Positions 1 to 64,000 of a DNA stretch of 64,000 bases are shown in pieces. The DNA lies in the NCBI RefSeq assembly GCF_011682045.1, contig NZ_VVIW01000013.1, positions 62,001 through 126,000 of the forward strand. Direction: 5' to 3'. The position numbers and the translations under genes were made by a program. The stretch's first letter is position 1. Each line of letters starts with the position of its first letter. A model generated the notes under the pieces. That model was given only the letters and a program-made list of their open reading frames with translations, had not been told where the DNA came from and ran no database searches. The DNA is from Massilia aquatica. GTDB lineage: Bacteria; Pseudomonadota; Gammaproteobacteria; Burkholderiales; Burkholderiaceae_D.

Positions 1-21
1 CCCCGCGCAAGCCGTGGGCGC

Positions 22-1275
22 CTATTTGCGCGGCGCTGCCATCCCTGGCGCCACATACTGCAGCCTGACAACCCGTCCGCTACGGTCCTCGACCAGGTAA
101 ATCGCCCCATCCGGGCCCTGCTTGACATCGACCGGCGCGCCGCCGGGCTGGTCTGGCTTGGCGCTCCAGTCGCCGATCAGTTCGATCGACTTGCCCAGCG
201 GCGCACCCTGCGCATCCGGCAGCAGGGCCACCAGCCGGTGGCCGTGCGCGCGGTAGCCGTGGTAACCGACGATCAGGCTGTTCTTGTATTGGGCGGGGAA
301 CATGGTACCGGTATAAAAGGTCATGCCCAGCGGCGCGGCGTGGGCCGGCAGCAGGCGCAGCGGGGCGCGATAGGCGGCGCACCTGGCGTCCGGATACTCC
401 GGGCTGGCTACGTTGTTGTCGTAGCAGTAAGGCCAGCCGTAGTTGGCCTTCGCTTCGATCAGGTTCAGCTCGTCGTGCGGCAAGTCGTTATCGTTCTTCA
501 AGCCTTTGATGGCGGCCTGGATCGCGTCGCGCGAGTTTTCACCCTGCCATAACGCCTGGGTGGTCGGGTGCACCGCCAGCGCCATCGAATTACGCAGCCC
601 GGTGGCATGCACTTCCCAGCGCTTGACGGTGCCGGCCGGCCATTGCATCGTGTACTTGCGCAGCACGCCCAGCGCGTTCGCCCCGGTCGTCTCAGGGCAG
701 GGCTTGGCCGAGTCCGGCGCCTTGCCATCCTTGTCTTCGCAATGGTCGCTGCCCGAACCGACATTCACATACAGGTCGCCCCTGGCGTCGAAACGCATCG
801 CGGTCAAGGGGTGGCGCCCGATGCCGGGCAGTCCCGGCGTGCCGGAGTTGCCGCCGATGACATCCTTGGCGGTGCCTTCCGGATCGCGCGGATCGAAGCG
901 GAAAATGCGCTTGATCGCGCCCACGTACACCAGCCCGTCGGGACCGAGCACGATGCCGTTGGGGCGGTCGACTTTCTTCATCAAGAGGGTTTTCTGGAAG
1001 CCGCCGGCGCCCGGCTTTAACAGCCACACGCTGCCCTGGTTCTTTTGCCAGCCGCCCAGATCGACCACCAGCACGCTGCCGTCCGGCATCGGCTGCACCC
1101 CGCGCGCGAACTTGAATCCCTGGCCGATGATGCCCGCGCAAAAGCCCGCCGGCGTGGCCACGGCCAGGCGCGGCGCGCCGCCGCACGTGTCGGCGGCGGC
1201 GGCGCTGCCGCCCATCAGGTACAGGGCGGCGGCCAGCGCCGGGCGAAGGAGATTACGTGAGTCAAAAGTCGTCAT
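22..1275 (-). CDS. secreted PQQ-dependent sugar dehydrogenase (sorbosone dehydrogenase-like)
   Basis: Predicted periplasmic six-bladed beta-propeller oxidoreductase of the glucose/sorbosone dehydrogenase family, 417 residues. The start at 1275 gives a clear signal peptide (hydrophobic LAAALYLMGG, then SAAAAD, cut near residue 28). A longer reading frame upstream has no signal sequence and is not favoured. Family-like segments are visible in order: RPNGIVLGPDGLVYVG, FDARGDLYVNVGSGSDHC, GLRNSMALAVHP, ANYGWPYCYD, GYHGYRAHGH and VKQGPDGAIYLVEDRSGRV. The family normally oxidises aldoses or polyols using PQQ; the substrate here cannot be read from sequence. It diverges from the oleate hydratase gene across a 258-base region that carries an FNR-type box. 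Confidence 0.8.
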   Translation of the reverse strand: MTTFDSRNLLRPALAAALYLMGGSAAAADTCGGAPRLAVATPAGFCAGIIGQGFKFARGVQPMPDGSVLVVDLGGWQKNQGSVWLLKPGAGGFQKTLLMKKVDRPNGIVLGPDGLVYVGAIKRIFRFDPRDPEGTAKDVIGGNSGTPGLPGIGRHPLTAMRFDARGDLYVNVGSGSDHCEDKDGKAPDSAKPCPETTGANALGVLRKYTMQWPAGTVKRWEVHATGLRNSMALAVHPTTQALWQGENSRDAIQAAIKGLKNDNDLPHDELNLIEAKANYGWPYCYDNNVASPEYPDARCAAYRAPLRLLPAHAAPLGMTFYTGTMFPAQYKNSLIVGYHGYRAHGHRLVALLPDAQGAPLGKSIELIGDWSAKPDQPGGAPVDVKQGPDGAIYLVEDRSGRVVRLQYVAPGMAAPRK

Positions 1276-1378
1276 GCTGCATCCAGTCAGAAAGGTGCTG
1301 GAATTATAGAGGATTGAATCCACGCGGCATTTCCATTCGCAATACTTGAACGCGCCCTCTATTATTGCTTTGGCAATT

Positions 1379-1392
1379 TTGATGTACATCAA
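1379..1392. promoter_or_regulatory. perfect FNR-type box TTGAT-GTAC-ATCAA
   Basis: A 14-base perfect palindrome that matches the FNR/ANR consensus TTGAT-N4-ATCAA at all ten specified positions. It lies 104 bases upstream of the sugar dehydrogenase start and 141 bases upstream of the oleate hydratase start. A weak -10 candidate (GATTCT, 1415-1420) sits at class II distance on the plus strand, so oleate hydratase is the likelier target. The Crp/Fnr-family protein at 4093-4914 lacks the FNR cysteine cluster and is probably not the regulator. Confidence 0.6.
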
Positions 1393-1533
1393 TTTTTTTC
1401 GGACGCGTGCATGCGATTCTGCATGCCTCCGGACGCATGCCGCGTCGCAACACCATGCATGATGCAAATGTCGTCCGGAACTGCCTGTCCGGATCGCACC
1501 GGACACCGATGCACCTTATTGGACGACCCCTAT

Positions 1534-3105
1534 ATGAATACCAACGTACACGCCCACCTGATTGGCGGCGGTATTGGCTCGCTCGCCGCAGCCGCCTTTA
1601 TGATCCGCGACGGCAACGTTCCCGGCGCAAACATCCGCATCTATGAAGCGGCCCCCCTGCTCGGCGGCAGCCTGGACGGCGCCGGTTCGCCCGAGCACGG
1701 CTATTCGCTGCGCGGCGGGCGCATGCTCACCTTCGACAACTACGAGTGCACCTGGGACCTGTTCAAGTCGATTCCCTCGCTCACCGACGAAAACAAGAGC
1801 GTCTTCGACGAAACGGTCGACTTCAACGAACTGCACAAGTCCCATTCGCAGGCGCGCCTGGTCGACAAGCGCCGCGCCAAGGTGCCGGTGACGTCGATGG
1901 GGTTTTCGATGCACGACCGGGCCCAGCTGCTCAAGCTGAGCCTGGCCGACGAAGACACGCTCGGCGTCGATGCCATCAGCGACTGGCTCGACCCGTCGTT
2001 CTTCGAGACCGAATTCTGGTACATGTGGGCCACCACCTTCGCCTTCCAGCCATGGCACAGCGCGGTGGAATTCAAGCGCTACCTGCATCGCTTCATGCTG
2101 GAGTTTTCGCGCATTGAAACCCTGGCCGGCGTGCGCCGCACGGTCTACAACCAGTACGATTCGCTGGTGCGTCCCTTGCAGGAATGGCTGCAAAGCCAGG
2201 GCGTGCAATTCATCCTCGATTGCAAGGTGACCGACATCAAGCACGCCACGGTCGATGCCAAGTTCGTCGTCACCGGCCTCGACTGCCTGCGTGGCGGCAA
2301 CAGCGAGCACGTGGATGTGCCTGCCGGCGACCTGGTGTTCTTCCAGAACGGCTCGATGACCGATGCGTCGAGCCTGGGCAGCATGACCAGCGCCCCGGAA
2401 AAACTCGACAAGACCGACAGCTGCGGCTGGACCTTGTGGGAAAAGCTGGCTGCCGCCCAGCCTGGCTTTGGCAATCCGGCCGCGTTCAACAGCAGCATTG
2501 CGGAATCGTACTGGGAGTCGTTCACGGTGACCTTGCAGGATCCGGCTTTCTTCGACAAGATGCAGCAGTTCAGCGGCAATGAAGCCGGTACCGGCGGCCT
2601 GGTCACGTTCAAGGATTCGAACTGGTTCATGTCGATCGTGCTGGCGCACCAGCCGCACTTCGCCAACCAGCCGGCCGGCGTGCAAGTGTTCTGGGGCTAT
2701 GCGCTGTCGCCGGACCGGATCGGCAATTTTGTCGCCAAGCCGATGTCGGACTGCACCGGCGAAGAAATCCTGCGCGAGCTGTGCGGCCATCTGCGCTTCG
2801 ATCTCGATGTGGTGGAAACGGCCAATTGCATCCCTTGCCGCATGCCCTACATCACCAGCATGTTCATGCCGCGCGCGCACAGCGACCGTCCGCTGCCGGT
2901 ACCGAAGGAATCGAAGAACCTGGCGTTTATCAGCCAGTTCGTCGAAGTTGCCGATGATGTGGTGTTCACGGTGGAGTATTCGGTGCGCGCCGCGCAGATG
3001 GCGGTGTACCAACTGCTCGATATCAAGCGCGAAGTGCCGCCGATCAAGCAGCACGATCACGCATTGAGCACGCAGTTCGAGGCGCTGTTCAAGGCCTTGA
3101 AGTAA
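1534..3105 (+). CDS. ohyA: oleate hydratase (MCRA family)
   Basis: FAD-dependent hydratase that adds water to the cis-9 double bond of unsaturated fatty acids such as oleate, giving 10-hydroxystearate. The first 20 residues hold the dinucleotide-binding signature LIGGGIGSLAAAAF. A family signature, GGRMLTFDNYECTWDLF, is at about 61-77, followed by the family-typical SIPSL. The 523-residue length is at the short end for the family. The ATG at 1534 is chosen because the nucleotide-binding strand starts nine residues later; the frame stays open to 1411 but that extension is unrelated. It stands alone, so detoxification or remodelling of unsaturated fatty acids is the simplest role. Confidence 0.9.
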   Translation: MNTNVHAHLIGGGIGSLAAAAFMIRDGNVPGANIRIYEAAPLLGGSLDGAGSPEHGYSLRGGRMLTFDNYECTWDLFKSIPSLTDENKSVFDETVDFNELHKSHSQARLVDKRRAKVPVTSMGFSMHDRAQLLKLSLADEDTLGVDAISDWLDPSFFETEFWYMWATTFAFQPWHSAVEFKRYLHRFMLEFSRIETLAGVRRTVYNQYDSLVRPLQEWLQSQGVQFILDCKVTDIKHATVDAKFVVTGLDCLRGGNSEHVDVPAGDLVFFQNGSMTDASSLGSMTSAPEKLDKTDSCGWTLWEKLAAAQPGFGNPAAFNSSIAESYWESFTVTLQDPAFFDKMQQFSGNEAGTGGLVTFKDSNWFMSIVLAHQPHFANQPAGVQVFWGYALSPDRIGNFVAKPMSDCTGEEILRELCGHLRFDLDVVETANCIPCRMPYITSMFMPRAHSDRPLPVPKESKNLAFISQFVEVADDVVFTVEYSVRAAQMAVYQLLDIKREVPPIKQHDHALSTQFEALFKALK

Positions 3106-3111
3106 TCGGCA

Positions 3112-3145
3112 ACTGGCGTAAAGCGACCTGTCACTTTACGCCAGT
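3112..3145. terminator. convergent hairpin, 12-bp perfect stem
   Basis: ACTGGCGTAAAG (3112-3123) and CTTTACGCCAGT (3134-3145) are exact reverse complements around a 10-base loop. The hairpin lies seven bases after the oleate hydratase stop and overlaps the last codons of the convergent GNAT gene. Five T residues begin six bases after the stem on the plus strand. It probably terminates ohyA transcription and perhaps both genes. Confidence 0.6.
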
Positions 3146-3610
3146 CAGGAATTTTTCCATTTCCACGCAGTCCAGCGCAACCCCGCTCGGATGCGCATAC
3201 ACCGCATTGCGCAGCGCGACAAATCCGGCAGCCCGATAAAACACCACTGCATTGAGCGAGGCCGACAGATGCAAGCGCTTGCAGCCACGCGCCATCGCCA
3301 TGCGCTCCAGCGCGGCCAGCATCGTTTTTCCAATTCCTCGTCCGCCTGCCGCAGGATCGACAAATACCGCGTCCACCTCGCCCGTTGCGATATCAAGAAT
3401 TGCATATCCCAGCATCGCGCCCTGCTCTTCCGCGATCACGGCGCCACAGCTGTGCAGCAGTGCGGGATACGAGCGCGGCACCGGCGAGGCGGACCACGGC
3501 TCAATCACCTCGGACGGATAATGGCCGGGACAACCGTGCCGGATGGCGCGCGTGCGCAGCGCCCACATGGCGTCGATATCGGGCAGCGTGGCCGTCCGCA
3601 ATGTCGGCAT
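3131..3610 (-). CDS. GNAT family N-acetyltransferase
   Basis: Predicted acetyl-CoA-dependent N-acetyltransferase of 159 residues. The GNAT fold is visible: motif A reads VDAVFVDPAAGGRGIGKTMLAALE with the acetyl-CoA loop GGRGIG, followed by the late helix and the FYRAAGF segment. The ATG at 3610 is chosen over one at 3616 because GAGGAG lies six bases ahead of it and would abut the earlier ATG. The gene follows the cupin gene with ten bases between stop and start, so the two are probably co-transcribed. The acceptor substrate is unknown. Its last codons form one arm of the terminator hairpin shared with oleate hydratase. Confidence 0.8.
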   Translation of the reverse strand: MPTLRTATLPDIDAMWALRTRAIRHGCPGHYPSEVIEPWSASPVPRSYPALLHSCGAVIAEEQGAMLGYAILDIATGEVDAVFVDPAAGGRGIGKTMLAALERMAMARGCKRLHLSASLNAVVFYRAAGFVALRNAVYAHPSGVALDCVEMEKFLTGVK

Positions 3611-3620
3611 GGCCATCTCC

Positions 3621-3950
3621 TCAATCGACGATGAACAGCTTGGCGCCGAGGCGCGTGCTGGAACGATGCGCTTCGGCGTGATCGGCCACCTGGTAACTGA
3701 CGCCCGGCGTGAGCACGAATGTGCGGCCGTCGGCCAGCTCGGTGTCGAGCTGGCCATCCAGGCATAACAGGATATGGCCCTTGCTGCACCAGTGATCGGC
3801 CAGATAGCCAGCGCTGTATTCGACCATGCGCACACGGACGGCGCCAAACTGGCGCGTCTGCCACCAGGCCATGCCGGTCTGGCCGGGATGCCCGGTGCGT
3901 TCCACGCCCGGCCACTCGGTAATGCCAAAGGGAATATCGGAGATGTTCAT
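3621..3950 (-). CDS. DHCW-motif cupin fold protein
   Basis: Small single-domain cupin of 109 residues. The central segment YLADHWCSKGHILLCLDG contains the DH/CW signature that names the family, and the end SYQVADHAEAHRSSTRLG is also typical. Histidines at the centre could bind a metal. No enzymatic activity is established for the family. The ATG at 3950 is preferred over one at 3956 because AAGG is seven bases upstream of it and only one base from the other. It leads a two-gene operon with the GNAT acetyltransferase. Confidence 0.75.
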   Translation of the reverse strand: MNISDIPFGITEWPGVERTGHPGQTGMAWWQTRQFGAVRVRMVEYSAGYLADHWCSKGHILLCLDGQLDTELADGRTFVLTPGVSYQVADHAEAHRSSTRLGAKLFIVD

Positions 3951-4011
3951 GCACATGCCTTTTTATCTACCAGGACGGCATAAAATAGCATGGCATCGGC
4001 AATTGCGCCCG

Positions 4012-4035
4012 GGCCGGCCCCGCAAGGGGCAGGCC
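4012..4035 (-). terminator. GC-rich hairpin after the Crp-family gene
   Basis: Bases 4012-4021 and 4026-4035 pair at nine of ten positions around a GCAA tetraloop. It lies between the end of the Crp-family gene and the start of the cupin gene on the minus strand. No T-tract follows, so it may be a weak or Rho-assisted terminator. Confidence 0.35.
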
Positions 4036-4092
4036 GGCGTGTGAGGATGGCAGTGCGGGCGGTGATGTGCTGCCCGCGCCGCCAGGTAACTA

Positions 4093-4914
4093 TTAAGCGT
4101 TGCTCCAGGCGGTAGCGTGCATCTGCTCGAAACCGATCTTGCCGGCGCGGTAGCAGGTGCCGGCGCACTCTTCCAGGCCGGCGCGGTCGATGATGGCGAC
4201 GGTGCCGCGGCGATATTGAATCAGGCCGTCCGCTTGCAGCTTACGCGCGGTCATGGTGATGGTTTCGCGGCGCACACCCAGCATCGTGGCCATGGTGTCT
4301 TGCGTGACCTTGATTTCGTCCGACAGCGAACGGTCGAGGCGGTCCAGCAGCCAGCGGCACAGTTTCTGTTCAATGGTGCAGTGACGGCCGCCGACGACGT
4401 TTTGCGCTAGCTGGGCGAACATGGCGAAGGTGTAGCGCATCAGCAGCTGGGCCATGGCGCCGCCGGAAGCGACCAGTTCGCGCAGCACGCTGCTTTTGAG
4501 GCGGTAAGCGTAACCGGCGGTTTGCACCACGGCGCTGCAGGTAGCGCGTTCGGCTTCGTACATCGCCACGCCCAGCACGCCTTCGCGGCCGACCACGCCG
4601 ATTTCGGTGGTGGCGCCGTCTTCCATGACATACATCAGCGAGACGATGGCGTTGGTCGGAAAGTAGGCGTAGTCGAACTTGCTGCCGAAGTCATACAGAT
4701 GCTTGCCGGCCGCCATTGGCACCAGTTCCAGGTGCGGGAACAGGGCTTCCAGGTCGGTGCGGGACAAGGCACGCAACAATTCGTTCTGCTGGGCGCCGGC
4801 GACGCTGATCATCGGCTTGGCGGCGGCCGGCTTGGCAGCGGCGGCGCCCAAGGCGATGGTGCGGATAGCGTTGGTGGCGTTGCTGTTCGAATCGATATTT
4901 TGCGTGCGGTACAT
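4093..4914 (-). CDS. Crp/Fnr family transcriptional regulator
   Basis: Cytoplasmic DNA-binding regulator, 273 residues. After an alanine/proline-rich N-terminal stretch (about 20-40) comes a cyclic-nucleotide-binding-like beta-barrel (LYDFGSKFDYAYFPTNAIVSLMYV, ATTEIGVVGREGVLG). The C-terminal winged helix contains VTQDTMATMLGVRRETITM and a wing ending QYRRGTVAIIDRAGLEE. No N-terminal cysteine cluster is present, so this is not an oxygen-sensing FNR. The start at 4914 has GAGG seven bases upstream; an in-frame extension to 4986 is unlikely. Proteins of this shape are often stress or redox regulators, but the effector is unknown. Two palindromes at 5021-5058 may be autoregulatory. Confidence 0.85.
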   Translation of the reverse strand: MYRTQNIDSNSNATNAIRTIALGAAAAKPAAAKPMISVAGAQQNELLRALSRTDLEALFPHLELVPMAAGKHLYDFGSKFDYAYFPTNAIVSLMYVMEDGATTEIGVVGREGVLGVAMYEAERATCSAVVQTAGYAYRLKSSVLRELVASGGAMAQLLMRYTFAMFAQLAQNVVGGRHCTIEQKLCRWLLDRLDRSLSDEIKVTQDTMATMLGVRRETITMTARKLQADGLIQYRRGTVAIIDRAGLEECAGTCYRAGKIGFEQMHATAWSNA

Positions 4915-5020
4915 GGTATGCCTCTGTGTTGTTAGGTTCAACTCATCAATGGCTCTACTGTAAGGCTTGGTATCAAACGCAACCATCGGACCAGTGGATG
5001 GCTTCCTGTAGGCATCAACA

Positions 5021-5058
5021 ATGACGCTTTGTCATCTAAGTCCTACGCGGCGTAAGAC
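5021..5058. promoter_or_regulatory. two palindromes upstream of the Crp-family gene
   Basis: ATGAC-GCTTT-GTCAT at 5021-5035 is a perfect five-base inverted repeat. At 5040-5058 a 19-base palindrome centres on TACGC-G-GCGTA, with matching GTC/GAC ends and one mismatched pair. They lie 107-144 bases upstream of the regulator's start, consistent with control of its promoter. Confidence 0.4.
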
Positions 5059-5068
5059 TGAAACGCGG

Positions 5069-5086
5069 GCCGGACGGGCGTCCGGC
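5069..5086 (-). terminator. hairpin after the exported small protein gene
   Basis: GCCGGAC (5069-5075) and GTCCGGC (5080-5086) are perfect inverted arms around a four-base loop. It lies 56 bases past the stop of the gene ending at 5142 and before the Crp-family promoter region. No clear T-tract follows. Confidence 0.35.
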
Positions 5087-5141
5087 AATGAATGGGGGCG
5101 AACAGCCGGCTAGACGATGAATGCTTACCCCATGAAAATAC

Positions 5142-5531
5142 CTACAGGGGACCGGCGCAGGACAATGTCACCTGCACCTTCCTGTTCGCGACCAGAGCCG
5201 GATCGGACGCCAGCACAAATGTTCTCGCGCCGCCAATGTCAAGCCCAATCAATCCGCTCTGCAATATTTGCCTCACTCCGCCCACCTCGACACTGCTGGT
5301 ATAGCTTGCCAGGGCCGAGAGACATCTGCAATCGGCGATGGTTTTGCTCAACTTAATATCTGTGTTTGCCAACACCAGATTCGATTGCGTCGAGATTTTT
5401 ACTGCCGTGATCGCGGCGCAGGCGCGCAAATCATTCTGAAACGTCACTTCACCAGCATGCGCGCTGCTAACAGCGGCGACACCGCTTAAGGCTGCCAGTA
5501 TTATGCGTAATTTATTCAAGGGTTCCCCCAT
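5142..5531 (-). CDS. small exported protein, candidate immunity partner of the Tlde1-like gene
   Basis: A 129-residue protein with no recognised family. Residues 1-27 form a signal peptide (LRIILAALSGVAAVSSAHA, then GE), so it should be periplasmic. Three cysteines in the middle part (RACAAIT, ADCRCLS) and one near the end (LSCAG) could form disulfides. Its start overlaps the end of the Tlde1-like gene by 20 bases, implying translational coupling. Function is inferred only from context: effectors acting on peptidoglycan are usually paired with a periplasmic immunity protein encoded immediately downstream. An alternative TTG start 12 bases downstream has a better ribosome-binding sequence (GGGGGAA). 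GC content looks lower than in neighbouring genes. Confidence 0.6.
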   Translation of the reverse strand: MGEPLNKLRIILAALSGVAAVSSAHAGEVTFQNDLRACAAITAVKISTQSNLVLANTDIKLSKTIADCRCLSALASYTSSVEVGGVRQILQSGLIGLDIGGARTFVLASDPALVANRKVQVTLSCAGPL

Positions 5532-6033
5532 TCGTCACCCGATTGCCAACGTACTTCACTTTCAGAATGAAATAATTACGGGAACGGCTGCTTTTCGCCC
5601 GCGATTGCAACGCCGCGAAGAAACTTGTCTCAACTTCGATGCAACCGTGGCTGTAGCCCTTGGTTGAATCGTGCAGATAGAAACCAGATCTTTCGGTCGC
5701 GCAAGCGTTGCGCGTCGCGGGGTCAGCCGCTATCATCATTGCCCGGTTTCTTCCCCAGTTCGCCCAATACTTTTCGCAACTTCCGGCCTGCGCCCCACGT
5801 GGAATTGTCTGGACGCCCCATCCCGGTATCAAGGCGCATTTTCCCGTACCGTCATCTTGTGCTGCGCCACGATCGGTGAAAAGCACCTTGTAGACTCCCT
5901 CAGGAACAGGCCCTTTATCCTTGACACATTGGTCCTTTGGCACCTGATTATCAGGAAGCCCACTCGTCGCTTTGAATCTACCGGAACCATTCCACGTCAA
6001 GACCTGCCCATCAAACTCCATATCGACAACCAT
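5512..6033 (-). CDS. Tlde1-like (DUF2778) L,D-transpeptidase-related protein
   Basis: A 173-residue protein resembling Tlde1, type VI effectors that attack peptidoglycan tetrapeptide stems. The N-terminal part reads LTWNGSGRFKATSGLP and GPVPEGVYKV, typical of DUF2778. The putative catalytic centre is LHDSTKGYSHGCIEV, in which His and Cys are ten positions apart, the short spacing of this family rather than the longer one of housekeeping L,D-transpeptidases. There is no signal peptide, as expected for an injected effector. The ATG at 6033 has AAGGAG seven bases upstream. GC content looks lower than in neighbouring genes, suggesting transfer. No type VI structural genes are in the window. A housekeeping envelope role is possible but less likely. 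Confidence 0.75.
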   Translation of the reverse strand: MVVDMEFDGQVLTWNGSGRFKATSGLPDNQVPKDQCVKDKGPVPEGVYKVLFTDRGAAQDDGTGKCALIPGWGVQTIPRGAQAGSCEKYWANWGRNRAMMIAADPATRNACATERSGFYLHDSTKGYSHGCIEVETSFFAALQSRAKSSRSRNYFILKVKYVGNRVTNGGTLE

Positions 6034-6101
6034 AAACACTCTCCTTATTCAAGCCATGCGGTATGTACATTTTAACACCTCATGTAGTAGAATTGAAATG
6101 T

Positions 6102-6572
6102 TTATATTTTTACATTATGCAGCGCGATGTCAACCGTCTGGCGGTACGCCATCATGCGCGCGCCGAGCGCCATCAGGTCCAGCTTGCTCTTGCGCAGGCG
6201 CGGGAACATCGTCTCTTCCTCCTCGCGCGCGTGGCGTGTTACCTGGTCCCACAGCACTTTGACCGTGGCGTCGAACAATTCGTTCTCCGGCTCCATGACG
6301 CGGATGCGCTCGATCAGTTCGCACGCACTGGCATGTTCGACGATGGACTGGGCGATCAACTCGCCTTCCTTGAGGACGGTGCGCACCGCCGGATAGAAAA
6401 TGTCCTTCTCCAGCGCGGCGTGCACCGTCAACGCATCGCAGATGTCGGTCGCGATGCGCCTCTTGCTCTCTGTTGAGCGCGCACTGAGGCCGCGAAATTG
6501 TTCGAACAGCGCGGTCACTTCCTCGTGCTCGATAATCAGGATGTCGATGGCGTTGTCGTGCATGGATTCCAT
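6102..6572 (-). CDS. hemerythrin HHE domain protein
   Basis: Cytoplasmic four-helix-bundle protein of 156 residues with the ligand pattern of hemerythrin-like domains: IIEHEEV, VHAALEKDIFYP, VEHASACELIERI and VTRHAREEEETMFP. Such proteins bind a diiron centre and handle oxygen, iron or nitrosative stress. The start at 6572 has GGAG six bases upstream; the frame extends further but without a ribosome-binding site. It follows no obvious partner and lies between the Tlde1-like pair and the NAD operon, all on the minus strand. Confidence 0.85.
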   Translation of the reverse strand: MESMHDNAIDILIIEHEEVTALFEQFRGLSARSTESKRRIATDICDALTVHAALEKDIFYPAVRTVLKEGELIAQSIVEHASACELIERIRVMEPENELFDATVKVLWDQVTRHAREEEETMFPRLRKSKLDLMALGARMMAYRQTVDIALHNVKI

Positions 6573-6700
6573 GGCGGGCTCCGGAGTAGGCTCAATTTTC
6601 CAAAATGATACCAAAAGTAAGGCCAAGGACCGAGCAGAATCGCCGCACTGCGTGGCGATATTTGCAACAATGGTGGAGTTTGCCCGGCCCGCGCCGTCGC

Positions 6701-7720
6701 TCAGGCGGCGTCAAGCAAGGCCAGCGCCTGGCTCAGGCGCTGCGCCAGCGGGCCGTGCACCAGCGTCCAGGGCAGGCCACGGCGCGCCAGTTCGCCTACG
6801 TACCAAGCGTGCTGGCGCTGGCGGAAGCCATCGTCGCGGCGCGTCCCATCCTGGACAAAGGCAAAGTCCGGGGCGCACAGCAGCGTCACATCGTAAGGCT
6901 GCGCCGCGAGCGCCACCAGGGCCGGATCGGCCTGGCCGAACATCTCCATGCTGTAAAACATGGTTGTCAGCGGACTGGTGTCGCACACCAGGGCGCGCGT
7001 GGCGCGCGGCAGCAGCGCCGCTTCGCGCGCCAGCTGGGCGCGGCCGATGGCAAGCATGTCGCCGAACACCAGCGCGCCATCCTTCTCGACCCACAGTTCG
7101 CGCCCGAACTCCGGCGCCCACACGCTGCCGAGCTCCTGCGCCAGCGCGGCGGCGAGCGTGGTCTTGCCGCTCGATTCGCCCCCGAGCACGCACACCTTGC
7201 GCACGAAGCTGGCATACACCAGCGGATGCAGAAAGGCGCGCATGGCGTGCGGATCGGCGCGGATCGCCGTGCCGGACACCGGCACCAGCGTGCGCGCACG
7301 GTCCACCGGGACATGCGCTACCTGTGGGCCCGGCCCGCGCCGCGCATCGAAAAACGCGCTCAGCGCCAGCGCGAAGCCGTCGCCATAGTCTTCACTGGTA
7401 AATACCGCGTCCACCGTCACGCCCAGCACGTCCAGGCACAGCGATGCGCAGAAATCGCGCTGCAGCGCATCCGGCGCGTCGTTGCCGGGCACACTGCCGG
7501 CGTCCAGCACCAGCAGGCGCACCTGCGGGTACAGCGCGCGCAGCCACGCCTCGCGCACTGCCGGGCCGCAGCCGGCGAATTCGGGCCGGGTGTAGCTGAT
7601 GACGACCACCTCCTCGCAGGCGGCCAGCGCGCTGTCGATCACCAGCATGTGGCCACGGTGCAGCGGGCAGAATTTGCCGACCACGAGGCCGCGCCGCCAC
7701 TGCTTGACAGGCGCGTTCAT
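6701..7720 (-). CDS. nadR: NadR-like NMN adenylyltransferase / ribosylnicotinamide kinase
   Basis: Bifunctional NAD salvage enzyme of 339 residues. The N-terminal nucleotidyltransferase has KFCPLHRGH (HxGH motif) near residue 16 and VPVSGTAIR later. The C-terminal kinase has the P-loop VLGGESSGKTTLAAAL. It lacks the N-terminal helix-turn-helix of enteric NadR, so it should be an enzyme only. It would phosphorylate ribosylnicotinamide imported by PnuC and adenylylate the NMN to NAD. The ATG at 7720 overlaps the pnuC stop by four bases (ATGA). It is the last gene of the operon. The reading frame is open to 8197 but the extension is antisense-like noise inside pnuC. Confidence 0.88.
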   Translation of the reverse strand: MNAPVKQWRRGLVVGKFCPLHRGHMLVIDSALAACEEVVVISYTRPEFAGCGPAVREAWLRALYPQVRLLVLDAGSVPGNDAPDALQRDFCASLCLDVLGVTVDAVFTSEDYGDGFALALSAFFDARRGPGPQVAHVPVDRARTLVPVSGTAIRADPHAMRAFLHPLVYASFVRKVCVLGGESSGKTTLAAALAQELGSVWAPEFGRELWVEKDGALVFGDMLAIGRAQLAREAALLPRATRALVCDTSPLTTMFYSMEMFGQADPALVALAAQPYDVTLLCAPDFAFVQDGTRRDDGFRQRQHAWYVGELARRGLPWTLVHGPLAQRLSQALALLDAA

Positions 7721-8280
7721 GCCGCCTTGCGCGCCAGCCGGCGCCACCACAGCCACGAGACGATCGCGTTGACCCAGTAGCAGGCGTACAAAAAGGCCGT
7801 CAGGTACAGGCCGCGGCTGGCGTACAGCGGCACGGCGACTGTGTTTACCAGGATCCAGAAGGCCCAGTTCTCGACCTTGCGCCGCATCAGCAGCAACTGC
7901 GCCACGATGCTGAACACCAGCACCGCCGAATCGATGAACGGCGCGTAGGCATTGGTAAAGTAGTGCAGCAGCGCGCCGTAGGCGGCGGTGGCGGCCACGC
8001 CGGCCGGCACCAGCCAGGCCAGCGACGTCACGCTGGCGTGGGTAATCGGCAGTTCCGCGCCTTGCGCGCCACGGCGCCATTGCAGCCATCCGACGACGCC
8101 GGAAACGATGAAAAAGCCTTGCAGCGCCACGTCCGCATACAGATTCGACTGATAGAACAAGACGGTGAACAAGGCGCAGCCGACGATGCCGGTCCACCAG
8201 GTATGCACGCTGTTGCGCCCCGCCAGCAGGATGCAGGCGGTGGCGCCCACGTTGGCCGCGATTTCAAGGGGACCGATCAC
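7717..8280 (-). CDS. pnuC: PnuC nicotinamide riboside transporter
   Basis: Inner-membrane protein of 187 residues with about seven hydrophobic segments (for example AANVGATACILLAG, GIVGCALFTVLFYQS, LVPAGVAATAAYGAL, GLYLTAFLYACYWVNAIVSW). Family residues for ribosylnicotinamide uptake are visible: WWTGIVG, LYADVALQGFF and ENWAFWILVNTVAVPLY. It uses a GTG start inside the stop of the ADP-ribosylglycohydrolase gene (GTGA overlap) and is coupled to nadR downstream. Facilitated uptake is driven by phosphorylation by the kinase domain of the next gene, so the pair forms a functional unit. Confidence 0.88.
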   Translation of the reverse strand: MIGPLEIAANVGATACILLAGRNSVHTWWTGIVGCALFTVLFYQSNLYADVALQGFFIVSGVVGWLQWRRGAQGAELPITHASVTSLAWLVPAGVAATAAYGALLHYFTNAYAPFIDSAVLVFSIVAQLLLMRRKVENWAFWILVNTVAVPLYASRGLYLTAFLYACYWVNAIVSWLWWRRLARKAA

Positions 8281-9203
8281 GCCATGCGCTCGCGGTTCAC
8301 AGCATGAAACCGGTCGTACAGGCGGCAGGCCATGTCGTCGATCTCGGCGCGCATGGTGATCTGGTCCAGCCAGCGTGCAGGAATGGCGTCCACGCCGTAC
8401 CAGGCGCCGGCGATCTGGCCGGTGATGGCGGCGGTGGTGTCGGCGTCGTCGCCCAGGTTGGTCGCGCGCAGGACCGCCGCTTCGACACTGTCGGTATGGA
8501 AGAAGCACCACAGCGCCGCTTCCAGCGAATCGACGGCGTAGCCGGTGCCCTGGATAGCACTGTCGGTCTTGTCGAGAAAGGCGCCGCCGGCCAGCGCCGC
8601 CAGTTTGGGTTCGGTCGGCATGAAGCCCGCGTTGGCCAGCAGCGCGCTTTTGGGCTGGCCGTCGAGCGCCGCGCTCAGGATGCCGGCAAACAGCTGGCAA
8701 GCCTGCACCGCTTCCGGCGCGCCGTGGGTGGTGCGCGAGCTGTCGGCCGCATGCTGCAATACGCCGGCGCGGTCGGGATACGCGAACAGCACCGCCGGAA
8801 CGAGCCGCATCAGCGAGCCGTTGCCGGCGCTGCGCGGATTGGTCGAGCCGCTGTAGGGATTACCAGTGACGGCAAAGCGCGACAAGGCATCCTGCACCGT
8901 CATGCCGATGTCGAAACAGGCACCGGTCGAACTCAGGTAACCCCACTGGTGCCAGTTGCGGTAGCGGTTGATCTGGTCGAGCGGGTCGAATTCGCCCTTG
9001 GTCAGCAAACTCTCGGCCAGGCACAGCGCCATGGAGGTGTCGTCGGTCCACTGCCCGGGCTTGAGCATGAACGGCCCGCCCCCAAGCATGTCGGTGACCG
9101 GCGCGAACGAGCCGCGCGGCGAAAACTCCACGGTGGTGCCGACGGCGTCGCCGCAGGCCAGTCCCAGCAAGCTGCCCCGGTAGCGGTCGCGTAGGGCCGT
9201 CAT
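8277..9203 (-). CDS. ADP-ribosylglycohydrolase family protein
   Basis: A 308-residue DraG/ARH-type hydrolase that removes ADP-ribose from proteins or small molecules using a binuclear metal site. Recognisable segments are YRGSLLGLACGDAVGTTVEF at the start, GQWTDDTSMALCLAES (metal ligands T, D, D) near residue 50, GNGSLMRLVPAV, SSRTTHGAPEA and NLGDDADTTAAITGQIAGA near the C terminus, all intact. ATGA overlaps couple it to the nadM-nudix gene upstream and it is coupled to pnuC downstream. Placement inside an NAD salvage operon suggests that it recycles ADP-ribose units or reverses regulatory ADP-ribosylation; the substrate is not known. Confidence 0.88.
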   Translation of the reverse strand: MTALRDRYRGSLLGLACGDAVGTTVEFSPRGSFAPVTDMLGGGPFMLKPGQWTDDTSMALCLAESLLTKGEFDPLDQINRYRNWHQWGYLSSTGACFDIGMTVQDALSRFAVTGNPYSGSTNPRSAGNGSLMRLVPAVLFAYPDRAGVLQHAADSSRTTHGAPEAVQACQLFAGILSAALDGQPKSALLANAGFMPTEPKLAALAGGAFLDKTDSAIQGTGYAVDSLEAALWCFFHTDSVEAAVLRATNLGDDADTTAAITGQIAGAWYGVDAIPARWLDQITMRAEIDDMACRLYDRFHAVNRERMA

Positions 9204-10258
9204 GCGCCTTGCTCGCTCAGCGACAGGAACGAGTCGAGAATGTGGAAGTGGTCTTCGAAAAACTGGTCTTCCATGCCGGCCAGCTCCACGATCGGAATCC
9301 AGGCCGCATGCGAAGCGTCGTCGGATGCTTCCACCGGCGGCAGGTTCTCGGTTTGCAGGTCGAAAAAATGGGCGTGGGTGATGGTGCGGCCACGCTGGCT
9401 GCGGTCCGGATGATCGAACACCTTGACGTCGACCAGCATCCCTTCGAGTGTGGTGCCGAGCAGGGCCAGCTTGGTTTCTTCGGCCAGTTCGCGAATGGCG
9501 GCGTGCAGCAGGCGCTCGCGCTGTTCCACAAAGCCGCCCGGCACGGCCCACTGCCCTTTGCCGGGAAACCCGCCACGGCGGATCAGGAGCACATTGCCGC
9601 CGCTGACCACCACCGCGTCGGCGGTGGTGAAGATCGGCGCATACGGCGCGCTTTTCCAGGCCGTTTTGTAGGCCACGATGCGGCGGTGTTCCTCGACCAG
9701 CGCGGCGTAGTGCGGCAGCAGCGCCCAGGCTTTCAGGTACTGGCGCACCGCGTGCGGCACCATGTCGTCGAGCACGCTGAGCGAGATGTCGAGGTCTTCG
9801 GCTTCGAAGAACACGCGCCGCACGCAGGTGGCGTCGATCGCGCGTTCCGATTCGACGACGATGTTTTCCCATTTCGGGAAGTGATTCAGGTAGTAGCTCG
9901 ACGCATCCTTGAAGTGGCCCACCAGCGCCACGTGCGCGGCATCAGGTGCGCTTTGGGCGACCGCCTTGCGCACCGCCGCCGCCCACAGGGTGTCGTCGTA
10001 GTAGTCGCGCACGGCGACAAAACTGACGCGGGCGCGGTCTTCCTCGGTCAGGGTGGCGCCGATCATCGCGGCGCGTTCTTCCCAGGTGAACGGGTTCTTT
10101 GCGTTACGCGCCTGGAACGAGGAGCCCAGCACCAGCACCACGTGCGGCGCGCTCACCAGCGCGCGCTGGAGCAGGACCACGTGGCCGCGGTGAAAAGGCT
10201 GGAAGCGGCCGATCAGGACGGCGACGTCGGAGGCGGTTTGGTTGGTTTGTGTGTTCAT
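9200..10258 (-). CDS. bifunctional NMN adenylyltransferase (NadM-type) / Nudix hydrolase
   Basis: A 352-residue fusion. The N-terminal half is a nucleotidyltransferase with GRFQPFHRGH near residue 17 and a later ATCVRR segment. The C-terminal half is a Nudix domain with the box starting GGFVEQRERLLHAAIRELAEET (about 240-262), typical of ADP-ribose pyrophosphatases. Together it would make NAD from NMN and hydrolyse ADP-ribose or related dinucleotides. It starts six bases upstream-side of nadE's stop region (10258 versus 10264) and overlaps the glycohydrolase gene by four bases. The operon therefore contains a second NMN adenylyltransferase besides NadR. Confidence 0.88.
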   Translation of the reverse strand: MNTQTNQTASDVAVLIGRFQPFHRGHVVLLQRALVSAPHVVLVLGSSFQARNAKNPFTWEERAAMIGATLTEEDRARVSFVAVRDYYDDTLWAAAVRKAVAQSAPDAAHVALVGHFKDASSYYLNHFPKWENIVVESERAIDATCVRRVFFEAEDLDISLSVLDDMVPHAVRQYLKAWALLPHYAALVEEHRRIVAYKTAWKSAPYAPIFTTADAVVVSGGNVLLIRRGGFPGKGQWAVPGGFVEQRERLLHAAIRELAEETKLALLGTTLEGMLVDVKVFDHPDRSQRGRTITHAHFFDLQTENLPPVEASDDASHAAWIPIVELAGMEDQFFEDHFHILDSFLSLSEQGA

Positions 10259-10263
10259 GGGGT

Positions 10264-11961
10264 TTAATAGTAAGCGGCAATCGGCAATTGACGGCCGCTG
10301 CCAAAGGCGCGCGAACGCACCCGGATAATCGGAGGCGCCTGGCGCCGTTTGTATTCGTTACGCGCGACCATGCCGTGGATGCGCTTGACCAGCTCCGCGC
10401 CGGCGGCGTCGGCCAACAGGCCGGCCACGAACTGCTCGGCCAGCGCCGCTTCTTCCAAAGGCAGGCGGCGGCCTTCGATGTGCCACTTGAGGATCTCGTC
10501 GAGCACCTCGTATTCGGGCAGGCTGTCGGTATCCTGCTGGCCAGGCGCCAGTTCGGCCGACGGCGGCTTGGTGAGCACCGCGCCGGGAATCAGTTCGCGT
10601 CCGGCGCGTTGGTTCACATGGCGCGACAAGGCGTACACCTCGGTTTTATACAGGTCGCCAAGCAGGCCAAGGCCGCCGTTGGTGTCGCCGTACAAGGTGC
10701 AGTAGCCGACCGAAATTTCACTCTTGTTGCCGGTCGTGAGCAGCAAGGTGCCGGACGCATTCGAGTACGCCATCAGGATGGTGCCGCGCACGCGCGCTTG
10801 CAGGTTTTCAAGCGGCAGGCCTTGCAGGGGCCGGTCGAACGCACCGTCAAAGCCCACGCTGTACTGCCGCACCAGGTCCAGGATCGGGTGCGTGTAGAGC
10901 GTAATGCCAAGGTTGTTGCAGAGCGCGACCGAGTCGCTGACCGAGCCTTCGCTCGAAAACGCCGACGGCATGGTTACCGCGATCACGTTCTCCGGCCCCA
11001 GCGCATCGACCGCCAGCGCCAGCGTGAGCGCCGAATCGATGCCGCCCGAGGAACCGGCCACCACTTTGGTAAAGCCGCAGCGGCGCGCGTAATCCTGCAA
11101 GCCGAGCACGATCTGGCGGCGCGCGAATTCGGCCACCGGCAAACCGCCGGCACCTGGTGCGGCCAGGGCAAAGCCGTCGGCGGCGGAAAAGCGCCCCTGC
11201 GCAAAGCCGATCACCTGGAAGTCTTCGCAAAAGCGCTCGGCTTCGAACACGATGCCCTGCGAGGGCGACACCGCGAACGAGGCGCCGTCGTATACCAACT
11301 GGTCCTGGCCGCCGACCTGGTTGACGTACAGGATCGGCAGCTCGTTGTGCTCCGACGCCGTGCGAAACAGGGTGTGGCGCAGCTCCCGCTTGCCGATGTC
11401 GGACGGGCTGGCGTTGATGCTCACCACCAGGTCGGGCCGCGCCTCGCGCAGGGCGGTGAAGGGATTGACCTTGTAGTCGCGCCCTTCGTGGTTCCAGCCG
11501 TCTTCGCAGATCAGAAAGCCGACGCGCTGCTTACCGACTTGCAGCACGCAGGCCCCTTCCGGCCCCGGTTCGAAGTGGCGGCGGTCGTCGAACACGCCGT
11601 AGGTCGGCAGCAGCTGCTTGTAGTACTCGGCGACGATCTGGCCGTCGCGGATCGCCAGCAAGGCGTTGAACAGCGGTTTGCCGGGGCCGTCGTTGGCGCG
11701 CACGGCGCCCACCACCGAGACCAGCCCTGGCAAGGCGCGTGACGCATCCAGCACGCGCTCCAGGCCTGCGGCCATGCGCGCCAGGAATGCGGGCTCTTCC
11801 AGCAGGTCGCCCGGATAGTAGCCGCACAGGGCCAGCTCGGTGAAGACGGCCAGGTCGGCGCCCTGCCCGGCGGCGCGCTGCATGGCTGCGATGATGGCGC
11901 CGCTGTTGCCGTCGATATCCCCGACGGTCGGGTTCAATTGGGCGATGGCGATTTTAAGCAT
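10264..11961 (-). CDS. nadE: glutamine-dependent NAD synthetase
   Basis: Final enzyme of NAD synthesis: amidates deamido-NAD using ammonia released from glutamine and ATP. The 565-residue protein has an N-terminal nitrilase-type glutaminase domain (TELALCGYYPGDLL with the catalytic Glu, YKQLLPTYGVFDDRRHFEPG with Lys, VGFLICEDGWN with Cys). The C-terminal synthetase has the PP-loop AGSSGGIDSALTLALA near residue 300, then STRT-like GNKSEISVGY and LGDLYKTEVYALS. Length is normal for the two-domain type. It lies 33 bases after pncB in the operon. Confidence 0.95.
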   Translation of the reverse strand: MLKIAIAQLNPTVGDIDGNSGAIIAAMQRAAGQGADLAVFTELALCGYYPGDLLEEPAFLARMAAGLERVLDASRALPGLVSVVGAVRANDGPGKPLFNALLAIRDGQIVAEYYKQLLPTYGVFDDRRHFEPGPEGACVLQVGKQRVGFLICEDGWNHEGRDYKVNPFTALREARPDLVVSINASPSDIGKRELRHTLFRTASEHNELPILYVNQVGGQDQLVYDGASFAVSPSQGIVFEAERFCEDFQVIGFAQGRFSAADGFALAAPGAGGLPVAEFARRQIVLGLQDYARRCGFTKVVAGSSGGIDSALTLALAVDALGPENVIAVTMPSAFSSEGSVSDSVALCNNLGITLYTHPILDLVRQYSVGFDGAFDRPLQGLPLENLQARVRGTILMAYSNASGTLLLTTGNKSEISVGYCTLYGDTNGGLGLLGDLYKTEVYALSRHVNQRAGRELIPGAVLTKPPSAELAPGQQDTDSLPEYEVLDEILKWHIEGRRLPLEEAALAEQFVAGLLADAAGAELVKRIHGMVARNEYKRRQAPPIIRVRSRAFGSGRQLPIAAYY

Positions 11962-11994
11962 CGGGTTCTTTCGATTCGTTCGATTGTCCGCTTC

Positions 11995-13185
11995 TCAGGC
12001 GGAAGGGTGATTGAACACCTGGCGCAGGTAAGCCAGGAAGGTCTCGTCCTTGCACAGCGTCTTGCCCTGGGAGTCGGACAGCTTGGCCACCGGCTGGCCG
12101 TTGCAGCTCATGAGCTTCATGACGATATTGAGCGGCGTGAGGCCGACATCGTTCGACAGGTTGGTGCCGATGCCGAAACCGGTCATGGTGCGGTCGGCGA
12201 AATGGCGGTACAGCGAAAACGCGGTCGGCAGATCGAGGCCGTCGGAGAACACCAGGCGGCGCGTATGCGCGTCCAGACGCAGCCTGGCGTAGTGCGCCAG
12301 CGCCTTTTCGCCCCACACCACCGGATCGCCCGAATCGTGGCGCAGCCCGTCGAACAGTTTGGCGAAATACAGGTCGAAGTCGGCCAAAAACGCATCCATG
12401 CCCACCACGTCGGTCAGCGCGGTACCTAGATCGCCGCGGTATTCCTGCACCCAGTCTTCCAGCGCGGCCTTCTGGAAGTCGCGCAGGCGCACCCCGAACG
12501 ACTGGAAGCTTTGCAGGTATTCGTGGGCCATGGTCCCGATCGGCACCAGCTTGTATTTCATCGCGAAATACACGTTCGAGGTGCCCTTGAACCAGGTGGG
12601 CACTTCGCGCGCCAGGGTGGCGACGACTTCCTCGTGCCAGGCGCCGGAAAAACGGCGGCGCACGCCGAAGTCGAAAAACTCGAACGGATGGCGCTTGGCC
12701 GGCTCGCTGGCCAGTTCGCGCAGCAGGGCGATCTTCGCTTGCAGGCGCTTGCGCCCTTCGGCCAACGCCGCCTCCTGGTCGAAACGGCGGAAATACAGCT
12801 CGTTGACGATGTACAGGACGTAGATTTCGAAGCCCATCACGTGCACCTGCGGCCCGGTGGCGCGGATCTGCAGTTCGTCGCCATCGGTTTCCACGCTCAG
12901 GAAATGGCGCTGGAAGCGGAACACGGTCAGGAAATCGGCAAAGTCGCTCTTGATGAAGCGCAGGCTGCGCAGGTAGGCGATTTCTTCCGCCTTGAACGAG
13001 AGCGAACACAAATGATCGAGTTCGCGTTCCACGTCGGCCTTCAGTTCGGCCAGCGGATAGGCCGGCACGTTGCGGCAGGTGAAGGCATATTCGGCCTGGG
13101 CGGCCGGATGGCGGTGCAACAGGGCCTGCCACATCGTGAATTTATACAGGTCGGTTTCGAGCAGGCTATGGACAATCGGTGTCAT
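11995..13185 (-). CDS. pncB: nicotinate phosphoribosyltransferase
   Basis: Converts nicotinate and PRPP to nicotinate mononucleotide, the committed step after nicotinamidase. The 396-residue protein matches the family along its length: [16 protein letters not shown] at the start, [34 protein letters not shown] with the active-site region, [15 protein letters not shown] and [22 protein letters not shown]. The ATG at 13185 fits the family N terminus; an in-frame TTG at 13209 is possible and neither has a strong ribosome-binding site. It lies 39 bases downstream of pncA in the same operon. Confidence 0.93.
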
Positions 13186-13224
13186 ATGGTTCGCGTCGGC
13201 GCGCGTCAAAAGAGGAATGAAAGG

Positions 13225-14094
13225 TTAGCGGCGCGCATTGGCAAGCAGCTCGGGCACAATATCAGCCGCCTGCGCAATCTGCAGGCCACGCGCGCGCATA
13301 TCGCGTACAAAGTCGTCGTACTGGGCGTCAAAGCCGGTCACGGGGCTCATGCAGTCGGTCAGCAGGACCAGCTGCGCGAGCTGCGTCTGGTCCCAGTTGG
13401 CGACGATATGCTCGGTGGTGGCGCGCACGCAGTGGCTGCCCGCTTCGCCGGTGATATATACCTGGTCGGCGCCGCGCAGCAGCGCCAGGAACGCCTGGTT
13501 GACCTGGGTGCTGTCGTCGTCGGCGTCGGGCACCTCGGCCTGCACCGCCGAATAGTGCTCGGTCCACGGATTGCTGCCCTTGCTGATCTTGCTGACCATG
13601 CCCAGCGCGCTATCTTCCCACGCGTTATAGGCGGCGCGCACGTCGGCATGCACGTTGTGGCCCCACGAGCCGATCTCGCAGTGCACCGGCCAGGCCATCA
13701 GGGTGTAGCGCCCGGCCGCTTCCAGCGCGTCCAGGTAGGCCAGCACGCGCGGCAGCGCAGTCGCTTTGCGCGGCAGGTATTTACCCTGGCGCACGTCTTG
13801 CGCCGTGATTTGCGTGAACGGCTTGATCGCGCCCTGCCCGGCATCCATCCAGAACGAACTGTGCGCGACGTCGAAGCGGTGGTGCGAATCGAGCGTGATG
13901 CTGATCGCGGACAGGCCGTCCCGGCCCTGGTCAATCAGACCGGCCACGCGCAGCATGTCGGCGTGCGCGCCGCTCACCGGCAGCGCCGGTGCCGGCGCGG
14001 CGTTGTCGCCCACCGGCGCCGGCAGATAGGCGGCCGGCAAATCGCAGAAATCGTTTTGCGGATCAATCACGAGCAGGTGCAGGTTGCGTTTCAT
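13225..14094 (-). CDS. pncA: nicotinamidase (isochorismatase fold)
   Basis: Hydrolyses nicotinamide to nicotinate, feeding PncB. The 289-residue protein has LLVIDPQNDFCDLP near residue 8 (catalytic Asp), ITLDSHHRFDVAHSSFW (metal-site histidines), KISKGSNP (catalytic Lys region) and YITGEAGSHCVRATTEH with the nucleophilic Cys. It is longer than many nicotinamidases because of an insertion after the first motif. The start at 14094 has AGGA seven bases upstream. It is the first gene of the NAD operon; a promoter with TTGCAA and TATGCT spaced 17 bases lies upstream and overlaps an inverted repeat. Confidence 0.92.
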   Translation of the reverse strand: MKRNLHLLVIDPQNDFCDLPAAYLPAPVGDNAAPAPALPVSGAHADMLRVAGLIDQGRDGLSAISITLDSHHRFDVAHSSFWMDAGQGAIKPFTQITAQDVRQGKYLPRKATALPRVLAYLDALEAAGRYTLMAWPVHCEIGSWGHNVHADVRAAYNAWEDSALGMVSKISKGSNPWTEHYSAVQAEVPDADDDSTQVNQAFLALLRGADQVYITGEAGSHCVRATTEHIVANWDQTQLAQLVLLTDCMSPVTGFDAQYDDFVRDMRARGLQIAQAADIVPELLANARR

Positions 14095-14123
14095 TTGCTT
14101 GTCCTTTTGGATACAGTACGACA

Positions 14124-14168
14124 AGCATAAGCTACTTAATTTACTTTTGCAACTAACTATGCAATAAT
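14124..14168. promoter_or_regulatory. divergent pncA/nrtR promoters with shared inverted repeat
   Basis: Minus strand: -35 TTGCAA (14152-14147) and -10 TATGCT (14129-14124), 17-base spacer, serving pncA. Plus strand: -35 TTTACT (14140-14145) and -10 AATAAT (14163-14168), 17-base spacer, serving nrtR. An inverted repeat TTGCA-N8-TGCAA at 14147-14164 lies inside the nrtR spacer and covers the pncA -35. A repressor bound there would block both directions. NrtR is the obvious candidate by family knowledge; the site has not been compared with a curated NrtR motif. Confidence 0.5.
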
Positions 14169-14212
14169 TTGTTCAGCCGCGGGCCGGCTTGACTATATAG
14201 AAGGAGTAAGGC

Positions 14213-14263
14213 ATGGCGTTGAAGTTGATTTTTAGAAACCTCCAGTTGGCGCGCACGGCATGA
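14213..14263 (+). CDS. 16-residue leader peptide coupled to nrtR
   Basis: A short reading frame, MALKLIFRNLQLARTA, begins at ATG 14213 with a strong AAGGAG six bases upstream. Its TGA stop overlaps the nrtR ATG (ATGA at 14260-14263). NrtR itself has no ribosome-binding sequence of its own, so its translation probably depends on ribosomes finishing this peptide. It is too short for family assignment. The alternative, that nrtR starts in this frame, is excluded because the frames differ. Confidence 0.5.
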   Translation: MALKLIFRNLQLARTA

Positions 14264-14925
14264 GCGCAGTCATCTGCACCGTCGACATTGTGCTGCTCAC
14301 CCTGCTCGGGGACGAACTGGCCGCCGTGCTGTTACGGCGCGAAAACGCGCCATTCCAGGGCGCGCTGGCCATTCCCGGCGGCTACGTGCACCCGGAAGAC
14401 GACTTGAGCGCCCACGATGCCGCCATGCGCGTGATCAAGACCAAAACCGGCATCGTCGCGCCCTACCTCGAACAACTGGCCACGTTCTCGGGCGCCAAAC
14501 GCGATCCGCGCGGCTGGTCGGTGTCGGTGACGCACTACGCGCTGGTGCCGCATGCACTGCTGGCGGCGCGCAAGGACGAGGCGGTGCATATTATTCCCCT
14601 GTCGCAGCTGGGCGCCTTGCCGTTCGACCACAACGCGATCATCGCCACCGCGCTCGAACGCCTGCGCAACAAGAGCCAGTATTCTTCCCTGCCCTGCTTC
14701 CTGGCGGGCGACACCTTCACCTTGCCGCAATTGCAACGGTTATATGAACTGCTGCTCGGCGACACGCTCAACAAAGTCAGTTTTCGCCGTAAAATGAGCG
14801 AGATGGATATACTCGACCCGGTCGACGGCCAGTTCGAAGCGGCCGGCGCGCATAGGCCAGCCCAGCTGTACCGCATGAAAGCGGCGCTGAAAAAAACCCT
14901 GACCGTGCTCGAACGCGGCCTGTGA
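14260..14925 (+). CDS. nrtR: NrtR family transcriptional regulator (Nudix-related)
   Basis: Regulator of NAD cofactor genes, 221 residues. The N-terminal Nudix-like domain begins VDIVLLTLLGDELAAVLLRREN and includes AIPGGYVHPEDDLSAHDAAMRVIKTKTG, where the catalytic Nudix glutamates are degenerate, as in the family. The C-terminal winged helix covers about 150-215 (FTLPQLQRLYELLLGDTLNKVSFRRKM, then MDILDP). Family members repress NAD salvage genes and are released by ADP-ribose or related NAD metabolites. It diverges from the pncA operon, exactly the expected context, and is translated from an overlap with a 16-residue leader peptide. Confidence 0.9.
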   Translation: MSAVICTVDIVLLTLLGDELAAVLLRRENAPFQGALAIPGGYVHPEDDLSAHDAAMRVIKTKTGIVAPYLEQLATFSGAKRDPRGWSVSVTHYALVPHALLAARKDEAVHIIPLSQLGALPFDHNAIIATALERLRNKSQYSSLPCFLAGDTFTLPQLQRLYELLLGDTLNKVSFRRKMSEMDILDPVDGQFEAAGAHRPAQLYRMKAALKKTLTVLERGL

Positions 14926-14943
14926 CCCCCGTCCACGCCCACC

Positions 14944-14965
14944 CTGTTTGCATTCCATGCAACAG
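14944..14965. terminator. hairpin after nrtR
   Basis: CTGTT(T)GCAT and ATGCAACAG pair with one bulged base around a three-base loop; the inner TTGCAT-TCC-ATGCAA (14948-14962) is perfect. It starts 19 bases after the nrtR stop. No T-tract follows, so it may equally be an operator for kptA; it shares the TTGCA/TGCAA half-sites of the pncA region with a different spacing. Confidence 0.35.
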
Positions 14966-15059
14966 GCATTGCCGCATTATCTTGCCATCCTTATATTAAC
15001 GTCACGTATAATGACGCCTCCTGAACAACCATAAAAACAGAAAAGCACCATCGAAATTG

Positions 15060-15611
15060 ATGAAAGATTCCAATCAAACTGTCAAGGTCAGTAAATTCCT
15101 GTCCTTGATCCTGCGTCACAGCCCTGCCACCATCAAGCTCAAGCTCGACGAAAACGGCTGGGCCGACATCGACGAACTGCTCGCCGGCGCCGCCAGCCAT
15201 GGCACCAGAATCAACCGCAAGCTGCTCGACGACGTCGTTGCCGACAACGATAAAAAACGCTTTTCCATCAGCGACGACGGCAAGCGCATCCGCGCCAACC
15301 AGGGCCACTCGGTCAAGGGCGTCGACCTCGAACTGATGCCGGTGACGCCGCCGCAAGTGCTGTACCACGGCACCGCCTCGCGCTTTAGCGCGTCGATCCG
15401 CGAAAAAGGCCTGATTCCCGGCACCCGTCACCATGTGCACCTGTCGGCCGATACCGCCACCGCCGTCAGCGTCGGCCAGCGCCACGGCATGCCGGTGGTG
15501 CTGACCATCGACGCCCTGGCGCTGCATGAGCAAGGCCAGCCGTTTTATCTTTCCGCCAACGGTGTCTGGCTGACCGGACCGGTCAACAAGCGCTTTATCG
15601 TCTTCCCTTGA
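15060..15611 (+). CDS. kptA: RNA 2'-phosphotransferase (Tpt1/KptA)
   Basis: Removes an internal 2'-phosphate from RNA by transferring it to NAD, releasing nicotinamide and ADP-ribose 1'',2''-cyclic phosphate. The 183-residue protein matches the family: [15 protein letters not shown] at the start, [60 protein letters not shown] and [11 protein letters not shown]. The RNA- and NAD-binding Arg, His and Arg positions of the family appear intact. A -10 TATAAT (15007-15012) is flanked by CGTCA/TGACG arms. Lying next to nrtR, it is an NAD consumer that returns nicotinamide to the salvage operon; whether the link is functional is inference. Confidence 0.92.
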
Positions 15612-15930
15612 TTTTTCCAGACTGCAATTGAACGCGCGGGCGGGAGAATTGGCAAGGCATGCTTGGATTGGCTTTGTGAAACAACAGACAAGCATTCTTT
15701 GAATAAATATTTGATTCCAGTTCGCATTGGCTAAGGTAGAATGGCCGCTCTATTATTCAATCACCGCATGCATCCGGCCGCCCCTGGCCATGCTGCCTTG
15801 CGGGGCAACCACGATGTGAGTGCAGGCGCCATGTTGCGATCCGATCCACCCGTACTCCCTACGTGCGGATCCCTGCCCCACCCCGCGCCCGCGCGCCCCC
15901 AGATTCTTTTCGAACGCGACCTCCACCGTC
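15612..15930. other. 319-base region without a supported gene
   Basis: No reading frame here has coding character. The first third is AT-richer and should hold the promoter for the downstream diguanylate cyclase; TAGAAT at about 15736-15741 is a possible -10 but no convincing -35 is spaced correctly. No strong hairpin or repeat was found. Confidence 0.4.
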
Positions 15931-17523
15931 ATGAAAGCTGAAAAGCAGTTATCGCCCGTTACAGAACTCGATGGCAAAAAGCGGCCGCTGATCGCCATTG
16001 CCGCCTCGTTCCTGTTCTTTGTCTGTATTTCGCTGGTGGCGGTGCAGGGCTGGAGCATCTACAGCGCGCGCGAAACCCAGCTGGCGCAGAGCGCCGCGTC
16101 GACCGCCAACATGGCGCGCGCCCTGGCCGATCACGCCGACAGCACCATCGAACTGGTCGACACCATCCTGGACGGGGTCGTCGAAAGCGTCGAGCATGAC
16201 GGCATCAGCCGCTACGGCGAGCGCCTGCACCTGCACCTGATCGACCATGTCAGCCGCACGCCCTCGCTGCAGGGCATGTTCATTTACGACGCCAAGGGCA
16301 ACTGGGCGCTGCACTCGCTGCGCGATCCGGTTCCGGCGCTCAACAACGCCGACCGCGAATATTTCATCTATCACGCGACGCACAAGGACAAGCTGGCGCA
16401 CGTCGGCGCACCGGTGCGCAGCCGTACCACCGATACCTGGGTGCTGCCGGTGTCGCGCCGCCTGGAAAACAAGGATGGCAGTTTTGCCGGCGTGGCCCTG
16501 GCCACGGTCCAGCTGAGCTTTTTCCGCACTTTCTATGACAGTTTCGACATCGGCGCGCATGGCAACATCACCATCGCCACCGACAAGGGCGCGCTGGTGA
16601 TGCGCCGTCCTTATCGGCAAGAGCAGATCGGCGCCTCGATCGCCGCCGAACCCATGTTCAAGCAGTGGCGCGAGCGCGGCGCGCTCGGATCGGCCGCCAT
16701 TCCGGTCGACGCCGACGCCGTCGACCGCATGTACAGCTTCCGCCAGCTGCGCCGCTATCCGCTGTTCGTGGCGGTGGGCCTGTCGACCGGCGAAACGCTG
16801 TCGAACTGGTGGGCCAACGCCTACCTGTCGACGGCGTGGGTGGTGATTTTGCTGCTGATCCTGTGCTGGATGGGCGTGCGCCTGTTCCGCCAGGTGACCT
16901 TGCGCGACGAACTCGAAGAACAGCTGCGCAACGCCCAGCTGGCGCTGGTGACCAAGAACCGCTCGCTCAAGCTGCTGGCGCGGAACGACGGCCTGACCGG
17001 GATCGCCAACCGGCGCCTGTTCGACGCCCGCCTCGACGCCGAATTCAACCGCGCCGTGCGCGACGGCACCTCGCTGGCGCTGGTGCTGCTCGACGTCGAC
17101 TTCTTCAAGAAGTACAACGATCACTACGGCCACCCGGCCGGCGACGCCTGCCTGCAGTTCATCGGCCAGTGCATCCGCACCGGGCGGCGCCGCGCCGGCA
17201 ACCTGGCCGCGCGCGTCGGCGGCGAAGAGTTTGCGATCCTGCTGCCCAACACCGACTTGTACGGCGCCATCGTGGTGGCCGAAGCGGTGCGCCGCTCGAT
17301 TGCCACGGCCGGGCGCGAGCACGCGGCCAATCCGGCCGGCATCGTCACCATCAGCTGCGGCGTGCACGCGCTGGTGCCGGGCAAGGACATGGACAGCAAG
17401 CAGCTGGTCGAAGCGGCCGACAAGGCGCTGTACCTGGCCAAGTCGACCGGGCGTAACCGGGTGTGCCCGGATGCGCCGGCGGCGTCGTCGCGGCGCGAAC
17501 GCGCCTCCGTGCTGGGCGACTGA
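15931..17523 (+). CDS. membrane diguanylate cyclase with periplasmic sensor domain
   Basis: Predicted c-di-GMP synthase, 530 residues. A first membrane helix (about 20-42, LIAIAASFLFFVCISLVAVQ) precedes a roughly 250-residue periplasmic region of the Cache type. A second helix (STAWVVILLLILCWMGVRLF) leads to a short linker and a GGDEF domain (DGLTGIANRRLFD, LLDVDFFKKYNDHYGH, RVGGEEFAILL). The active-site GGEEF is intact. The usual RxxD inhibitory site five residues ahead reads RAGN, so product inhibition may be lost. The start at 15931 is chosen because the basic/hydrophobic N terminus follows it; the open frame upstream is proline-rich noise. Confidence 0.88.
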   Translation: MKAEKQLSPVTELDGKKRPLIAIAASFLFFVCISLVAVQGWSIYSARETQLAQSAASTANMARALADHADSTIELVDTILDGVVESVEHDGISRYGERLHLHLIDHVSRTPSLQGMFIYDAKGNWALHSLRDPVPALNNADREYFIYHATHKDKLAHVGAPVRSRTTDTWVLPVSRRLENKDGSFAGVALATVQLSFFRTFYDSFDIGAHGNITIATDKGALVMRRPYRQEQIGASIAAEPMFKQWRERGALGSAAIPVDADAVDRMYSFRQLRRYPLFVAVGLSTGETLSNWWANAYLSTAWVVILLLILCWMGVRLFRQVTLRDELEEQLRNAQLALVTKNRSLKLLARNDGLTGIANRRLFDARLDAEFNRAVRDGTSLALVLLDVDFFKKYNDHYGHPAGDACLQFIGQCIRTGRRRAGNLAARVGGEEFAILLPNTDLYGAIVVAEAVRRSIATAGREHAANPAGIVTISCGVHALVPGKDMDSKQLVEAADKALYLAKSTGRNRVCPDAPAASSRRERASVLGD

Positions 17524-17561
17524 GTCACGCGCTGCGACCGGCAAGCGATTGCAGTCCCATC

Positions 17562-18131
17562 GTACTACCCACGCTGCAAAGCCGACGGCTTGCTTTACGC
17601 GCGATGCGGGACGCCGATGCCCCGGGCATCCTTGCCATCTACAGCGATCCGCGCGTGATGCGCCAACCCGGCGAAGAACCGTTCCCGGATCTCCAGACCG
17701 TCGACATCATGCTCGCCAGCGTTCGCCGTCTTCTGGCCGACGGTACTTCGCTGGAGTGAGCGATTGCCTTGCGCGACAGCGACCAGATCATCGGCACCTG
17801 CGGGCTCCATTACTTCGATCAGCGGCAAGCGCAGGTCGGCTGCCTGTTGCGGCATTCGGCCTGGGGCCAGGGCTACATGACGCAAGCGATCGGCCTCTTG
17901 ACGCACTACGCGGGCCACGTTCTGCGCCTGAATCGCCTGGTCGCGGACGTGGCGCCCGACAATGAACGGGCGCAAGGTCTTTTCAAGAAGCTCGGATACA
18001 GCGCAGCGGCGCCAGTGCGGCCTTCGAAGGGGCTGCATGGTGATGCCTCGCATAAAAGACCAGCAAATGCGCGCGATATGGGAGAATACGAGCAATTACT
18101 CGTATTGAAAACACGGATTCCAAGGACCCGC
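17562..18131 (+). pseudogene. GNAT acetyltransferase (RimJ/RimL type) broken by an in-frame TGA
   Basis: Two segments in the same frame make one GNAT protein. The first ends at the TGA of 17757-17759 after LLADGTSLE; the second continues at once with AIALRDSDQIIGTCGLHYFD. Family members usually have Trp where the stop falls, so a single TGG to TGA change explains it. The second part keeps the acetyl-CoA region (GCLLRHSAWGQGYMTQAIGLL, DNERAQGLFKKLGY). No normal start codon is near the expected N terminus and no stop separates it from the TetR gene in the same frame. Boundaries are approximate. TGA readthrough is possible but there is no evidence for it. Confidence 0.65.
18085..18106. promoter_or_regulatory. 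operator-like inverted repeat AATACGAG-N6-CTCGTATT
   Basis: Two perfect eight-base arms separated by six bases end 25 bases before the TetR start codon. The size and position fit an autoregulatory TetR operator. It lies within the decayed 3' end of the GNAT pseudogene. Confidence 0.6.
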
Positions 18132-18773
18132 ATGCGCCCTCTCCCCACGCCCCGCAAAGCGCCGCGCCAGGCACGTTCGCAACACATGGTCGAGCAGATT
18201 TTGCAGGCCACGGCCAGCATTCTGGAAGAACGCGGCTACGCCGGCATGAACACCAACGCGGTGGCCGCGCGCGCCGGGGTGAGCGTGGGCTCGGTGTACC
18301 AGTATTTCCCGAACAAGGATTCGCTGATCGCGGCGCTGCACCAACGCCATGGGGCGCACATGTACGCGGCCATCGACGCGGTGCTCGCCGGCGCCGCGGC
18401 GCGCACCCTGCGCGAACATCTGGCGGCCATGGTGCATGCCTGGCTGGCGGCGCACCAGGTCGAGCCGGAGCTGCACAAGGTGCTGGAAAAGGAATTTCCG
18501 TTTTTCGACGCGCCGACCCAGGACAGCCCGGCCGACAACAACTCCTTCCAGCGCATCCTGCGCATGCTCGAAGCGCACCGCGACGAAATCGGCCAGCCCG
18601 ACCTGGACCTGGCCACCTGGGTGCTGCTGCGCATGATGGAGTCGCTGGTGCACGCCGCCGTGATGGATGCACCGGCGCGTTTTGCGCCAGCCGACATCGA
18701 ACGCTGCATCGTCGATGCCTTGCACGGCTACCTGCGCGCCGGGCCGGCACAGGCTGGGGCACAGGACAAATGA
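18132..18773 (+). CDS. TetR family transcriptional regulator
   Basis: A 213-residue regulator. The N-terminal helix-turn-helix spans about 15-62 (ARSQHMVEQILQATASILEERG, NTNAVAARAGVSVGSVYQYFPNKDSL), the classic TetR signature. The rest is a helical ligand-binding and dimerisation domain with the C-terminal pattern ATWVLLRMMESLVHAAV. The ATG at 18132 has AAGGA five bases upstream. The 22-base inverted repeat just upstream is its likely operator. Its TGA overlaps the start of the next gene (ATGA), so both are in one operon. The ligand is unknown. Confidence 0.88.
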   Translation: MRPLPTPRKAPRQARSQHMVEQILQATASILEERGYAGMNTNAVAARAGVSVGSVYQYFPNKDSLIAALHQRHGAHMYAAIDAVLAGAAARTLREHLAAMVHAWLAAHQVEPELHKVLEKEFPFFDAPTQDSPADNNSFQRILRMLEAHRDEIGQPDLDLATWVLLRMMESLVHAAVMDAPARFAPADIERCIVDALHGYLRAGPAQAGAQDK

Positions 18774-19297
18774 ACAAGCAACATTTGCTGATCAAGATCG
18801 TGCAAAATGCCCAGCGCCGGCATGTCAACCGGTTGCTGGCCGAAGACCTCAGCGAAGCCTTGCGACAATCGATCGCGCGGGCGATCTATTTTCCCGACTC
18901 CAGCGATATCCTTCAACAAGCCATGGCGATGCTTGGCGATGCACGTGCAAGCAAGCAGACCTTCTTCGTACCGGCCTACCATCTCATCGACGAGAAAGCG
19001 CTAGCGGCCATCGCAAACCTTCCGGACTTGCCTGCCGTGTTATGTTTTTTCCCCGCCTGCCATGCCAATCACGAGTACGTCAGTTCCGACTTGCCCGTCT
19101 TGGAAATAGCGCGCACCAGCGCCGCAGACTGGTACCGATTCAACGCATCAAGGAAAGATCAACTCTCCTTCTTCTTTTGCATCGCGCCGGATTTTTCGTG
19201 CGGCATGATCATGGACGTCTGTGCGGGCGATCCCATGACCTCCGGTTCCGACCACCCGATCTACGAACTGTACAGCTGGGACCTCGGGCCACGCTGA
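18770..19297 (+). CDS. unknown protein coupled to TetR regulator
   Basis: A 175-residue protein of no family I recognise. It has no signal peptide or membrane helix. Its N terminus is basic and helical (LLIKIVQNAQRRHVNRLLAEDLSEALRQ). The rest is rich in aromatic residues and cysteine (LCFFPACHANHEY, FFFCIAPDFSCGMIMDVC). Translational coupling to the TetR gene by ATGA overlap suggests that it belongs to the function regulated by that repressor. Confidence 0.65.
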   Translation: MNKQHLLIKIVQNAQRRHVNRLLAEDLSEALRQSIARAIYFPDSSDILQQAMAMLGDARASKQTFFVPAYHLIDEKALAAIANLPDLPAVLCFFPACHANHEYVSSDLPVLEIARTSAADWYRFNASRKDQLSFFFCIAPDFSCGMIMDVCAGDPMTSGSDHPIYELYSWDLGPR

Positions 19298-19319
19298 GCG
19301 GCAGCGCCAGCGCCGCCCA

Positions 19320-20579
19320 TCAAGGCTGCGCGGCATACCCGCTCTCGGCCAGGAAGCGCTTGACATCCTTGACGTGCAAAATGTCGGCGATGGCCTGGCG
19401 CTTGTCCCTGGCCTGCTTGTAATACGCCTCGGTGATCCGGAACCCCATGAAGTAGCCCAGGTCGGCCGGGCGCTCGCCTTCCGGCGCGCCGCTGTACAGC
19501 CAGCGCTTGAAGTCGGTGCCATCCATCGCCGCCAGGAACTCCTTTTTCAGCTGCGCCTCATTGGCGTAGCCGTAGCGATAGATCGGCTCGTTGAACTTGC
19601 CCTTGGTCACCAGCGACGCGAGGAAATCGCACGACCCTTCCTTGATCGCATGACCGAGCAAGGTGTGCGGATCGAGCTGCTGCTGGAAATGCATCAGCTC
19701 ATGCGCGACGATCGACGGCAGCTTGTCGATATCGGCCGTGCCCGACAGCAGCCAGGGGTCGAGTTCGCCTGTCGGCACGCCCGGGCCGCGTCCATACATC
19801 TCGGTGCCGATCAGCAAGCCGTCCGCCGACGCGGTACCGCCGGCGCTCAGGCGGCCGATCACAAAGTAAATATCGGGGAACATCGCCGCCGGATACAGCG
19901 CCTTGAAATGCCGCATTTCCTCGCGGATCACCGGCTCGAACGAGGCCGCGCGCAGCGTATTGGCGCGGATGGCACGGTAATAGGCCGCGTGCTTTCCCAT
20001 GCGGCGAACCATGCTGGCGCCGCTGTTGATGCGCATGTGCACGAAGCCATGCAAACCGGCGCTGCCGGCATCGAGGTACTCGCGCTCGAGCAAGGCGGCC
20101 GGATCGGCCGCGCCGTCGAGCTTGTCGTACACGGTCCAGAAGCGCGCGATGTCGCTGGTGACGAAGCGGAAGTCTTCCGGGCTGGCATGGGCGGCGCGGT
20201 AGGCGCGGTCGTTGGCGCCGGCGCCGGCGACAATGCCGGCCCAGCGCGGGTCGGCGCGCAGCGAAACGAAATCGTCCTCCTGCTCCAGCTCATCGCGCAG
20301 GCGGAAGGCGCGTCTGGCGACGCCCTGCTCCAGGATCGCGAGCGCCTGCGCCTTCTGCCCGAGCCTGGCGGCCGTGGCCGCGTACTTATGGTCCATCGCC
20401 ATGCTGGCGTAACCGCTGTCGGCCGCCTTGCGGTAGGCGTCGAGCGCGGCCTGCGGCTTGTTGTCGTCGCGCGCCACGTCGGCCGCACTGGCCCAGGCGC
20501 GTCCCGACGTCTGGCCGTGGGCCGGGCCGGCCAGCGCCGAGACAAGCATGACGGCATGGAGGAGCGCGATTGTTTTCAT
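19320..20579 (-). CDS. exported zinc-metalloprotease-like protein (DUF2268-like)
   Basis: A 419-residue exported protein. Residues 1-23 form a signal peptide (IALLHAVMLVSALAGPAHG). A short helical repeat region (about 25-110, TPR-like ADVARDDNKPQAALDAYRKAADSG) precedes the catalytic part. The zinc motif VAHELMHFQ is near residue 293, followed by KEGSCDFLASL with a probable third ligand Glu, as in DUF2268 proteases. The start at 20579 has AAGGG six bases upstream, and starting there exposes the signal peptide. Substrate and role are unknown. It converges on the unknown gene ending at 19297. Confidence 0.75.
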   Translation of the reverse strand: MKTIALLHAVMLVSALAGPAHGQTSGRAWASAADVARDDNKPQAALDAYRKAADSGYASMAMDHKYAATAARLGQKAQALAILEQGVARRAFRLRDELEQEDDFVSLRADPRWAGIVAGAGANDRAYRAAHASPEDFRFVTSDIARFWTVYDKLDGAADPAALLEREYLDAGSAGLHGFVHMRINSGASMVRRMGKHAAYYRAIRANTLRAASFEPVIREEMRHFKALYPAAMFPDIYFVIGRLSAGGTASADGLLIGTEMYGRGPGVPTGELDPWLLSGTADIDKLPSIVAHELMHFQQQLDPHTLLGHAIKEGSCDFLASLVTKGKFNEPIYRYGYANEAQLKKEFLAAMDGTDFKRWLYSGAPEGERPADLGYFMGFRITEAYYKQARDKRQAIADILHVKDVKRFLAESGYAAQP

Positions 20580-20676
20580 GAACGACCCTTGAGCTGAGAA
20601 GGCGTCCATTATGGCAATTCCTGCGCCATGCGGGAATTGTTATACGACAGCTTGCCAAATCAAGGGGGCAGGACGG

Positions 20677-21246
20677 CTAAACGGGACGCCCGTCCGGATC
20701 GGGGCCGATATCGTTCAGGCGGATCGTGCTCGCCAGTCCACGGCTCAGGTCGGCCAGCGTGTCGGCGTCGTCGAGGTTGAAGTGGATGTCGAGATCGTCA
20801 TGGCTCATCACCCAGATGGTGCCGTAGAAGGCGCCGAACTGGCCGATCAGGGGCGTCACCAGCGCTTCGTTGATGTGGACATTGTTCTCCGCCATCCAAT
20901 GGAAATACTGGTGCGGCTGGACGAACAGCTGGGTGCTGCGGTACGAAAAACACAGCCCGCACGGGCTGTTCGAACGCGGAAAACGCCGCCCTTCGTAGGG
21001 CGCCAGCGCGCCGGCGGTGGCGGCCCAGGTCAGTTCGTCGAGGTCATTATTGTCGAAAATGCTGATGCCGGCCGACTGGGCCGAACAGCGCAGCAGCGCT
21101 TCCTCGCAACGCGCGCGCAGGGCGTCGCGCAAGGTCACGCCATCCTGCGGCGCCACGCGCGGCATGCTGCGCAAAGGCGCATTGCCGGCACGCTTGCGTG
21201 GACGGGAACGGAGTTGATCTGTTGCAATAATTTCGGACAGTGACAT
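20677..21246 (-). CDS. GAF domain protein
   Basis: A 189-residue cytoplasmic protein consisting mostly of one GAF domain (about 45-180). Typical parts are GISIFDNNDLDELTWAATAG, NSPCGLCFSYRSTQLFVQP, ALVTPLIGQFGAFYGTIWVM and DDADTLADLSRGLA. The first 35 residues are basic and probably disordered. No output domain is attached, so it may act as a stand-alone sensor or a partner of a kinase elsewhere. The start at 21246 has GGAG six bases upstream. Cys in the SPCG loop is common to GAF domains in sensor kinases and does not show a bound ligand. Confidence 0.75.
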   Translation of the reverse strand: MSLSEIIATDQLRSRPRKRAGNAPLRSMPRVAPQDGVTLRDALRARCEEALLRCSAQSAGISIFDNNDLDELTWAATAGALAPYEGRRFPRSNSPCGLCFSYRSTQLFVQPHQYFHWMAENNVHINEALVTPLIGQFGAFYGTIWVMSHDDLDIHFNLDDADTLADLSRGLASTIRLNDIGPDPDGRPV

Positions 21247-21463
21247 TGACCACTCCGGTGAGAGGCCGCAAAGCGGCCATGTGGACAGAGTCTACGCCGA
21301 GTCGGGTGCGTTGTCAGTTCGCAAACATACACTACTTGTTATATCTTTAGATAAACCGACAGTTTCAACATCGGGCAATGCGGCGCAGGGTTAGGCACTT
21401 CACACTCGCGGCGCGCGCCGTCATCGATAATGTCAACCCTGATTGGCCTTTGCGGAGACCCCC

Positions 21464-22333
21464 ATGCCTGCTCCAACCGCCATCGTCGTCCACGGCGGCG
21501 CCGGTACCTCGCGCGACAATGAAGATGGCTGCGCGCGCGCCGCCGGCCTGGCCCTGGCCGCCCTTGAACGCGGCGGCGACGCCCTCGACGCCGCCGTGGC
21601 GGCGGTCGTCTCGATGGAAGACGACGGCCGCTTCAACGCCGGCACCGGCTCGGTGCTGTGCCTGGACGGCCAGACCATCGAAATGGACGCCTCCGTCATG
21701 GATACCCACGGCCGCCTGGGCTGCGTCGCCTGCATCACGCAAGTACAAAATCCGGTGCTGGTGGCGCGCGCGGTGGCCGACAGCCCGCACTGGCTGCTGG
21801 CCGGCGACGGCGCCACCCGTTTTGCCCGCAATGGCGGCCACCCGCCCTACTGCCAGCCGACCGACAAAGCGCGCGCCGCTCATGCGCGCCTGATCGCGCA
21901 ACTGGGCGACCGGCCGGAATTCGCGCGCCTGTGGAACTACCAACGCGCGCTCGAAGAGAGCGGCGAGCGCGCCTGCGACACGGTGGGCGCAGTGGTGCGC
22001 GGCGCCGACGGCCACTTCGCCGTTGCAAGCTCGACTGGCGGCTCGGCCCCGTCGCTGCTGGGGCGGGTGGGCGACACGCCGATCATCGGCAGCGGCTTTT
22101 ACGCCGGCAGCGACGGCGCGGTGGCCGCGACCGGCATCGGCGAAAACATCGTGCGCCACCTGCTGGCCTACACCGTGTACCAGTGGATCGCCGCCGGCAC
22201 GCCCATCGAGCAGGCTGTGCAGCGCGGCATCGACCTGTTCGACCCGGCGGTGGCGGTCGGCCTGATCGCGGTCGGCAAAAGCGGCCACGCGGCGGTCAGC
22301 AACCGCCCCATGCCGCGCGCCATGATTTGCTGA
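21464..22333 (+). CDS. iaaA: isoaspartyl peptidase / L-asparaginase (Ntn hydrolase)
   Basis: A 289-residue self-processing Ntn hydrolase. AIVVHGGAGTSRD at the start, GRFNAGTGSVLCLDG near residue 65 and ERACDTVGAVVRG near 180 match the plant-type asparaginase family; the Thr in CDTVGA is the expected autocleavage nucleophile. Later GVGDT-like and TGIGENIVRHLLA segments follow. The start at 21464 has GGAG six bases upstream. In this context it should split beta-Asp-Arg dipeptides released from cyanophycin into aspartate and arginine. It opens the cyanophycin operon. Confidence 0.9.
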   Translation: MPAPTAIVVHGGAGTSRDNEDGCARAAGLALAALERGGDALDAAVAAVVSMEDDGRFNAGTGSVLCLDGQTIEMDASVMDTHGRLGCVACITQVQNPVLVARAVADSPHWLLAGDGATRFARNGGHPPYCQPTDKARAAHARLIAQLGDRPEFARLWNYQRALEESGERACDTVGAVVRGADGHFAVASSTGGSAPSLLGRVGDTPIIGSGFYAGSDGAVAATGIGENIVRHLLAYTVYQWIAAGTPIEQAVQRGIDLFDPAVAVGLIAVGKSGHAAVSNRPMPRAMIC

Positions 22334-22438
22334 CCCGCGTAATCGTTGTCCTACCCAAGCACAGCTTGGTCACCGATACGAGGCGCGCCGGGCGGCGACC
22401 ATAATGAGGCCTCTCTAGAAACCTGATCGCCCGCACCC

Positions 22439-23917
22439 ATGACCACCATGCAAAGCACCGTGTTCGCCACGCCGCACCTCGATGCCCCGCGCCAGAGCGC
22501 GCCCGCCACGACCAGCTGCCGCGCGCTGTACGACACCTTCTCCCAGGCCGACCTGGCCCCCGGCACCCATGCCGACGCCGAGGCCTATCTGGTCGGCCAG
22601 CTGGCGCGCGCCGCCGCCCATCCTTGCGACCTGCCCGACACCCCGGCCGGCCTGGATGGCTGGATCGCGCCGCGCGGGGCCGCCATCGGCGCCGAATACC
22701 AGCAATACCTGGCCGCGCGCCGCGATGGCGCCCCGCGCCGCTACTTCACCAGCAAGTCGCACGCGCTGTGCTTCCTGCGCTGCGTGGCCCCGACCAAACT
22801 GGTGGACGGCGCCTGGCTGTACAGCACCCTGCAACGCTGGCAGGAGAACGACTTCCGCCCGCTGGTCAAGACCTATGTCGAAGAACTGGGCGACGGCCTG
22901 CCCGACAAGAACCACGTCACCCTGTACCAGCGCCTGCTCGACAACCACGGCTGCGCCGACTGGGACGACCTGGGCGGCGCCCACTTCACCCAGGGCGCGC
23001 TGCAACTGGCGCTGGCCTACGCGGGCGACGCCTTCCTGCCCGAGATGATCGGCTATAACCTCGGCTACGAACAGCTGCCGCTGCACCTGCTCATCACCGC
23101 CTACGAATTGAACGAACTCGGCATCGACCCGTACTACTTCACCTTGCACATCACGGTCGACAATGGCTCGACCGGCCACGCGCGCGACGCGGTCGAGGCC
23201 CTGCAGCGGGTGATGGCGCGCGCCGCCAACCCGGCCGAATTCTACCGGCGCGTGCGCGAAGGCTACAAGCTCAATGAACTGGGCGAAAACACCGGTTCCG
23301 TGATCGCCTCCTTCGACCTGGAACAGGAACTGGTGCGCATCCTCGCGGCCAAGGCCGTGGTCGGGCAGAACATGCACAGCGATTATTGCCGCGTGGCCGG
23401 CAAGACCATCAACGCCTGGCTGGCCGATCCGGCGCAGATCCCGACCCTGCTGCGCGCGTTCGAAACCACCGGCTGGATCAAGCGCGGCGCCGCCCCGCAC
23501 GAAAGCCGCTTCTGGGGCCTGCTGCAAGGCGACCATGCCGAGATGTTCGGGGTGTTCTCAAGCTACGAACAGCAAGTGCTGGCCGACTGGATCGCCTCGC
23601 CGGCGCAAGAAGGCGACGCTGCTGCGGCCACGCCGCGCGTGGCCTCGTTCCGCGCGCGCCAGCGCGCCCTGGCCCCAGCCCGCAACGCGGCGCCGAAAGT
23701 CCATGGCGCGCGCGCCCTGATCCGCTACCCGTACGCCGGCCGGGCCGGCGAACACGAGGCCGAAAACGACCAGTTGCGCAACCTCGAACAAGCCGTGGCG
23801 CTGGCGCCGTCGACCAGCGCCGCCATGAAACTCCTGATCGCGCACATGTCGCCGGCGCGCCACCACACCCCCACCGGCCTGATGGCAACGCGCATGTTCG
23901 TGCGCCTGCTCGGCTGA
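22439..23917 (+). CDS. iron-containing redox enzyme (heme-oxygenase-like diiron fold)
   Basis: A 492-residue protein of the iron-containing redox enzyme family. The core is about 150-330, where PYYFTLHITVDNGSTGHARDA carries His and Asp/His residues typical of the family's metal site, preceded by GYNLGYEQLPLHLL. Members of this fold use a diiron centre for oxygenations such as N-oxidation or C-C cleavage. The N- and C-terminal parts (first 100 and last 120 residues) match nothing I recognise. It sits between isoaspartyl peptidase and a methyltransferase in the cyanophycin operon. Its substrate is unknown; a modified amino acid or peptide is a reasonable guess only. Confidence 0.78.
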   Translation: MTTMQSTVFATPHLDAPRQSAPATTSCRALYDTFSQADLAPGTHADAEAYLVGQLARAAAHPCDLPDTPAGLDGWIAPRGAAIGAEYQQYLAARRDGAPRRYFTSKSHALCFLRCVAPTKLVDGAWLYSTLQRWQENDFRPLVKTYVEELGDGLPDKNHVTLYQRLLDNHGCADWDDLGGAHFTQGALQLALAYAGDAFLPEMIGYNLGYEQLPLHLLITAYELNELGIDPYYFTLHITVDNGSTGHARDAVEALQRVMARAANPAEFYRRVREGYKLNELGENTGSVIASFDLEQELVRILAAKAVVGQNMHSDYCRVAGKTINAWLADPAQIPTLLRAFETTGWIKRGAAPHESRFWGLLQGDHAEMFGVFSSYEQQVLADWIASPAQEGDAAAATPRVASFRARQRALAPARNAAPKVHGARALIRYPYAGRAGEHEAENDQLRNLEQAVALAPSTSAAMKLLIAHMSPARHHTPTGLMATRMFVRLLG

Positions 23918-23940
23918 AACACTTTAACGACAGGACCCGC

Positions 23941-24951
23941 ATGAGCGCCTCCATCATCTCCATCGACGGCCACCGGCTCGACCAGGCACCGCCGCTCGGC
24001 ATTGCCAGCGACGAGCGCCGCGCCGCGCTATACGCGCTCGGCTGCGGCCTCAAGCAGCACGGCTACGCCTTCACCACCGTCACCCCGCTCACCCACAGCC
24101 GCGTCAACGCGCGCCTGGCAAATGGCTGGGCGCACGACCTGGCCGGCATTTTCGGCTGGAGCCGCGCCTTCAAGCCGGCCGTGGTCAACCCCACCCTCAT
24201 GGACCTGCTGCACGAGGCCGAGGTGGTCAACCACGACAACGGCATGCTGCGCAGCGTGCTGCGCGCCTCGACGCTCGATGGTCAGCTGTACCTGCATTCG
24301 GCCTACCCGACCAATGCGGCCGACGCCGTGTTCTTCGGTCCCGATACTTACCGCTTCGTGCGCGCCCTGCGCACCTCGCTGGCGGCGCGCACCCTGCCGG
24401 TGCGGCGCGCGGCGGACATCGGCTGCGGCGCCGGTCCCGGCGCCATCACCGTTGCGCTGGCCCATCCGGACGCCAGCGTGTTCGCGGTCGACATCAACCC
24501 GGCCGCGCTGGTGCTCACCGACGTCAATGCGCGCATCGCCGCAGTAAGCAACCTGACGCCGGTCGACAGCAACCTGCTGGCCGGCGTGGACGGACAGTTC
24601 GACCTGATCGTCGCCAACCCGCCCTACCTGATCGACCGCGAACAGCGCGCCTACCGCCACGGCGGCGGCGAACTGGGCGCCGGCCTGTCGGTGGCGATTG
24701 TCGATGAAGCCATCAAGCGCCTCGCACCCGGCGGCACCTTGATGCTGTACACCGGCGCGGCCATCGTCGCCAGCGCCGACCCGTTCCGCCAGGCGGTCGA
24801 ACCACGCCTGCGCGCGGCCGGTTTTCACTGGACCTACGACGAAATCGACCCCGACGTCTTTGGCGAAGAACTGGACGAAGCACCGTATGCCTACGCGGAC
24901 CGGATCGCGGCGGTGTGGCTGTGCGCCACGCGCCCGGTTGGTGCCGCATGA
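23941..24951 (+). CDS. class I SAM-dependent methyltransferase, HemK/PrmC-like
   Basis: A 336-residue methyltransferase. The SAM-binding motif ADIGCGAGPGAITVALA is near residue 160, VFAVDINPAAL follows, and the catalytic motif IVANPPYLID is near 222. The NPPY tetrapeptide is characteristic of enzymes that methylate amide or amino nitrogen, such as glutamine methylation by PrmC. The N-terminal 140 residues form a separate helical domain. AGGA is five bases upstream of ATG 23941. Its TGA overlaps the cyanophycinase start, so the two are coupled. The target is unknown. Confidence 0.82.
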   Translation: MSASIISIDGHRLDQAPPLGIASDERRAALYALGCGLKQHGYAFTTVTPLTHSRVNARLANGWAHDLAGIFGWSRAFKPAVVNPTLMDLLHEAEVVNHDNGMLRSVLRASTLDGQLYLHSAYPTNAADAVFFGPDTYRFVRALRTSLAARTLPVRRAADIGCGAGPGAITVALAHPDASVFAVDINPAALVLTDVNARIAAVSNLTPVDSNLLAGVDGQFDLIVANPPYLIDREQRAYRHGGGELGAGLSVAIVDEAIKRLAPGGTLMLYTGAAIVASADPFRQAVEPRLRAAGFHWTYDEIDPDVFGEELDEAPYAYADRIAAVWLCATRPVGAA

Positions 24952-25802
24952 GTGAACCCGCATACGAACAGCGCCGCGGCAGTCTCCTGATCATCGGCGG
25001 CGGCGAAGACCGCGAAGACGACATGCAGGTGCTGGAGCGCTTCGTCGCCCTGTGCGGCGGGCCGGACAAACGCATCGTGGTGCTCACCGCCGCCAGCCGC
25101 GTGCCCGAAAAAATGTGGGCCATCTACGACGCCGCCTTCGGCGGCATGGGGGTGGAACGCCGCAGCGAAGTGCGCGTAACCAGCCGCCTTGAAGCCAACG
25201 ACACCGCCATGGCGGCCGACCTGGCGCAGGCGGACGGCATTTTCATTACCGGCGGCGACCAGAAACGGCTGCTGGCGCTGATCGGTGGAACCAGATTGGA
25301 CGAGGCCCTGCACGCGGCCCTGGCGCGCGGCGCCTGCATCGCCGGCACCAGCGCGGGCGCGTCGGCCATGTCCGCGCACATGCTGGCCGACGGCAAAGCC
25401 GACCTGCATCCCGAAAAAGGCGCGGTCAGCCTGGGGGCCGGCATCGGCTTCGTGCAGCGCGTGGTCATCGACCAGCACTTCTCGCAGCGCCAGCGCCTGG
25501 CGCGCCTGCTGACGGTGGTGGCGCAGAACCCCTACCTGCTGGGCGTGGGCATCGACGAAGACACCGCGCTGCTGATCGAAGGCGGCGGCGGCATCGAAAT
25601 CCTGGGCGCCGGCGCGGTCACCGTGATCGACGGGCGCCACATGGTCTCGAACGTGGCCGACATCCGCAACCGCGCCGTGCCCGAAATGGTGGACGTGCGG
25701 CTGCACCTGCTGCCGTCCGGTTCGCGCTACGGCGCGGATGGCGACAGCGCCACGCCGGCCGCGCTGGCCGACTTTTTACATATCGTTACCAACATCGCCT
25801 GA
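24948..25802 (+). CDS. cphB: cyanophycinase
   Basis: Serine exopeptidase that breaks cyanophycin into beta-Asp-Arg dipeptides, 284 residues. The peptidase S51 features are clear: LLIIGGGEDRED at the start, ITGGDQKRLL, the nucleophile elbow GTSAGASAM near residue 137 and IDQHFSQRQRLARLL with the catalytic His. GIDEDTALLIE follows. Size matches the cytoplasmic family. It starts inside the stop of the methyltransferase gene (ATGA). It acts with the isoaspartyl peptidase at the operon start and opposes the synthetase downstream. Confidence 0.93.
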   Translation: MSEPAYEQRRGSLLIIGGGEDREDDMQVLERFVALCGGPDKRIVVLTAASRVPEKMWAIYDAAFGGMGVERRSEVRVTSRLEANDTAMAADLAQADGIFITGGDQKRLLALIGGTRLDEALHAALARGACIAGTSAGASAMSAHMLADGKADLHPEKGAVSLGAGIGFVQRVVIDQHFSQRQRLARLLTVVAQNPYLLGVGIDEDTALLIEGGGGIEILGAGAVTVIDGRHMVSNVADIRNRAVPEMVDVRLHLLPSGSRYGADGDSATPAALADFLHIVTNIA

Positions 25803-25818
25803 TTATCTCCTGACTATC

Positions 25819-28410
25819 ATGAACATCATCGAACAGCGCGTGCTGCGCGGCCCCAATCGCTGGTCCCGGCTGACCTGCCTGCAAACCATGATCGACAGCG
25901 GCGACTCGCCCGCCATCGAGCCCCGCTTCGGCGCCGCCTTGCTGGCGCAACTGCCCGGCATGGCCGGCCGGCGCAGCTGTACAACGCTGGCGCAGGCGGC
26001 CGAACAGGCGGCATTGGAACTGCAATCCATGGCCGGCACGCCGGTCGGCTTCGCCCTGACCAGCAAGGTCGATGCCACGCGCTGGCGCATCGTGGTGGCC
26101 TACCAGCGCGAGCAGGTCGCCGTCGAGGCCATGGCGCTGGCGCTCGATATGGTGCGGGCGGCCGCGCGCGGCGAGGCGCCCGACTGGACCGAACGCCTGG
26201 ACGCACTGAAGGAAGTTGCGCAACGCGGCGCCATGGGCACCAGCACGGCGGCGGTGGTGAACGCGGCGCAGGTACGCGGCATTCCCACCGTGCGCCTGAC
26301 CGACGAAGCGAATCTGTTCCAGCTGGGCTGGGGCAGCCGCCAGAAGCGCCTGCAGGCGACCGTCACCGGCGCCACGTCCACCATCGCGGTCGGCATTGCC
26401 AGCAACAAGCAATTGACCAAGACCCTGCTCGAACAAGGCGGCATTCCAGTGCCCAAGGGCGGCGTGGCCGCCAGCGCGGATGAAGCGGTGGCGCTGGCCG
26501 CGCGCCTGCGCTTCCCGGTCACCCTCAAGCCGCTCGACGGCAACCAGGGCAAGGGCGTCACCACCGAATGCGCCGATGCCGACAGCGTGCGCATCGCCTT
26601 CGAGTTCGCGCGCCAGTACGGGCGCCGCGTCATCGTCGAGCGCTTCATCGCCGGGCGCGACTACCGCCTGCTGGTCACCGGCGGCAAGCTCGCCGCCGCC
26701 TCGCTGCGGCGCCCGCCGTCGATCACCGGCGATGGCGCGGCCACCGTGCAGCAGCTGGTCGACCAGGAAAACCGCAATCCGGCGCGCGGCGAAGGCCACG
26801 CCAACATCCTCACGCGCCTGCGCCTCGATGAGCTGGCGCTGGCGCTGCTGGCCGAACAGGGGTTTGCGCTCGACTACGTGGTGCCGGACGGCGTCGAGGT
26901 GCAATTGCGCGGCAACGCCAACCTGTCCACCGGCGGCACCGCCGAAGACGTGACCGACCTGGTGCACCCGGCCACGCGCGAGATGTGCATCCGCGCCGCG
27001 CGGATCATCGGCCTGGACGTGGCCGGCATCGACGTCATTTGCAGCGACATTGCGCTGTGCCTGCGCGAGCAGCGCGGCGCCCTGATCGAAGTCAACGCCG
27101 CACCCGGCATCCGCATGCACGAATACCCGAGCCAGGGCCAGGCCCGCAACGCCGGCGACGCCATCGTCGACGCCATGTTCGGCCAGGGCGACGGCCGCAT
27201 TCCCGTCATTGCGGTGACCGGCACCAACGGCAAGACCACCACCTCGCTGATGATCGCGCACGCCGCGCGCCTCGCGGGCATGTGCACGGGCGTGACCACC
27301 ACCGAGGGCGTCTTCATCGACGGTCACCGGATCATCGACGGCGACTGCGCCGGCTACCATTCGGCGCGTACCCTCTTGACCACCCCGACGGTCGATATCG
27401 CGGTGCTGGAAACGGCGCGCGGTGGCATCCTCAAACGCGGGCTGGCGTTCGACCGCTGCACGGTGGCGGTGGTATTGAACGTGTCGGCCGACCACCTGGG
27501 TCTCGACGGCGTGGCGACGGTGGAGGAACTGGCGGGCGTGAAAGCCGTGGTGGCTAACGCCGCCTCGCGCGCGGTGGTGCTCAATGCCGACGACCGCCTG
27601 TGCGTGGCGATGAGCGCGCAGGTGCCGGCCGATGTGGAGCGCATTTTCTTTTCGATGGAGCCGGAAAACCCGGTCCTGCTGCGCCACCTCGATAACGGTG
27701 GCCGCGCCGCCTACTACCAGGACAATGCGCTGATCCTGGCCGATGGCTCGCGCAGGGCCGGATTGCTGCGCGCCGCGCGCATGCCGTCGAGCATGCAGGG
27801 CCACGCGCGCTACAACATCGCCAACGCGCTCGCCGCATCGGCCGCGCTGATGGGGGCCGACTTTACCCACGCGCAGATCGCGCTGGCCTTGTCGACCTTT
27901 GTGTCGGACGGCGCCAACAACCCGCTGCGCTCGAACATCTACAGCGCGCAGGGCGTGACCATCGTGGTCGACTACGCGCACAACCCGGCCGCCTACGCGG
28001 CCATGGCGTCGATGGCGCGGTCGCTCTCGGGCGGACGGCGCGTCGCGGTGCTCACCTGCCCCGGCGACCGGCGCGACGCCGACCTGCTCGACATCGGCCA
28101 CACCTGCGCCGACGGTTTTGATGAACTGTTCGTGTACGAAGCCGATCCGCGCGGACGCGCCAGCGGCGAGACGGCGCAAAAAATCCTCGACGGCGCGCGC
28201 CGCGCCGGCAAGGAGGACCATCTGCTGCACGCCATCGTGCCGGTCAGCGATGCCTTTGCGGCGGCCATGGCCTGCTGCCGCCCGGGCGACGTGCTGCTGT
28301 TCGCCTGTGGATCAAGCGCCACCGCCCAGCGCGAAACGGCGCGCTACGTCGATTCTGTGCCTGCGGCCCCGGCGACAAGCCCGGGCCATGCGGCGACCGT
28401 GCCGCTCTGA
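25819..28410 (+). CDS. cphA: cyanophycin synthetase
   Basis: Makes the storage polymer multi-L-arginyl-poly-L-aspartate using ATP. The 863-residue protein has the full three-part layout: an N domain (about 1-160), an ATP-grasp domain for Asp addition (about 190-450, TLKPLDGNQGKGVTT, VERFIAGRDYRLLV, DVAGIDVI and IEVNAAPGIRMHEYP) and a Mur-ligase domain for Arg addition with an intact P-loop GTNGKTTTSL near 470. Both ATP sites are present, so it is CphA1-type rather than the shortened CphA2. The start lies 16 bases after cphB without a clear ribosome-binding sequence. No second cphA paralogue is adjacent. Confidence 0.94.
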   Translation: MNIIEQRVLRGPNRWSRLTCLQTMIDSGDSPAIEPRFGAALLAQLPGMAGRRSCTTLAQAAEQAALELQSMAGTPVGFALTSKVDATRWRIVVAYQREQVAVEAMALALDMVRAAARGEAPDWTERLDALKEVAQRGAMGTSTAAVVNAAQVRGIPTVRLTDEANLFQLGWGSRQKRLQATVTGATSTIAVGIASNKQLTKTLLEQGGIPVPKGGVAASADEAVALAARLRFPVTLKPLDGNQGKGVTTECADADSVRIAFEFARQYGRRVIVERFIAGRDYRLLVTGGKLAAASLRRPPSITGDGAATVQQLVDQENRNPARGEGHANILTRLRLDELALALLAEQGFALDYVVPDGVEVQLRGNANLSTGGTAEDVTDLVHPATREMCIRAARIIGLDVAGIDVICSDIALCLREQRGALIEVNAAPGIRMHEYPSQGQARNAGDAIVDAMFGQGDGRIPVIAVTGTNGKTTTSLMIAHAARLAGMCTGVTTTEGVFIDGHRIIDGDCAGYHSARTLLTTPTVDIAVLETARGGILKRGLAFDRCTVAVVLNVSADHLGLDGVATVEELAGVKAVVANAASRAVVLNADDRLCVAMSAQVPADVERIFFSMEPENPVLLRHLDNGGRAAYYQDNALILADGSRRAGLLRAARMPSSMQGHARYNIANALAASAALMGADFTHAQIALALSTFVSDGANNPLRSNIYSAQGVTIVVDYAHNPAAYAAMASMARSLSGGRRVAVLTCPGDRRDADLLDIGHTCADGFDELFVYEADPRGRASGETAQKILDGARRAGKEDHLLHAIVPVSDAFAAAMACCRPGDVLLFACGSSATAQRETARYVDSVPAAPATSPGHAATVPL

Positions 28411-28429
28411 TAAGGCACCGGCGCCGCGT

Positions 28430-28990
28430 TCATTCGGCGTCGTCGAGCGTGGGCACGGCGTCGACGACGTACCCGGCGCGTTCGATCGCCGCCATGATCA
28501 CGGCCTCTAATTGCTCGTGCGTGGACAGCGCGATCACGGCACACAGCGCGTACGCCAGCATCAGTGCGTAGGCCGACAGGACCACCTCTTTGGGATTTGC
28601 CTGCGGCGCCGGGCCGAAGCGGTTCAGGCCCGAGTCACCGGGTGCGAGCAGCAAGTACATTGCCAATCCGATGTTTAACACCGGCACCAGCAGCAGCGTC
28701 GACCATCCGGCAGCGCGGCCCAGATCGTACAAGCGGCGCTGCGCAACCAGCATGGCAACGCTGAGCGGGGTGGCCATGATGATCAGGTAGCCAATGGGTG
28801 AGTCCGAAGGCAGCAGCATGAACAGTCCCAACGCCGCCAGCAGCGCCAGCATGGGTACCACCGTTCCATAGACCAGGTAGCGCAGGCGTCCGATGCGTCC
28901 GCGCATGGCGAGCATGGCGGGCTGGTAAGTGCCGGCGTCCGCCGCTGGCGCATTGATGGGGTTTTGCGGGGCGGTGTAAGGATTATCCAA
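28430..28990 (-). CDS. DUF805 family membrane protein
   Basis: Predicted inner-membrane protein of 186 residues with four hydrophobic segments. The cytoplasmic start DNPYTAPQNP and the RIGRLRYLVYG and RRLYDLGRAAGWS segments are typical of DUF805. The C-terminal 50 residues, ending in an acidic tail, are an extension. It uses a TTG start, supported by GGAG six bases upstream and the absence of an ATG. The family has no established function. A perfect 18-base palindrome lies 52 bases upstream. Confidence 0.8.
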   Translation of the reverse strand: MDNPYTAPQNPINAPAADAGTYQPAMLAMRGRIGRLRYLVYGTVVPMLALLAALGLFMLLPSDSPIGYLIIMATPLSVAMLVAQRRLYDLGRAAGWSTLLLVPVLNIGLAMYLLLAPGDSGLNRFGPAPQANPKEVVLSAYALMLAYALCAVIALSTHEQLEAVIMAAIERAGYVVDAVPTLDDAE

Positions 28991-29041
28991 TGGGCGCTCC
29001 GGAGAGTTGGATCAAGTTGAAGGAACGCGCCAGCATATTGG

Positions 29042-29059
29042 CAATCGCAATTGCGATTG
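29042..29059. promoter_or_regulatory. perfect 18-bp palindrome CAATCGCAATTGCGATTG
   Basis: Each nine-base half is the exact reverse complement of the other, with no spacer. It lies 52 bases upstream of the DUF805 start and 54 bases after the stop of the upstream binding-protein gene, so it most probably controls the DUF805 gene. No cognate regulator is adjacent. Confidence 0.55.
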
Positions 29060-29112
29060 TAACAATTTGACGCCAACCTGGCTTGTCTCAACTCACCGCA
29101 ATGCGCCCGCCA

Positions 29113-30225
29113 TCAGTACATCAGGCGGCCATCCCGCTTGAACAAGGCGATATCGACGAATTCCGACATGGTGCTCTTGCGGTCGGACGACTGGATCGTC
29201 ATGCCGCCGATGTCGATCGGGGTGCGGGCTGCGGCGATGGTCTGCAAACCGCCCTTGCCGGCCGCCTCCATCTGAATTACTTTCACCAAGGTCTTGGCGA
29301 CCGCGAACCCTTCGAGCGTGATGGACGACACTGGCTCGTCGCGGAACTTCTTCATCATGTCGATATGCTCCGATTGCAGTACCGAGGCGGTGCTGCCCGG
29401 ATTGGGCACGACCTGCGAAAACACGGTCCACTCGGTGGCGCGCGCGCCGGCGATCTCGCTCAAGGTGGCCAGGTTGATCAGCGAGGTGCCGGCCACGAAG
29501 GTGCTGGCGTCATGCTTGCGGAAGGCCTTGAGGAACTGTGAGGCGCCGATGGTATCGGCGATCATCAACACCACCTTGGCGCCGGACGCGCTTAACTGCC
29601 TGGCGTCGGCGTCCATGTTCGGCGACACCCGCACCGTGCCGGACAAGATCATGCCGCGCTTGCGCAATTCGTCGGCCACCATCTTGTAGGTCTTCTGGTT
29701 CTGCGCCGTGTCCTGCAACACGATGCCGACTTTTTTCAGTCCCAGCTTGTCAAAATAGCCGAGGATGAACTGGCATTCGTGCTCCATGCTGGGACGCCAG
29801 AAAATCACACGCCCGCGCGGCGCCGCAAAGGCATCGGTCAGCGGCGCAAACAGCACGTGGCGCGATTCGGCAAACGCCGGCGCCGCCAGGATGGCCTGGG
29901 TCGACTCGGGGCCGATGGCGCCCAGCAGGTAGCCAACCTTGTCCTGCTGGATCAGCGAGGCGGCCAGCCTGGCCGAATCGGCCGCCACGCCGCGGTCGTC
30001 GCGCACGGTGTAGACGATCTTCTTGCCATTGATGCCGCCCTTGACGTTGATGCTGTCGAAATAGGTGGTGATGCCGGCCACGTAATCGCGGCCGATGGCG
30101 CCGTTCGGACCGGACAGGTCAATGGCGTGGCCGACCACGATTTGCGCGGCGGCGGTGGCGCTGGTGGCCAGCAGGGTGACACAAACGCTCATGGCCAGCC
30201 ACAGGGCACGGATACAGGACTTCAC
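29113..30225 (-). CDS. periplasmic binding protein of branched-chain amino acid type
   Basis: A 370-residue exported solute-binding protein (Peripla_BP_6 type). Residues 1-27 are a signal peptide (WLAMSVCVTLLATSATAAAQ). IVVGHAIDLSGPNGAIGRDYVAGI starts the mature domain, followed by RDDRGVAADSARLAASLI and LGAIGPESTQAIL. The family usually feeds ABC transporters for amino acids, but no permease or ATPase is nearby, so it may serve as a stand-alone sensor partner. The ligand cannot be inferred. It stands alone on the minus strand, divergent from rtcB. Confidence 0.82.
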   Translation of the reverse strand: MKSCIRALWLAMSVCVTLLATSATAAAQIVVGHAIDLSGPNGAIGRDYVAGITTYFDSINVKGGINGKKIVYTVRDDRGVAADSARLAASLIQQDKVGYLLGAIGPESTQAILAAPAFAESRHVLFAPLTDAFAAPRGRVIFWRPSMEHECQFILGYFDKLGLKKVGIVLQDTAQNQKTYKMVADELRKRGMILSGTVRVSPNMDADARQLSASGAKVVLMIADTIGASQFLKAFRKHDASTFVAGTSLINLATLSEIAGARATEWTVFSQVVPNPGSTASVLQSEHIDMMKKFRDEPVSSITLEGFAVAKTLVKVIQMEAAGKGGLQTIAAARTPIDIGGMTIQSSDRKSTMSEFVDIALFKRDGRLMY

Positions 30226-30349
30226 GGTTAACTCTCGGGGATGAAAAGCGCGATCGTACAGACCGGGTATGACAGGGTGATGACGCGGTGCAACAATGAT
30301 TCCTTTTTCATCTCAGCAATATCGAAAATGCCACATCGCTGCGTTTTAT

Positions 30350-30358
30350 TGGTATAAT
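30350..30358 (+). promoter_or_regulatory. extended -10 promoter TGG-TATAAT for rtcB
   Basis: TATAAT at 30353-30358 is perfect and is preceded by TG one base upstream, the extended -10 form. No good -35 is spaced correctly, which is common for this promoter class. Transcription would start near 30365, giving a leader of about 80 bases. Confidence 0.5.
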
Positions 30359-30390
30359 CCGCGTTCTTCGTTGTATTGGCTGCTGCCTCT

Positions 30391-30425
30391 GAAGAAACCG
30401 CCTTTTCGAAGGTGCGTTTTTCTTC
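30391..30425 (+). ncRNA. structured leader hairpin with UUCG tetraloop before rtcB
   Basis: CGCCTT (30399-30404) pairs with AAGGTG (30409-30414) around a TTCG tetraloop. GAAGAAA (30391-30397) pairs with TTTCTTC at the 3' side (to 30425), with a small asymmetric bulge between. The whole 35-base hairpin ends 22 bases before the rtcB start codon. It is a cis-acting leader element, perhaps controlling translation or mRNA stability. No T-tract of terminator type follows. Confidence 0.5.
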
Positions 30426-30446
30426 GTCTACAGAAAGCAGCCAAAC

Positions 30447-31874
30447 ATGAGCACTACCGTATCGGCCAAACGACTGGCCAAAGCCCTCGCCTCCCACAAT
30501 ATCTTCGCCGAACGCGAAGGCAATATCCTGCGCGTGCAATCGACCGTGCATGCGGACGTCCGCGCCGAAATCCTGCTGCCCGAGAGCCTGCCGCTCGAAG
30601 CGAAAGCGGTCAGCCAGTTGCTGGCGTTCGCCGGCATGCGCCACCCGCTCGGCGGGCACGTGTGCCGCGCCTGCGCTACGCCCGACTTCCATCCCGGCGC
30701 GCCGGTACCGGTGGGCAGCATCCTGGTCACCAACCATGACTTCGTGGTGCCCGAATCGATCGGGCGCGACATCAACTGCGGCATGCGCCTGCACGTGATC
30801 GACGTGCCGCTCGAGCGCTTTTTGGCGCACAAGGAGCGCCTGGTGGCGCTGCTCAAGGGCGACCTGCTGGAAGCGGCCCGCAACGTGCCGACCACCCCTG
30901 CCGCCATGACGGCCCTGTTTGCCGACGGCCTGGGCGCCTTCTGGCGCGCCATGCGCCACACGCGCGAAGGTTTGTTCGAAAAAATCGACTTCGCCCAGGT
31001 CGAAGCGGAGACGGCGCGCCTGTTTTCCGCCTCGCACGTCAAAGGCAACCCGGCGTACGCACCCGAAGCGCTGCAGGATACCCGCCGTGGCCTGCTGCGC
31101 GATCCGGGCCTGGCCACGCTCGGCGCCGGCAACCACTTCTGCGAGTTCCAATACGTGGCGCAGGTGCTCGACCGCCACCGTGCCTTTGCGCTGGGCGTGC
31201 GCCCGGGCCAGCTGGCGCTGATGGTGCACACCGGCTCGCGCGACGTCGGCTCGTACATCGGCACGCGCTGGATGGACCGCGCCAAAGCCGAATGGCCGGC
31301 CGGCGTCAAGCATCCCGAGTCGGGCCTGTATGGCCTGTGCGGGCCGCTGGCGGCCGAGTACCTGACGGCGATGCACGCCGCCGCCCACTACGCCGACGCC
31401 AACCGCGCCCTGATCGTGGAACTGGTGCGCCTGCGCATCCGCCAGGTGTTCGGCGACCAGGCGATGCCGCTGGTGTGCGACGTGCCGCACAATATCGTGC
31501 TCAGTGAAGCGGGCGGGAATGTGCACCGCAAGGGCGCCACGCCCGCCCATGCCGGGCAGCCCTTGTTGATACCAGGCTCGATGGGCGACGACTCCTATTT
31601 GCTCGACGGACTCGGACACGAGCGCTGGGCCAGTTCGGCCAGCCATGGCGCGGGACGGGCCGTCTCGCGCATGGAGATGGCGTGGAAGTCGAAGCACGAT
31701 GGCCAGCCCGGCGGGCAGCGGCCGTTCGAGTGCATTACCTTGCGCGAGGAACGCCGCATCGAAGAGGCGCCCGGGGCCTACAAGCCGATCGGGCCGGTCA
31801 TCACGTCCCAGGTCGAGGAAGGCCTGGCGCGGCCGATCGCGCGTTTTTCGCCGCTGCTGACGTTCAAGGCGTGA
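30447..31874 (+). CDS. rtcB: RtcB-family RNA ligase
   Basis: GTP- and Mn-dependent ligase joining RNA 2',3'-cyclic-phosphate or 3'-phosphate ends to 5'-OH ends. The 475-residue protein has the metal and guanylate motifs: VCRACATPDFHPG, GRDINCGMRL (Asp and Cys ligands), GAGNHFCEFQ, HTGSRDVGSY, RKGATPAHAGQPLLIPGSMG and SASHGAGRAVSR near residue 397, whose His is the expected GMP acceptor. All look intact. No archease or rtcA neighbour and no RtcR regulator are present. A structured leader lies upstream. Confidence 0.93.
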   Translation: MSTTVSAKRLAKALASHNIFAEREGNILRVQSTVHADVRAEILLPESLPLEAKAVSQLLAFAGMRHPLGGHVCRACATPDFHPGAPVPVGSILVTNHDFVVPESIGRDINCGMRLHVIDVPLERFLAHKERLVALLKGDLLEAARNVPTTPAAMTALFADGLGAFWRAMRHTREGLFEKIDFAQVEAETARLFSASHVKGNPAYAPEALQDTRRGLLRDPGLATLGAGNHFCEFQYVAQVLDRHRAFALGVRPGQLALMVHTGSRDVGSYIGTRWMDRAKAEWPAGVKHPESGLYGLCGPLAAEYLTAMHAAAHYADANRALIVELVRLRIRQVFGDQAMPLVCDVPHNIVLSEAGGNVHRKGATPAHAGQPLLIPGSMGDDSYLLDGLGHERWASSASHGAGRAVSRMEMAWKSKHDGQPGGQRPFECITLREERRIEEAPGAYKPIGPVITSQVEEGLARPIARFSPLLTFKA

Positions 31875-31941
31875 GGGCACTGGGGCGGCATGCGGGCGCG
31901 CGGAGTCCCAGGGCCCGTCATAACAGGGACGGCAAATTTGC

Positions 31942-31947
31942 TACACT
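31942..31947 (+). promoter_or_regulatory. possible extended -10 TGC-TACACT
   Basis: TACACT with TG one base upstream lies 36 bases before the small membrane-anchored protein gene. No -35 match was found, so this is tentative. Confidence 0.3.
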
Positions 31948-31982
31948 AGAATTTTCTGTCTCTAACTCTACAATACCGGTTC

Positions 31983-32300
31983 ATGAAAATAGCGCTTTTG
32001 TTAGTCCTCGTCGCCGTGATCGTCGGCGGCGTGCTGTTCACCAGGGTGTACAAGGAGAACCGCCGCAGTATCGATTGCGGCATGCAGGCCAGTACCGTCG
32101 CCGGCATTGCGCTTCGTCGCGACAAGGGCGCCACGCGCGACGAGGTTCGTGCAGCGATGAGCGGGACGGATCTTAAAAACCGTTCTTCGGCGCAGATCGA
32201 ATCCATGCTCGATGCCGTCTACGTGCACGGCATCGGCAAATCGTTCGAAGAAATACGCAACATCGCCTGGGAGCAGTGCGACAAGCATCCGGAGCGTTGA
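31983..32300 (+). CDS. unknown small membrane-anchored protein
   Basis: A 105-residue protein without a recognised family. Residues 3-20 form one membrane helix (IALLLVLVAVIVGGVLF), followed by a basic stop (TRVYKENRR) and a hydrophilic domain of about 80 residues with two cysteines (IDCGM, EQCDK). It probably faces the periplasm with an uncleaved anchor, though a signal peptide cannot be excluded. It stands alone between rtcB and hsp20. Confidence 0.6.
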   Translation: MKIALLLVLVAVIVGGVLFTRVYKENRRSIDCGMQASTVAGIALRRDKGATRDEVRAAMSGTDLKNRSSAQIESMLDAVYVHGIGKSFEEIRNIAWEQCDKHPER

Positions 32301-32333
32301 CAGCGCGCCGGCGACTGTGCGCCCTGCCGCCTG

Positions 32334-32777
32334 CTACCGGACGGTCAGGCGTTTGGCGCCGCCACCCGGCTTCTTGGGCAAGGTCAGCTCCAGCACGCCG
32401 TCACGGCAGGTTGCCGTCGCGTTTTCGTCATCCACGCTCTGGGGCAAGGTGAAGCTGCGGTACTGTTGGCCGTGGAAGCGCTCGCGCCACATGCTGCTGC
32501 CTTGCTTGTGCTCCTGCTCCCCGGTGACATCGGCGCTGATGGTCACTTCGTTACCGTCGATCGACACCTTGACGTCGTCCTTGTTTACGCCCGGCATATC
32601 GGCCCGCACCACGAAGGCCTGGTCGGTTTCGCTGACATCCATGCGGATATGTTCGCTGTCGAATGCGCGCAAGGGACGCATCAGGTCGAAGGCGTTGAAC
32701 AGGCTGTCGATATTGCGGAAAGGGTCCATCCGGCTGAGCGGGGTGCCGGGGTCGAAACGGGTGAGATTGTTGGCCAT
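32334..32777 (-). CDS. Hsp20/alpha-crystallin small heat-shock protein
   Basis: ATP-independent holdase of 147 residues. The alpha-crystallin domain spans about 45-140: IRMDVSETDQAFVVRADMPGV, DDVKVSIDGNEVTISA, RSFTLPQSVD and GVLELTLPK, ending near the C-terminal LTVR. The start at 32777 has AGGAG six bases upstream. An FNR-like box at 32887-32900 with a TATGAT -10 at class II distance suggests low-oxygen induction, like its upstream neighbour usp. The two lie in the same direction but have separate promoters. Confidence 0.92.
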   Translation of the reverse strand: MANNLTRFDPGTPLSRMDPFRNIDSLFNAFDLMRPLRAFDSEHIRMDVSETDQAFVVRADMPGVNKDDVKVSIDGNEVTISADVTGEQEHKQGSSMWRERFHGQQYRSFTLPQSVDDENATATCRDGVLELTLPKKPGGGAKRLTVR

Positions 32778-32858
32778 TGCGTTCTCCTTCGGTTGGTTTG
32801 CTTGGATTGCGGATTGGCGGCCGCACGTTGAAGGCCGCCATGCCGCGCCAGGAATCCG

Positions 32859-32900
32859 ATCATAAGGCGCTCGATAGCGGTACTTTCTGACGCAGGTCAA
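32859..32900 (-). promoter_or_regulatory. FNR-like class II promoter for hsp20
   Basis: CTGAC-GCAG-GTCAA at 32887-32900 resembles the TTGAC-N4-GTCAA form of FNR/ANR boxes at nine of ten positions. On the minus strand TATGAT (32864-32859) is a five-of-six -10. A start near 32852 would put the box centre at about -41.5, the class II activator position. Confidence 0.5.
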
Positions 32901-32982
32901 ATGCGCGCCAATTCCTCGCGCGCCGGATTGGTGGCAGCGCAAGACGCCGGTGCTGGCCATGTGAGCCGGGCGGCAGCGGACA

Positions 32983-33828
32983 TCAGGCAGCCATGAACAC
33001 CGGCAGCGTCATCGACTTGAGCACGGTGCGGGTGGCGCCGCCGAGCAGCAGTTCGCGCAGGCGCGAGTGGCCGTAGCATCCCATGACCAGCAAGTCGGCG
33101 CCGCGTTCGGCGGCCAGCGCCAGCAAGGTGGCGCCGGCGTCGCCCTCGTCGTCGCGCAGCACCAGTTCGGCCCGCACGCCGTGGCGCGCCAGGGCCTGGC
33201 CGATGGCCGTGACCGGACGCAGACTGGCGCCGCCCCCGCTCTGGAGCGACCCGGCGTCGAGGATCGCCACATCGACCGCGCCGGCGCGGCGCAGCAGCGG
33301 CAAGGCGAAGCGCATGGCGCGCCCCGCTTCGCGGCTGCCGTTCCAGCCGAGCAGGATGCGCCGGATCGGCCAGGCCGGCGCCTGCGCGTGCGGCACCAGC
33401 AGCACCGGCGCCCCGCTGGCCTTGGCCACGTCGGCCGCCAGCCCGGGCGATGGCAGCGATGCGCCGCGCACCGCATCGGCCTGGCCCAGCACGCACAGGT
33501 CGCAGTAGCGCGCCAGCGCGCTCAGACTGAAGCGCGGTTCTTCGTCGACGGCGCGCCGCTCGTAGCCGGCCAGCGCGAAGCCGGCCGCGACGCGTTCGAA
33601 CTGGTCGAGCGCGGCCGCGGTGCGTTCGCGCAGCGTCTCGAGCACCGGCGCGATGGAGGGACTGAGGTTATTCATGACCACGCTCTCGCGCAGGAAACGC
33701 GAGACGTCGCTGCTGGCCAGTCCGATAAGATGGGCCTGCTCCACCTGCGCCAGCTCGGCCGCATAGGCGTAGCAGGCGCCGGCGTTGGGTTCGTCGCCGA
33801 CATGCACGACGATCGTCTTGTAGCTCAT
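32983..33828 (-). CDS. universal stress protein, tandem UspA domains
   Basis: Cytoplasmic protein of 281 residues made of two UspA-like domains. The first (about 1-140) begins YKTIVVHVGDEPN. The second (about 155-281) begins IRRILLGWNGSREAGRAM and ends with the nucleotide-binding pattern DLLVMGCYGHSRLRELLLGGATRTVLKSM, matching G-x2-G-x9-G-(S/T). Only the second domain has the full ATP-binding motif. GGAGG lies six bases before the ATG at 33828. FNR-like boxes upstream suggest induction under low oxygen. Confidence 0.92.
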   Translation of the reverse strand: MSYKTIVVHVGDEPNAGACYAYAAELAQVEQAHLIGLASSDVSRFLRESVVMNNLSPSIAPVLETLRERTAAALDQFERVAAGFALAGYERRAVDEEPRFSLSALARYCDLCVLGQADAVRGASLPSPGLAADVAKASGAPVLLVPHAQAPAWPIRRILLGWNGSREAGRAMRFALPLLRRAGAVDVAILDAGSLQSGGGASLRPVTAIGQALARHGVRAELVLRDDEGDAGATLLALAAERGADLLVMGCYGHSRLRELLLGGATRTVLKSMTLPVFMAA

Positions 33829-33853
33829 GATTGCCCTCCCCTGATCCAGCCTG

Positions 33854-33894
33854 ACTGTATGACGCCGGTCAGATCAAGGTTTGAGGCGAATCAA
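33854..33894 (-). promoter_or_regulatory. FNR-like boxes upstream of usp
   Basis: TTGAG-GCGA-ATCAA at 33881-33894 matches the FNR consensus at nine of ten positions. A weaker ATGAC-GCCG-GTCAG is at 33859-33872. On the minus strand TACAGT (33859-33854) is a possible -10, which places the better box about 41 bases upstream of the predicted start. Confidence 0.45.
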
Positions 33895-33943
33895 GGTGCG
33901 CATCCGAACCAATCGGCGCGCGTGGTGACGCGCGCCGTGCGGC

Positions 33944-36222
33944 TTACGGCGCCATGACTTTATCGGGCGTCATCGGGGTGCTGCGCACGCGCCGGCCGGT
34001 AGCGTGGAAAATCGCGTTGCAGACCGCCGCCGCCACGCCGACCTGGCCGATTTCGCCCACGCCCTTGGCGCCGAGGCGGCTGACGATGCGATCATCCTCC
34101 TCCACGAACAGCACGTCGATATCGTGGATGTCGGCGTTGACCGACACATGATATTCGCCCAGGTTGTGGTTCATGAAGCGGCCCAGCCGGTCGTCGGACT
34201 GGGTTTCTTCGTGCAGCGCCTGGCCGATGCCCCACACTACCCCGCCGACAATCTGGCTGCGCGCCGCCTTGGCGTTGATGATGCGCCCGGCCGCGATGGC
34301 GCTCACCACGCGCGTGACGCGCACCGTGCCGAATGCTTCGTCGACCCGCACCTCGACGAACACCGCCGAGTGGGTGGCGCGCAGGTACTTCTGCTGCTTG
34401 AGCATATTCGGCAGCATCATGTACTTTTCTTCGATGCGCGCGGCGCAGGCGGACGCCAGGATCGCCTGCAAGGTCACGCCATGCGCCGGTTGCGCGATCA
34501 GGCGCAGGCCGCCGCCGGCAAATTCGGCCTCCTCGAAACCGGCGCTGGCAAACGGCGAATCGGGCATCTTGCGGGCCAGCTTGAACAAGCTCTTTTTCAG
34601 CTTTTCGCACACGCCCTGCACGGCCGAGCCGACCGTGGCCACGTGCGACGATCCGCCTTCGATCGGCGCGACCGGCAGGGTCGAGTCGCCCAGCTGGAAG
34701 CGCACGCGTTCCAGCGGCATGCCCATGGCGTCGGCGGCGATGATGCACATGGCGGTGTAGGTGCCGGTGCCGATGTCGGTGGCGGCGCTGGAGACGACCA
34801 GGTTGCCATCGGCGTGCAGCACGGCGCTGGCGCGCGCGAACATCTGCATCGCATCCCACATGCCGGTGGCCATGCCCCAGCCGATCAATTCGTGGCCTTC
34901 GCGCATGGAGCGCGCTTCGAGCGGGCGCTTGGCCCAGCCGAAACGCGCCGCGCCCTGCTGGTAGCAGGCGCGCAGCTCCTTGGTCGAATACGGCAGGCCG
35001 TCGGTGGGATCGATGTCGGCGTAGTTATGCAGGCGTAGCGCCAGCGGGTCCATTTTCAGTTCGTACGACAGTTCATCCATCGCCACTTCGAGCGCGTGCA
35101 CGCCGTGCGCCGCGCCGGGGGCGCGCATGTCCATCGGGCTGAAGCGGTCGAGGGCGACCAGCTTGTAGCCGAGGCGGATATGCTCGCAGGCGTAGAGCTG
35201 GCCCGACCAGTTGACCACCACTTCGACGTAATCCTCGTTGCGCGAGGTTTCGGCCAGCGCTTCGTGGATGATGGAGGTGAGCGTGCCGTCCGGACGCGCG
35301 GCCAGGCGCACGCGCTGGATGGTTTCGGGACGGTGCCCGAAGCTGAACATCTGCTGGCGCGTGAGCACCACCCGCACCGAGCGTTCCAGCTTGAGGGCGG
35401 CCATCACGGCCAGCGCCAGCTGGTACTGCGGACGCAGGCCGGAACCGAAGGCGCCGCCCACGTAGGGATTACGCACGGTGACCTTGTCCTTGGACAGGCC
35501 GAACACGTGCGACACATACCAGCGGCTGTTCTGCGAGCTCTGGGTCTTGTCGTAGATGGTCAGGTGGCCGTCGTCGCCGCGCACCACGGTCGAGGCGAAC
35601 ATTTCGAGCGGGTTGTGGTGCTCGACGCCGCTGTAATACTCGCCTTCCATCCGCACCACCGCCTTGTCCCACATTTCGTCGGCAAAGCCTTTCGGTTCGG
35701 GCGGCGGCGTGTAGCCGGCCTTGAGGCGGCTCGGCTTGTGGCTGCGCTCCATGTGCTCGACCAGACTGGTTTCGTGCTGTTCGACCTCGTACGTAACCCG
35801 CACCAGGGACGCCGCATAACGCGCCGCTTCGAACGTCTCGGCCACCACCAGCGCGACCGGCTGGCCGCTGCTGTGGATCTTGTCGTCGTAGAGCGGGCGG
35901 AATGGCGAGCCGCCGGGGGCGGTCATGTCCTTGTAGAACAAATCAAAAGAGCGCAGGCGCGGACGGTTCTCGTGCGTGATCACCTCGACCACGCCGGGCA
36001 AGGCCAGGGCTTGGGCGGGGTCGATCGAGGCGATGCGGCCTTTGGTGACGGTGCCGCTGACGACCACGCCGTACAGCAGAGCTTCAGCCGGGTGTTCGGC
36101 GGCGTAGCGCGCCTGGCCGGTGACCTTGTCGCGGCCATCGACGCGCGAGACGGCCATGCCGATGGTGACAGGGCCGGTGCCTTCATCGGCGACCGGGGTG
36201 CGCAGTGCGTCAATCAGATCGG

Positions 36223-36226
<4 letters not shown>
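33944..36226 (-). CDS. PaoC-like molybdopterin-binding subunit
   Basis: Large catalytic subunit (760 residues) of a xanthine-oxidase-family aldehyde oxidoreductase. [18 protein letters not shown] starts the family region, [16 protein letters not shown] and [12 protein letters not shown] follow, and [17 protein letters not shown] near residue 722 carries the catalytic Glu. It uses a GTG start with AAGGAG five bases upstream, overlapping the FAD-subunit stop. PaoABC enzymes oxidise aromatic aldehydes in the periplasm; no Tat signal is visible on this small-subunit set, so location is uncertain. It is the last gene of the three-gene operon. Confidence 0.88.
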
Positions 36227-37247
<1,021 letters not shown>

Positions 37248-37251
<4 letters not shown>

Positions 37252-37802
37252 GCGGGCACCGTGCCGGGAATGTACGGGCGGTCCGGATTGTCCTTGTGTT
37301 CGGCCAGGCCCATCACCTCGGTGACGGCGGCCACGATCTGCGGGTAGGCGCCGCAGCGGCAGACGTTGCCGCTCATGAGTTCGCGCACCTCGGCCACCGT
37401 GCGCGCTTCGCCTTCGCGCATCAGGCCGATGGCCGAACAGAGCTGGCCGGGGGTGCAGTAGCCGCACTGGAAGGCGTCGTGGTCGAGGAAGGCTTGCTGC
37501 AGCGGATGCAATGTGGGGCCATCGGCCAGGCCTTCGACGGTGACGATCTCCTTACCGTTCTGCATGACCGCCAGGGTCAGGCAGGAATTGATGCGCTTGC
37601 CGCCGGCCAGCACGGTGCAGGCGCCGCACTGGCCATGGTCGCAGCCCTTCTTGGTGCCGGTCAGGCCCGCGCGCTCGCGCAGCAGGTCGAGCAGGGTGAC
37701 CCAGGCTTCAACCTCGACCTGGTGCTGCTCGCCATTGATGCGCAGGCTGATGGGATAGGTGGTGGCGGCCGGCGCGTGCGCGGCCTTGATATGGGCGTCC
37801 AT
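37248..37802 (-). CDS. PaoA-like 2Fe-2S subunit
   Basis: Small subunit of 184 residues with two 2Fe-2S clusters. The plant-ferredoxin motif is [20 protein letters not shown] with a fourth Cys in NSCLTLA. The second cluster cysteines are CGYCTPGQ and [13 protein letters not shown]. The N terminus lacks the twin-arginine signal found in E. coli PaoA, so the enzyme may be cytoplasmic. It opens the operon. No XdhC/PaoD-type insertion chaperone lies in this window. A perfect 12-base palindrome is 67 bases upstream. Confidence 0.9.
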
Positions 37803-37868
37803 GGAGTCTCGACTCTGCTTGTGTGGGCGTTAACTTTATCCATAAAGCACGTTCTAATCTGTTAGCGA

Positions 37869-37880
37869 ACGAACGTTCGT
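37869..37880. promoter_or_regulatory. perfect palindrome ACGAACGTTCGT upstream of paoA
   Basis: A 12-base perfect palindrome, of the type bound by TetR/AcrR-family repressors, lies 67 bases before the paoA start and just before the convergent-side unknown gene. No TetR gene is adjacent, so the regulator would act in trans. Confidence 0.4.
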
Positions 37881-37933
37881 AACAATCGGTATTTTATTTA
37901 TGTGTCGCGCAAGTCACAGAAAAGCGGAGGAGT

Positions 37934-38164
37934 TCAACCGCAGCCTGGCTTGACGCTGTTGTTTTGATGGAACTGCTCCCAATCGGTCAGGCGCCGGTTC
38001 GAGGCGCCCAGCAGCACGCGCTCGACCACGGCCGGCGGAATGTCCGATGCGCGGAAGTACGCCAGCGCCACCTGGCGGCTCAGGGTGCGGTCGTAGGTGA
38101 CGCCAAGATCGACCAGGAGCGACAAACCGCTGTTGTCGCATTGGCGACGATCGGGAGCATTCAA
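37934..38164 (-). CDS. unknown small protein
   Basis: A 76-residue hydrophilic protein without a recognised family. The sequence looks folded (LSLLVDLGVTYDRTLSRQVALAYF, SNRRLTDWEQFH) with few low-complexity features and cysteines at both ends. It needs a TTG start, supported by AAGG eight bases upstream. It lies alone, same direction as the pao operon. An inverted repeat at 38232-38248 may control it. Confidence 0.55.
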   Translation of the reverse strand: MNAPDRRQCDNSGLSLLVDLGVTYDRTLSRQVALAYFRASDIPPAVVERVLLGASNRRLTDWEQFHQNNSVKPGCG

Positions 38165-38231
38165 TTGGTGAGCCTTTCTGGTCGGATTTGCCTACCCTTT
38201 TTTACAATAGCCGAGATTTATCAAGTCCACA

Positions 38232-38248
38232 AATAGCGCTTTGCTATT
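38232..38248. promoter_or_regulatory. inverted repeat AATAGC-GCTTT-GCTATT
   Basis: Perfect six-base arms around a five-base spacer, in an AT-richer 223-base region between two divergent small genes. It is 68 bases upstream of the minus-strand gene. It may be an operator or a small hairpin. Confidence 0.35.
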
Positions 38249-38387
38249 GATGATTTTCCAATCGGAAATTCACACAAGTTTTCATGACACCATTCACTCT
38301 GTTGCTCACACTACCGCTGCTTAACTGTGTTGGCGGACTTCATGCGGCAATGATAAATTGACTACTTTTAGTAACTGAGGAGGCGTG

Positions 38388-38753
38388 ATGGAACGCTATG
38401 AACGCCACTTCGTGTCGCAGCGGATTGGCAGGGCCATTGGCGCGGTGGAGTTTGCCGGGAATGGGATGGGCGTGGTCGAAATCACGGTGCCGGAGGGGCC
38501 GGCACGCATGCTGTTTTCGTTCACATTAAGCGGCGCGCCGGACCAGCATGCGCTGACGCCGGCGCTGGCTGAAGTGCTGCTGCGAACGGCGATATCGCAG
38601 GTGCACAAGGAAATACTGAAGCCGCCGCCGGGGGGCGCCGACGACAACCGGTGCCTGTCGAACGTGTGCCCGCCCTGGATTGGCGACCTGGAGGTGATGC
38701 CGTATGGCGGCGCCACCTCCGGCTACGCCGCCCAGGCAAAGCGGGAGCCGTAG
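38388..38753 (+). CDS. unknown protein
   Basis: A 121-residue protein without a recognised family. The body is mixed alpha/beta (RIGRAIGAVEFAGNGMGVVEITVP, MLFSFTLSGAPDQHALTPALAEVLLRTAISQVHKE) and the last 45 residues are proline- and glycine-rich with two cysteines. AGGAGG is four bases ahead of the ATG at 38388. No signal peptide or membrane segment is present. It converges on the amidohydrolase gene with only 11 bases between stops. Confidence 0.65.
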   Translation: MERYERHFVSQRIGRAIGAVEFAGNGMGVVEITVPEGPARMLFSFTLSGAPDQHALTPALAEVLLRTAISQVHKEILKPPPGGADDNRCLSNVCPPWIGDLEVMPYGGATSGYAAQAKREP

Positions 38754-38764
38754 GCGGCAAGCCG

Positions 38765-41700
38765 TCAGTGGCCGTGGCGGCCGTCGCCGTGGCTGTGGCT
38801 GGCCGCCTCCACCGGCGCGCTGGCCCCGTTCACGCCTTCGAAGAAGAAGGGTTTGCGTGCCTTGGGCGTGGCGCCGACCTCGTTCATGGTCGCCGTCTCG
38901 TACACGCGCCCGCCGATCATCACGTGCGTGACGCGGTCGGAGCTGCGGATATCCTTGACCACGTCGCCGTCGATGATCGACAGGTCGGCGAGTTTACCCA
39001 CTTCGAGCGAGCCGACATCCTTGTCCAGCCCCAGATAGCGGGCGCCGTTGAGGGTGGCCGAGCGGATCGCTTCGAGCGGCGTCATGCCGCCCTGGACCAG
39101 CGACCACATTTCCCAGTGCGCGCCCAGCCCTTCGCGCTGGCCGTGCGCGCCGATGTTGACCGGCACGCCCACGCGCTGCAAGGCGGTCGCCGTGCGCGCC
39201 ACGCGCAGCACATTGAAGTCTTCTTCCGGCGCCGTCTCGCGGCGGATCGAGCGCGGCTCGAGCACCGCGCGCGGCACGTAGCGCGACAGGATCGGATGGC
39301 GCCAGACATCGGTGCGCGCATACCAGTAATGCTCGCCATCGAGGCCGCCGTACGACACCACCAGGGTCGGCGTGTAGCCCACTTTGGTCTGCGACCAGAG
39401 CTGCTTGACGTCGTCGTAGGCGTCTTCCACCGGAATCGAATGCTCGACGCCGGTGTGGCCGTCCACCACCATCGTCATATTGTGCTGGAACAGCGAACCG
39501 CCTTCGGGCACCACCATCATGCCGCTCTGGCGCGCCGCTTCCAGGATTTGCTGGCGCTGTTCGCGGCGCGGCTGGTTATAGCTCTTGACGCTGGTCGCCC
39601 CGCCCGCTTTCAGGCGCCGCACATGGGTGAGCGCGTCGTCCAGGCTGTCGACCGGGGCGGCGAAGTTGCCCTTGGCGCCGTACAAAATCGTGCCGGTCGA
39701 ATAGATGCGCGGGGCCACCAGTTGACCGGTGCGCTGCATTTCGCTGTGGGTGAAGATGGTGCCGGTATCGTTGGACGGGTCGTGCACGGTGGTCACGCCG
39801 AAGGCCAGGCCGGCGTAATCGACCCAGCTTTGCTGCGGCACGATGCCCTCTTCGCCCATGGCGCCGTGCCAGTGCGCGTCGACCAGGCCGGGGATGACGC
39901 TTTTTCCCGTGGCGTCGATGCGCGTGGCGCCGGCAGGCACGGCAACCTCGGCCGCCGTGCCGATGGCGGCGATGCGCTGGTCCTTGATGACGATGCGGCC
40001 GTTCTCGATGACTTCGTCGCCTTTCATGGTCACGATGCGCGCGCCGTCGATGACGACGGTGGCGCGCGGCGAGCTTGATTGCGCACGGAAGCCGATCTTC
40101 ACCCCCGGCTGGGCCGCCAGCGCGCTCAAGCGCAGCTTTTCCTTTTTGGCATCCGGGTCGCTCGGTGCGAAGGCGTTTTTGAGCTCGCGCGTGAACAGCT
40201 GCTCGCCCAGCGAATAATGCAGCGCGCCGCTGTCGCCCGACCAGTGCAGGTAGTCGCCGGCATCAAGGTCGAGCTGGCGCACCGGCAGGGCGTCGGTCTT
40301 TTCGCCGATGGTGATGACCTTGCCGGCCATCGGCAGCGGCGCCACCCAGGTGTGGAAGCGCTCGCCGTAGGCCAGCCAGGCGCCATCCGGCGAGAGGCTG
40401 AAATTGGTCACGAACTCGCCCTTGACGATCGCGTGCTCCTCGTGTTTGTCGAGGCGGATGCGCACCAGCGAGGTGGTGGTATCGACTTCGTTGGCGGTGA
40501 CGCTGCGCGTGACGTACACATGATTGCTGTCGGCGGCGTACTGCGGCGCGCGCCCGTCGTCGGTGACCAGCACCGGCTTGCCCTTGCCATCGCTGGCGAC
40601 CTTGTACACGCCGGTGTCGAGCCCGTGCCATGGGCTGAGCAGGAAGCGCCCCTGTCCCTTGACGTAGACCACATCCTTGCCGTCGGGCGAGAATGCCGGC
40701 TCGATGTACTTGCCGGGTGTGCTAGTGAGAACGGTTTCCTTGCCGCTTTTCAGGTCGATGGTGCGGATCGAACCGAGTTTTTCGTCATCCCAGGTGGCGA
40801 ACACGATGCGCTGGCCGTCGCGCGAGAACTTGGGGAAGTATTCGAAATGGTCGCCCTGGCGCGACAGGCGGCGCGGCTCGCCGTTGGGCAGGTCGCGCAC
40901 ATACAGGTGGCCGAGCGCCGAGTAGACCACCTTGTTGCCTTGCGGCGCCACGTTGACCCAGCGCAGCTGGCGCACGTCGAACTGCTCGGGCGAAACGGCG
41001 TGCGGGAAGCGCAGCGCTTCGCGCACCTCGCGCGTGTCCTTGACGTGGAACGGAATCTCCTTTGCGGATTTGGCGAAGGGATCGACCCTCCAGATCTTGC
41101 CCTTGGCCCAGACCACGATCTCTTTGCTGCCCGGCATCCAGCTGAACGCGGGATACACGCCGTGGATGGCCCAGGCTTCCTGCAGATCGCGTTCCAGAGC
41201 GCTCCAGGCCGGCGTTTCGATGCCGGTGCTCAAGTCCTTGAGGAACAGGGTCGACTGGTTGCGCACGCGCCGCACGAAGGCCAGGTATTTGCCGTCCGGC
41301 GACGGGGTCGGCCGCACCGCACCGCCCGGGCCGCTGACAAAGGGCTTGGTCTTTTCTTCTTTCAGGTCGCGCCGGAAGATCTGGTAGATCTGCGCGTTGG
41401 AATTCTTGTTGTACTCGAAGGCCGTGCCGCCGGTGGTGTCCTGCGAGTAGTAGACGTAACGGCCGTCCGGCGAAAACGCGGGCTCGCCCAGATCCTTTTG
41501 CCAGTTCGGCTTTTCGTTCAGCTGGACCCCGCCGCCTTGCGTATGGAACATCCAGATTTCGCCGGAACCGAGCGAGCGCGTGCCGGAATAATGCTTGCGC
41601 GCGGCAATGTACTTGCCGTTCGGATGCCATACCGGGTTGTTCAGCAGGCGGAACTTTTCCTTGCTCACTTCGCGCGCGCCGCTGCCGTCGACGTTCATGA

Positions 41701-42058
41701 TCCAGATGTTGTCGCCGCCGGCTGCGTCCGACATGTAGGCCAGTTGCTTGCCGTCCGGCGAAAAGCGCGCCTGCATTTCCCAGGCCATCGAGTGGGTCAG
41801 CGCTTTGGCTTCGCCGCCGGCGATGGGCAGCAGGTACAGGTCGCCCAGCAGGTCGAACACGATCTGCTTGCCGTCCGGGCTGACGTCGACGCTCATCCAG
41901 GTGCCGGTGCTGGTGTCGATCTTGACGGTGCTGGCCGGACCGGGAGGATTGTTGACGTCCCACTTTTTCTTGTCGGCGGCGGTGTCGTCGGCGGCGGTAA
42001 CGCCGGACGCGGATGAGGCCAGGATGGCGGCCAGGACGGTGGCGCGAAGTGGGTGCAT
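38765..42058 (-). CDS. exported amidohydrolase fused to a TolB-like beta-propeller
   Basis: A 1097-residue exported protein with signal peptide at 1-22 (ATVLAAILASSASGVTAA). Residues 45-650 hold repeated propeller blades with SPDGK/SPDGR motifs (SVDVSPDGKQIVFD, ARFSPDGKQLAYM, AFSPDGRYVYYS and more). Residues 680-1070 are an amidohydrolase domain with VIPGLVDAHWHGAMG (metal-binding HxH), TVHDPSNDTG, GVEHSIPVEDAY and NIGAHGQREGLG. The end is His-rich (SHSHGDGRHGH). Such fusions are common, of unknown substrate, with the propeller probably guiding peptide-like ligands. The start at 42058 exposes the signal peptide; longer frames do not. Confidence 0.87.
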   Translation of the reverse strand: MHPLRATVLAAILASSASGVTAADDTAADKKKWDVNNPPGPASTVKIDTSTGTWMSVDVSPDGKQIVFDLLGDLYLLPIAGGEAKALTHSMAWEMQARFSPDGKQLAYMSDAAGGDNIWIMNVDGSGAREVSKEKFRLLNNPVWHPNGKYIAARKHYSGTRSLGSGEIWMFHTQGGGVQLNEKPNWQKDLGEPAFSPDGRYVYYSQDTTGGTAFEYNKNSNAQIYQIFRRDLKEEKTKPFVSGPGGAVRPTPSPDGKYLAFVRRVRNQSTLFLKDLSTGIETPAWSALERDLQEAWAIHGVYPAFSWMPGSKEIVVWAKGKIWRVDPFAKSAKEIPFHVKDTREVREALRFPHAVSPEQFDVRQLRWVNVAPQGNKVVYSALGHLYVRDLPNGEPRRLSRQGDHFEYFPKFSRDGQRIVFATWDDEKLGSIRTIDLKSGKETVLTSTPGKYIEPAFSPDGKDVVYVKGQGRFLLSPWHGLDTGVYKVASDGKGKPVLVTDDGRAPQYAADSNHVYVTRSVTANEVDTTTSLVRIRLDKHEEHAIVKGEFVTNFSLSPDGAWLAYGERFHTWVAPLPMAGKVITIGEKTDALPVRQLDLDAGDYLHWSGDSGALHYSLGEQLFTRELKNAFAPSDPDAKKEKLRLSALAAQPGVKIGFRAQSSSPRATVVIDGARIVTMKGDEVIENGRIVIKDQRIAAIGTAAEVAVPAGATRIDATGKSVIPGLVDAHWHGAMGEEGIVPQQSWVDYAGLAFGVTTVHDPSNDTGTIFTHSEMQRTGQLVAPRIYSTGTILYGAKGNFAAPVDSLDDALTHVRRLKAGGATSVKSYNQPRREQRQQILEAARQSGMMVVPEGGSLFQHNMTMVVDGHTGVEHSIPVEDAYDDVKQLWSQTKVGYTPTLVVSYGGLDGEHYWYARTDVWRHPILSRYVPRAVLEPRSIRRETAPEEDFNVLRVARTATALQRVGVPVNIGAHGQREGLGAHWEMWSLVQGGMTPLEAIRSATLNGARYLGLDKDVGSLEVGKLADLSIIDGDVVKDIRSSDRVTHVMIGGRVYETATMNEVGATPKARKPFFFEGVNGASAPVEAASHSHGDGRHGH

Positions 42059-42192
42059 AAAACTCTGTAGAGAATGGGTTGACCGGACCGGCGGCGCGGG
42101 TAGCGCTGCCGGTGAGCAAGCGATTCTACGACGGGGATGGCGCCGCGGGCAAACGGCGGCGTTTCGTAAAGACGCGTGGATGCGACACGGTC

Positions 42193-42984
42193 TTACCAGG
42201 GCTTCCACCAGGCTTTTTTCGGCGGGACGGCTTCGTAGACGAGGCGCATGACCGTGCCCTCGATGCCGAAGGCGGACGGGCCGTAGACAACCCGGATTTT
42301 CTCGTCGGCGCTTTCGCCAAGGGTGTCGCCATCGCTGATGACCTGGCCATTTTCCAGCAGATAGCGCGCAATGCCTTCAAATCGATCGCGCAGCTCGGCC
42401 GGCGGCTCGGTGGCGTTCTGCGCTTCCAGTTCCATCAGCCCCAGTTCGGCCAGGCCGGTGGTGAACCCCGAACTGAAGGCGTCGACCTCGGTCCAGCCGA
42501 CGCGGGAGTCGACCCAGATGGTCAACGGCGGGCCCATCGGCATGATGTCGGTGGCGAACTCGATGAACATGTCTTTGGGAACAATCAGCGCGGCATTGGT
42601 CCAGAACACGCCCGGCGTCCCAGGGGTCGTCGCCATCAGCGCTGCGGTAACTTGCGTGAGCACGGTGGACAGCGCCACGGGGTCGAGCTCGCCGCGCACG
42701 GTGACGATGGCGTGGTGCGTATGGCCTGGCAGGACGGATGCGGCATCGGGCCAGAGAATGCTGGTAGCGCATGGCCCTTCCAGGTCCGACCAGGGGACCG
42801 GGGCGGGCATCGTACCGATGACTACCTCTGCGCCAGCAACATTGAACGCCAGCGTGTTGTCGTCGGCGGAAACATCGGAAACAGGCGGCAGGTTCGGCCA
42901 GCTGGATGAAAGGAAGGTTTGCAGTGCATTGACGGCGTAAGCGGGCGCTTCGTTGAAAAGGATCATGGATATTTGCAGCGGCAC
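42193..42984 (-). CDS. DUF4261 domain protein
   Basis: A 263-residue cytoplasmic protein. It begins PLQISMILFNEAPAYAVNAL, then TIWVDSRVGWTEVDAFSSGF and FEGIARYLLENGQVISDGDTLG, all typical of DUF4261. The GTG start at 42984 has AAGGAG six bases upstream. The family's role is unknown; members often occur near contact-dependent systems or stress genes, but nothing here links them. A 21-base inverted repeat lies 70 bases upstream. Confidence 0.7.
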   Translation of the reverse strand: MPLQISMILFNEAPAYAVNALQTFLSSSWPNLPPVSDVSADDNTLAFNVAGAEVVIGTMPAPVPWSDLEGPCATSILWPDAASVLPGHTHHAIVTVRGELDPVALSTVLTQVTAALMATTPGTPGVFWTNAALIVPKDMFIEFATDIMPMGPPLTIWVDSRVGWTEVDAFSSGFTTGLAELGLMELEAQNATEPPAELRDRFEGIARYLLENGQVISDGDTLGESADEKIRVVYGPSAFGIEGTVMRLVYEAVPPKKAWWKPW

Positions 42985-43053
42985 GGCGGACTCCTTGTTT
43001 TTTGCGATGTTCAGTTTGCCAGCGCCCGGAGCCAATTGACGACACAGGGGGGG

Positions 43054-43074
43054 ATATGGCTTAAACTGCCATAT
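43054..43074. promoter_or_regulatory. inverted repeat ATATGGC-N7-GCCATAT
   Basis: Perfect seven-base arms around seven bases, 70 bases upstream of the DUF4261 start and 82 bases upstream of the small plus-strand gene. It is a possible operator between these divergent units. Confidence 0.4.
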
Positions 43075-43155
43075 TAATTGATAGACACCGCCCCGTGAAG
43101 TCGGCGCCATGCTCGCGCAAGCGCGGGCATGAATCCACGCCAAGGAAAAACAGAA

Positions 43156-43308
43156 ATGACATCCATAAATACCTCGTCTTCACCGGCGAGTGTCATTGAT
43201 TCATCAAGCCAGAATATGAACGGTGTTGCGGCATCAAATCAGGATGATCAGAAGACACGCAAAGACCCGCCCTGCGCTGTATGTTGCGCACGTACTTCAC
43301 GAGGCTGA
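43156..43308 (+). CDS. unknown 50-residue protein
   Basis: A short frame beginning MTSINTSSSPASVIDSSSQN and ending KDPPCAVCCARTSRG. It is Ser/Asn/Gln-rich with a cysteine-rich C terminus. AGGA lies nine bases before the ATG, and its stop is two bases from the start of the next gene, as in an operon. No homology is recognised. GC content here looks lower than in neighbouring genes. Confidence 0.4.
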   Translation: MTSINTSSSPASVIDSSSQNMNGVAASNQDDQKTRKDPPCAVCCARTSRG

Positions 43309-43310
43309 AC

Positions 43311-43718
43311 ATGCAATTTCTATTTCGGATCGACGATATTTTTATGATTACAGGACGCGGATGCGTCCTTGTACCGGGCGTGCCATTCGCGTTTCCGGGC
43401 GTCATCTGCGGCGGGACCAGGATTGCCATCGTATCGCCTTCCGGAGAGCGCCTGGACACCGTCATCGCCGGATGCGAAATGATACATTGTGGTGCGCCCT
43501 CCAGCCACGCCCCGATTTGCCTGCCTCGCAATGTACACAAGGAGATGCTGGCGCTCGGCTCACGCGTTTACCTGGTGCAGAGTGGGGATCAGAAATCCGA
43601 CCGACTGCAAGAACATGGCATTCATCGTTTAATTTCGTGTGACTATATTCCTCGCCACAGCATGGCTTTGTTCCGCGCCAGGGTCACGCAGCACCGAATT
43701 GGCAGACAAGAAATCTGA
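43311..43718 (+). CDS. unknown protein with a small beta-barrel-like core
   Basis: A 135-residue protein. Its first 90 residues look like a compact beta-barrel resembling translation-factor domain 2 folds (FRIDDIFMITGRGCVLVPGVPF, GTRIAIVSPSGERLDTVIAGCEM, HKEMLALGSRVYLV). Similar short proteins are widespread without a known function. The final 45 residues (from about DQKSDRLQEHG) look less regular and may reflect a shifted frame at the end. GAGG lies six bases before ATG 43311. It is paired with the 50-residue gene ahead and converges on the receptor gene. Confidence 0.5.
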   Translation: MQFLFRIDDIFMITGRGCVLVPGVPFAFPGVICGGTRIAIVSPSGERLDTVIAGCEMIHCGAPSSHAPICLPRNVHKEMLALGSRVYLVQSGDQKSDRLQEHGIHRLISCDYIPRHSMALFRARVTQHRIGRQEI

Positions 43719-43732
43719 TTGCCCATAAAAAA

Positions 43733-43750
43733 GCCCGCAATAAAGCGGGC
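43733..43750 (-). terminator. Rho-independent terminator of the iron operon
   Basis: GCCCGC and GCGGGC form a perfect six-base stem around a six-base loop. On the minus strand a run of six T residues follows directly. It lies 46 bases beyond the receptor gene stop and may also serve the convergent plus-strand gene. Confidence 0.85.
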
Positions 43751-43796
43751 CTTCTCATCCGGCACGCCTGCAAACAGGCATGCCAATCAGCGCAGC

Positions 43797-45935
43797 TTAG
43801 AAATCAAACGCCGCCGACAGCCTGATCGCGCGCGGCGCGCCCAGGTTCAGGCGCCCTGCTCCCCACGCGCTCTCGAAATACTCCTTGTCGGCCACGTTGG
43901 TGACGAAGGCGCGCAGCACCACCGGCATCGAACCGAAACGTGTCGCGTATTTGGCGCCCAGGTCGAGCGTGGTCCACGAGCCCAGTTTCAGGCTGCTATC
44001 CGCCGCCAGCCACTGCGAACCGGTGTAATTGATGCGCGAGCTCAGGTCCAGCCCCGGCACCGCCGCCAGTGCGTAATCGAGGCCGATATTGGCCGTCACG
44101 CGCGGCACGCCCAACTGCGCCTTGCCCTGGTTGATGCCCTTGTTGGTCTTGGTCTGCTCAGCCTTGGTGTACGCCACGCCACCGAGCAAGGTGATGTCGT
44201 TACCGGCCTTGCCGAAGACATTCCACTCCACGCCGCGGTTGCGCTGCTCGCCGTCAAGCAACATGCGGTTGTTCGATTCGATCAGCGCCGGTTTGCTGAT
44301 CTGGAACACGCTCAGGGTTTGCGTCAGCGTATTCATGTTCCACTTCACGCCGGCCTCGAGCTGCTTGGACTTGTACGGCTTGAAGGTTTCGCCTTCGTTC
44401 GCGTACGGCGCCTTGACCGTGGTGCCGGCGCTCAGGCCTTCGACGTAGTTGGCGTACAGCGACACGTTCTCGCCCCACGGTTTATAGACCACGCCGGCCA
44501 GCGGGGTGACCGCCGTTTCTTCGTACTTGCTCAGCTTCTGCTCGACTTTCTGGGCGCGCAGGCCGAGCGTCAGTTGCAGCTTGCCGTCGGCGAACCAGAT
44601 CGAATCGACTGCGCTGAGCGCCGTCATCACGTCGTCGTTGACCGGATTGTAGGTCGACGCATCTTTTGCGGCCGGCATGGTGATCGGGGTCGGGTTGTAG
44701 AGATTGCTGTTGATTACGGCAGTGCCGTTGGCGCGCCCGCCGCCTTCGTAGTTCATCACATTGGCCGCCACGGTCACCTTGTGCGCGATGGCGCCGGTGT
44801 TGAACTGGCCGCGCACGCCGATTTCGGCGGTGGTGGTTTCGTACTCGCCCCACGAGTTGTAGGCGGTGCCGGTGGCCTTGCCGCTGCTGCCGCCCGAAAC
44901 GGGCAACACCGGACGCGTGCCGAAGATGAAGCCGTCGTACGAGTGCTTGGCCGTGCCGGCCGAAGCAAACGCGTTCCAGCCGGCGCCCAGTTCCACCTGG
45001 CCGCGCACGATCAGGCCCTGGGTTTCGGTGTTGCTGTACACATCTTCGCCGTAGAAGAAGTTGGTCGAGCCGTGCGGCGCCTTCGGCACGCTGGTCCAGC
45101 CGGTGATGATCGGCTGCATCGGCGCGCCCTTGCGCACCTTGTTGGCCAGCGAGTAGGCGTCCATTTCCACGTTCCAGCCCTTGCCCTGGTAATCCACGGC
45201 CACATGGCCGATTTCGCGGCGGCGGGTCTGGTGGTCCAGCCAGGTTTTGCCGCCCGACAGCACGCCGTTGACGCGCACGCCCAGCGCCTGGTCCTCGCCG
45301 AAGCGGCGCGCCACGTCGGCATGCACGCCCACGTTCGACTTGCTCGATACCGAGGTCGTCACGCGCGTGAGCGGCGTGGCGCCGGCGCGTTTCGGCACCA
45401 GGTTGATCGCCCCGCCCACGTCGCCCGCCGGCGGCAGGCCCATCATCATGGCGCCGGGGCCTTTCAGTACTTCGACCCGTTCGAACATCTCGGCCGGGGT
45501 ATTCTGCTCAGGAGCCAGGCCGTAGGCGCCGTTGATCGCCATCGAACCCGAACTGACGCCGAAGCCGCGGATATTGAAGTTCTCGACCACGTGGCCTTCG
45601 TTGGTGGTGGTGCGCACCGACGGGTCGTTCTTGAGCACGGCGCCGATGGTCTGGGCTTGCTGGTCGGCGATGGTCAGCGCGGTGTAGGCGGTGATGTTGA
45701 ACGGCGTGTCCATCACGCTCACGTTGCCAAGCACGCCGAGACGGGCGCCCTTGGCGACCTTGCCGCCGGCAGCGGCTGCCGGCAGGCTGTCCGGCGTTTC
45801 GGCGGCGGCCTTGACGGTGATTTCTTTCATGGTTTCGACAGGCGCCTGGGCCATGGCCGGCAGGGCCAGGGTGGCGATCATGGTCATGCAGGCCATGGGA
45901 ATGGTACGGAAAGCACACACAGGGACAACTCGCAT
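43797..45935 (-). CDS. TonB-dependent siderophore receptor
   Basis: Outer-membrane receptor of 712 residues for ferric siderophore uptake. A signal peptide (ACMTMIATLALPAMA) is followed by a TonB-box-like EITVKAA. The plug domain includes VRTTTNEGHVVENFNIRGFGV, FERVEVLKGPGAMMMG and GGAINLVPKR, typical of FhuA/FpvA-type receptors. The C-terminal barrel ends IRLSAAFDF with the terminal Phe. Its ATG overlaps the upstream PepSY gene stop by one base. A Fur box precedes the operon, and the strong terminator follows. The siderophore is unknown. Confidence 0.92.
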   Translation of the reverse strand: MRVVPVCAFRTIPMACMTMIATLALPAMAQAPVETMKEITVKAAAETPDSLPAAAAGGKVAKGARLGVLGNVSVMDTPFNITAYTALTIADQQAQTIGAVLKNDPSVRTTTNEGHVVENFNIRGFGVSSGSMAINGAYGLAPEQNTPAEMFERVEVLKGPGAMMMGLPPAGDVGGAINLVPKRAGATPLTRVTTSVSSKSNVGVHADVARRFGEDQALGVRVNGVLSGGKTWLDHQTRRREIGHVAVDYQGKGWNVEMDAYSLANKVRKGAPMQPIITGWTSVPKAPHGSTNFFYGEDVYSNTETQGLIVRGQVELGAGWNAFASAGTAKHSYDGFIFGTRPVLPVSGGSSGKATGTAYNSWGEYETTTAEIGVRGQFNTGAIAHKVTVAANVMNYEGGGRANGTAVINSNLYNPTPITMPAAKDASTYNPVNDDVMTALSAVDSIWFADGKLQLTLGLRAQKVEQKLSKYEETAVTPLAGVVYKPWGENVSLYANYVEGLSAGTTVKAPYANEGETFKPYKSKQLEAGVKWNMNTLTQTLSVFQISKPALIESNNRMLLDGEQRNRGVEWNVFGKAGNDITLLGGVAYTKAEQTKTNKGINQGKAQLGVPRVTANIGLDYALAAVPGLDLSSRINYTGSQWLAADSSLKLGSWTTLDLGAKYATRFGSMPVVLRAFVTNVADKEYFESAWGAGRLNLGAPRAIRLSAAFDF

Positions 45936-47587
45936 TACATTTGCTCCATTTGGTTAGATATTGTTTGATGAGAAGTGGTTTGATTCGAATTCGTTGGCGG
46001 GGACGGCATGGCCGCATCCAGCTCGCGCCACACGCTTTGCTGCTCGCCCGAGCGCGCGCGCCGGCGCACCCGCGCCGCCATCCACAGCAGGAGCGCGCCG
46101 CCGGCCAGCGACAGGCCGTCGATCCAGAGATAATCGCTGGCATACGGCTTGCCGACCGGCAGGCCGGGGAACATGCCCGCCAGCGCGCTGGTGAGCGGCA
46201 CCGTCAGGGTCGCCAGGGCGGCGCAAAAGGTCAGGCGGTAACCGGCCCAGGCTGCGCCCTTTGCCAGCGCCGCCAGCAGAGCGAGCGCGAGCGCGCCGTT
46301 GAAGACGGCCAGGCCGATGCCCGCCATCTCCAGCCCCAGTCCAGCCTGCCAGCGCAGCGCCACCAGGCCCAGCGGCAGGCCGATGACGGCGCCCAGGCAC
46401 AGGCCGACCGTCAGCGCGGCCACCACCCGCACGTGGCGCGGCTGGGCCAGCTTTGCTGCCAGCCGGCGGTTCTTGCGCAGGCGCGATTCGATCCACAGCA
46501 GGTTGCCGGTGTAGAACAGGATCGCGCCGAGCAAACCCATCACCACGTAGGCAAGACGCACCGGCACGCCGCCAAAGCTGCCGAAGTGCAGCGCAAAAAT
46601 GGCGGACAGGCTCGCTTCCCAGTTGTTTTGCTGGTGCGGCAGCAGGCTGATGCCTTTGTTGAGCTGGCCGCTGGCGGGATTGAAGTTCATGAAGCCGGCG
46701 CGCGGTGCGCGCATGTGGCCGCTCCAGTCTTCGCCACCCATGTTCACTTGCGGCTTGGGGCTGTTCAGGCCGCGGTAAGTCAGTTCGGTCGGCGTGAAGC
46801 TGGCGGAAATGCTGCGCGCGCTGGCAAGCAGGGTCGATGGCGCCACCCAGTTCGCGCTCGCGCCCGGCACAGCCTTGCCCTTTGCGCGCGGCTCGGCCGC
46901 GGCCGGCTTGCCGATGGCGTGGATGGTGGCGTCCTGCGTGTCATACACCCAGTCGTGCAGGCAGAAGCCGGCCGTGGTCAGGGCAATGGCCAGGTGGAAC
47001 GGCAGGCTGGTGATGCCGATCAGGTTGTGGGCGTCGAGCCAGAAGCGCTTGACGTTGGCGCCGATGCGCAGCACCAGCAAGTCCTTCACCAGCGAGGGCA
47101 GCAGGATCACTACGCCCGAGATGAGCGCCAGCGCGTACAGCAGCGCCACGAAGCCGATGATCGGCTCGGCCACGGCGTCGGCCAGCGGCAGGCCACCGTT
47201 GCGGTGTATCTGGTCGACAAAGTGGGCGGCCGGGCCGGTCTGCGCGGCGCTCGTTTGCAGGCGGCCGGCCGCGTCCAGCGTGACCTGCCAGCTTGCGCCC
47301 TGCTTGTCGGTATAGCGCATGCGGCCGTAGCCGGGCCGTTCGCGCTCCAGCACGAGCACGGCGCTGCCGATGGCCGGGTCGCGCGCGGCGAAAAAGGCGG
47401 CGGCGAGCGGGTCGAGCGGCGCGCTGGCGGCCTGCCGCGCCGTCGGCCGGGGGTCGGCCCAGCGCCCGATTTCGGGAGCGAACATGGTATGGGCGCCAGC
47501 GTAAAACGCGATGAACAGCATCACGCCGCTGAGAATGCCGACCCAGGTATGCACCACTTTGTAGGTACGCACGATCTCCGCCTTCAT
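45935..47587 (-). CDS. PepSY-associated membrane protein (putative iron-siderophore reductase)
   Basis: Inner-membrane protein of 550 residues with at least six helices. VHTWVGILSGVMLFIAFYAGAHTMF at the start and HRNGGLPL, WLDAHNLIGITSLPFHLAIALTTAGF and FALHFGSFGGVPVRLAYVVMGLLGAILFYTGNLLWIE are typical of the PepSY TM family, whose members are thought to reduce or release iron from siderophores. Conserved His residues in helices could bind heme. The start at 47587 overlaps the previous gene's stop by four bases and its stop overlaps the receptor start. Confidence 0.85.
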   Translation of the reverse strand: MKAEIVRTYKVVHTWVGILSGVMLFIAFYAGAHTMFAPEIGRWADPRPTARQAASAPLDPLAAAFFAARDPAIGSAVLVLERERPGYGRMRYTDKQGASWQVTLDAAGRLQTSAAQTGPAAHFVDQIHRNGGLPLADAVAEPIIGFVALLYALALISGVVILLPSLVKDLLVLRIGANVKRFWLDAHNLIGITSLPFHLAIALTTAGFCLHDWVYDTQDATIHAIGKPAAAEPRAKGKAVPGASANWVAPSTLLASARSISASFTPTELTYRGLNSPKPQVNMGGEDWSGHMRAPRAGFMNFNPASGQLNKGISLLPHQQNNWEASLSAIFALHFGSFGGVPVRLAYVVMGLLGAILFYTGNLLWIESRLRKNRRLAAKLAQPRHVRVVAALTVGLCLGAVIGLPLGLVALRWQAGLGLEMAGIGLAVFNGALALALLAALAKGAAWAGYRLTFCAALATLTVPLTSALAGMFPGLPVGKPYASDYLWIDGLSLAGGALLLWMAARVRRRARSGEQQSVWRELDAAMPSPPTNSNQTTSHQTISNQMEQM

Positions 47588-47889
47588 GCGCCGCTCCCGC
47601 CGCTGTGCATCAGGAGATAGCAGGCGAGCGCGGCAAGCGCGTTGGCCAGCGCCAGCCACAGCCAGCAGGCGCGTTTGCTGGGCAACAGGAACACCAGCGC
47701 GATGGCTGCGACCCAGAGCGGATACACCACCCACATCGTCAATTGCCCGACCACCGGGCCGGCCCCGAGAAAACGCATCAGCTGGTGCAGCACGCCGCTG
47801 AGGGCGACCGCGAGCGGATAGCCGAGCACCAGGGCCACCAGGCCGTTGTGCAGCAAAATGCGGTCGCGCCGGGTGCTGTCCTTAGCCAT
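47584..47889 (-). CDS. small membrane protein, DUF3649-like
   Basis: A 101-residue protein with three hydrophobic helices (LVALVLGYPLAVALSGVL, VGQLTMWVVYPLWVAAIALVFLL, ACWLWLALANALAALACYLL). Position and shape fit the small DUF3649 proteins found next to PepSY proteins in siderophore-receptor operons; this assignment is from context and recall. The start at 47889 overlaps the upstream gene by eight bases. It probably forms an inner-membrane complex with the PepSY protein. Confidence 0.65.
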   Translation of the reverse strand: MAKDSTRRDRILLHNGLVALVLGYPLAVALSGVLHQLMRFLGAGPVVGQLTMWVVYPLWVAAIALVFLLPSKRACWLWLALANALAALACYLLMHSGGSGA

Positions 47890-48160
47890 GCGAGCTCCCC
47901 GCACGCGCTTTGCGCACGGCGCGCAGCACGCCGACGGCCGGCAAGGCGATCATCCACACGGTCAGCGCGGTCAGGATGGCCGTAAACGTGCTCATGCTCG
48001 CGGCCAGCGCCACGACGGCCAGCACCAGCGGCGCCGCACCCAGGGTCCAGCCCAGCAGGGCGGGCAGGCGTGGCTCCGCCCTGGCCGTGCTGAAATTGCA
48101 GCAGGCCGCGGAGAGCAGCGTCAGGATCAAAGCAAGGACTGGCAACATACTGGCTTTCAA
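47882..48160 (-). CDS. small membrane protein, DUF3325-like
   Basis: A 92-residue protein with three hydrophobic helices (VLALILTLLSAACCNF, LLGWTLGAAPLVLAVVALA, LTALTVWMIALPAVGVL). The RLPALLGWTLG segment and the operon position resemble DUF3325 proteins of TonB-receptor/PepSY operons; this is tentative. It is the first gene of the iron operon, with a Fur box 41 bases upstream. Confidence 0.6.
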   Translation of the reverse strand: MKASMLPVLALILTLLSAACCNFSTARAEPRLPALLGWTLGAAPLVLAVVALAASMSTFTAILTALTVWMIALPAVGVLRAVRKARAGSSHG

Positions 48161-48200
48161 CTCGCCCGTGGGACTGGGGAGACGGCCGCATCTTACTCCA

Positions 48201-48220
48201 GATAGAAATGATTCTCAATA
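48201..48220 (-). promoter_or_regulatory. Fur box
   Basis: The minus strand reads TATTGAGAATCATTTCTATC, close to the Fur consensus repeats with GAGAATCATTTC at the core. It lies 41 bases upstream of the first gene of the siderophore operon, so iron should repress the operon. Confidence 0.7.
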
Positions 48221-48276
48221 CGCTGGTTGAGTAAACCATATCTTTTTGAAGAAAATAGATTCTTTATAGAAATTTT

Positions 48277-48284
48277 GGTATAGT
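48277..48284 (+). promoter_or_regulatory. extended -10 TGG-TATAGT for the GAF-PAS-GGDEF gene
   Basis: TATAGT at 48279-48284 follows a TG (48276-48277) one base upstream, within an AT-rich stretch. No matching -35 was found. It is about 150 bases before the gene start. Confidence 0.35.
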
Positions 48285-48430
48285 GATCGCAGCCGTTGTT
48301 GCGGCTCGGGCACAGGCCCAGATACCGCCTGCCGCTTCTCGCCCTTTCCAGAATGTTTCCCGGCCATGCTCCCGCCGATCCTTTGCTGTTGCAAAATACT
48401 GACGCCTGGCGTCAGCGACCGGGACGCCTC

Positions 48431-51100
48431 ATGGACATTGCACTTACCGACTCCGCCGATCTGAAACGCGTGCGCGCGCTGAACGCCCTGTGCGTGCTCG
48501 ACACGCCGCAGGAAGAGCGCTTCGACCGCCTCACCCGGCTCGCCTCGTCCGTTCTGGGGATGCCGATCGCGCTGGTGTCGCTGGTCGATACGCAGCGCCA
48601 GTGGTTCAAGTCGCGCATCGGGCTCGACGCCACCGAAACGCCGCGTTCGATCTCGTTTTGCACCCACGCGGTGGCGCAGCGCGAGATGCTGGTGGTGGAA
48701 GACGCGCTGCGCGATGCACGCTTTGCCGCCAATCCGCTGGTCACCGGCGCCCCCGACATTCGCTTCTACGCCGGCCAGCCGGTGTTCTCGCACGATGGCG
48801 AGGCGGTCGGCACCCTGTGCGTCATCGACTCCGCGCCGCGCAGCTTCGGCGAGGCGGCGCGCCAGATCCTGCGCGACTTCGCCGCCCTGGTCGAGGATGA
48901 ACTGAACAAGGGCGCGCTGGTGGCCGCGCGCGTGCGCGCCGAACAGGCCCTGCATGCGCTCAACGAGGACCTTGAACACCGCATTGAGGAACGCACCCGC
49001 TCCCTGAGCGAGACCAACGAGACGCTCAAGCGCGAAATCCGCCAGCGCCTCGCCGTCGAAGAAACCCTGCGCGCCAACGAGGAGCGCATCCGCACCTTCA
49101 TCGACTCCTCGTTCAGCGCCTTTGTCGGCACCGATGCCGACGGCATGGTGGTGGAGTGGAATCCGTCGGCCGAGCGCACCTTCGGCTGGAGCCGCGAGCA
49201 GGCATTGGGCCAGGAACTAGCCAGCCTGATCATCCCCGACGCCTACCGCGAGGCGCACCGCGCCGGCATGCGCCGCTTCGTGCGCCACGGCGTGGGCAAC
49301 GTGATCAACACGCGCCTCGAAATGCCGGCGTGTACGCGCGACCATGGCGACATCACAGTTGAAATGACCATCAACGCCTTCAAGTCGGGCGGCGAGCTGT
49401 TTTTCGGCGCTTTCCTGCACGATGTGTCCGAGCGCATCCGCGCCAAGCTGGCCTTGCAGCAGAAGCAGCAATTGCTCGACACGGTGCTCGAGACACTCGA
49501 TGTGGGCGTGGTCGCCTGCTCGGCAGACGGCGAGCTGACCCTGTTCAACCGCGCCGCGCGCGAATTCCACGGCCTGCCGCCGCAGGCGCTGCCGAGCGGT
49601 GACTGGGCCGCGCATTACAGCCTGTTTTCGGGCGACGGCGCCCACCCGATGGAAGAACACGAGGTACCGCTGATGCGCGCCCTGCACGGGGAGGCGATCA
49701 AGGACAGCGCCATGGTGATCGCACCGAAGGGGCGCAACCGGCGCTATATATTGGCCAGCGGCCGGCGCATGACCGGCCCCAACGGCGAGGCTCTGGGAGC
49801 GGTGGTGGCGATGAAGGACATCACGGAGCTCAACGAGTCGCAGCGCAGGCTCAGGGTGAACGAACAGCGCCTGCGCGCGATTACCGAAAACCTGCCGGCG
49901 CTGATTGGCCAGGTCGACAAGGCCGGCAACTTCACCTACCTCAATACCCTGGCGCTGCGCTTCTACGGGCGCGAAAAAAACCAGCTGATCGGCCAGCCGG
50001 TGCGCCAGGCCTACAGCGCGCCCGAGTTCGAACGCGTCGAGCAGTTCATGAAGCTGGCCTTGCAGGGCAAGCGCGTCACGTTCGAAGATGAACTGATGGT
50101 TGAGGGGCGCAGCTCGCATTACCACGCCTCGTACATCCCCGACATCGATGCCAGCGGCGCGGTGAACGGGTTTTTTGCGATGGCCTTCGACATCACCGCC
50201 AGGAAGCGCAGCGAAATCCGCCAGCGCGACAGCGAAGAGCGCCTGCGCACCGTCACCGACAACCTGCCGGCGCTCATCTCCTATCTCGACACCGACCTGC
50301 GCTACTGCTTCGCCAACGCCATGTACAAGCAGTGGTACGGGGTCGATCCGGCGGCGATGGTCGGCAAGAGCATCAGCGACGTCTTTCCCGCGCACTTCTG
50401 CGGCCAGCGCGAACAGCAGCTGCGGCGCTGCCTGGAAGGCCACACCGTGCAGATTGAACTCGAAGTCGAACACTCGGGGGACACCCGCATCCTGCAGTCG
50501 GTGTACATTCCGCACATGCGCGACGGCGTGGTACTGGGCGCCTACCTGCTTTCGACCGACGTGACGGCGGCGCGCCGGCACGAGGCCAACCTGAAGACCC
50601 TGGCCCATACCGACACCCTGACCGGCCTGCCGAACCGGCGCAGCTACGAAGCCGAACTGGAAGCGGCGCTGGGGCGCAGTGTGCGCAACCGCAGCGGCAT
50701 GGCGCTGATGTTCCTCGATATCGACCGCTTCAAGCAGGTCAACGACACGCTCGGCCACGCCGGCGGCGACGAGGTGCTGCGCGAATTCGCCCGGCGCCTG
50801 CTGCGCACCGTGCGCAAGACCGACACCGTATCGCGCCTGGCGGGCGACGAATTCACCATCATTCTAGAAGGCGTGCGCTCGCCCGAGGAATGCGCCAGGA
50901 TCGGCGCCAAGATCGTCGAGGCCATGGGGCCGCTGTTTTCGGTGGGCGAAATGGCGCGCCAGGTCTCGACCAGCATCGGCATCGCCTGGACCAACAGCGC
51001 GCAGCTGGACGCGCGCGCCTTGTCGACCCGGGCCGACGCCGCCCTGTACCAGGCCAAGGCGGCCGGACGCAATCAGTTCTGCGTGGGGGCGGGGCAATAA
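48431..51100 (+). CDS. GAF-PAS4-GGDEF diguanylate cyclase
   Basis: Cytoplasmic sensor of 889 residues. A GAF domain occupies about 10-170 (FDRLTRLASSVLGMPIALVSLVD, FYAGQPVFSHDGEAVGTLCVID). A coiled segment follows, then four PAS domains starting near 216, 344, 476 and 601. The GGDEF domain starts near 727 (DTLTGLPNRRSYE) and its active site reads AGDEF instead of GGDEF, which is still used by several active cyclases. RKTD ahead of it is an intact inhibitory site. The ATG at 48431 is chosen because the GAF lead helix follows; the ribosome-binding site is weak. Confidence 0.9.
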   Translation: MDIALTDSADLKRVRALNALCVLDTPQEERFDRLTRLASSVLGMPIALVSLVDTQRQWFKSRIGLDATETPRSISFCTHAVAQREMLVVEDALRDARFAANPLVTGAPDIRFYAGQPVFSHDGEAVGTLCVIDSAPRSFGEAARQILRDFAALVEDELNKGALVAARVRAEQALHALNEDLEHRIEERTRSLSETNETLKREIRQRLAVEETLRANEERIRTFIDSSFSAFVGTDADGMVVEWNPSAERTFGWSREQALGQELASLIIPDAYREAHRAGMRRFVRHGVGNVINTRLEMPACTRDHGDITVEMTINAFKSGGELFFGAFLHDVSERIRAKLALQQKQQLLDTVLETLDVGVVACSADGELTLFNRAAREFHGLPPQALPSGDWAAHYSLFSGDGAHPMEEHEVPLMRALHGEAIKDSAMVIAPKGRNRRYILASGRRMTGPNGEALGAVVAMKDITELNESQRRLRVNEQRLRAITENLPALIGQVDKAGNFTYLNTLALRFYGREKNQLIGQPVRQAYSAPEFERVEQFMKLALQGKRVTFEDELMVEGRSSHYHASYIPDIDASGAVNGFFAMAFDITARKRSEIRQRDSEERLRTVTDNLPALISYLDTDLRYCFANAMYKQWYGVDPAAMVGKSISDVFPAHFCGQREQQLRRCLEGHTVQIELEVEHSGDTRILQSVYIPHMRDGVVLGAYLLSTDVTAARRHEANLKTLAHTDTLTGLPNRRSYEAELEAALGRSVRNRSGMALMFLDIDRFKQVNDTLGHAGGDEVLREFARRLLRTVRKTDTVSRLAGDEFTIILEGVRSPEECARIGAKIVEAMGPLFSVGEMARQVSTSIGIAWTNSAQLDARALSTRADAALYQAKAAGRNQFCVGAGQ

Positions 51101-51440
51101 GACCCCCTGTCCAGTACCAAACCGGAGCATAGCCACCGCATCGCTCAGTTGTAAGCGCTTTCAGACAATTTGATATACAAGCCTGGCAAAAAAAGCGATC
51201 GGGCGTCCTGTGGACTTTTTATTTGACAGGATTAACGTCTGGGGCTGGACGGCATTTCGGCCACGCCTCCAAAAGTTGTCGATCCCCGCAACGTCGGGCA
51301 GTTAGCGCGCAACATACGGCTATAACGGTTATATGCAATATGAATAATTATTACTTATCCTACTTATCCAACCTGGAAATCGAATTCCGCCGTATCTAGA
51401 ACAAACGTTTCTTATCCCATCAAAAAGCTTTTTCTAACAG

Positions 51441-51472
51441 TAAATTTGTCTGATATCTGTATTAAATTTGTC
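51441..51472 (+). repeat. phased direct repeats TAAATTTGTC
   Basis: Two identical ten-base copies at 51441-51450 and 51463-51472 have a period of 22 bases, about two helical turns. They end nine bases before the -35 of the flagellar promoter, which fits an activator binding as tandem monomers or dimers. Confidence 0.6.
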
Positions 51473-51481
51473 CAGAAGTTA

Positions 51482-51510
51482 TTGACACAAATCAAACCAA
51501 GTCTTACTCT
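51482..51510 (+). promoter_or_regulatory. sigma-70-type promoter for the flagellar operon
   Basis: A perfect -35 TTGACA (51482-51487), a 17-base spacer and a weaker -10 TACTCT (51505-51510). Transcription would start near 51517, giving a 75-base leader before fliQ. The weak -10 fits dependence on an activator at the adjacent direct repeats. Confidence 0.5.
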
Positions 51511-51554
51511 CCCTCCCTTCGGCAATATTATTGCAATTTAGAAATTCAGAATGC

Positions 51555-51573
51555 ACGTCCCCGGACGTTTTTT
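51555..51573 (+). terminator. attenuator-like hairpin and T-tract in the fliQ leader
   Basis: ACGTC/GACGT arms (51555-51568) around a four-base loop are followed by TTTTTT (51568-51573). It lies in the leader, ending 19 bases before fliQ, so it could stop transcription before the operon. Confidence 0.45.
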
Positions 51574-51592
51574 CTAATCGGGAAAGCGGAAG

Positions 51593-51859
51593 ATGGGATC
51601 GGATGTTGCACTAGCGCTTATGGCGCAAATTCTGTGGGGCGCGGTCATCATCAGCGCTCCCATCCTGCTCTGCACCCTGGTTATCGGCCTGGTCGTGAGC
51701 GTGCTCCAGGTCGTCACTCAGATCCAGGACATGTCGCTCACCTTCATTCCCAAACTCATCGGCACCGTGCTGGCGCTGGTGTTTTTCGGCCCCTGGATGC
51801 TGCGCAAGCTGATTCTGCTGGCCAGCGGCCTGATCTCGAACATCCCCAACTATTTCTGA
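51593..51859 (+). CDS. fliQ: flagellar export protein FliQ
   Basis: Inner-membrane component of the flagellar type III export gate, 88 residues with two helices (MAQILWGAVIISAPILLCTLVIGLVV and IGTVLALVFFGPWML). The QVVTQIQDMSLTFIPK loop between them is a family hallmark. It is the first gene of the operon. FliP, which normally precedes it, is absent; the gene upstream is an unrelated sensor. GGAAAGCGG serves as ribosome-binding region. It belongs to the FliPQR core with FliR downstream. Confidence 0.9.
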   Translation: MGSDVALALMAQILWGAVIISAPILLCTLVIGLVVSVLQVVTQIQDMSLTFIPKLIGTVLALVFFGPWMLRKLILLASGLISNIPNYF

Positions 51860-51869
51860 GCTTTCCCCG

Positions 51870-52631
51870 ATGACGTTCGACTTCAATCCGGCCTGGCTGA
51901 TCGCCGTGCTGCTCTGCTCCCTGCGCCTGTCGGCCCTATTGCTGCTGACTCCGCTGCTGCAGGCGCTCGGCTTGCCTGTCCGGGTGCGCGTGTTGCTGAT
52001 CCTCGCGCTCTCGGCCATGCTGGTGTCGGGCATGCGCCTGCTGCCGCCCCATCCGCCTTCCGACGTGCCGGCGCTGATCGGTGCCGGCATTAACGAACTC
52101 ATGGTGGGCGCGCTGATGGCCTTCGGCATCTTTGCCGCCTTCGCCGCCTTTTCCTTCGCCGGCAATGCGCTCGACCTGCAGATCGGCTTTAACATCGCCA
52201 ACGTATTCGATCCGGTCACGCGCGCCCAGGCGCCTTTACTGGCGTCCCTGCTGGCGATGCTGGCCGTGGCCCTGTTCTTCGGCATGGATGCGCACCACGC
52301 GCTACTGCGCGGCTTCGCGTACTCGCTCGAACGCATTCCGCTCGGCGCCGGCCTGGCCCAGCCCGACCCGGCCATCATCATGCGCCAGTTCGGCATCGTG
52401 TTCACGCTCGGGCTGACCCTGGCGGCGCCGGTGCTGTTCTGCCTGTTCCTGGTGGAACTGGCGCTGGCGGTATTGTCGCGCAACCTGCAGCAGATGAATA
52501 TCTTCGTGCTGGCGGCCCCGATCAAGATCGTGGTCGGCCTCAGCATGCTCGCCCTGATGGCGAACCACATCGGGGTGGTGGCCGAACGCATTTTCAATAC
52601 CGTGTTTTCGTTCTGGGATGCGGTGCTCTGA
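51870..52631 (+). CDS. fliR: flagellar export protein FliR
   Basis: Integral membrane export-gate component of 253 residues with about six helices. Family segments include AWLIAVLLCSLRLSALLLLTPLL, INELMVGALMAFGIF, GNALDLQIGFNIANVFDP and EIALAVLSRNLQQMNIFVLAAPIKI-like residues in the second half. It starts ten bases after fliQ and its TGA overlaps the flhB ATG by one base. Confidence 0.9.
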   Translation: MTFDFNPAWLIAVLLCSLRLSALLLLTPLLQALGLPVRVRVLLILALSAMLVSGMRLLPPHPPSDVPALIGAGINELMVGALMAFGIFAAFAAFSFAGNALDLQIGFNIANVFDPVTRAQAPLLASLLAMLAVALFFGMDAHHALLRGFAYSLERIPLGAGLAQPDPAIIMRQFGIVFTLGLTLAAPVLFCLFLVELALAVLSRNLQQMNIFVLAAPIKIVVGLSMLALMANHIGVVAERIFNTVFSFWDAVL

Positions 52632-53710
52632 TGTCGGACGAAGGACAGGACAAAAGCCAGGACGCCACCCCACACAAGCTGCGCGAGGCGCAAAAACGCG
52701 GCCAGGTTTCCAAGAGCGTCGAGGCCAACTACGCCGCTGTGCTGGCGCTGCTGGTCGGGGTCTGCTTCGCCTCGGGCCCCGCGATCGCCCAGCGCGTGCT
52801 GCTGCTGGCGCGCCAGACCTTCGGCCAGGCCGGGCGCAGCGACTGGGCCAGCGACAACATCGCCATGTGGCTGGTACAGCTGTTCGCCAGCGGCGTCTCC
52901 GCCCTGCTGCCGCTGCTGCTCGGGCTGGCGCTGGTGGCTCTGGTGGTCAACGTCAGCCAGACCGGCGGGGTGTTCAGTTTCGATCCGATCACGCCCGATT
53001 TCAAGCGCCTTAACCCGGCCACGGGCCTGGAGCGCCTGTTTTCCCTGAAGATGCTGTACGAAGCGGCACGCAGCGTGGGCAAGCTGGTCTTGCTGGGCCT
53101 GGTGGCCTGGAGCGCCATGCGGGCCCTGATGCCGGATTTGATGAAGCTCAGCTACATTGATGCGCGCGGGCACGCTGCCCTGGTGCTCGGCAAGGTCGGC
53201 CCGCTGCTGTTCAAGCTGATGCTGGCGGTGCTGCTGCTGGCCATGATCGACGTGCTGTACACGCGCTGGGACTTCGCCAAGAAGATGCGGATGAGCCATC
53301 GCGACATCACCGACGAACACAAGCAAAAGGAGGGCGATCCGCGCATCCGCAGCCGCCTGCGCCAGCTGCGCAATGAAATGCTGAAACAGTCGCGTTCCGC
53401 GCGCAAATTACCCGAGGCAGACGTGCTCATTACCAACCCGACTCATATTGCCATCGCCTTGTCCTACCGGCACGGCGAGATGCCCGCGCCCAAGCTGCTT
53501 GCCAAGGGCAGCGGCAAGCAGGCGGCGCGCATGCGCCAGGCCGCGCGCGAGCTGAACATTCCCATTGTCGAGAACCGCCCGCTCGCGCGCGAGCTGTACA
53601 AACGCATCGGCGCCGACCAGTACGTGCCCGAAGACCTGTACCCGCGCGTGGCCAAGATCCTGATCTGGGTGTACGCCATGCGCCAGGGCCGCGCCGGGAG
53701 CGCCGCTTGA
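52631..53710 (+). CDS. flhB: flagellar export switch protein FlhB
   Basis: Substrate-specificity switch of the export apparatus, 359 residues. Residues 1-20 (DEGQDKSQDATPHKLREAQKR) and four membrane helices precede a cytoplasmic domain with the autocleavage site NPTH at 268-271. Downstream YRHGEMPAPKLLAKG and RELYKRIGADQYVPEDLYPRVAKILIWVY are conserved. It overlaps fliR by one base and flhA by four (TTGA). Confidence 0.92.
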   Translation: MSDEGQDKSQDATPHKLREAQKRGQVSKSVEANYAAVLALLVGVCFASGPAIAQRVLLLARQTFGQAGRSDWASDNIAMWLVQLFASGVSALLPLLLGLALVALVVNVSQTGGVFSFDPITPDFKRLNPATGLERLFSLKMLYEAARSVGKLVLLGLVAWSAMRALMPDLMKLSYIDARGHAALVLGKVGPLLFKLMLAVLLLAMIDVLYTRWDFAKKMRMSHRDITDEHKQKEGDPRIRSRLRQLRNEMLKQSRSARKLPEADVLITNPTHIAIALSYRHGEMPAPKLLAKGSGKQAARMRQAARELNIPIVENRPLARELYKRIGADQYVPEDLYPRVAKILIWVYAMRQGRAGSAA

Positions 53711-55773
53711 ACGCCCTGCGCCGCGTCCTCGGGGCCAACACCGACATCGCCATGGTACTGCTGGTGGTCGGCGTGCTGTTCATGCTGTTCGCGCCAGTGC
53801 CGCCAGGCCTGCTCGACTTCCTGATCCTGGCCAACTTCAGCTTCGCCCTGCTGATCCTGCTGCTGACCTTCTACATGTCCAAGCCGGTCGAGTTTTCGAC
53901 CTTCCCGTCGATGCTGCTGATCGCCACCCTCTTCCGGCTGGCCCTGAACATCTCGGCCACCCGCCTGATCCTGCGCGACGCCGACGCCGGCCATGTGATC
54001 GGCGCCATCGGGTCCTACGTCGTAGGGGGCAACTTCGTCATCGGCCTGATCGTGTTCCTGATCCTGGTCGTGGTCCAGTATGTGGTCGTCACCAGCGGCG
54101 CCCAGCGCGTCTCGGAAGTAGCGGCCCGCTTCACGCTCGACAGCATGCCGGGCCAGCAGATGAGCATCGACGCCGACCTCAACATGGGCTTCATCGACCA
54201 GGAAGAAGCCCAGCGCCGGCGCGCCAACATCAGCCGCGAAGCAGCTTTCTACGGCGCCATGGACGGCGCCAGCAAGTTCGTCAAGGGCGACGCTATTGCC
54301 GGCATCATCATCATGCTGATCAACAGCGTGGGCGGCCTGGTAATCGGCGTCATGCAGCTCGGCATGCCGTGGGACCAGGCCATGCAAACGTTTACCCTGC
54401 TCACCATCGGCGACGGCATCGTGACCCAGGTGCCGGCGCTGGTCATTTCGGTGGCGACCGGCCTGATCGTCACCCGCTCGGCCTCAGACGACAACCTCGG
54501 CAATGCCGCCTTCCGCCAGATCACCTCCTTCACCAAACCGCTGGCCATGGTCACCCTGACCATGGTAGCGCTGATGTTCATGCCCGGCATACCGGTCTGG
54601 CCGCCACTCAGCCTGGCGCTCCTGTTCGGCGCCGTGATGCTGCTGCGCCGCAAGTCGGGCGACCTGGCCCCAAGCGCCGTGGCCGAGGGCGCCGATCCCG
54701 CCAAGCCCGGCGCGCCCGCGGCAACCGGCGCCAAGGACGACGATGCCTACGGGCTGCTGCCAATCGAACCGGTGGAAGTGCAACTGGGCGTGGACCTGGT
54801 GCCAATGATGGAAACCGACCAGGCCCTGTTCATGGAACGCATCGCCACCTTCCGCAAGCAGTACGCGCTCGAGTCGGGACTGGTGCTGCCGAGCGCGCGT
54901 TTCCGCGCCAGTCCGCGGCTGGGCGCGAATGCCTACGAAATCCTGATATTCGGCGTGGCCGTGGCAAGGGGCGAGATCCGGCGCGACCGTATCCTGGCGA
55001 TCCATCCGGGCGGCGAGATTGCCAAGCTGGCCGGGATCGATACCAAGGAACCGAGCTTCGGCCTGCCGGCCGTCTGGATCGAGGAAGCCGGCCGCGCCGA
55101 AGCGATGGCCGCCAAGTACACCCTGGTCGACCCGCCGACAGTGTTCATGACCCACTTGTGCGAAGTGCTGCGCCAGCACGCCGCCACCCTGCTCACGCGC
55201 CCGGAAACGGAACGCCTGCTGGGGCGCGTGCGCGACGCCCAGCCCGGCCTGGTCGAAGAAATCGTCCCCACCGTACTCGGCGTGGGCGAGGTGCAACGCG
55301 TGCTGCAAAACCTGCTCAAGGAAAAAGTATCGATCCGCAACCTCGACGCCGTCATCGAAACCCTGGTCGACCATGCCAAGAACAGCAAGGACCCGGCCTA
55401 CCTGACCGAACTCGTGCGTCAACGCCTGGGCTCGCTGATCTGCCAGTCGCTGACCAACGGCAGTAATACCTTGCAAGTCATTACGCTCGATCCAACGATC
55501 GAGCACACCTTGCTGCAAAACATACGCGCGGTCGAAAGCGGCGGCGCCATGGTGGTCGAGCCGAAATTCGCCGAGCAGGTCATCACGCGCCTGGCCCAGC
55601 AGGCAGAAAAAATGATGAAGGCGAACCTGATGCCGGTGCTGCTGTGCGCGCCCGAACTGCGGCGCCATATCCGCACCCTGTCCGAGCGCATGGTGCCGCA
55701 GCTACGGGTGCTGTCGCTTGCCGAAGTGCCCAATTCGCTTGAACTGCGCGCCTATGCCACCGTATCGCTGTAA
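53707..55773 (+). CDS. flhA: flagellar export protein FlhA
   Basis: Largest export-gate subunit, 688 residues. The N-terminal half has about eight helices and the conserved cytoplasmic loop (RFTLDSMPGQQMSIDADLN, RREAAFYGAMDGASKFVKGDA-like region, GDGIVTQVPALVISVATGLIVTR). The C-terminal half is the cytoplasmic ring domain (IEVQLG-like start at EPVEVQLGVDLVPM, later TLLTRPETERLL and LPELRRHIR-like end). A TTG start overlaps the flhB stop. Length is normal. Confidence 0.93.
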   Translation: MNALRRVLGANTDIAMVLLVVGVLFMLFAPVPPGLLDFLILANFSFALLILLLTFYMSKPVEFSTFPSMLLIATLFRLALNISATRLILRDADAGHVIGAIGSYVVGGNFVIGLIVFLILVVVQYVVVTSGAQRVSEVAARFTLDSMPGQQMSIDADLNMGFIDQEEAQRRRANISREAAFYGAMDGASKFVKGDAIAGIIIMLINSVGGLVIGVMQLGMPWDQAMQTFTLLTIGDGIVTQVPALVISVATGLIVTRSASDDNLGNAAFRQITSFTKPLAMVTLTMVALMFMPGIPVWPPLSLALLFGAVMLLRRKSGDLAPSAVAEGADPAKPGAPAATGAKDDDAYGLLPIEPVEVQLGVDLVPMMETDQALFMERIATFRKQYALESGLVLPSARFRASPRLGANAYEILIFGVAVARGEIRRDRILAIHPGGEIAKLAGIDTKEPSFGLPAVWIEEAGRAEAMAAKYTLVDPPTVFMTHLCEVLRQHAATLLTRPETERLLGRVRDAQPGLVEEIVPTVLGVGEVQRVLQNLLKEKVSIRNLDAVIETLVDHAKNSKDPAYLTELVRQRLGSLICQSLTNGSNTLQVITLDPTIEHTLLQNIRAVESGGAMVVEPKFAEQVITRLAQQAEKMMKANLMPVLLCAPELRRHIRTLSERMVPQLRVLSLAEVPNSLELRAYATVSL

Positions 55774-55811
55774 CTCCACCAGCGACCTGAACAAGAACCC
55801 CGAGGAAAAGC

Positions 55812-56540
55812 ATGAGCAACGCCCTTATCGCCTCCGTGCAGAGCATGCAGAACGACCTGCGCCGCATGGACACCATCAGCCAGAACATGGTCAATATCGC
55901 CACGCCGGGCTACAAGCGCGCCATTCCCGTGGCCGGCGCCTTCGACGCCATGCTGGCCGCACCACAGCTAGACGCGCTTTCCAGCCCGGCCCGGGCGCCG
56001 ACGATTAACAGCGTGCTCGACCTGTCGGCCGGCGCCTTCAAGCAGACCAACAAGCCGTTCGACCTGGCCATTGCCGGCGACGGCTACTTCGAACTGGCCA
56101 CACCCCAGGGGCCGGCATACACGCGCGCCGGCGACTTCCATCTCGACGCGCGCGGGCGCCTGGTGTCGCAAGCCGGCTACGCGCTGCAAGGCATGCAGGG
56201 CGACCTGGTGTTGAACGGCGCGGCCGCCGCTATCGACCACAGCGGGCGCATCACCCAGGATGGCGCCACCATCGGCCAAGTCAAACTGGTGCGCTTCGCC
56301 GACGCCAGGGCACTGGTCAAGAACGGCGCCGGCCTGTTGCAGGCGGCGGCCGGCATGGACGGCGCCACCGAAGCGAAGCCTGAACTGCAGGTCGGCTACC
56401 TGGAAAACTCGAACGTGACCCCGATGCGCGAGATGGTCAGCATGATGGAAACCACGCGCCACTTCGAAGCGGCCCAGAAGCTGTTCCAGGGCTATGACGA
56501 AAAAATCGCCAGCGCCATCCAGAAACTCGGCCAGTTCTGA
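55812..56540 (+). CDS. flgF: flagellar rod protein FlgF
   Basis: Proximal rod component, 242 residues. SNALIASVQSMQNDLRRMDTISQNMVNIATPGYKR at the start is the rod/hook family motif, and the C-terminal NSNVTPMREMVSMMETTRHFEAAQK forms the coiled terminal helix. It acts outside the inner membrane after export. GAGGA is a strong ribosome-binding site. It begins the rod-gene part of the operon, 38 bases after flhA. Confidence 0.9.
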   Translation: MSNALIASVQSMQNDLRRMDTISQNMVNIATPGYKRAIPVAGAFDAMLAAPQLDALSSPARAPTINSVLDLSAGAFKQTNKPFDLAIAGDGYFELATPQGPAYTRAGDFHLDARGRLVSQAGYALQGMQGDLVLNGAAAAIDHSGRITQDGATIGQVKLVRFADARALVKNGAGLLQAAAGMDGATEAKPELQVGYLENSNVTPMREMVSMMETTRHFEAAQKLFQGYDEKIASAIQKLGQF

Positions 56541-56569
56541 GCCGCCCCACCTTTTACTCCAGGATGATC

Positions 56570-57343
56570 ATGAACGATTCACTGTACATCGCCGCCACCG
56601 GCATGCAAGCCCAGCAGCAAAACATCGACGCCATCGCCAACAACCTGGCCAACGTCAGCACGGCCGGCTTCAAGAAGGGCCGCGTTAATTTCCAGGAAAT
56701 GATGCACGTCGACCCGAACCAGCAAGGCGCCGCGCGCGCCGGCCTGAACGGCCCGCTGGGCCTGGGCATCAGCGTCGGCAGCGTGGCCAAGGATTTTGCG
56801 CCGGGCGCCCTGGCCCAGACCAACGCACCGATGGATCTGGCCATCAACGGCGCCGGCTTCATCGAAGTCACCCTGGCCGACGGCAGCCGCGGCTACACGC
56901 GCGGCGGCGCCCTGCAGATCAGCAAGGATAATTATCTTGCCACCGCCGACGGCTATGTGCTCAAGGCCGCCATCCACGTGCCGGCCAACGCCGCATCGGT
57001 CAAGATCGGCGCCGACGGCAAGGTGTCGGCCCAGATGAGCGCCAACGGCCCCCTGACCGAGATCGGCCAGATCGACCTGGCCAGCTTCGCCAACCCGTCG
57101 GCGCTCAATGCGCTCGCCGGCGGCATCTACGCGCCGACCGAAGCCTCGGGCGACGCCAACATCGGCAAACCGGGGCAGCAGGGCATGGGCGTGCTCGCAC
57201 AAGGCGCGCTGGAAAACTCGAACGTGACCCTGGTCGACGAAATGGTCACCCTCATGATCGCCCAGCGCGCATACGAGATGAGCTCGAAGGTGATCCAGGC
57301 CTCGGACGAGATCATGGGCCTGACCAACAACCTGCGCCGCTGA
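56570..57343 (+). CDS. flgG: flagellar distal rod protein FlgG
   Basis: Distal rod component, 257 residues. The start NDSLYIAATGMQAQQQNIDAIANNLANVSTAGFKKGR and the end LENSNVTLVDEMVTLMIAQRAYEMSSKVIQASDEI are the conserved family termini. The ATG at 56570 is chosen over one at 56564 because AGGA is five bases ahead of it. Length is normal for FlgG. Confidence 0.93.
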   Translation: MNDSLYIAATGMQAQQQNIDAIANNLANVSTAGFKKGRVNFQEMMHVDPNQQGAARAGLNGPLGLGISVGSVAKDFAPGALAQTNAPMDLAINGAGFIEVTLADGSRGYTRGGALQISKDNYLATADGYVLKAAIHVPANAASVKIGADGKVSAQMSANGPLTEIGQIDLASFANPSALNALAGGIYAPTEASGDANIGKPGQQGMGVLAQGALENSNVTLVDEMVTLMIAQRAYEMSSKVIQASDEIMGLTNNLRR

Positions 57344-57350
57344 ACCTGTG

Positions 57351-58292
57351 ATGCGCGCCCTGCCCCTCCTGTCCCTGATCGCCCTGCTGCTGGCAAGCAG
57401 CGGCGCGCTGGCTGCCGTCCAGGTAACGCTGAAAGGCAGCGCCCTGGTGACAGGCGCGCGTATCACCCTGGCCGACATCGCCAGCGTACAGGGCGAGAAC
57501 GCGGCCGCGCTGGGCGTGCTCGACCTGGGCCCTGCTCCCCTGCCCGGCTACAGCGCCCGCATCTCGCGCGCGGAACTGGAACGCACCCTCCGCTCACGCG
57601 GACTGGCATGGCGGCTGGCGGGCGAGAACGCGGTCAGCATCGAGCGCCGCGCGCAGGCTTTCGATGCGCGCCAGCTGGTGGCGGTGGCCGAAGAGCAGCT
57701 GCGTACGCACCTCGCCGCCAGCCACAGCCGGGTGGAACTGCAACTGGCCGCGCCGCTGGCCGAGCTGCAAGTGCCGGCCGGTAAAGTGGCATTCACAGCG
57801 CGCCCTCTGGCGGCCGGCCTGGCGCCGCGCCGCCGCATGCAGGTGTGGGTCGATATCGCGGTCGACGGCGCGTTCGCGCGTGCGGTCGCGCTGCCCTTCC
57901 AGGTGCGCGCTTTCCGCCCGCTGCTGGTGGCCGCGCGCGACCTGCAAGCGGGCGCCCTGCCCGACTGCACCAGCCTGGTCGTGCGCGAGGACGATGTGAC
58001 CGCGCTCGACGGTCCCGCCGCACCGCTCGCGTGCGGCGCGGTGCGCGGGCGCCTCAAGCAATCCCTGGCGGCCGGCGCGCCCTTGCTGGTGTCGGCCTTG
58101 CAGCCGGAACTGGCGGTGGCCCAGGGCGAGAGCATCCGCCTGCAACTGCAGGATGGTGCGATCGTGCTGGAATCACGCGCCACCGCCCTGTCCGACGGCA
58201 ACGTCGGCCAACGGATCGAGGTCCGTCCGGCCGGCGCCAGCGGTACCGTGCGCGCCGAAGTCGTTGGCCCGGCTTTGGTCAAAATTAACTGA
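57351..58292 (+). CDS. flgA: flagellar P-ring chaperone FlgA
   Basis: Periplasmic chaperone for P-ring assembly, 313 residues. Residues 1-21 are a signal peptide (LLSLIALLLASSGALA). The C-terminal SAF-type domain includes LVAARDLQAGALPDCTSLVVREDDVTALDG, RLKQSLAAGAPLLVSALQ and GQRIEVRPAGASGTVRAEVVGP. It is longer than E. coli FlgA, with an N-terminal domain of about 150 residues. It lies eight bases after flgG. Confidence 0.85.
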   Translation: MRALPLLSLIALLLASSGALAAVQVTLKGSALVTGARITLADIASVQGENAAALGVLDLGPAPLPGYSARISRAELERTLRSRGLAWRLAGENAVSIERRAQAFDARQLVAVAEEQLRTHLAASHSRVELQLAAPLAELQVPAGKVAFTARPLAAGLAPRRRMQVWVDIAVDGAFARAVALPFQVRAFRPLLVAARDLQAGALPDCTSLVVREDDVTALDGPAAPLACGAVRGRLKQSLAAGAPLLVSALQPELAVAQGESIRLQLQDGAIVLESRATALSDGNVGQRIEVRPAGASGTVRAEVVGPALVKIN

Positions 58293-58302
58293 AAGCGAAT
58301 CG

Positions 58303-58875
58303 ATGAACATCCGGATACTCTCCCTGCCGCTGCTCTTGGCCCTGTGCTGCGGCACCACCCACGCGGATAATCTGTACAACGAAAAAACCTACCGCCCGCT
58401 GGCCTCGGACAAGCGCGCCCACTTGCCCGGGGACGTGCTGACGATCATGATCTACGAGAGTTCGAGCGCCCTGACCAGCGCCGACACCCAGCTCCAGCGC
58501 AACAACACGGTCGGGGTGCAAGCGGCCGCCGACCGCCACGCGCACAACCTGGCCGTGGGCGCCAACAATACCTTCGACGGCGGCGGCACGGTGCAGCGCG
58601 CCGGCAAACTGCTGGCCCAGATGAGCGTCACCATCACCGGCACCGCACCCAATGGCGACTTGCTGGTCGCCGGCGAGCAAATGCTGGAAATTAACTCCGA
58701 CAAGCAGGTGATCAAGGTCGAAGGCCGCGTGCGCACGCTCGACATTTCCGATGCCAACACGGTCATGTCGTTCCGCATCGCCGACGCTAAAATCAGCTAC
58801 CTGGGCGATGGCGACCTGGCTGCGCGCCAGCGTCCGGGCCTGTGGTCGCGCCTGTTCACCTGGGCGGGCTTCTGA
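58303..58875 (+). CDS. flgH: flagellar L-ring protein FlgH
   Basis: Outer-membrane L-ring component, 190 residues. LYNEKTYRPLASDKRAHLPGDVLTIMIYESSSA and SVTITGTAPNGDLLVAGEQMLEINSDKQVIKVEGRVRTLDIS are typical. The signal peptide LPLLLALCCGTTHAD has two cysteines but no canonical lipobox (LALC rather than an ending in A/G/S before Cys); it may be cut by signal peptidase I after THA instead of being lipidated. The start at 58303 is chosen for this signal peptide. Its stop overlaps flgI by one base. Confidence 0.88.
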   Translation: MNIRILSLPLLLALCCGTTHADNLYNEKTYRPLASDKRAHLPGDVLTIMIYESSSALTSADTQLQRNNTVGVQAAADRHAHNLAVGANNTFDGGGTVQRAGKLLAQMSVTITGTAPNGDLLVAGEQMLEINSDKQVIKVEGRVRTLDISDANTVMSFRIADAKISYLGDGDLAARQRPGLWSRLFTWAGF

Positions 58876-59987
58876 TGCGCCGCCTGTTCGCTCTCCTTCT
58901 GCTTGCGCTGGCCGCCGCCGCGCCGGTCCACGCCGACACCGTGCGCCTGAAGGACATCGGCAAGTTCGCCGGCTGGCGCGACAACGCCCTGGTCGGCTAT
59001 GGCCTGGTGACGGGCCTGGCGGGCACCGGCGACTCGGCCGGCAACAAGGCCACGCGCCAGTCGATCGCCAACGTGCTGGCCCAGTTCGACGTGGCCGTGC
59101 TGCCGGACGATATCCAGAGCCGCAATGCCGCCGCCGTGATGATCACCGCCAAACTGCCGGCCGTGGCGCGCGAAGGAGACACCATCGACGTCACCGTCAC
59201 CTCGATCGGCGACGCCCGCAGCCTGGCCGGCGGCAACCTGCTGATTTCCCCGCTCAAAGGGCCGAACGGCAAGGTCTACGCGCTGGCCCAGGGCGCGCTG
59301 TTCGTGGGCGGCTATAAATACGACATGAACGGCAGCGTGGCCCAAAAGAACCATCCGACCGTGGGCGCTATTCCTGGCGGCGCCACGGTCGAAGTGGCGG
59401 TGCGCGCCAACATCCTCAGTGCCGACAACACCATGACCTTCACCCTGGCCGAGGCCGACTACACCACCGCCTCGCGCATCGCCGGCGCCATCAATGGCGC
59501 GTTCGGGCTTGCGCTGGCCAAGGCGGTCGACGCCGCCGGCATCGAGATCGCGGTACCCGAGAACGCGCGCGCCAACCTGGTCGAATTCATCACCCGCATC
59601 GAACGCCTCGGCGTCGAGCCGGACAACCGCGCACGGGTGGTGGTCGACGAGCGCACCGGAACCGTCGTCTCGGGGGGCGACGTGCGCATCGCGCGCGTGG
59701 TGATCTCGCACGGCGACCTGAAACTGTCGATCGTGACCGACAACAGCGTCTCGCAGCCGCTGCTGGTGCGCCAGACCGGTCCCGACGTGCGCACGGAAAC
59801 GGTAGCCAATTCGCGCATCCGGGTCAGCGAGCGCGATGAAACCGGCTTTGTGAGCGCCTCCAACAATTCCGTGGCCGACCTGATCCAGGCCCTGACCCGC
59901 ATCAAGACCAGCACCCGCGACATCATCTCGATCCTGCGCGCGGTGAAAGCGGCCGGCGCGCTGCACGCCGACCTCGTCATCCAATAA
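58875..59987 (+). CDS. flgI: flagellar P-ring protein FlgI
   Basis: Periplasmic P-ring protein, 370 residues. Signal peptide at 1-19 (LFALLLLALAAAAPVHA). LVGYGLVTGLAGTGDSAGNKATRQSIANVL, VTSIGDARSLAGGNLLISPLKG and VISHGDLKLSI are family hallmarks. Full length. It encircles the rod and needs FlgA for assembly. A 34-base gap before flgB holds GGAG. Confidence 0.94.
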   Translation: MRRLFALLLLALAAAAPVHADTVRLKDIGKFAGWRDNALVGYGLVTGLAGTGDSAGNKATRQSIANVLAQFDVAVLPDDIQSRNAAAVMITAKLPAVAREGDTIDVTVTSIGDARSLAGGNLLISPLKGPNGKVYALAQGALFVGGYKYDMNGSVAQKNHPTVGAIPGGATVEVAVRANILSADNTMTFTLAEADYTTASRIAGAINGAFGLALAKAVDAAGIEIAVPENARANLVEFITRIERLGVEPDNRARVVVDERTGTVVSGGDVRIARVVISHGDLKLSIVTDNSVSQPLLVRQTGPDVRTETVANSRIRVSERDETGFVSASNNSVADLIQALTRIKTSTRDIISILRAVKAAGALHADLVIQ

Positions 59988-60021
59988 CCCATGCGCCTCA
60001 TTTACTACAGGAGTTTCACCC

Positions 60022-60405
60022 ATGTTCGGTTCCACTGAAGCCGTCACCGTCGACATGGTGCGGCTGGCCCTCGACGCGGCCAGCCTGCGCCAGCAGACCA
60101 TCGCGCACAATATCGCCAACGTCAACACGCCGGGCTTCGCGCCGGCGCGCGTCGATTTCGAACAGCAGATGGGCGCCGCGCGCGCCGCGCTGAACCAGGG
60201 CGAGCCGGTCACCGCCGCCATGCTCGGTGGTGTGCGTCCGGTCGTCATGCGCCTGGCGCCATCGGGCGAGGCCGACCGCAGTGCCATGCTCGACCTGGAA
60301 GTGGCCGACATGGCCCAGAACACGGTCCACTACCAGGCCCTGGTCAAGGCCCTCGGCAAGCATATGTCGATCATGAGCGCAGCCGTCGCGGAAGGAAAAC
60401 GCTGA
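60022..60405 (+). CDS. flgB: flagellar proximal rod protein FlgB
   Basis: Proximal rod component, 127 residues. DMVRLALDAASLRQQTIAHNIANVNTPGFAPARVDFE and DMAQNTVHYQALVKALGKHMSIM match the family's N- and C-terminal coiled regions. The middle is close to the usual size. Its TGA overlaps the flgC ATG by one base. Confidence 0.88.
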   Translation: MFGSTEAVTVDMVRLALDAASLRQQTIAHNIANVNTPGFAPARVDFEQQMGAARAALNQGEPVTAAMLGGVRPVVMRLAPSGEADRSAMLDLEVADMAQNTVHYQALVKALGKHMSIMSAAVAEGKR

Positions 60406-60842
60406 TGGATTACCGTAACGCATTCGCCATCAGCGCCAGCGGCATGACGGTCGAAAAGACGCGTCTCGACACCACCGCCGTCAACCTGGCCAATGTACAC
60501 AGCACGCGCGGCCCGGATGGCAAGCTGTTCCGTCCGCTGACGGTCAAGGTGGGCGAAGCCGGCGCCAGTTTCGCCGCCGGTTTCACCCAGCTCCAGGGCG
60601 CCGCCCTGCGTGGCGCCGAAGTGGTGCGCATCGAAGAAGCCAACGTGGCGCCGCGCATGGTGTACGAGCCGGGCAACCCGGACGCCGATGCCAAGGGTTA
60701 CGTGGCCATGCCGGGGGTGAACCAGGTGACCGAAATGGTCAACCTGGCCAGCGCCCTGCGCGCCTATGAAGCGAACGTGGTGGCGATGAACGCCGCCAAG
60801 ACCATGGCCCTGAAAGCACTCGACCTGGGAGGTCCGCAATGA
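60405..60842 (+). CDS. flgC: flagellar proximal rod protein FlgC
   Basis: Proximal rod component, 145 residues. NAFAISASGMTVEKTRLDTTAVNLANVHSTR and NPDADAKGYVAMPGVNQVTEMVNLASALRAYEANVVAMNAAK are conserved. It overlaps flgB by one base and fliE by four (ATGA). Confidence 0.9.
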   Translation: MDYRNAFAISASGMTVEKTRLDTTAVNLANVHSTRGPDGKLFRPLTVKVGEAGASFAAGFTQLQGAALRGAEVVRIEEANVAPRMVYEPGNPDADAKGYVAMPGVNQVTEMVNLASALRAYEANVVAMNAAKTMALKALDLGGPQ

Positions 60843-61141
60843 GTATCGACGCCATCACATTCCTGCCGCCGCTGGCCATGCCGGCCGCGCCCGACGCGGC
60901 AGGTGCCGCCAAGGCCCCGAGCGGGGAATTCGCCAGCTGGTTCAGTACCCAGCTGGCCGACGTCAACAGCCAGCTGGTCACGGCCGACCAGGGCATCGGG
61001 CAGCTCGCTGCCGGCGACGCCAGCAATCTGCACCAGATCATGATCAACCTCGAGCAGGCCAAGCTCTCCATGCAACTCGTAATGCAAGTCCGGAACCATC
61101 TGCTGGACGGCTATCGCGAACTCATGCAAATGCAAATGTAA
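60839..61141 (+). CDS. fliE: flagellar hook-basal body protein FliE
   Basis: Adapter between MS ring and rod, 100 residues. The C-terminal helix DASNLHQIMINLEQAKLSMQLVMQVRNHLLDGYRELMQMQM is the conserved family end. It begins inside the flgC stop and is followed 12 bases later by fliF. Confidence 0.9.
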   Translation: MSIDAITFLPPLAMPAAPDAAGAAKAPSGEFASWFSTQLADVNSQLVTADQGIGQLAAGDASNLHQIMINLEQAKLSMQLVMQVRNHLLDGYRELMQMQM

Positions 61142-61153
61142 AGGCTGCAACTC

Positions 61154-62602
61154 GTGACCGCTTTTAACGACTACTGGCAACGCGCCGACCAGCGCGCCCG
61201 CACCGGACTGGTGATCGGCGTGCTGCTGATCGCCGCCCTCACCGTGGCGCTCGGCGCCCTGCTGCTGCGCACCGACTACCAGGTCCTGTTCTCCGACCTG
61301 GCCCCGCAGGACGCCGCCACCATGACGGCCGAGCTGGACAAACTGAAAACCCCGTACCGCCTCAGCGGCGACGGCAACACCATCCTGGTCCCGGCCGAGA
61401 TGGTGCACCGCACGCGCCTGAAGCTGGTGGCCAAGGAACTGCCGCTGCGCGGGGCGGTCGGCCTGGAACTGTTCAATTCGAGCGAAGTCGGCATGACCGA
61501 GTTCACCCAGAAGGTCAACTATCAGCGCGCCCTGCAGGGCGAACTGACCCGCACCATCCTCTCGCTCGACGAAGTGGCGACCGTGCGGGTGCACCTGGTG
61601 ATGGCCGAGCAGGCCCTGTTCAAGAAGAACGTCAAGCAGGCCAAGGCCTCGATCAGCATCGCCATGAAGCCTGGCCGCACGCTCGACACGGCCCAGGTGC
61701 AGGGCATCCAGCGCCTGGTCGCGGCCGCCGTGCCCGACATCAGGGCCAGCGACGTGACTATCGTCGACCATAACGGCGTGGCGCTGACCCGGCGCAGCGG
61801 CGCCGAGGGCGACGAGGGCGCGGCAGGCGGCGACAGCCTGGACGACAAGCGTGCGCTAGAAACCTATCTGAACAAGAAGATATCGGCCATGCTCGACCGC
61901 ACCTTCGGCCCCGGCCAGGGCATCGCCAGCGTCGACGTCACGCTCAACCACAAGCACATCAAGACCACTACCGAAAACGTGCTGGGCAAGGATGCGTCCG
62001 GCGAGGGCGAGGGCGCGGGCGCCGGCGTGATGGTGCGCGAACGCATGACCTCGCGCGACGGTCCTGCCGATGCCTCGGCGCCGGCCGGCGCCGGTCCTGC
62101 CAACGGCACGGTCACCAGCGAAACCGACTACCAGGTCGGGCGCCGGGTGGAACAGGTGGTCGCCTCGGCAGGCGCCATCAGCCGGGTCAACGTGGCCGTG
62201 GTGGTCAGCGGCGCGCTCGACCAGGCGCGCCTGGACCGGGTACGCGATGTGGTCGCGCTGGCGGCCGGCATCGACAAGGCGCGCGGCGACGCCGTCGCGG
62301 TGTATTCGATGGACCAGATGGCGACCGTGCCGGCCGCTGGCGCGGCGCTGGCCCAGGCCGTGCCGGCCCAGGCGGCAGCGCCCGCCGCGATCGGCGCCAC
62401 CTCCGCCCCCGCCGCCGCATCGGCCAACACGCTGCTGCTGGCCCTGGGCGCGCTGATCGTGCTGGCCGTGCTGGCCCTGGCCTGGCGCCTGTTCGCGCGC
62501 CCGGCCCAGCCGCAACTGACCCTGGAACAGCGGCGCCTGCTCCTGAACCAGGTCAACGACTGGCTGGACGCGCCAGCGGCTGCGCGCAAGGACCAGTTCT
62601 GA
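61154..62602 (+). CDS. fliF: flagellar MS-ring protein FliF
   Basis: Inner-membrane MS-ring subunit, 482 residues with a GTG start. Helix 1 at about 17-40 (LVIGVLLIAALTVALGALLL) is followed by periplasmic ring domains (NSSEVGMTEFTQKVNYQRALQGELTRTI, VHLVMAEQALF) and helix 2 near 425-448 (LLLALGALIVLAVLALAWRLF). The C-terminal tail after helix 2 is only about 35 residues (QRRLLLNQVNDWLDA). FliF usually has 550 or so residues, so the periplasmic loop and tail are short. That tail binds FliG in other systems. Confidence 0.9.
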   Translation: MTAFNDYWQRADQRARTGLVIGVLLIAALTVALGALLLRTDYQVLFSDLAPQDAATMTAELDKLKTPYRLSGDGNTILVPAEMVHRTRLKLVAKELPLRGAVGLELFNSSEVGMTEFTQKVNYQRALQGELTRTILSLDEVATVRVHLVMAEQALFKKNVKQAKASISIAMKPGRTLDTAQVQGIQRLVAAAVPDIRASDVTIVDHNGVALTRRSGAEGDEGAAGGDSLDDKRALETYLNKKISAMLDRTFGPGQGIASVDVTLNHKHIKTTTENVLGKDASGEGEGAGAGVMVRERMTSRDGPADASAPAGAGPANGTVTSETDYQVGRRVEQVVASAGAISRVNVAVVVSGALDQARLDRVRDVVALAAGIDKARGDAVAVYSMDQMATVPAAGAALAQAVPAQAAAPAAIGATSAPAAASANTLLLALGALIVLAVLALAWRLFARPAQPQLTLEQRRLLLNQVNDWLDAPAAARKDQF

Positions 62603-63114
62603 TGCCCGCGCACCGCCAATCGGCCCTGCTGCTACACGGCCTCGGCCAGGCCGACCAGCGCTGGATCCTGTCCCAGCTGGGTGAGCAAGACCGCCGCATC
62701 CTGGCCGGCCACCTGGCCGATCTGAAGGAACTCGGCATTCCGGCCGATCCCTCGATCGCCCGCCAGGCCGGCGGCGCGCGCGCGGTGGCCGACCAGGGCC
62801 CGCTGCACAAGGCGTCGGCGGCCGCCATGCTGCAGGTGCTGGCCGATGAACCGGTGTGGCTGGTGCGCCAGGTGCTGGCGCTGAGCGACTGGCCATGGCG
62901 CCAGGCCTACCTGGAAGCCCACCCGCAGCAGCAGCGCGCGCGCCTCGGCGGCGACGCCGGTACGCCCCTGCATCCACAAGCGGCGCAGCGCCTGCTGGAA
63001 CGCCTGGCCGAGCGTGCCGGGCAACACGCCGCCAGCCCCGCCGGCCCGGCCAGTGGCGCCACCGCGGCCGGCCTGCTGGCGCGCCTGCGCCAGGCCATGC
63101 GTCGGAGCGCCTGA
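62602..63114 (+). CDS. unknown protein between fliF and fliI
   Basis: A 170-residue protein in the position where fliG and fliH normally lie. It is mostly helical (RQSALLLHGLGQADQRWILSQLGEQDRRILAGHLADLKELG; ASAAAMLQVLADEPVWLVRQVLALSD; HPQAAQRLLERLAERAGQ) and ends with a basic segment. The first 45 residues faintly resemble the start of FliG-type armadillo repeats (LLLHGLG, ILSQL), but the torque-generating C domain of FliG is absent. It overlaps fliF and fliI by one base each, so it is an integral operon member. A role as a reduced switch or ATPase adapter is a guess. Confidence 0.6.
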   Translation: MPAHRQSALLLHGLGQADQRWILSQLGEQDRRILAGHLADLKELGIPADPSIARQAGGARAVADQGPLHKASAAAMLQVLADEPVWLVRQVLALSDWPWRQAYLEAHPQQQRARLGGDAGTPLHPQAAQRLLERLAERAGQHAASPAGPASGATAAGLLARLRQAMRRSA

Positions 63115-64000
63115 TGCAGCGCTACCTCGACGCCATCCGCTCGGCCGATCTGGTGCGAAAAGTCGGGCACGTACGCCAGCTGGCGGGCCTGAGCATCGAG
63201 TCGTGCGGGCCGGACGCGCTGGTCGGCGAGATCTGCGAGATCCGCCCGCGCCGCGGCGGCGCCAGCGTGCGCGCCGAAGTGGTCGGCCTGCGCGACGGCC
63301 GCGTCATGCTCATGCCCTACGGCGAAATCCAGGGCATCGGGGTGGGCAGCGAAGTCGTCGCCACCGGGCGGATGCCGCGCATCGCGGTCGGCCAGGGCTT
63401 GCTGGGCCGCGTGATCGACGCCTTTGGCGACCCACTCGACGGCGGCGCGCCGATCCACGCCAGCGAGTTTCGTCCCCTCAAGGCCACGCCCCTCAACCCG
63501 CTCTCGCGCCCGCGCGTGACGACCGTGTTGGAAACCGGCGTGCGCGTGATCGACAGCATGCTGACCATGGGCCACGGCCAGCGCGTCGGCATTTTTGCCG
63601 GTAGCGGTGTCGGCAAGAGCACCTTGCTCGGCATGATCGCCCGCAATACCCTGGCCGAGGTCAATGTGATTGCCCTGATCGGCGAGCGCGGGCGCGAAGT
63701 GCGCGAATTCATCGACAAGCACCTGGGCCCGGAAGGGCTGGCGCGCTCGGTGGTGGTGGTCGCCACCTCGGACCAGCCGGCGCTGGCGCGCGCGCGCGCG
63801 GCCTACGCTGCCACGGCGATTGCCGAATACTTCCGCGACGCCGGCAAGCAAGTCATGCTCACCATGGATTCGGTGACCCGCTTCGCCATGGCACGCCGCG
63901 AAATCGGCCTGTCGATCGGCGAGCCGCCGACCGCGCGCGGCTACACCCCGTCCGTGTTCGCCGAACTGCCGGAACTGTGCGAGCGCTGCGGCACGGCCGA
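63114..64000 (+). CDS. fliI: flagellar export ATPase FliI (partial)
   Basis: ATPase powering flagellar protein export; the first 295 codons are present and the window ends inside the gene. The N-terminal beta-barrel precedes GIFAGSGVGKSTLLGMIARN (Walker A, about 160-170), LIGERGREVREFI and VMLTMDSVTRFAMARREIGLSIGEPP (Walker B region). RGYTPSVFAELPELCERCG is the last segment, with Cys residues where related ATPases have other residues. The ATG overlaps the preceding stop by one base. Confidence 0.93.
   Translation, partial: MQRYLDAIRSADLVRKVGHVRQLAGLSIESCGPDALVGEICEIRPRRGGASVRAEVVGLRDGRVMLMPYGEIQGIGVGSEVVATGRMPRIAVGQGLLGRVIDAFGDPLDGGAPIHASEFRPLKATPLNPLSRPRVTTVLETGVRVIDSMLTMGHGQRVGIFAGSGVGKSTLLGMIARNTLAEVNVIALIGERGREVREFIDKHLGPEGLARSVVVVATSDQPALARARAAYAATAIAEYFRDAGKQVMLTMDSVTRFAMARREIGLSIGEPPTARGYTPSVFAELPELCERCGTA

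Follow-up and report, generated by a model that had tools for sequence, protein, structure and literature searches.

In the window analyzed here (a 64,000-nucleotide stretch of the genome of Massilia aquatica), a cyanophycin operon carries genes for a heme-oxygenase-like diiron protein (HDO) and a methyltransferase (MT). We tentatively favor the explanation that HDO and MT form a conserved two-enzyme tailoring module for a small arginine-derived molecule, and that this module has recruited a CphA operon. Gene linkage, co-occurrence, loss of a CphA domain, selection on the Mur-ligase (M) half of CphA and the predicted fold of HDO underlie this explanation, and from them we infer the substrates, reactions and product. 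The features of the operon are as follows:

21464..22333, + strand: iaaA, isoaspartyl aminopeptidase/plant-type asparaginase, 289 aa (PF01112, 2.4e-67), with an ATG start at 21464
22439..23917, + strand: HDO, heme-oxygenase-like diiron protein, 492 aa (PF14518, 2e-27)
22883..22915, + strand: E149 to H159 of HDO (E-x9-H), likely helix-1 metal ligands
23147..23179, + strand: H237, D241 and H247 of HDO (H-x3-D-x5-H), likely helix-3 metal ligands
23941..24951, + strand: MT, class I methyltransferase with an NPPY motif, HemK-related, 336 aa (small-methyltransferase (MTS) domain PF05175, 2.6e-15)
24948..25802, + strand: cphB, cyanophycinase, 284 aa (TIGR02069, 255.4 bits vs cut-off 126.6)
25819..28410, + strand: cphA, full-length cyanophycin synthetase, 863 aa (TIGR02068, 923.5 bits vs cut-off 850)

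Profile matches and the common + strand confirmed the five-gene operon (iaaA, HDO, MT, cphB, cphA) that a first-pass annotation had described, together with its NPPY methyltransferase and the tight coupling of MT to cphB, which overlap by 4 bases. The distances between successive genes are 105, 23, –4 and 16 bases. Because the same order recurs in other genomes, the arrangement is not due to chance. Among named relatives, the closest found was Massilia mucilaginosa CCM 8733, whose HDO is 94% identical. A scan for promoters and terminators displayed no enrichment over shuffled sequence.

The CphA of the window passes the cyanophycin synthetase models over both halves (TIGR02068 over residues 2–833, and 938.8 vs 877 over residues 1–837), and its ATP-grasp and Mur-ligase motifs align with those of a solved CphA1 (PDB 7wac). 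In CphA1, aspartate is added by the ATP-grasp (G) domain and arginine by the M domain, and an HxxEH motif in the N-domain serves as the primer site (PMC9262961). At this position, the window protein reads QAAEQ from residue 59; the site is variable among the remaining CphA copies as well. The window genome also contains a tandem cphA pair (L191), and CphA is widespread in the family (338 of 392 genomes at E ≤ 1e-120).

We analyzed the linkage of these genes in a family sample of 392 genomes, in which HDO was matched in 136 genomes, 126 of them at E < 1e-100. The linkage set comprised 127 strong HDO loci (the window's own excluded, and eight loci of a weak-match paralogue omitted), whose surroundings were queried with the five window proteins. 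As the first-pass annotation had anticipated for HDO and cphAB, cphA or cphB was found within 5 kb of HDO in 88 of the 127 loci, and within 2 kb in 80. MT was located within 5 kb in 28 loci, and 29 loci contained neither cph genes nor MT within that distance. All four partners were found within 8 kb of HDO in 16 loci and the gene order varies; we accordingly rejected a fixed five-gene unit. The window-like order HDO-MT-cphB-cphA was observed in seven loci, with iaaA in front in five of them, and the order HDO-MT-iaaA-cphB-cphA in nine others. On a tree of HDO (138 rows, long branches flagged), 6 changes suffice to account for cph linkage and 10 for MT linkage. With so few changes in cph linkage, the loci are kin, which counts against our explanation.

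MT is often encoded elsewhere on the chromosome, apart from HDO. Thus, the idea that both genes are conserved with cphAB holds for HDO, whereas MT is often unlinked though present in the genome. Among the 392 genomes, 104 had both HDO (E < 1e-100) and MT (E ≤ 1e-60), 22 had HDO alone, 2 had MT alone and 264 had neither, with the 10 genomes with weak HDO matches entered as HDO-negative. For one genus, the count covered 54 species for which a CphA match was listed (the listing of the 36 genomes lacking such a match was incomplete), and MT was found in 21 of 26 HDO genomes vs 0 of 28 others. Co-occurrence P-values are inflated, because the genomes are kin. The HDO genomes without an MT match (22 of 126) and the 29 loci with neither partner nearby count against our explanation. 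Where the best CphA of a family genome matched that of the window at E < 1e-230, HDO was present without exception (89/89). Among 20 MT regions inspected, a short CphA adjoined MT in one and iaaA in one.

In one genus, further genes were seen upstream of HDO-cphA on the same strand: one for a BcaP-like amino-acid permease in 44 loci (within ~4 kb in 42), one for a nicotinamidase-like hydrolase in 24 loci and one for a pyruvate-oxidase-like enzyme in 16 loci. They give no clear hint of arginine. The pyruvate-oxidase-like protein is a TPP enzyme that is unlikely to be CeaS or a 2-ketoarginine decarboxylase, since its scores against enzymes of the pyruvate-oxidase type are far higher.

HDO-MT pairs without cph genes occur in further genera and orders. 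In a class sample (369 genomes, the window's own included), a strong HDO match was obtained in two other genomes, G553 and G463, and a weak one in two more; the same two contained a full-length MT match, which adjoined HDO. HDO and MT were found without a full-length CphA in G553 and G463 (both 100% complete), G031 (91%) and G066 (81%), where the best CphA matches had partial coverage and 29–33% identity to the window CphA. These genomes show that the core reaction needs no CphA, which counts against our explanation. In addition, a second iaaA-cphB-cphA operon of the window genome (L190) contains neither HDO nor MT. Both observations argue against the earlier view that the two genes are an extension belonging to cyanophycin metabolism.

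No common third partner of HDO-MT was found among the sampled neighbors outside cph loci. GNAT and MFS relatives adjoin HDO-MT in a Nevskia MAG, as well as one of the two MTs in G354. In the two family genomes with MT only, one locus (L212) has the order HDO2-MT-ATP-grasp-like-GNAT-MFS, in which HDO2 is a different, shorter PF14518 protein, and the MT-bearing contig of the other genome (G086) also has gene pieces of the HDO2-like and ATP-grasp-like kinds; the ATP-grasp-like assignment is weak (E 0.001–0.003 in two proteins and no match in a third). In genome G417 of the class sample, MT is split across contig ends and likewise stands beside a shorter PF14518 protein of this other kind. When the profiles of HDO and this second PF14518 family were compared, the match had E 0.35, so that the kinship of the two rests on their shared Pfam domain.

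We then aligned 141 CphA copies from these loci and scored the motifs of both halves with the window CphA as the reference, where an operon was defined by a common strand and gaps <350 bases between genes called with a codon-based caller, and copies <380 aa or touching a locus end were excluded. A degraded or missing G domain combined with an intact M was found for 20 of the 96 copies located in HDO and/or MT operons vs 0 of 39 copies in operons with cphB/iaaA only (Fisher P = 9e-4, kinship ignored). The 39 copies include one 385-aa broken piece without M and two in which G is intact but M is truncated. Among the six copies in no such operon, three have an intact M without G, and these face an HDO-bearing operon of the same locus. 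The G-domain losses are in-frame; for example, residues 182–419 (in window CphA numbering) are absent in L183, whose gene order matches that of the window, residues 182–443 in L137 and residues 214–456 in L141. A tree built from 137 M domains requires at least 8 changes in the state of G, with low support within some groups. Copies from cphB/iaaA operons form nearly one clade on this tree (2 changes), and this control is therefore largely one lineage; the shortened CphA of L137, which belongs to an HDO-MT operon, sits inside that clade.

Purifying selection acts on the M part that the shortened copies retain, with dN/dS values of 0.03–0.20 in 8 pairs vs 0.04–0.09 in three intact pairs. The corresponding values of the remaining N/G part were 0.09–0.36 in shortened pairs vs 0.08–0.13 in intact pairs, and in the pair L094/L103 this part (0.16) did not evolve faster than the M part (0.20). 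Purifying selection also on the leftover N/G part counts against our explanation. A D-H pair, mapped here to D585-H586 of SuCphA1 and presumed to be the M-domain active site, was retained in 23 of 23 shortened copies. Because one half of CphA is spared, the decay of a useless gene is not what would be expected.

These results bear on the possibility, which we regard as unlikely, that HDO-MT serves an unrelated pathway and shares only its regulation with the cph genes; the genes would be co-located via a nitrogen or arginine response, and the ATP-grasp losses would represent the decay of a redundant CphA. The varied surroundings of the cph-free HDO-MT pairs, the ordinary second CphA copy that is often close by and the few independent linkage events agree with this possibility, whereas the selection on the M part, the conserved D-H pair and the invariable presence of HDO with window-type CphA do not.

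The NPPY motif of MT lies within a class I methyltransferase domain, as in HemK/PrmC, and was found in five of six aligned MT rows, including the window MT; the sixth row reads NPPF. This motif is typical of methyltransferases acting on planar nitrogens. The best solved relative of MT is HemK (5.6e-10), and the structure model has a pLDDT of 66.3. MT scored far below the curated HemK cut-offs (TIGR03534, 69.4 vs 199.1; TIGR00536, 61.5 vs 115.5), and we accordingly rejected its assignment as the release-factor methyltransferase PrmC.

PF14518 was matched by all 17 aligned members of the HDO family. Across 138 aligned HDO rows, E149, H159, E202/E211/E223/E226, H237, D241 and H247 are conserved in 129–138; E149 is kept in 129, H159 in 135, and H237, D241 and H247 in 130 each, the remainder being mostly gaps. 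HDOs bind metal through three His and three carboxylate ligands on helices 1–3. Judging from this conservation, E149/H159 and H237/D241/H247 are likely metal ligands, and E202, E211, E223 and E226 are the candidates for the helix-2 carboxylate. A weak profile match (E 0.27) pairs the stretch from E149 to H159 with RohS. The spacing of the helix-3 ligands, H-x3-D-x5-H, differs from the usual HDO spacing, H-x3-D-x2-H.

In the structure model of HDO, the N-oxygenase-type fold spans residues ~18–298, and the C-terminal ~190 aa are hardly covered by the fold comparison; one of five models was good, and its confidence is low at residues 234–244. The best VIA matches are HDO-superfamily proteins. RohS, HrmI and SznF provided the eleven best VIA rows and the eleven best Foldseek matches, although Foldseek E-values were weak (best 3.7e-3, none <1e-3). 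Below these N-oxygenases, the VIA ranking contains FlcD (Z 14.2), BesC (Z 12.1), HamA, CADD, PolF, AetD and heme oxygenase; because heme oxygenase ranks far under the diiron N-oxygenases, we rejected a heme enzyme. The model has the N-terminal helical extension of the RohS/HrmI/SznF type, with alignments to these proteins starting at residues 15–22, whereas most other HDOs listed start at residues 62–70. In VIA, FlcD (residue 18) and one PolF row (residue 6) also align early, and this extension is therefore not exclusive to N-oxygenases. No cupin family, as in the C-terminal region of SznF, was found among Pfam matches up to E 0.1 of the 17 HDO members. Likeness in fold does not establish the reaction, and this counts against our explanation, as do the weak Foldseek E-values, the single good model among five and the divergent helix-3 spacing.

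HDO might instead oxidize carbon in arginine or in a peptide of arginine, as a desaturase or as a C-C cleaving or alkyne-forming enzyme similar to BesC or MboA, although this seems rather improbable. MboA acts on an Arg/Cit tripeptide that ATP-grasp ligases build, forming an alkyne at its C-terminal residue, and the ligands of MboA (172, 176 and 181) have a likewise long helix-3 spacing (PMC13185094); however, RohS, HrmI and SznF outrank FlcD and BesC in Z for the window HDO. MboA was not among the 50 structure matches listed for HDO, which carries no weight either way.

According to the explanation that we favor, the HDO-MT module recruited a CphA operon copy in Massilia, Duganella and their kin. 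Arginine or beta-Asp-Arg is the candidate substrate, because the fold, the pairing with an NPPY methyltransferase, the arginine-polymer operon and the arginine-ligase half of CphA converge on it. CphB and IaaA could free beta-Asp-Arg and arginine. HDO, to judge from its fold, would most likely N-oxygenate arginine or an arginine dipeptide at an amino or guanidino nitrogen, and MT, to judge from its NPPY motif, would most likely add a methyl group to N or O of that same molecule. The M half of CphA could couple arginine, or oxidized or methylated arginine, to an aspartate-like carboxylate. Because CphA copies in several lineages have no ATP-grasp half, those lineages probably make a small isopeptide, and not a polymer, as the final product; the synthetase of the window is still complete, and thus may serve both a polymer and a small molecule. 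Among the roles first suggested for the two genes, the making of a derived small molecule is the one that the recurrent loss of the chain-building domain supports.

A more far-reaching version of this explanation is possible but doubtful: through loss of the Asp-polymerizing domain, CphA may on several independent occasions have become a free-standing arginine ligase and, partnered with an N-oxygenase and a methyltransferase, may give a new class of cyanophycin-derived isopeptides of N-oxidized, methylated arginine that serve as signals, metal binders or antimetabolites. It is improbable that HDO and MT act on cyanophycin itself, altering its arginine side chains, or on arginine before its incorporation, to yield a changed storage polymer: the ATP-grasp half is retained in 76 of the 96 CphA copies in HDO/MT operons, the window's included, so that a polymer may still be made, and cphB and iaaA frequently adjoin HDO/MT, but the chain-building domain has been lost repeatedly and HDO-MT is present without a full-length CphA.

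If our explanation is true, a storage polymer is tied to specialized metabolism, with storage enzymes doubling as arginine supply and ligase, and a testable route towards new N-oxidized arginine chemistry becomes available. The repeated loss of one CphA half would be a natural experiment in converting a polymerase into a small-molecule ligase, and a CphA match need not signify cyanophycin.

A literature search, mostly of open-access papers, found no description of a cyanophycin-linked HDO-MT module. A survey of HDOs counted 1447 in the vicinity of ATP-grasp ligases and distinguished at least 25 types of cluster; its main text mentions neither cyanophycin nor a methyltransferase, and cph-linked HDOs may be among the cluster types in its supplement (PMC13185094). 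Sharon and Schmeing (2023) described clusters of the same three turnover genes (iaaA-cphB-cphA) and, in the accessible portion of their text, mention no oxidase, unlike the operon of the window; they found a recognizable cyanophycinase in only 2.8% of CphA1-encoding beta-proteobacterial genomes, whereas the window operon has cphB (PMC10206079). RohS and HrmI, the best structural matches, have the same fold as the window HDO including the N-terminal helices, but are 14–15% identical to it in the aligned part, and the window HDO has an extra C-terminal region of ~190 residues. RohS belongs to azomycin biosynthesis and HrmI performs lysine N-oxygenation, and their gene surroundings differ from those of the window HDO. 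The mangotoxin enzyme MboA resembles the present system in that an HDO and amino-acid ligases act on an arginine-containing peptide, and differs in that the ligase here is CphA or its M half (PMC13185094). In streptozotocin biosynthesis (SznE/SznF), the substrate of SznF is N-omega-methyl-L-arginine (PMC13108848); compared with that system, the window HDO is without the cupin domain, MT is HemK-like and the genes are linked to CphA.

The CphA encoded in the operon (window positions 25819-28410) carries QAAEQ in place of HxxEH, the primer motif of the CphA N domain, and in our own alignment a glutamine occupies the position of the G-site histidine of the ATP-grasp domain, H267 of SuCphA1. This glutamine was found at the H267-equivalent position in 102 out of 116 CphA copies with an intact ATP-grasp domain. 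The operon is preceded, on the opposite strand, by the following gene:

19320-20609, minus strand: GldB/DUF2268-like putative Zn protease

The source genome contains three cyanophycin loci in total: the window operon, a canonical iaaA-cphB-cphA operon on contig 22 (L190) and, on contig 55 (L191), two cphA genes in tandem.

Sequences resembling HDO, the heme-oxygenase-like diiron protein of the operon, were also observed in other settings. A PF14518-like match of about 30% identity lies within open frames of about 1250 residues in two genomes (L192 in G192, and G181). Eight genomes of one genus (g40) encode a paralogue that is 35-43% identical to part of HDO (L056-L063); strong HDO, MT and window-type CphA are all absent from seven of these eight, and several of the paralogue loci have surroundings of their own, common to one another.

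Members of the family of the NPPY methyltransferase (MT) occur in cluster-like gene sets at L212 (4679-9866), L195, L008, L218 and L220, where the partners, differing from set to set, are drawn from a second PF14518 protein, an ATP-grasp-like protein, a PF13444 GNAT, a PF01553 acyltransferase, a luciferase-like monooxygenase and an MFS transporter. These sets possibly represent an undescribed amino-acid or aminolipid cluster.

At three loci (L097, L138 and L170), CphA copies of 715-755 residues have a truncated Mur-ligase half and an intact ATP-grasp domain. At L097 and L138, this copy faces a second one with the opposite loss, such that complementary halves are present at one locus. The outline of the Mur-ligase-truncated copy resembles that of CphA2.
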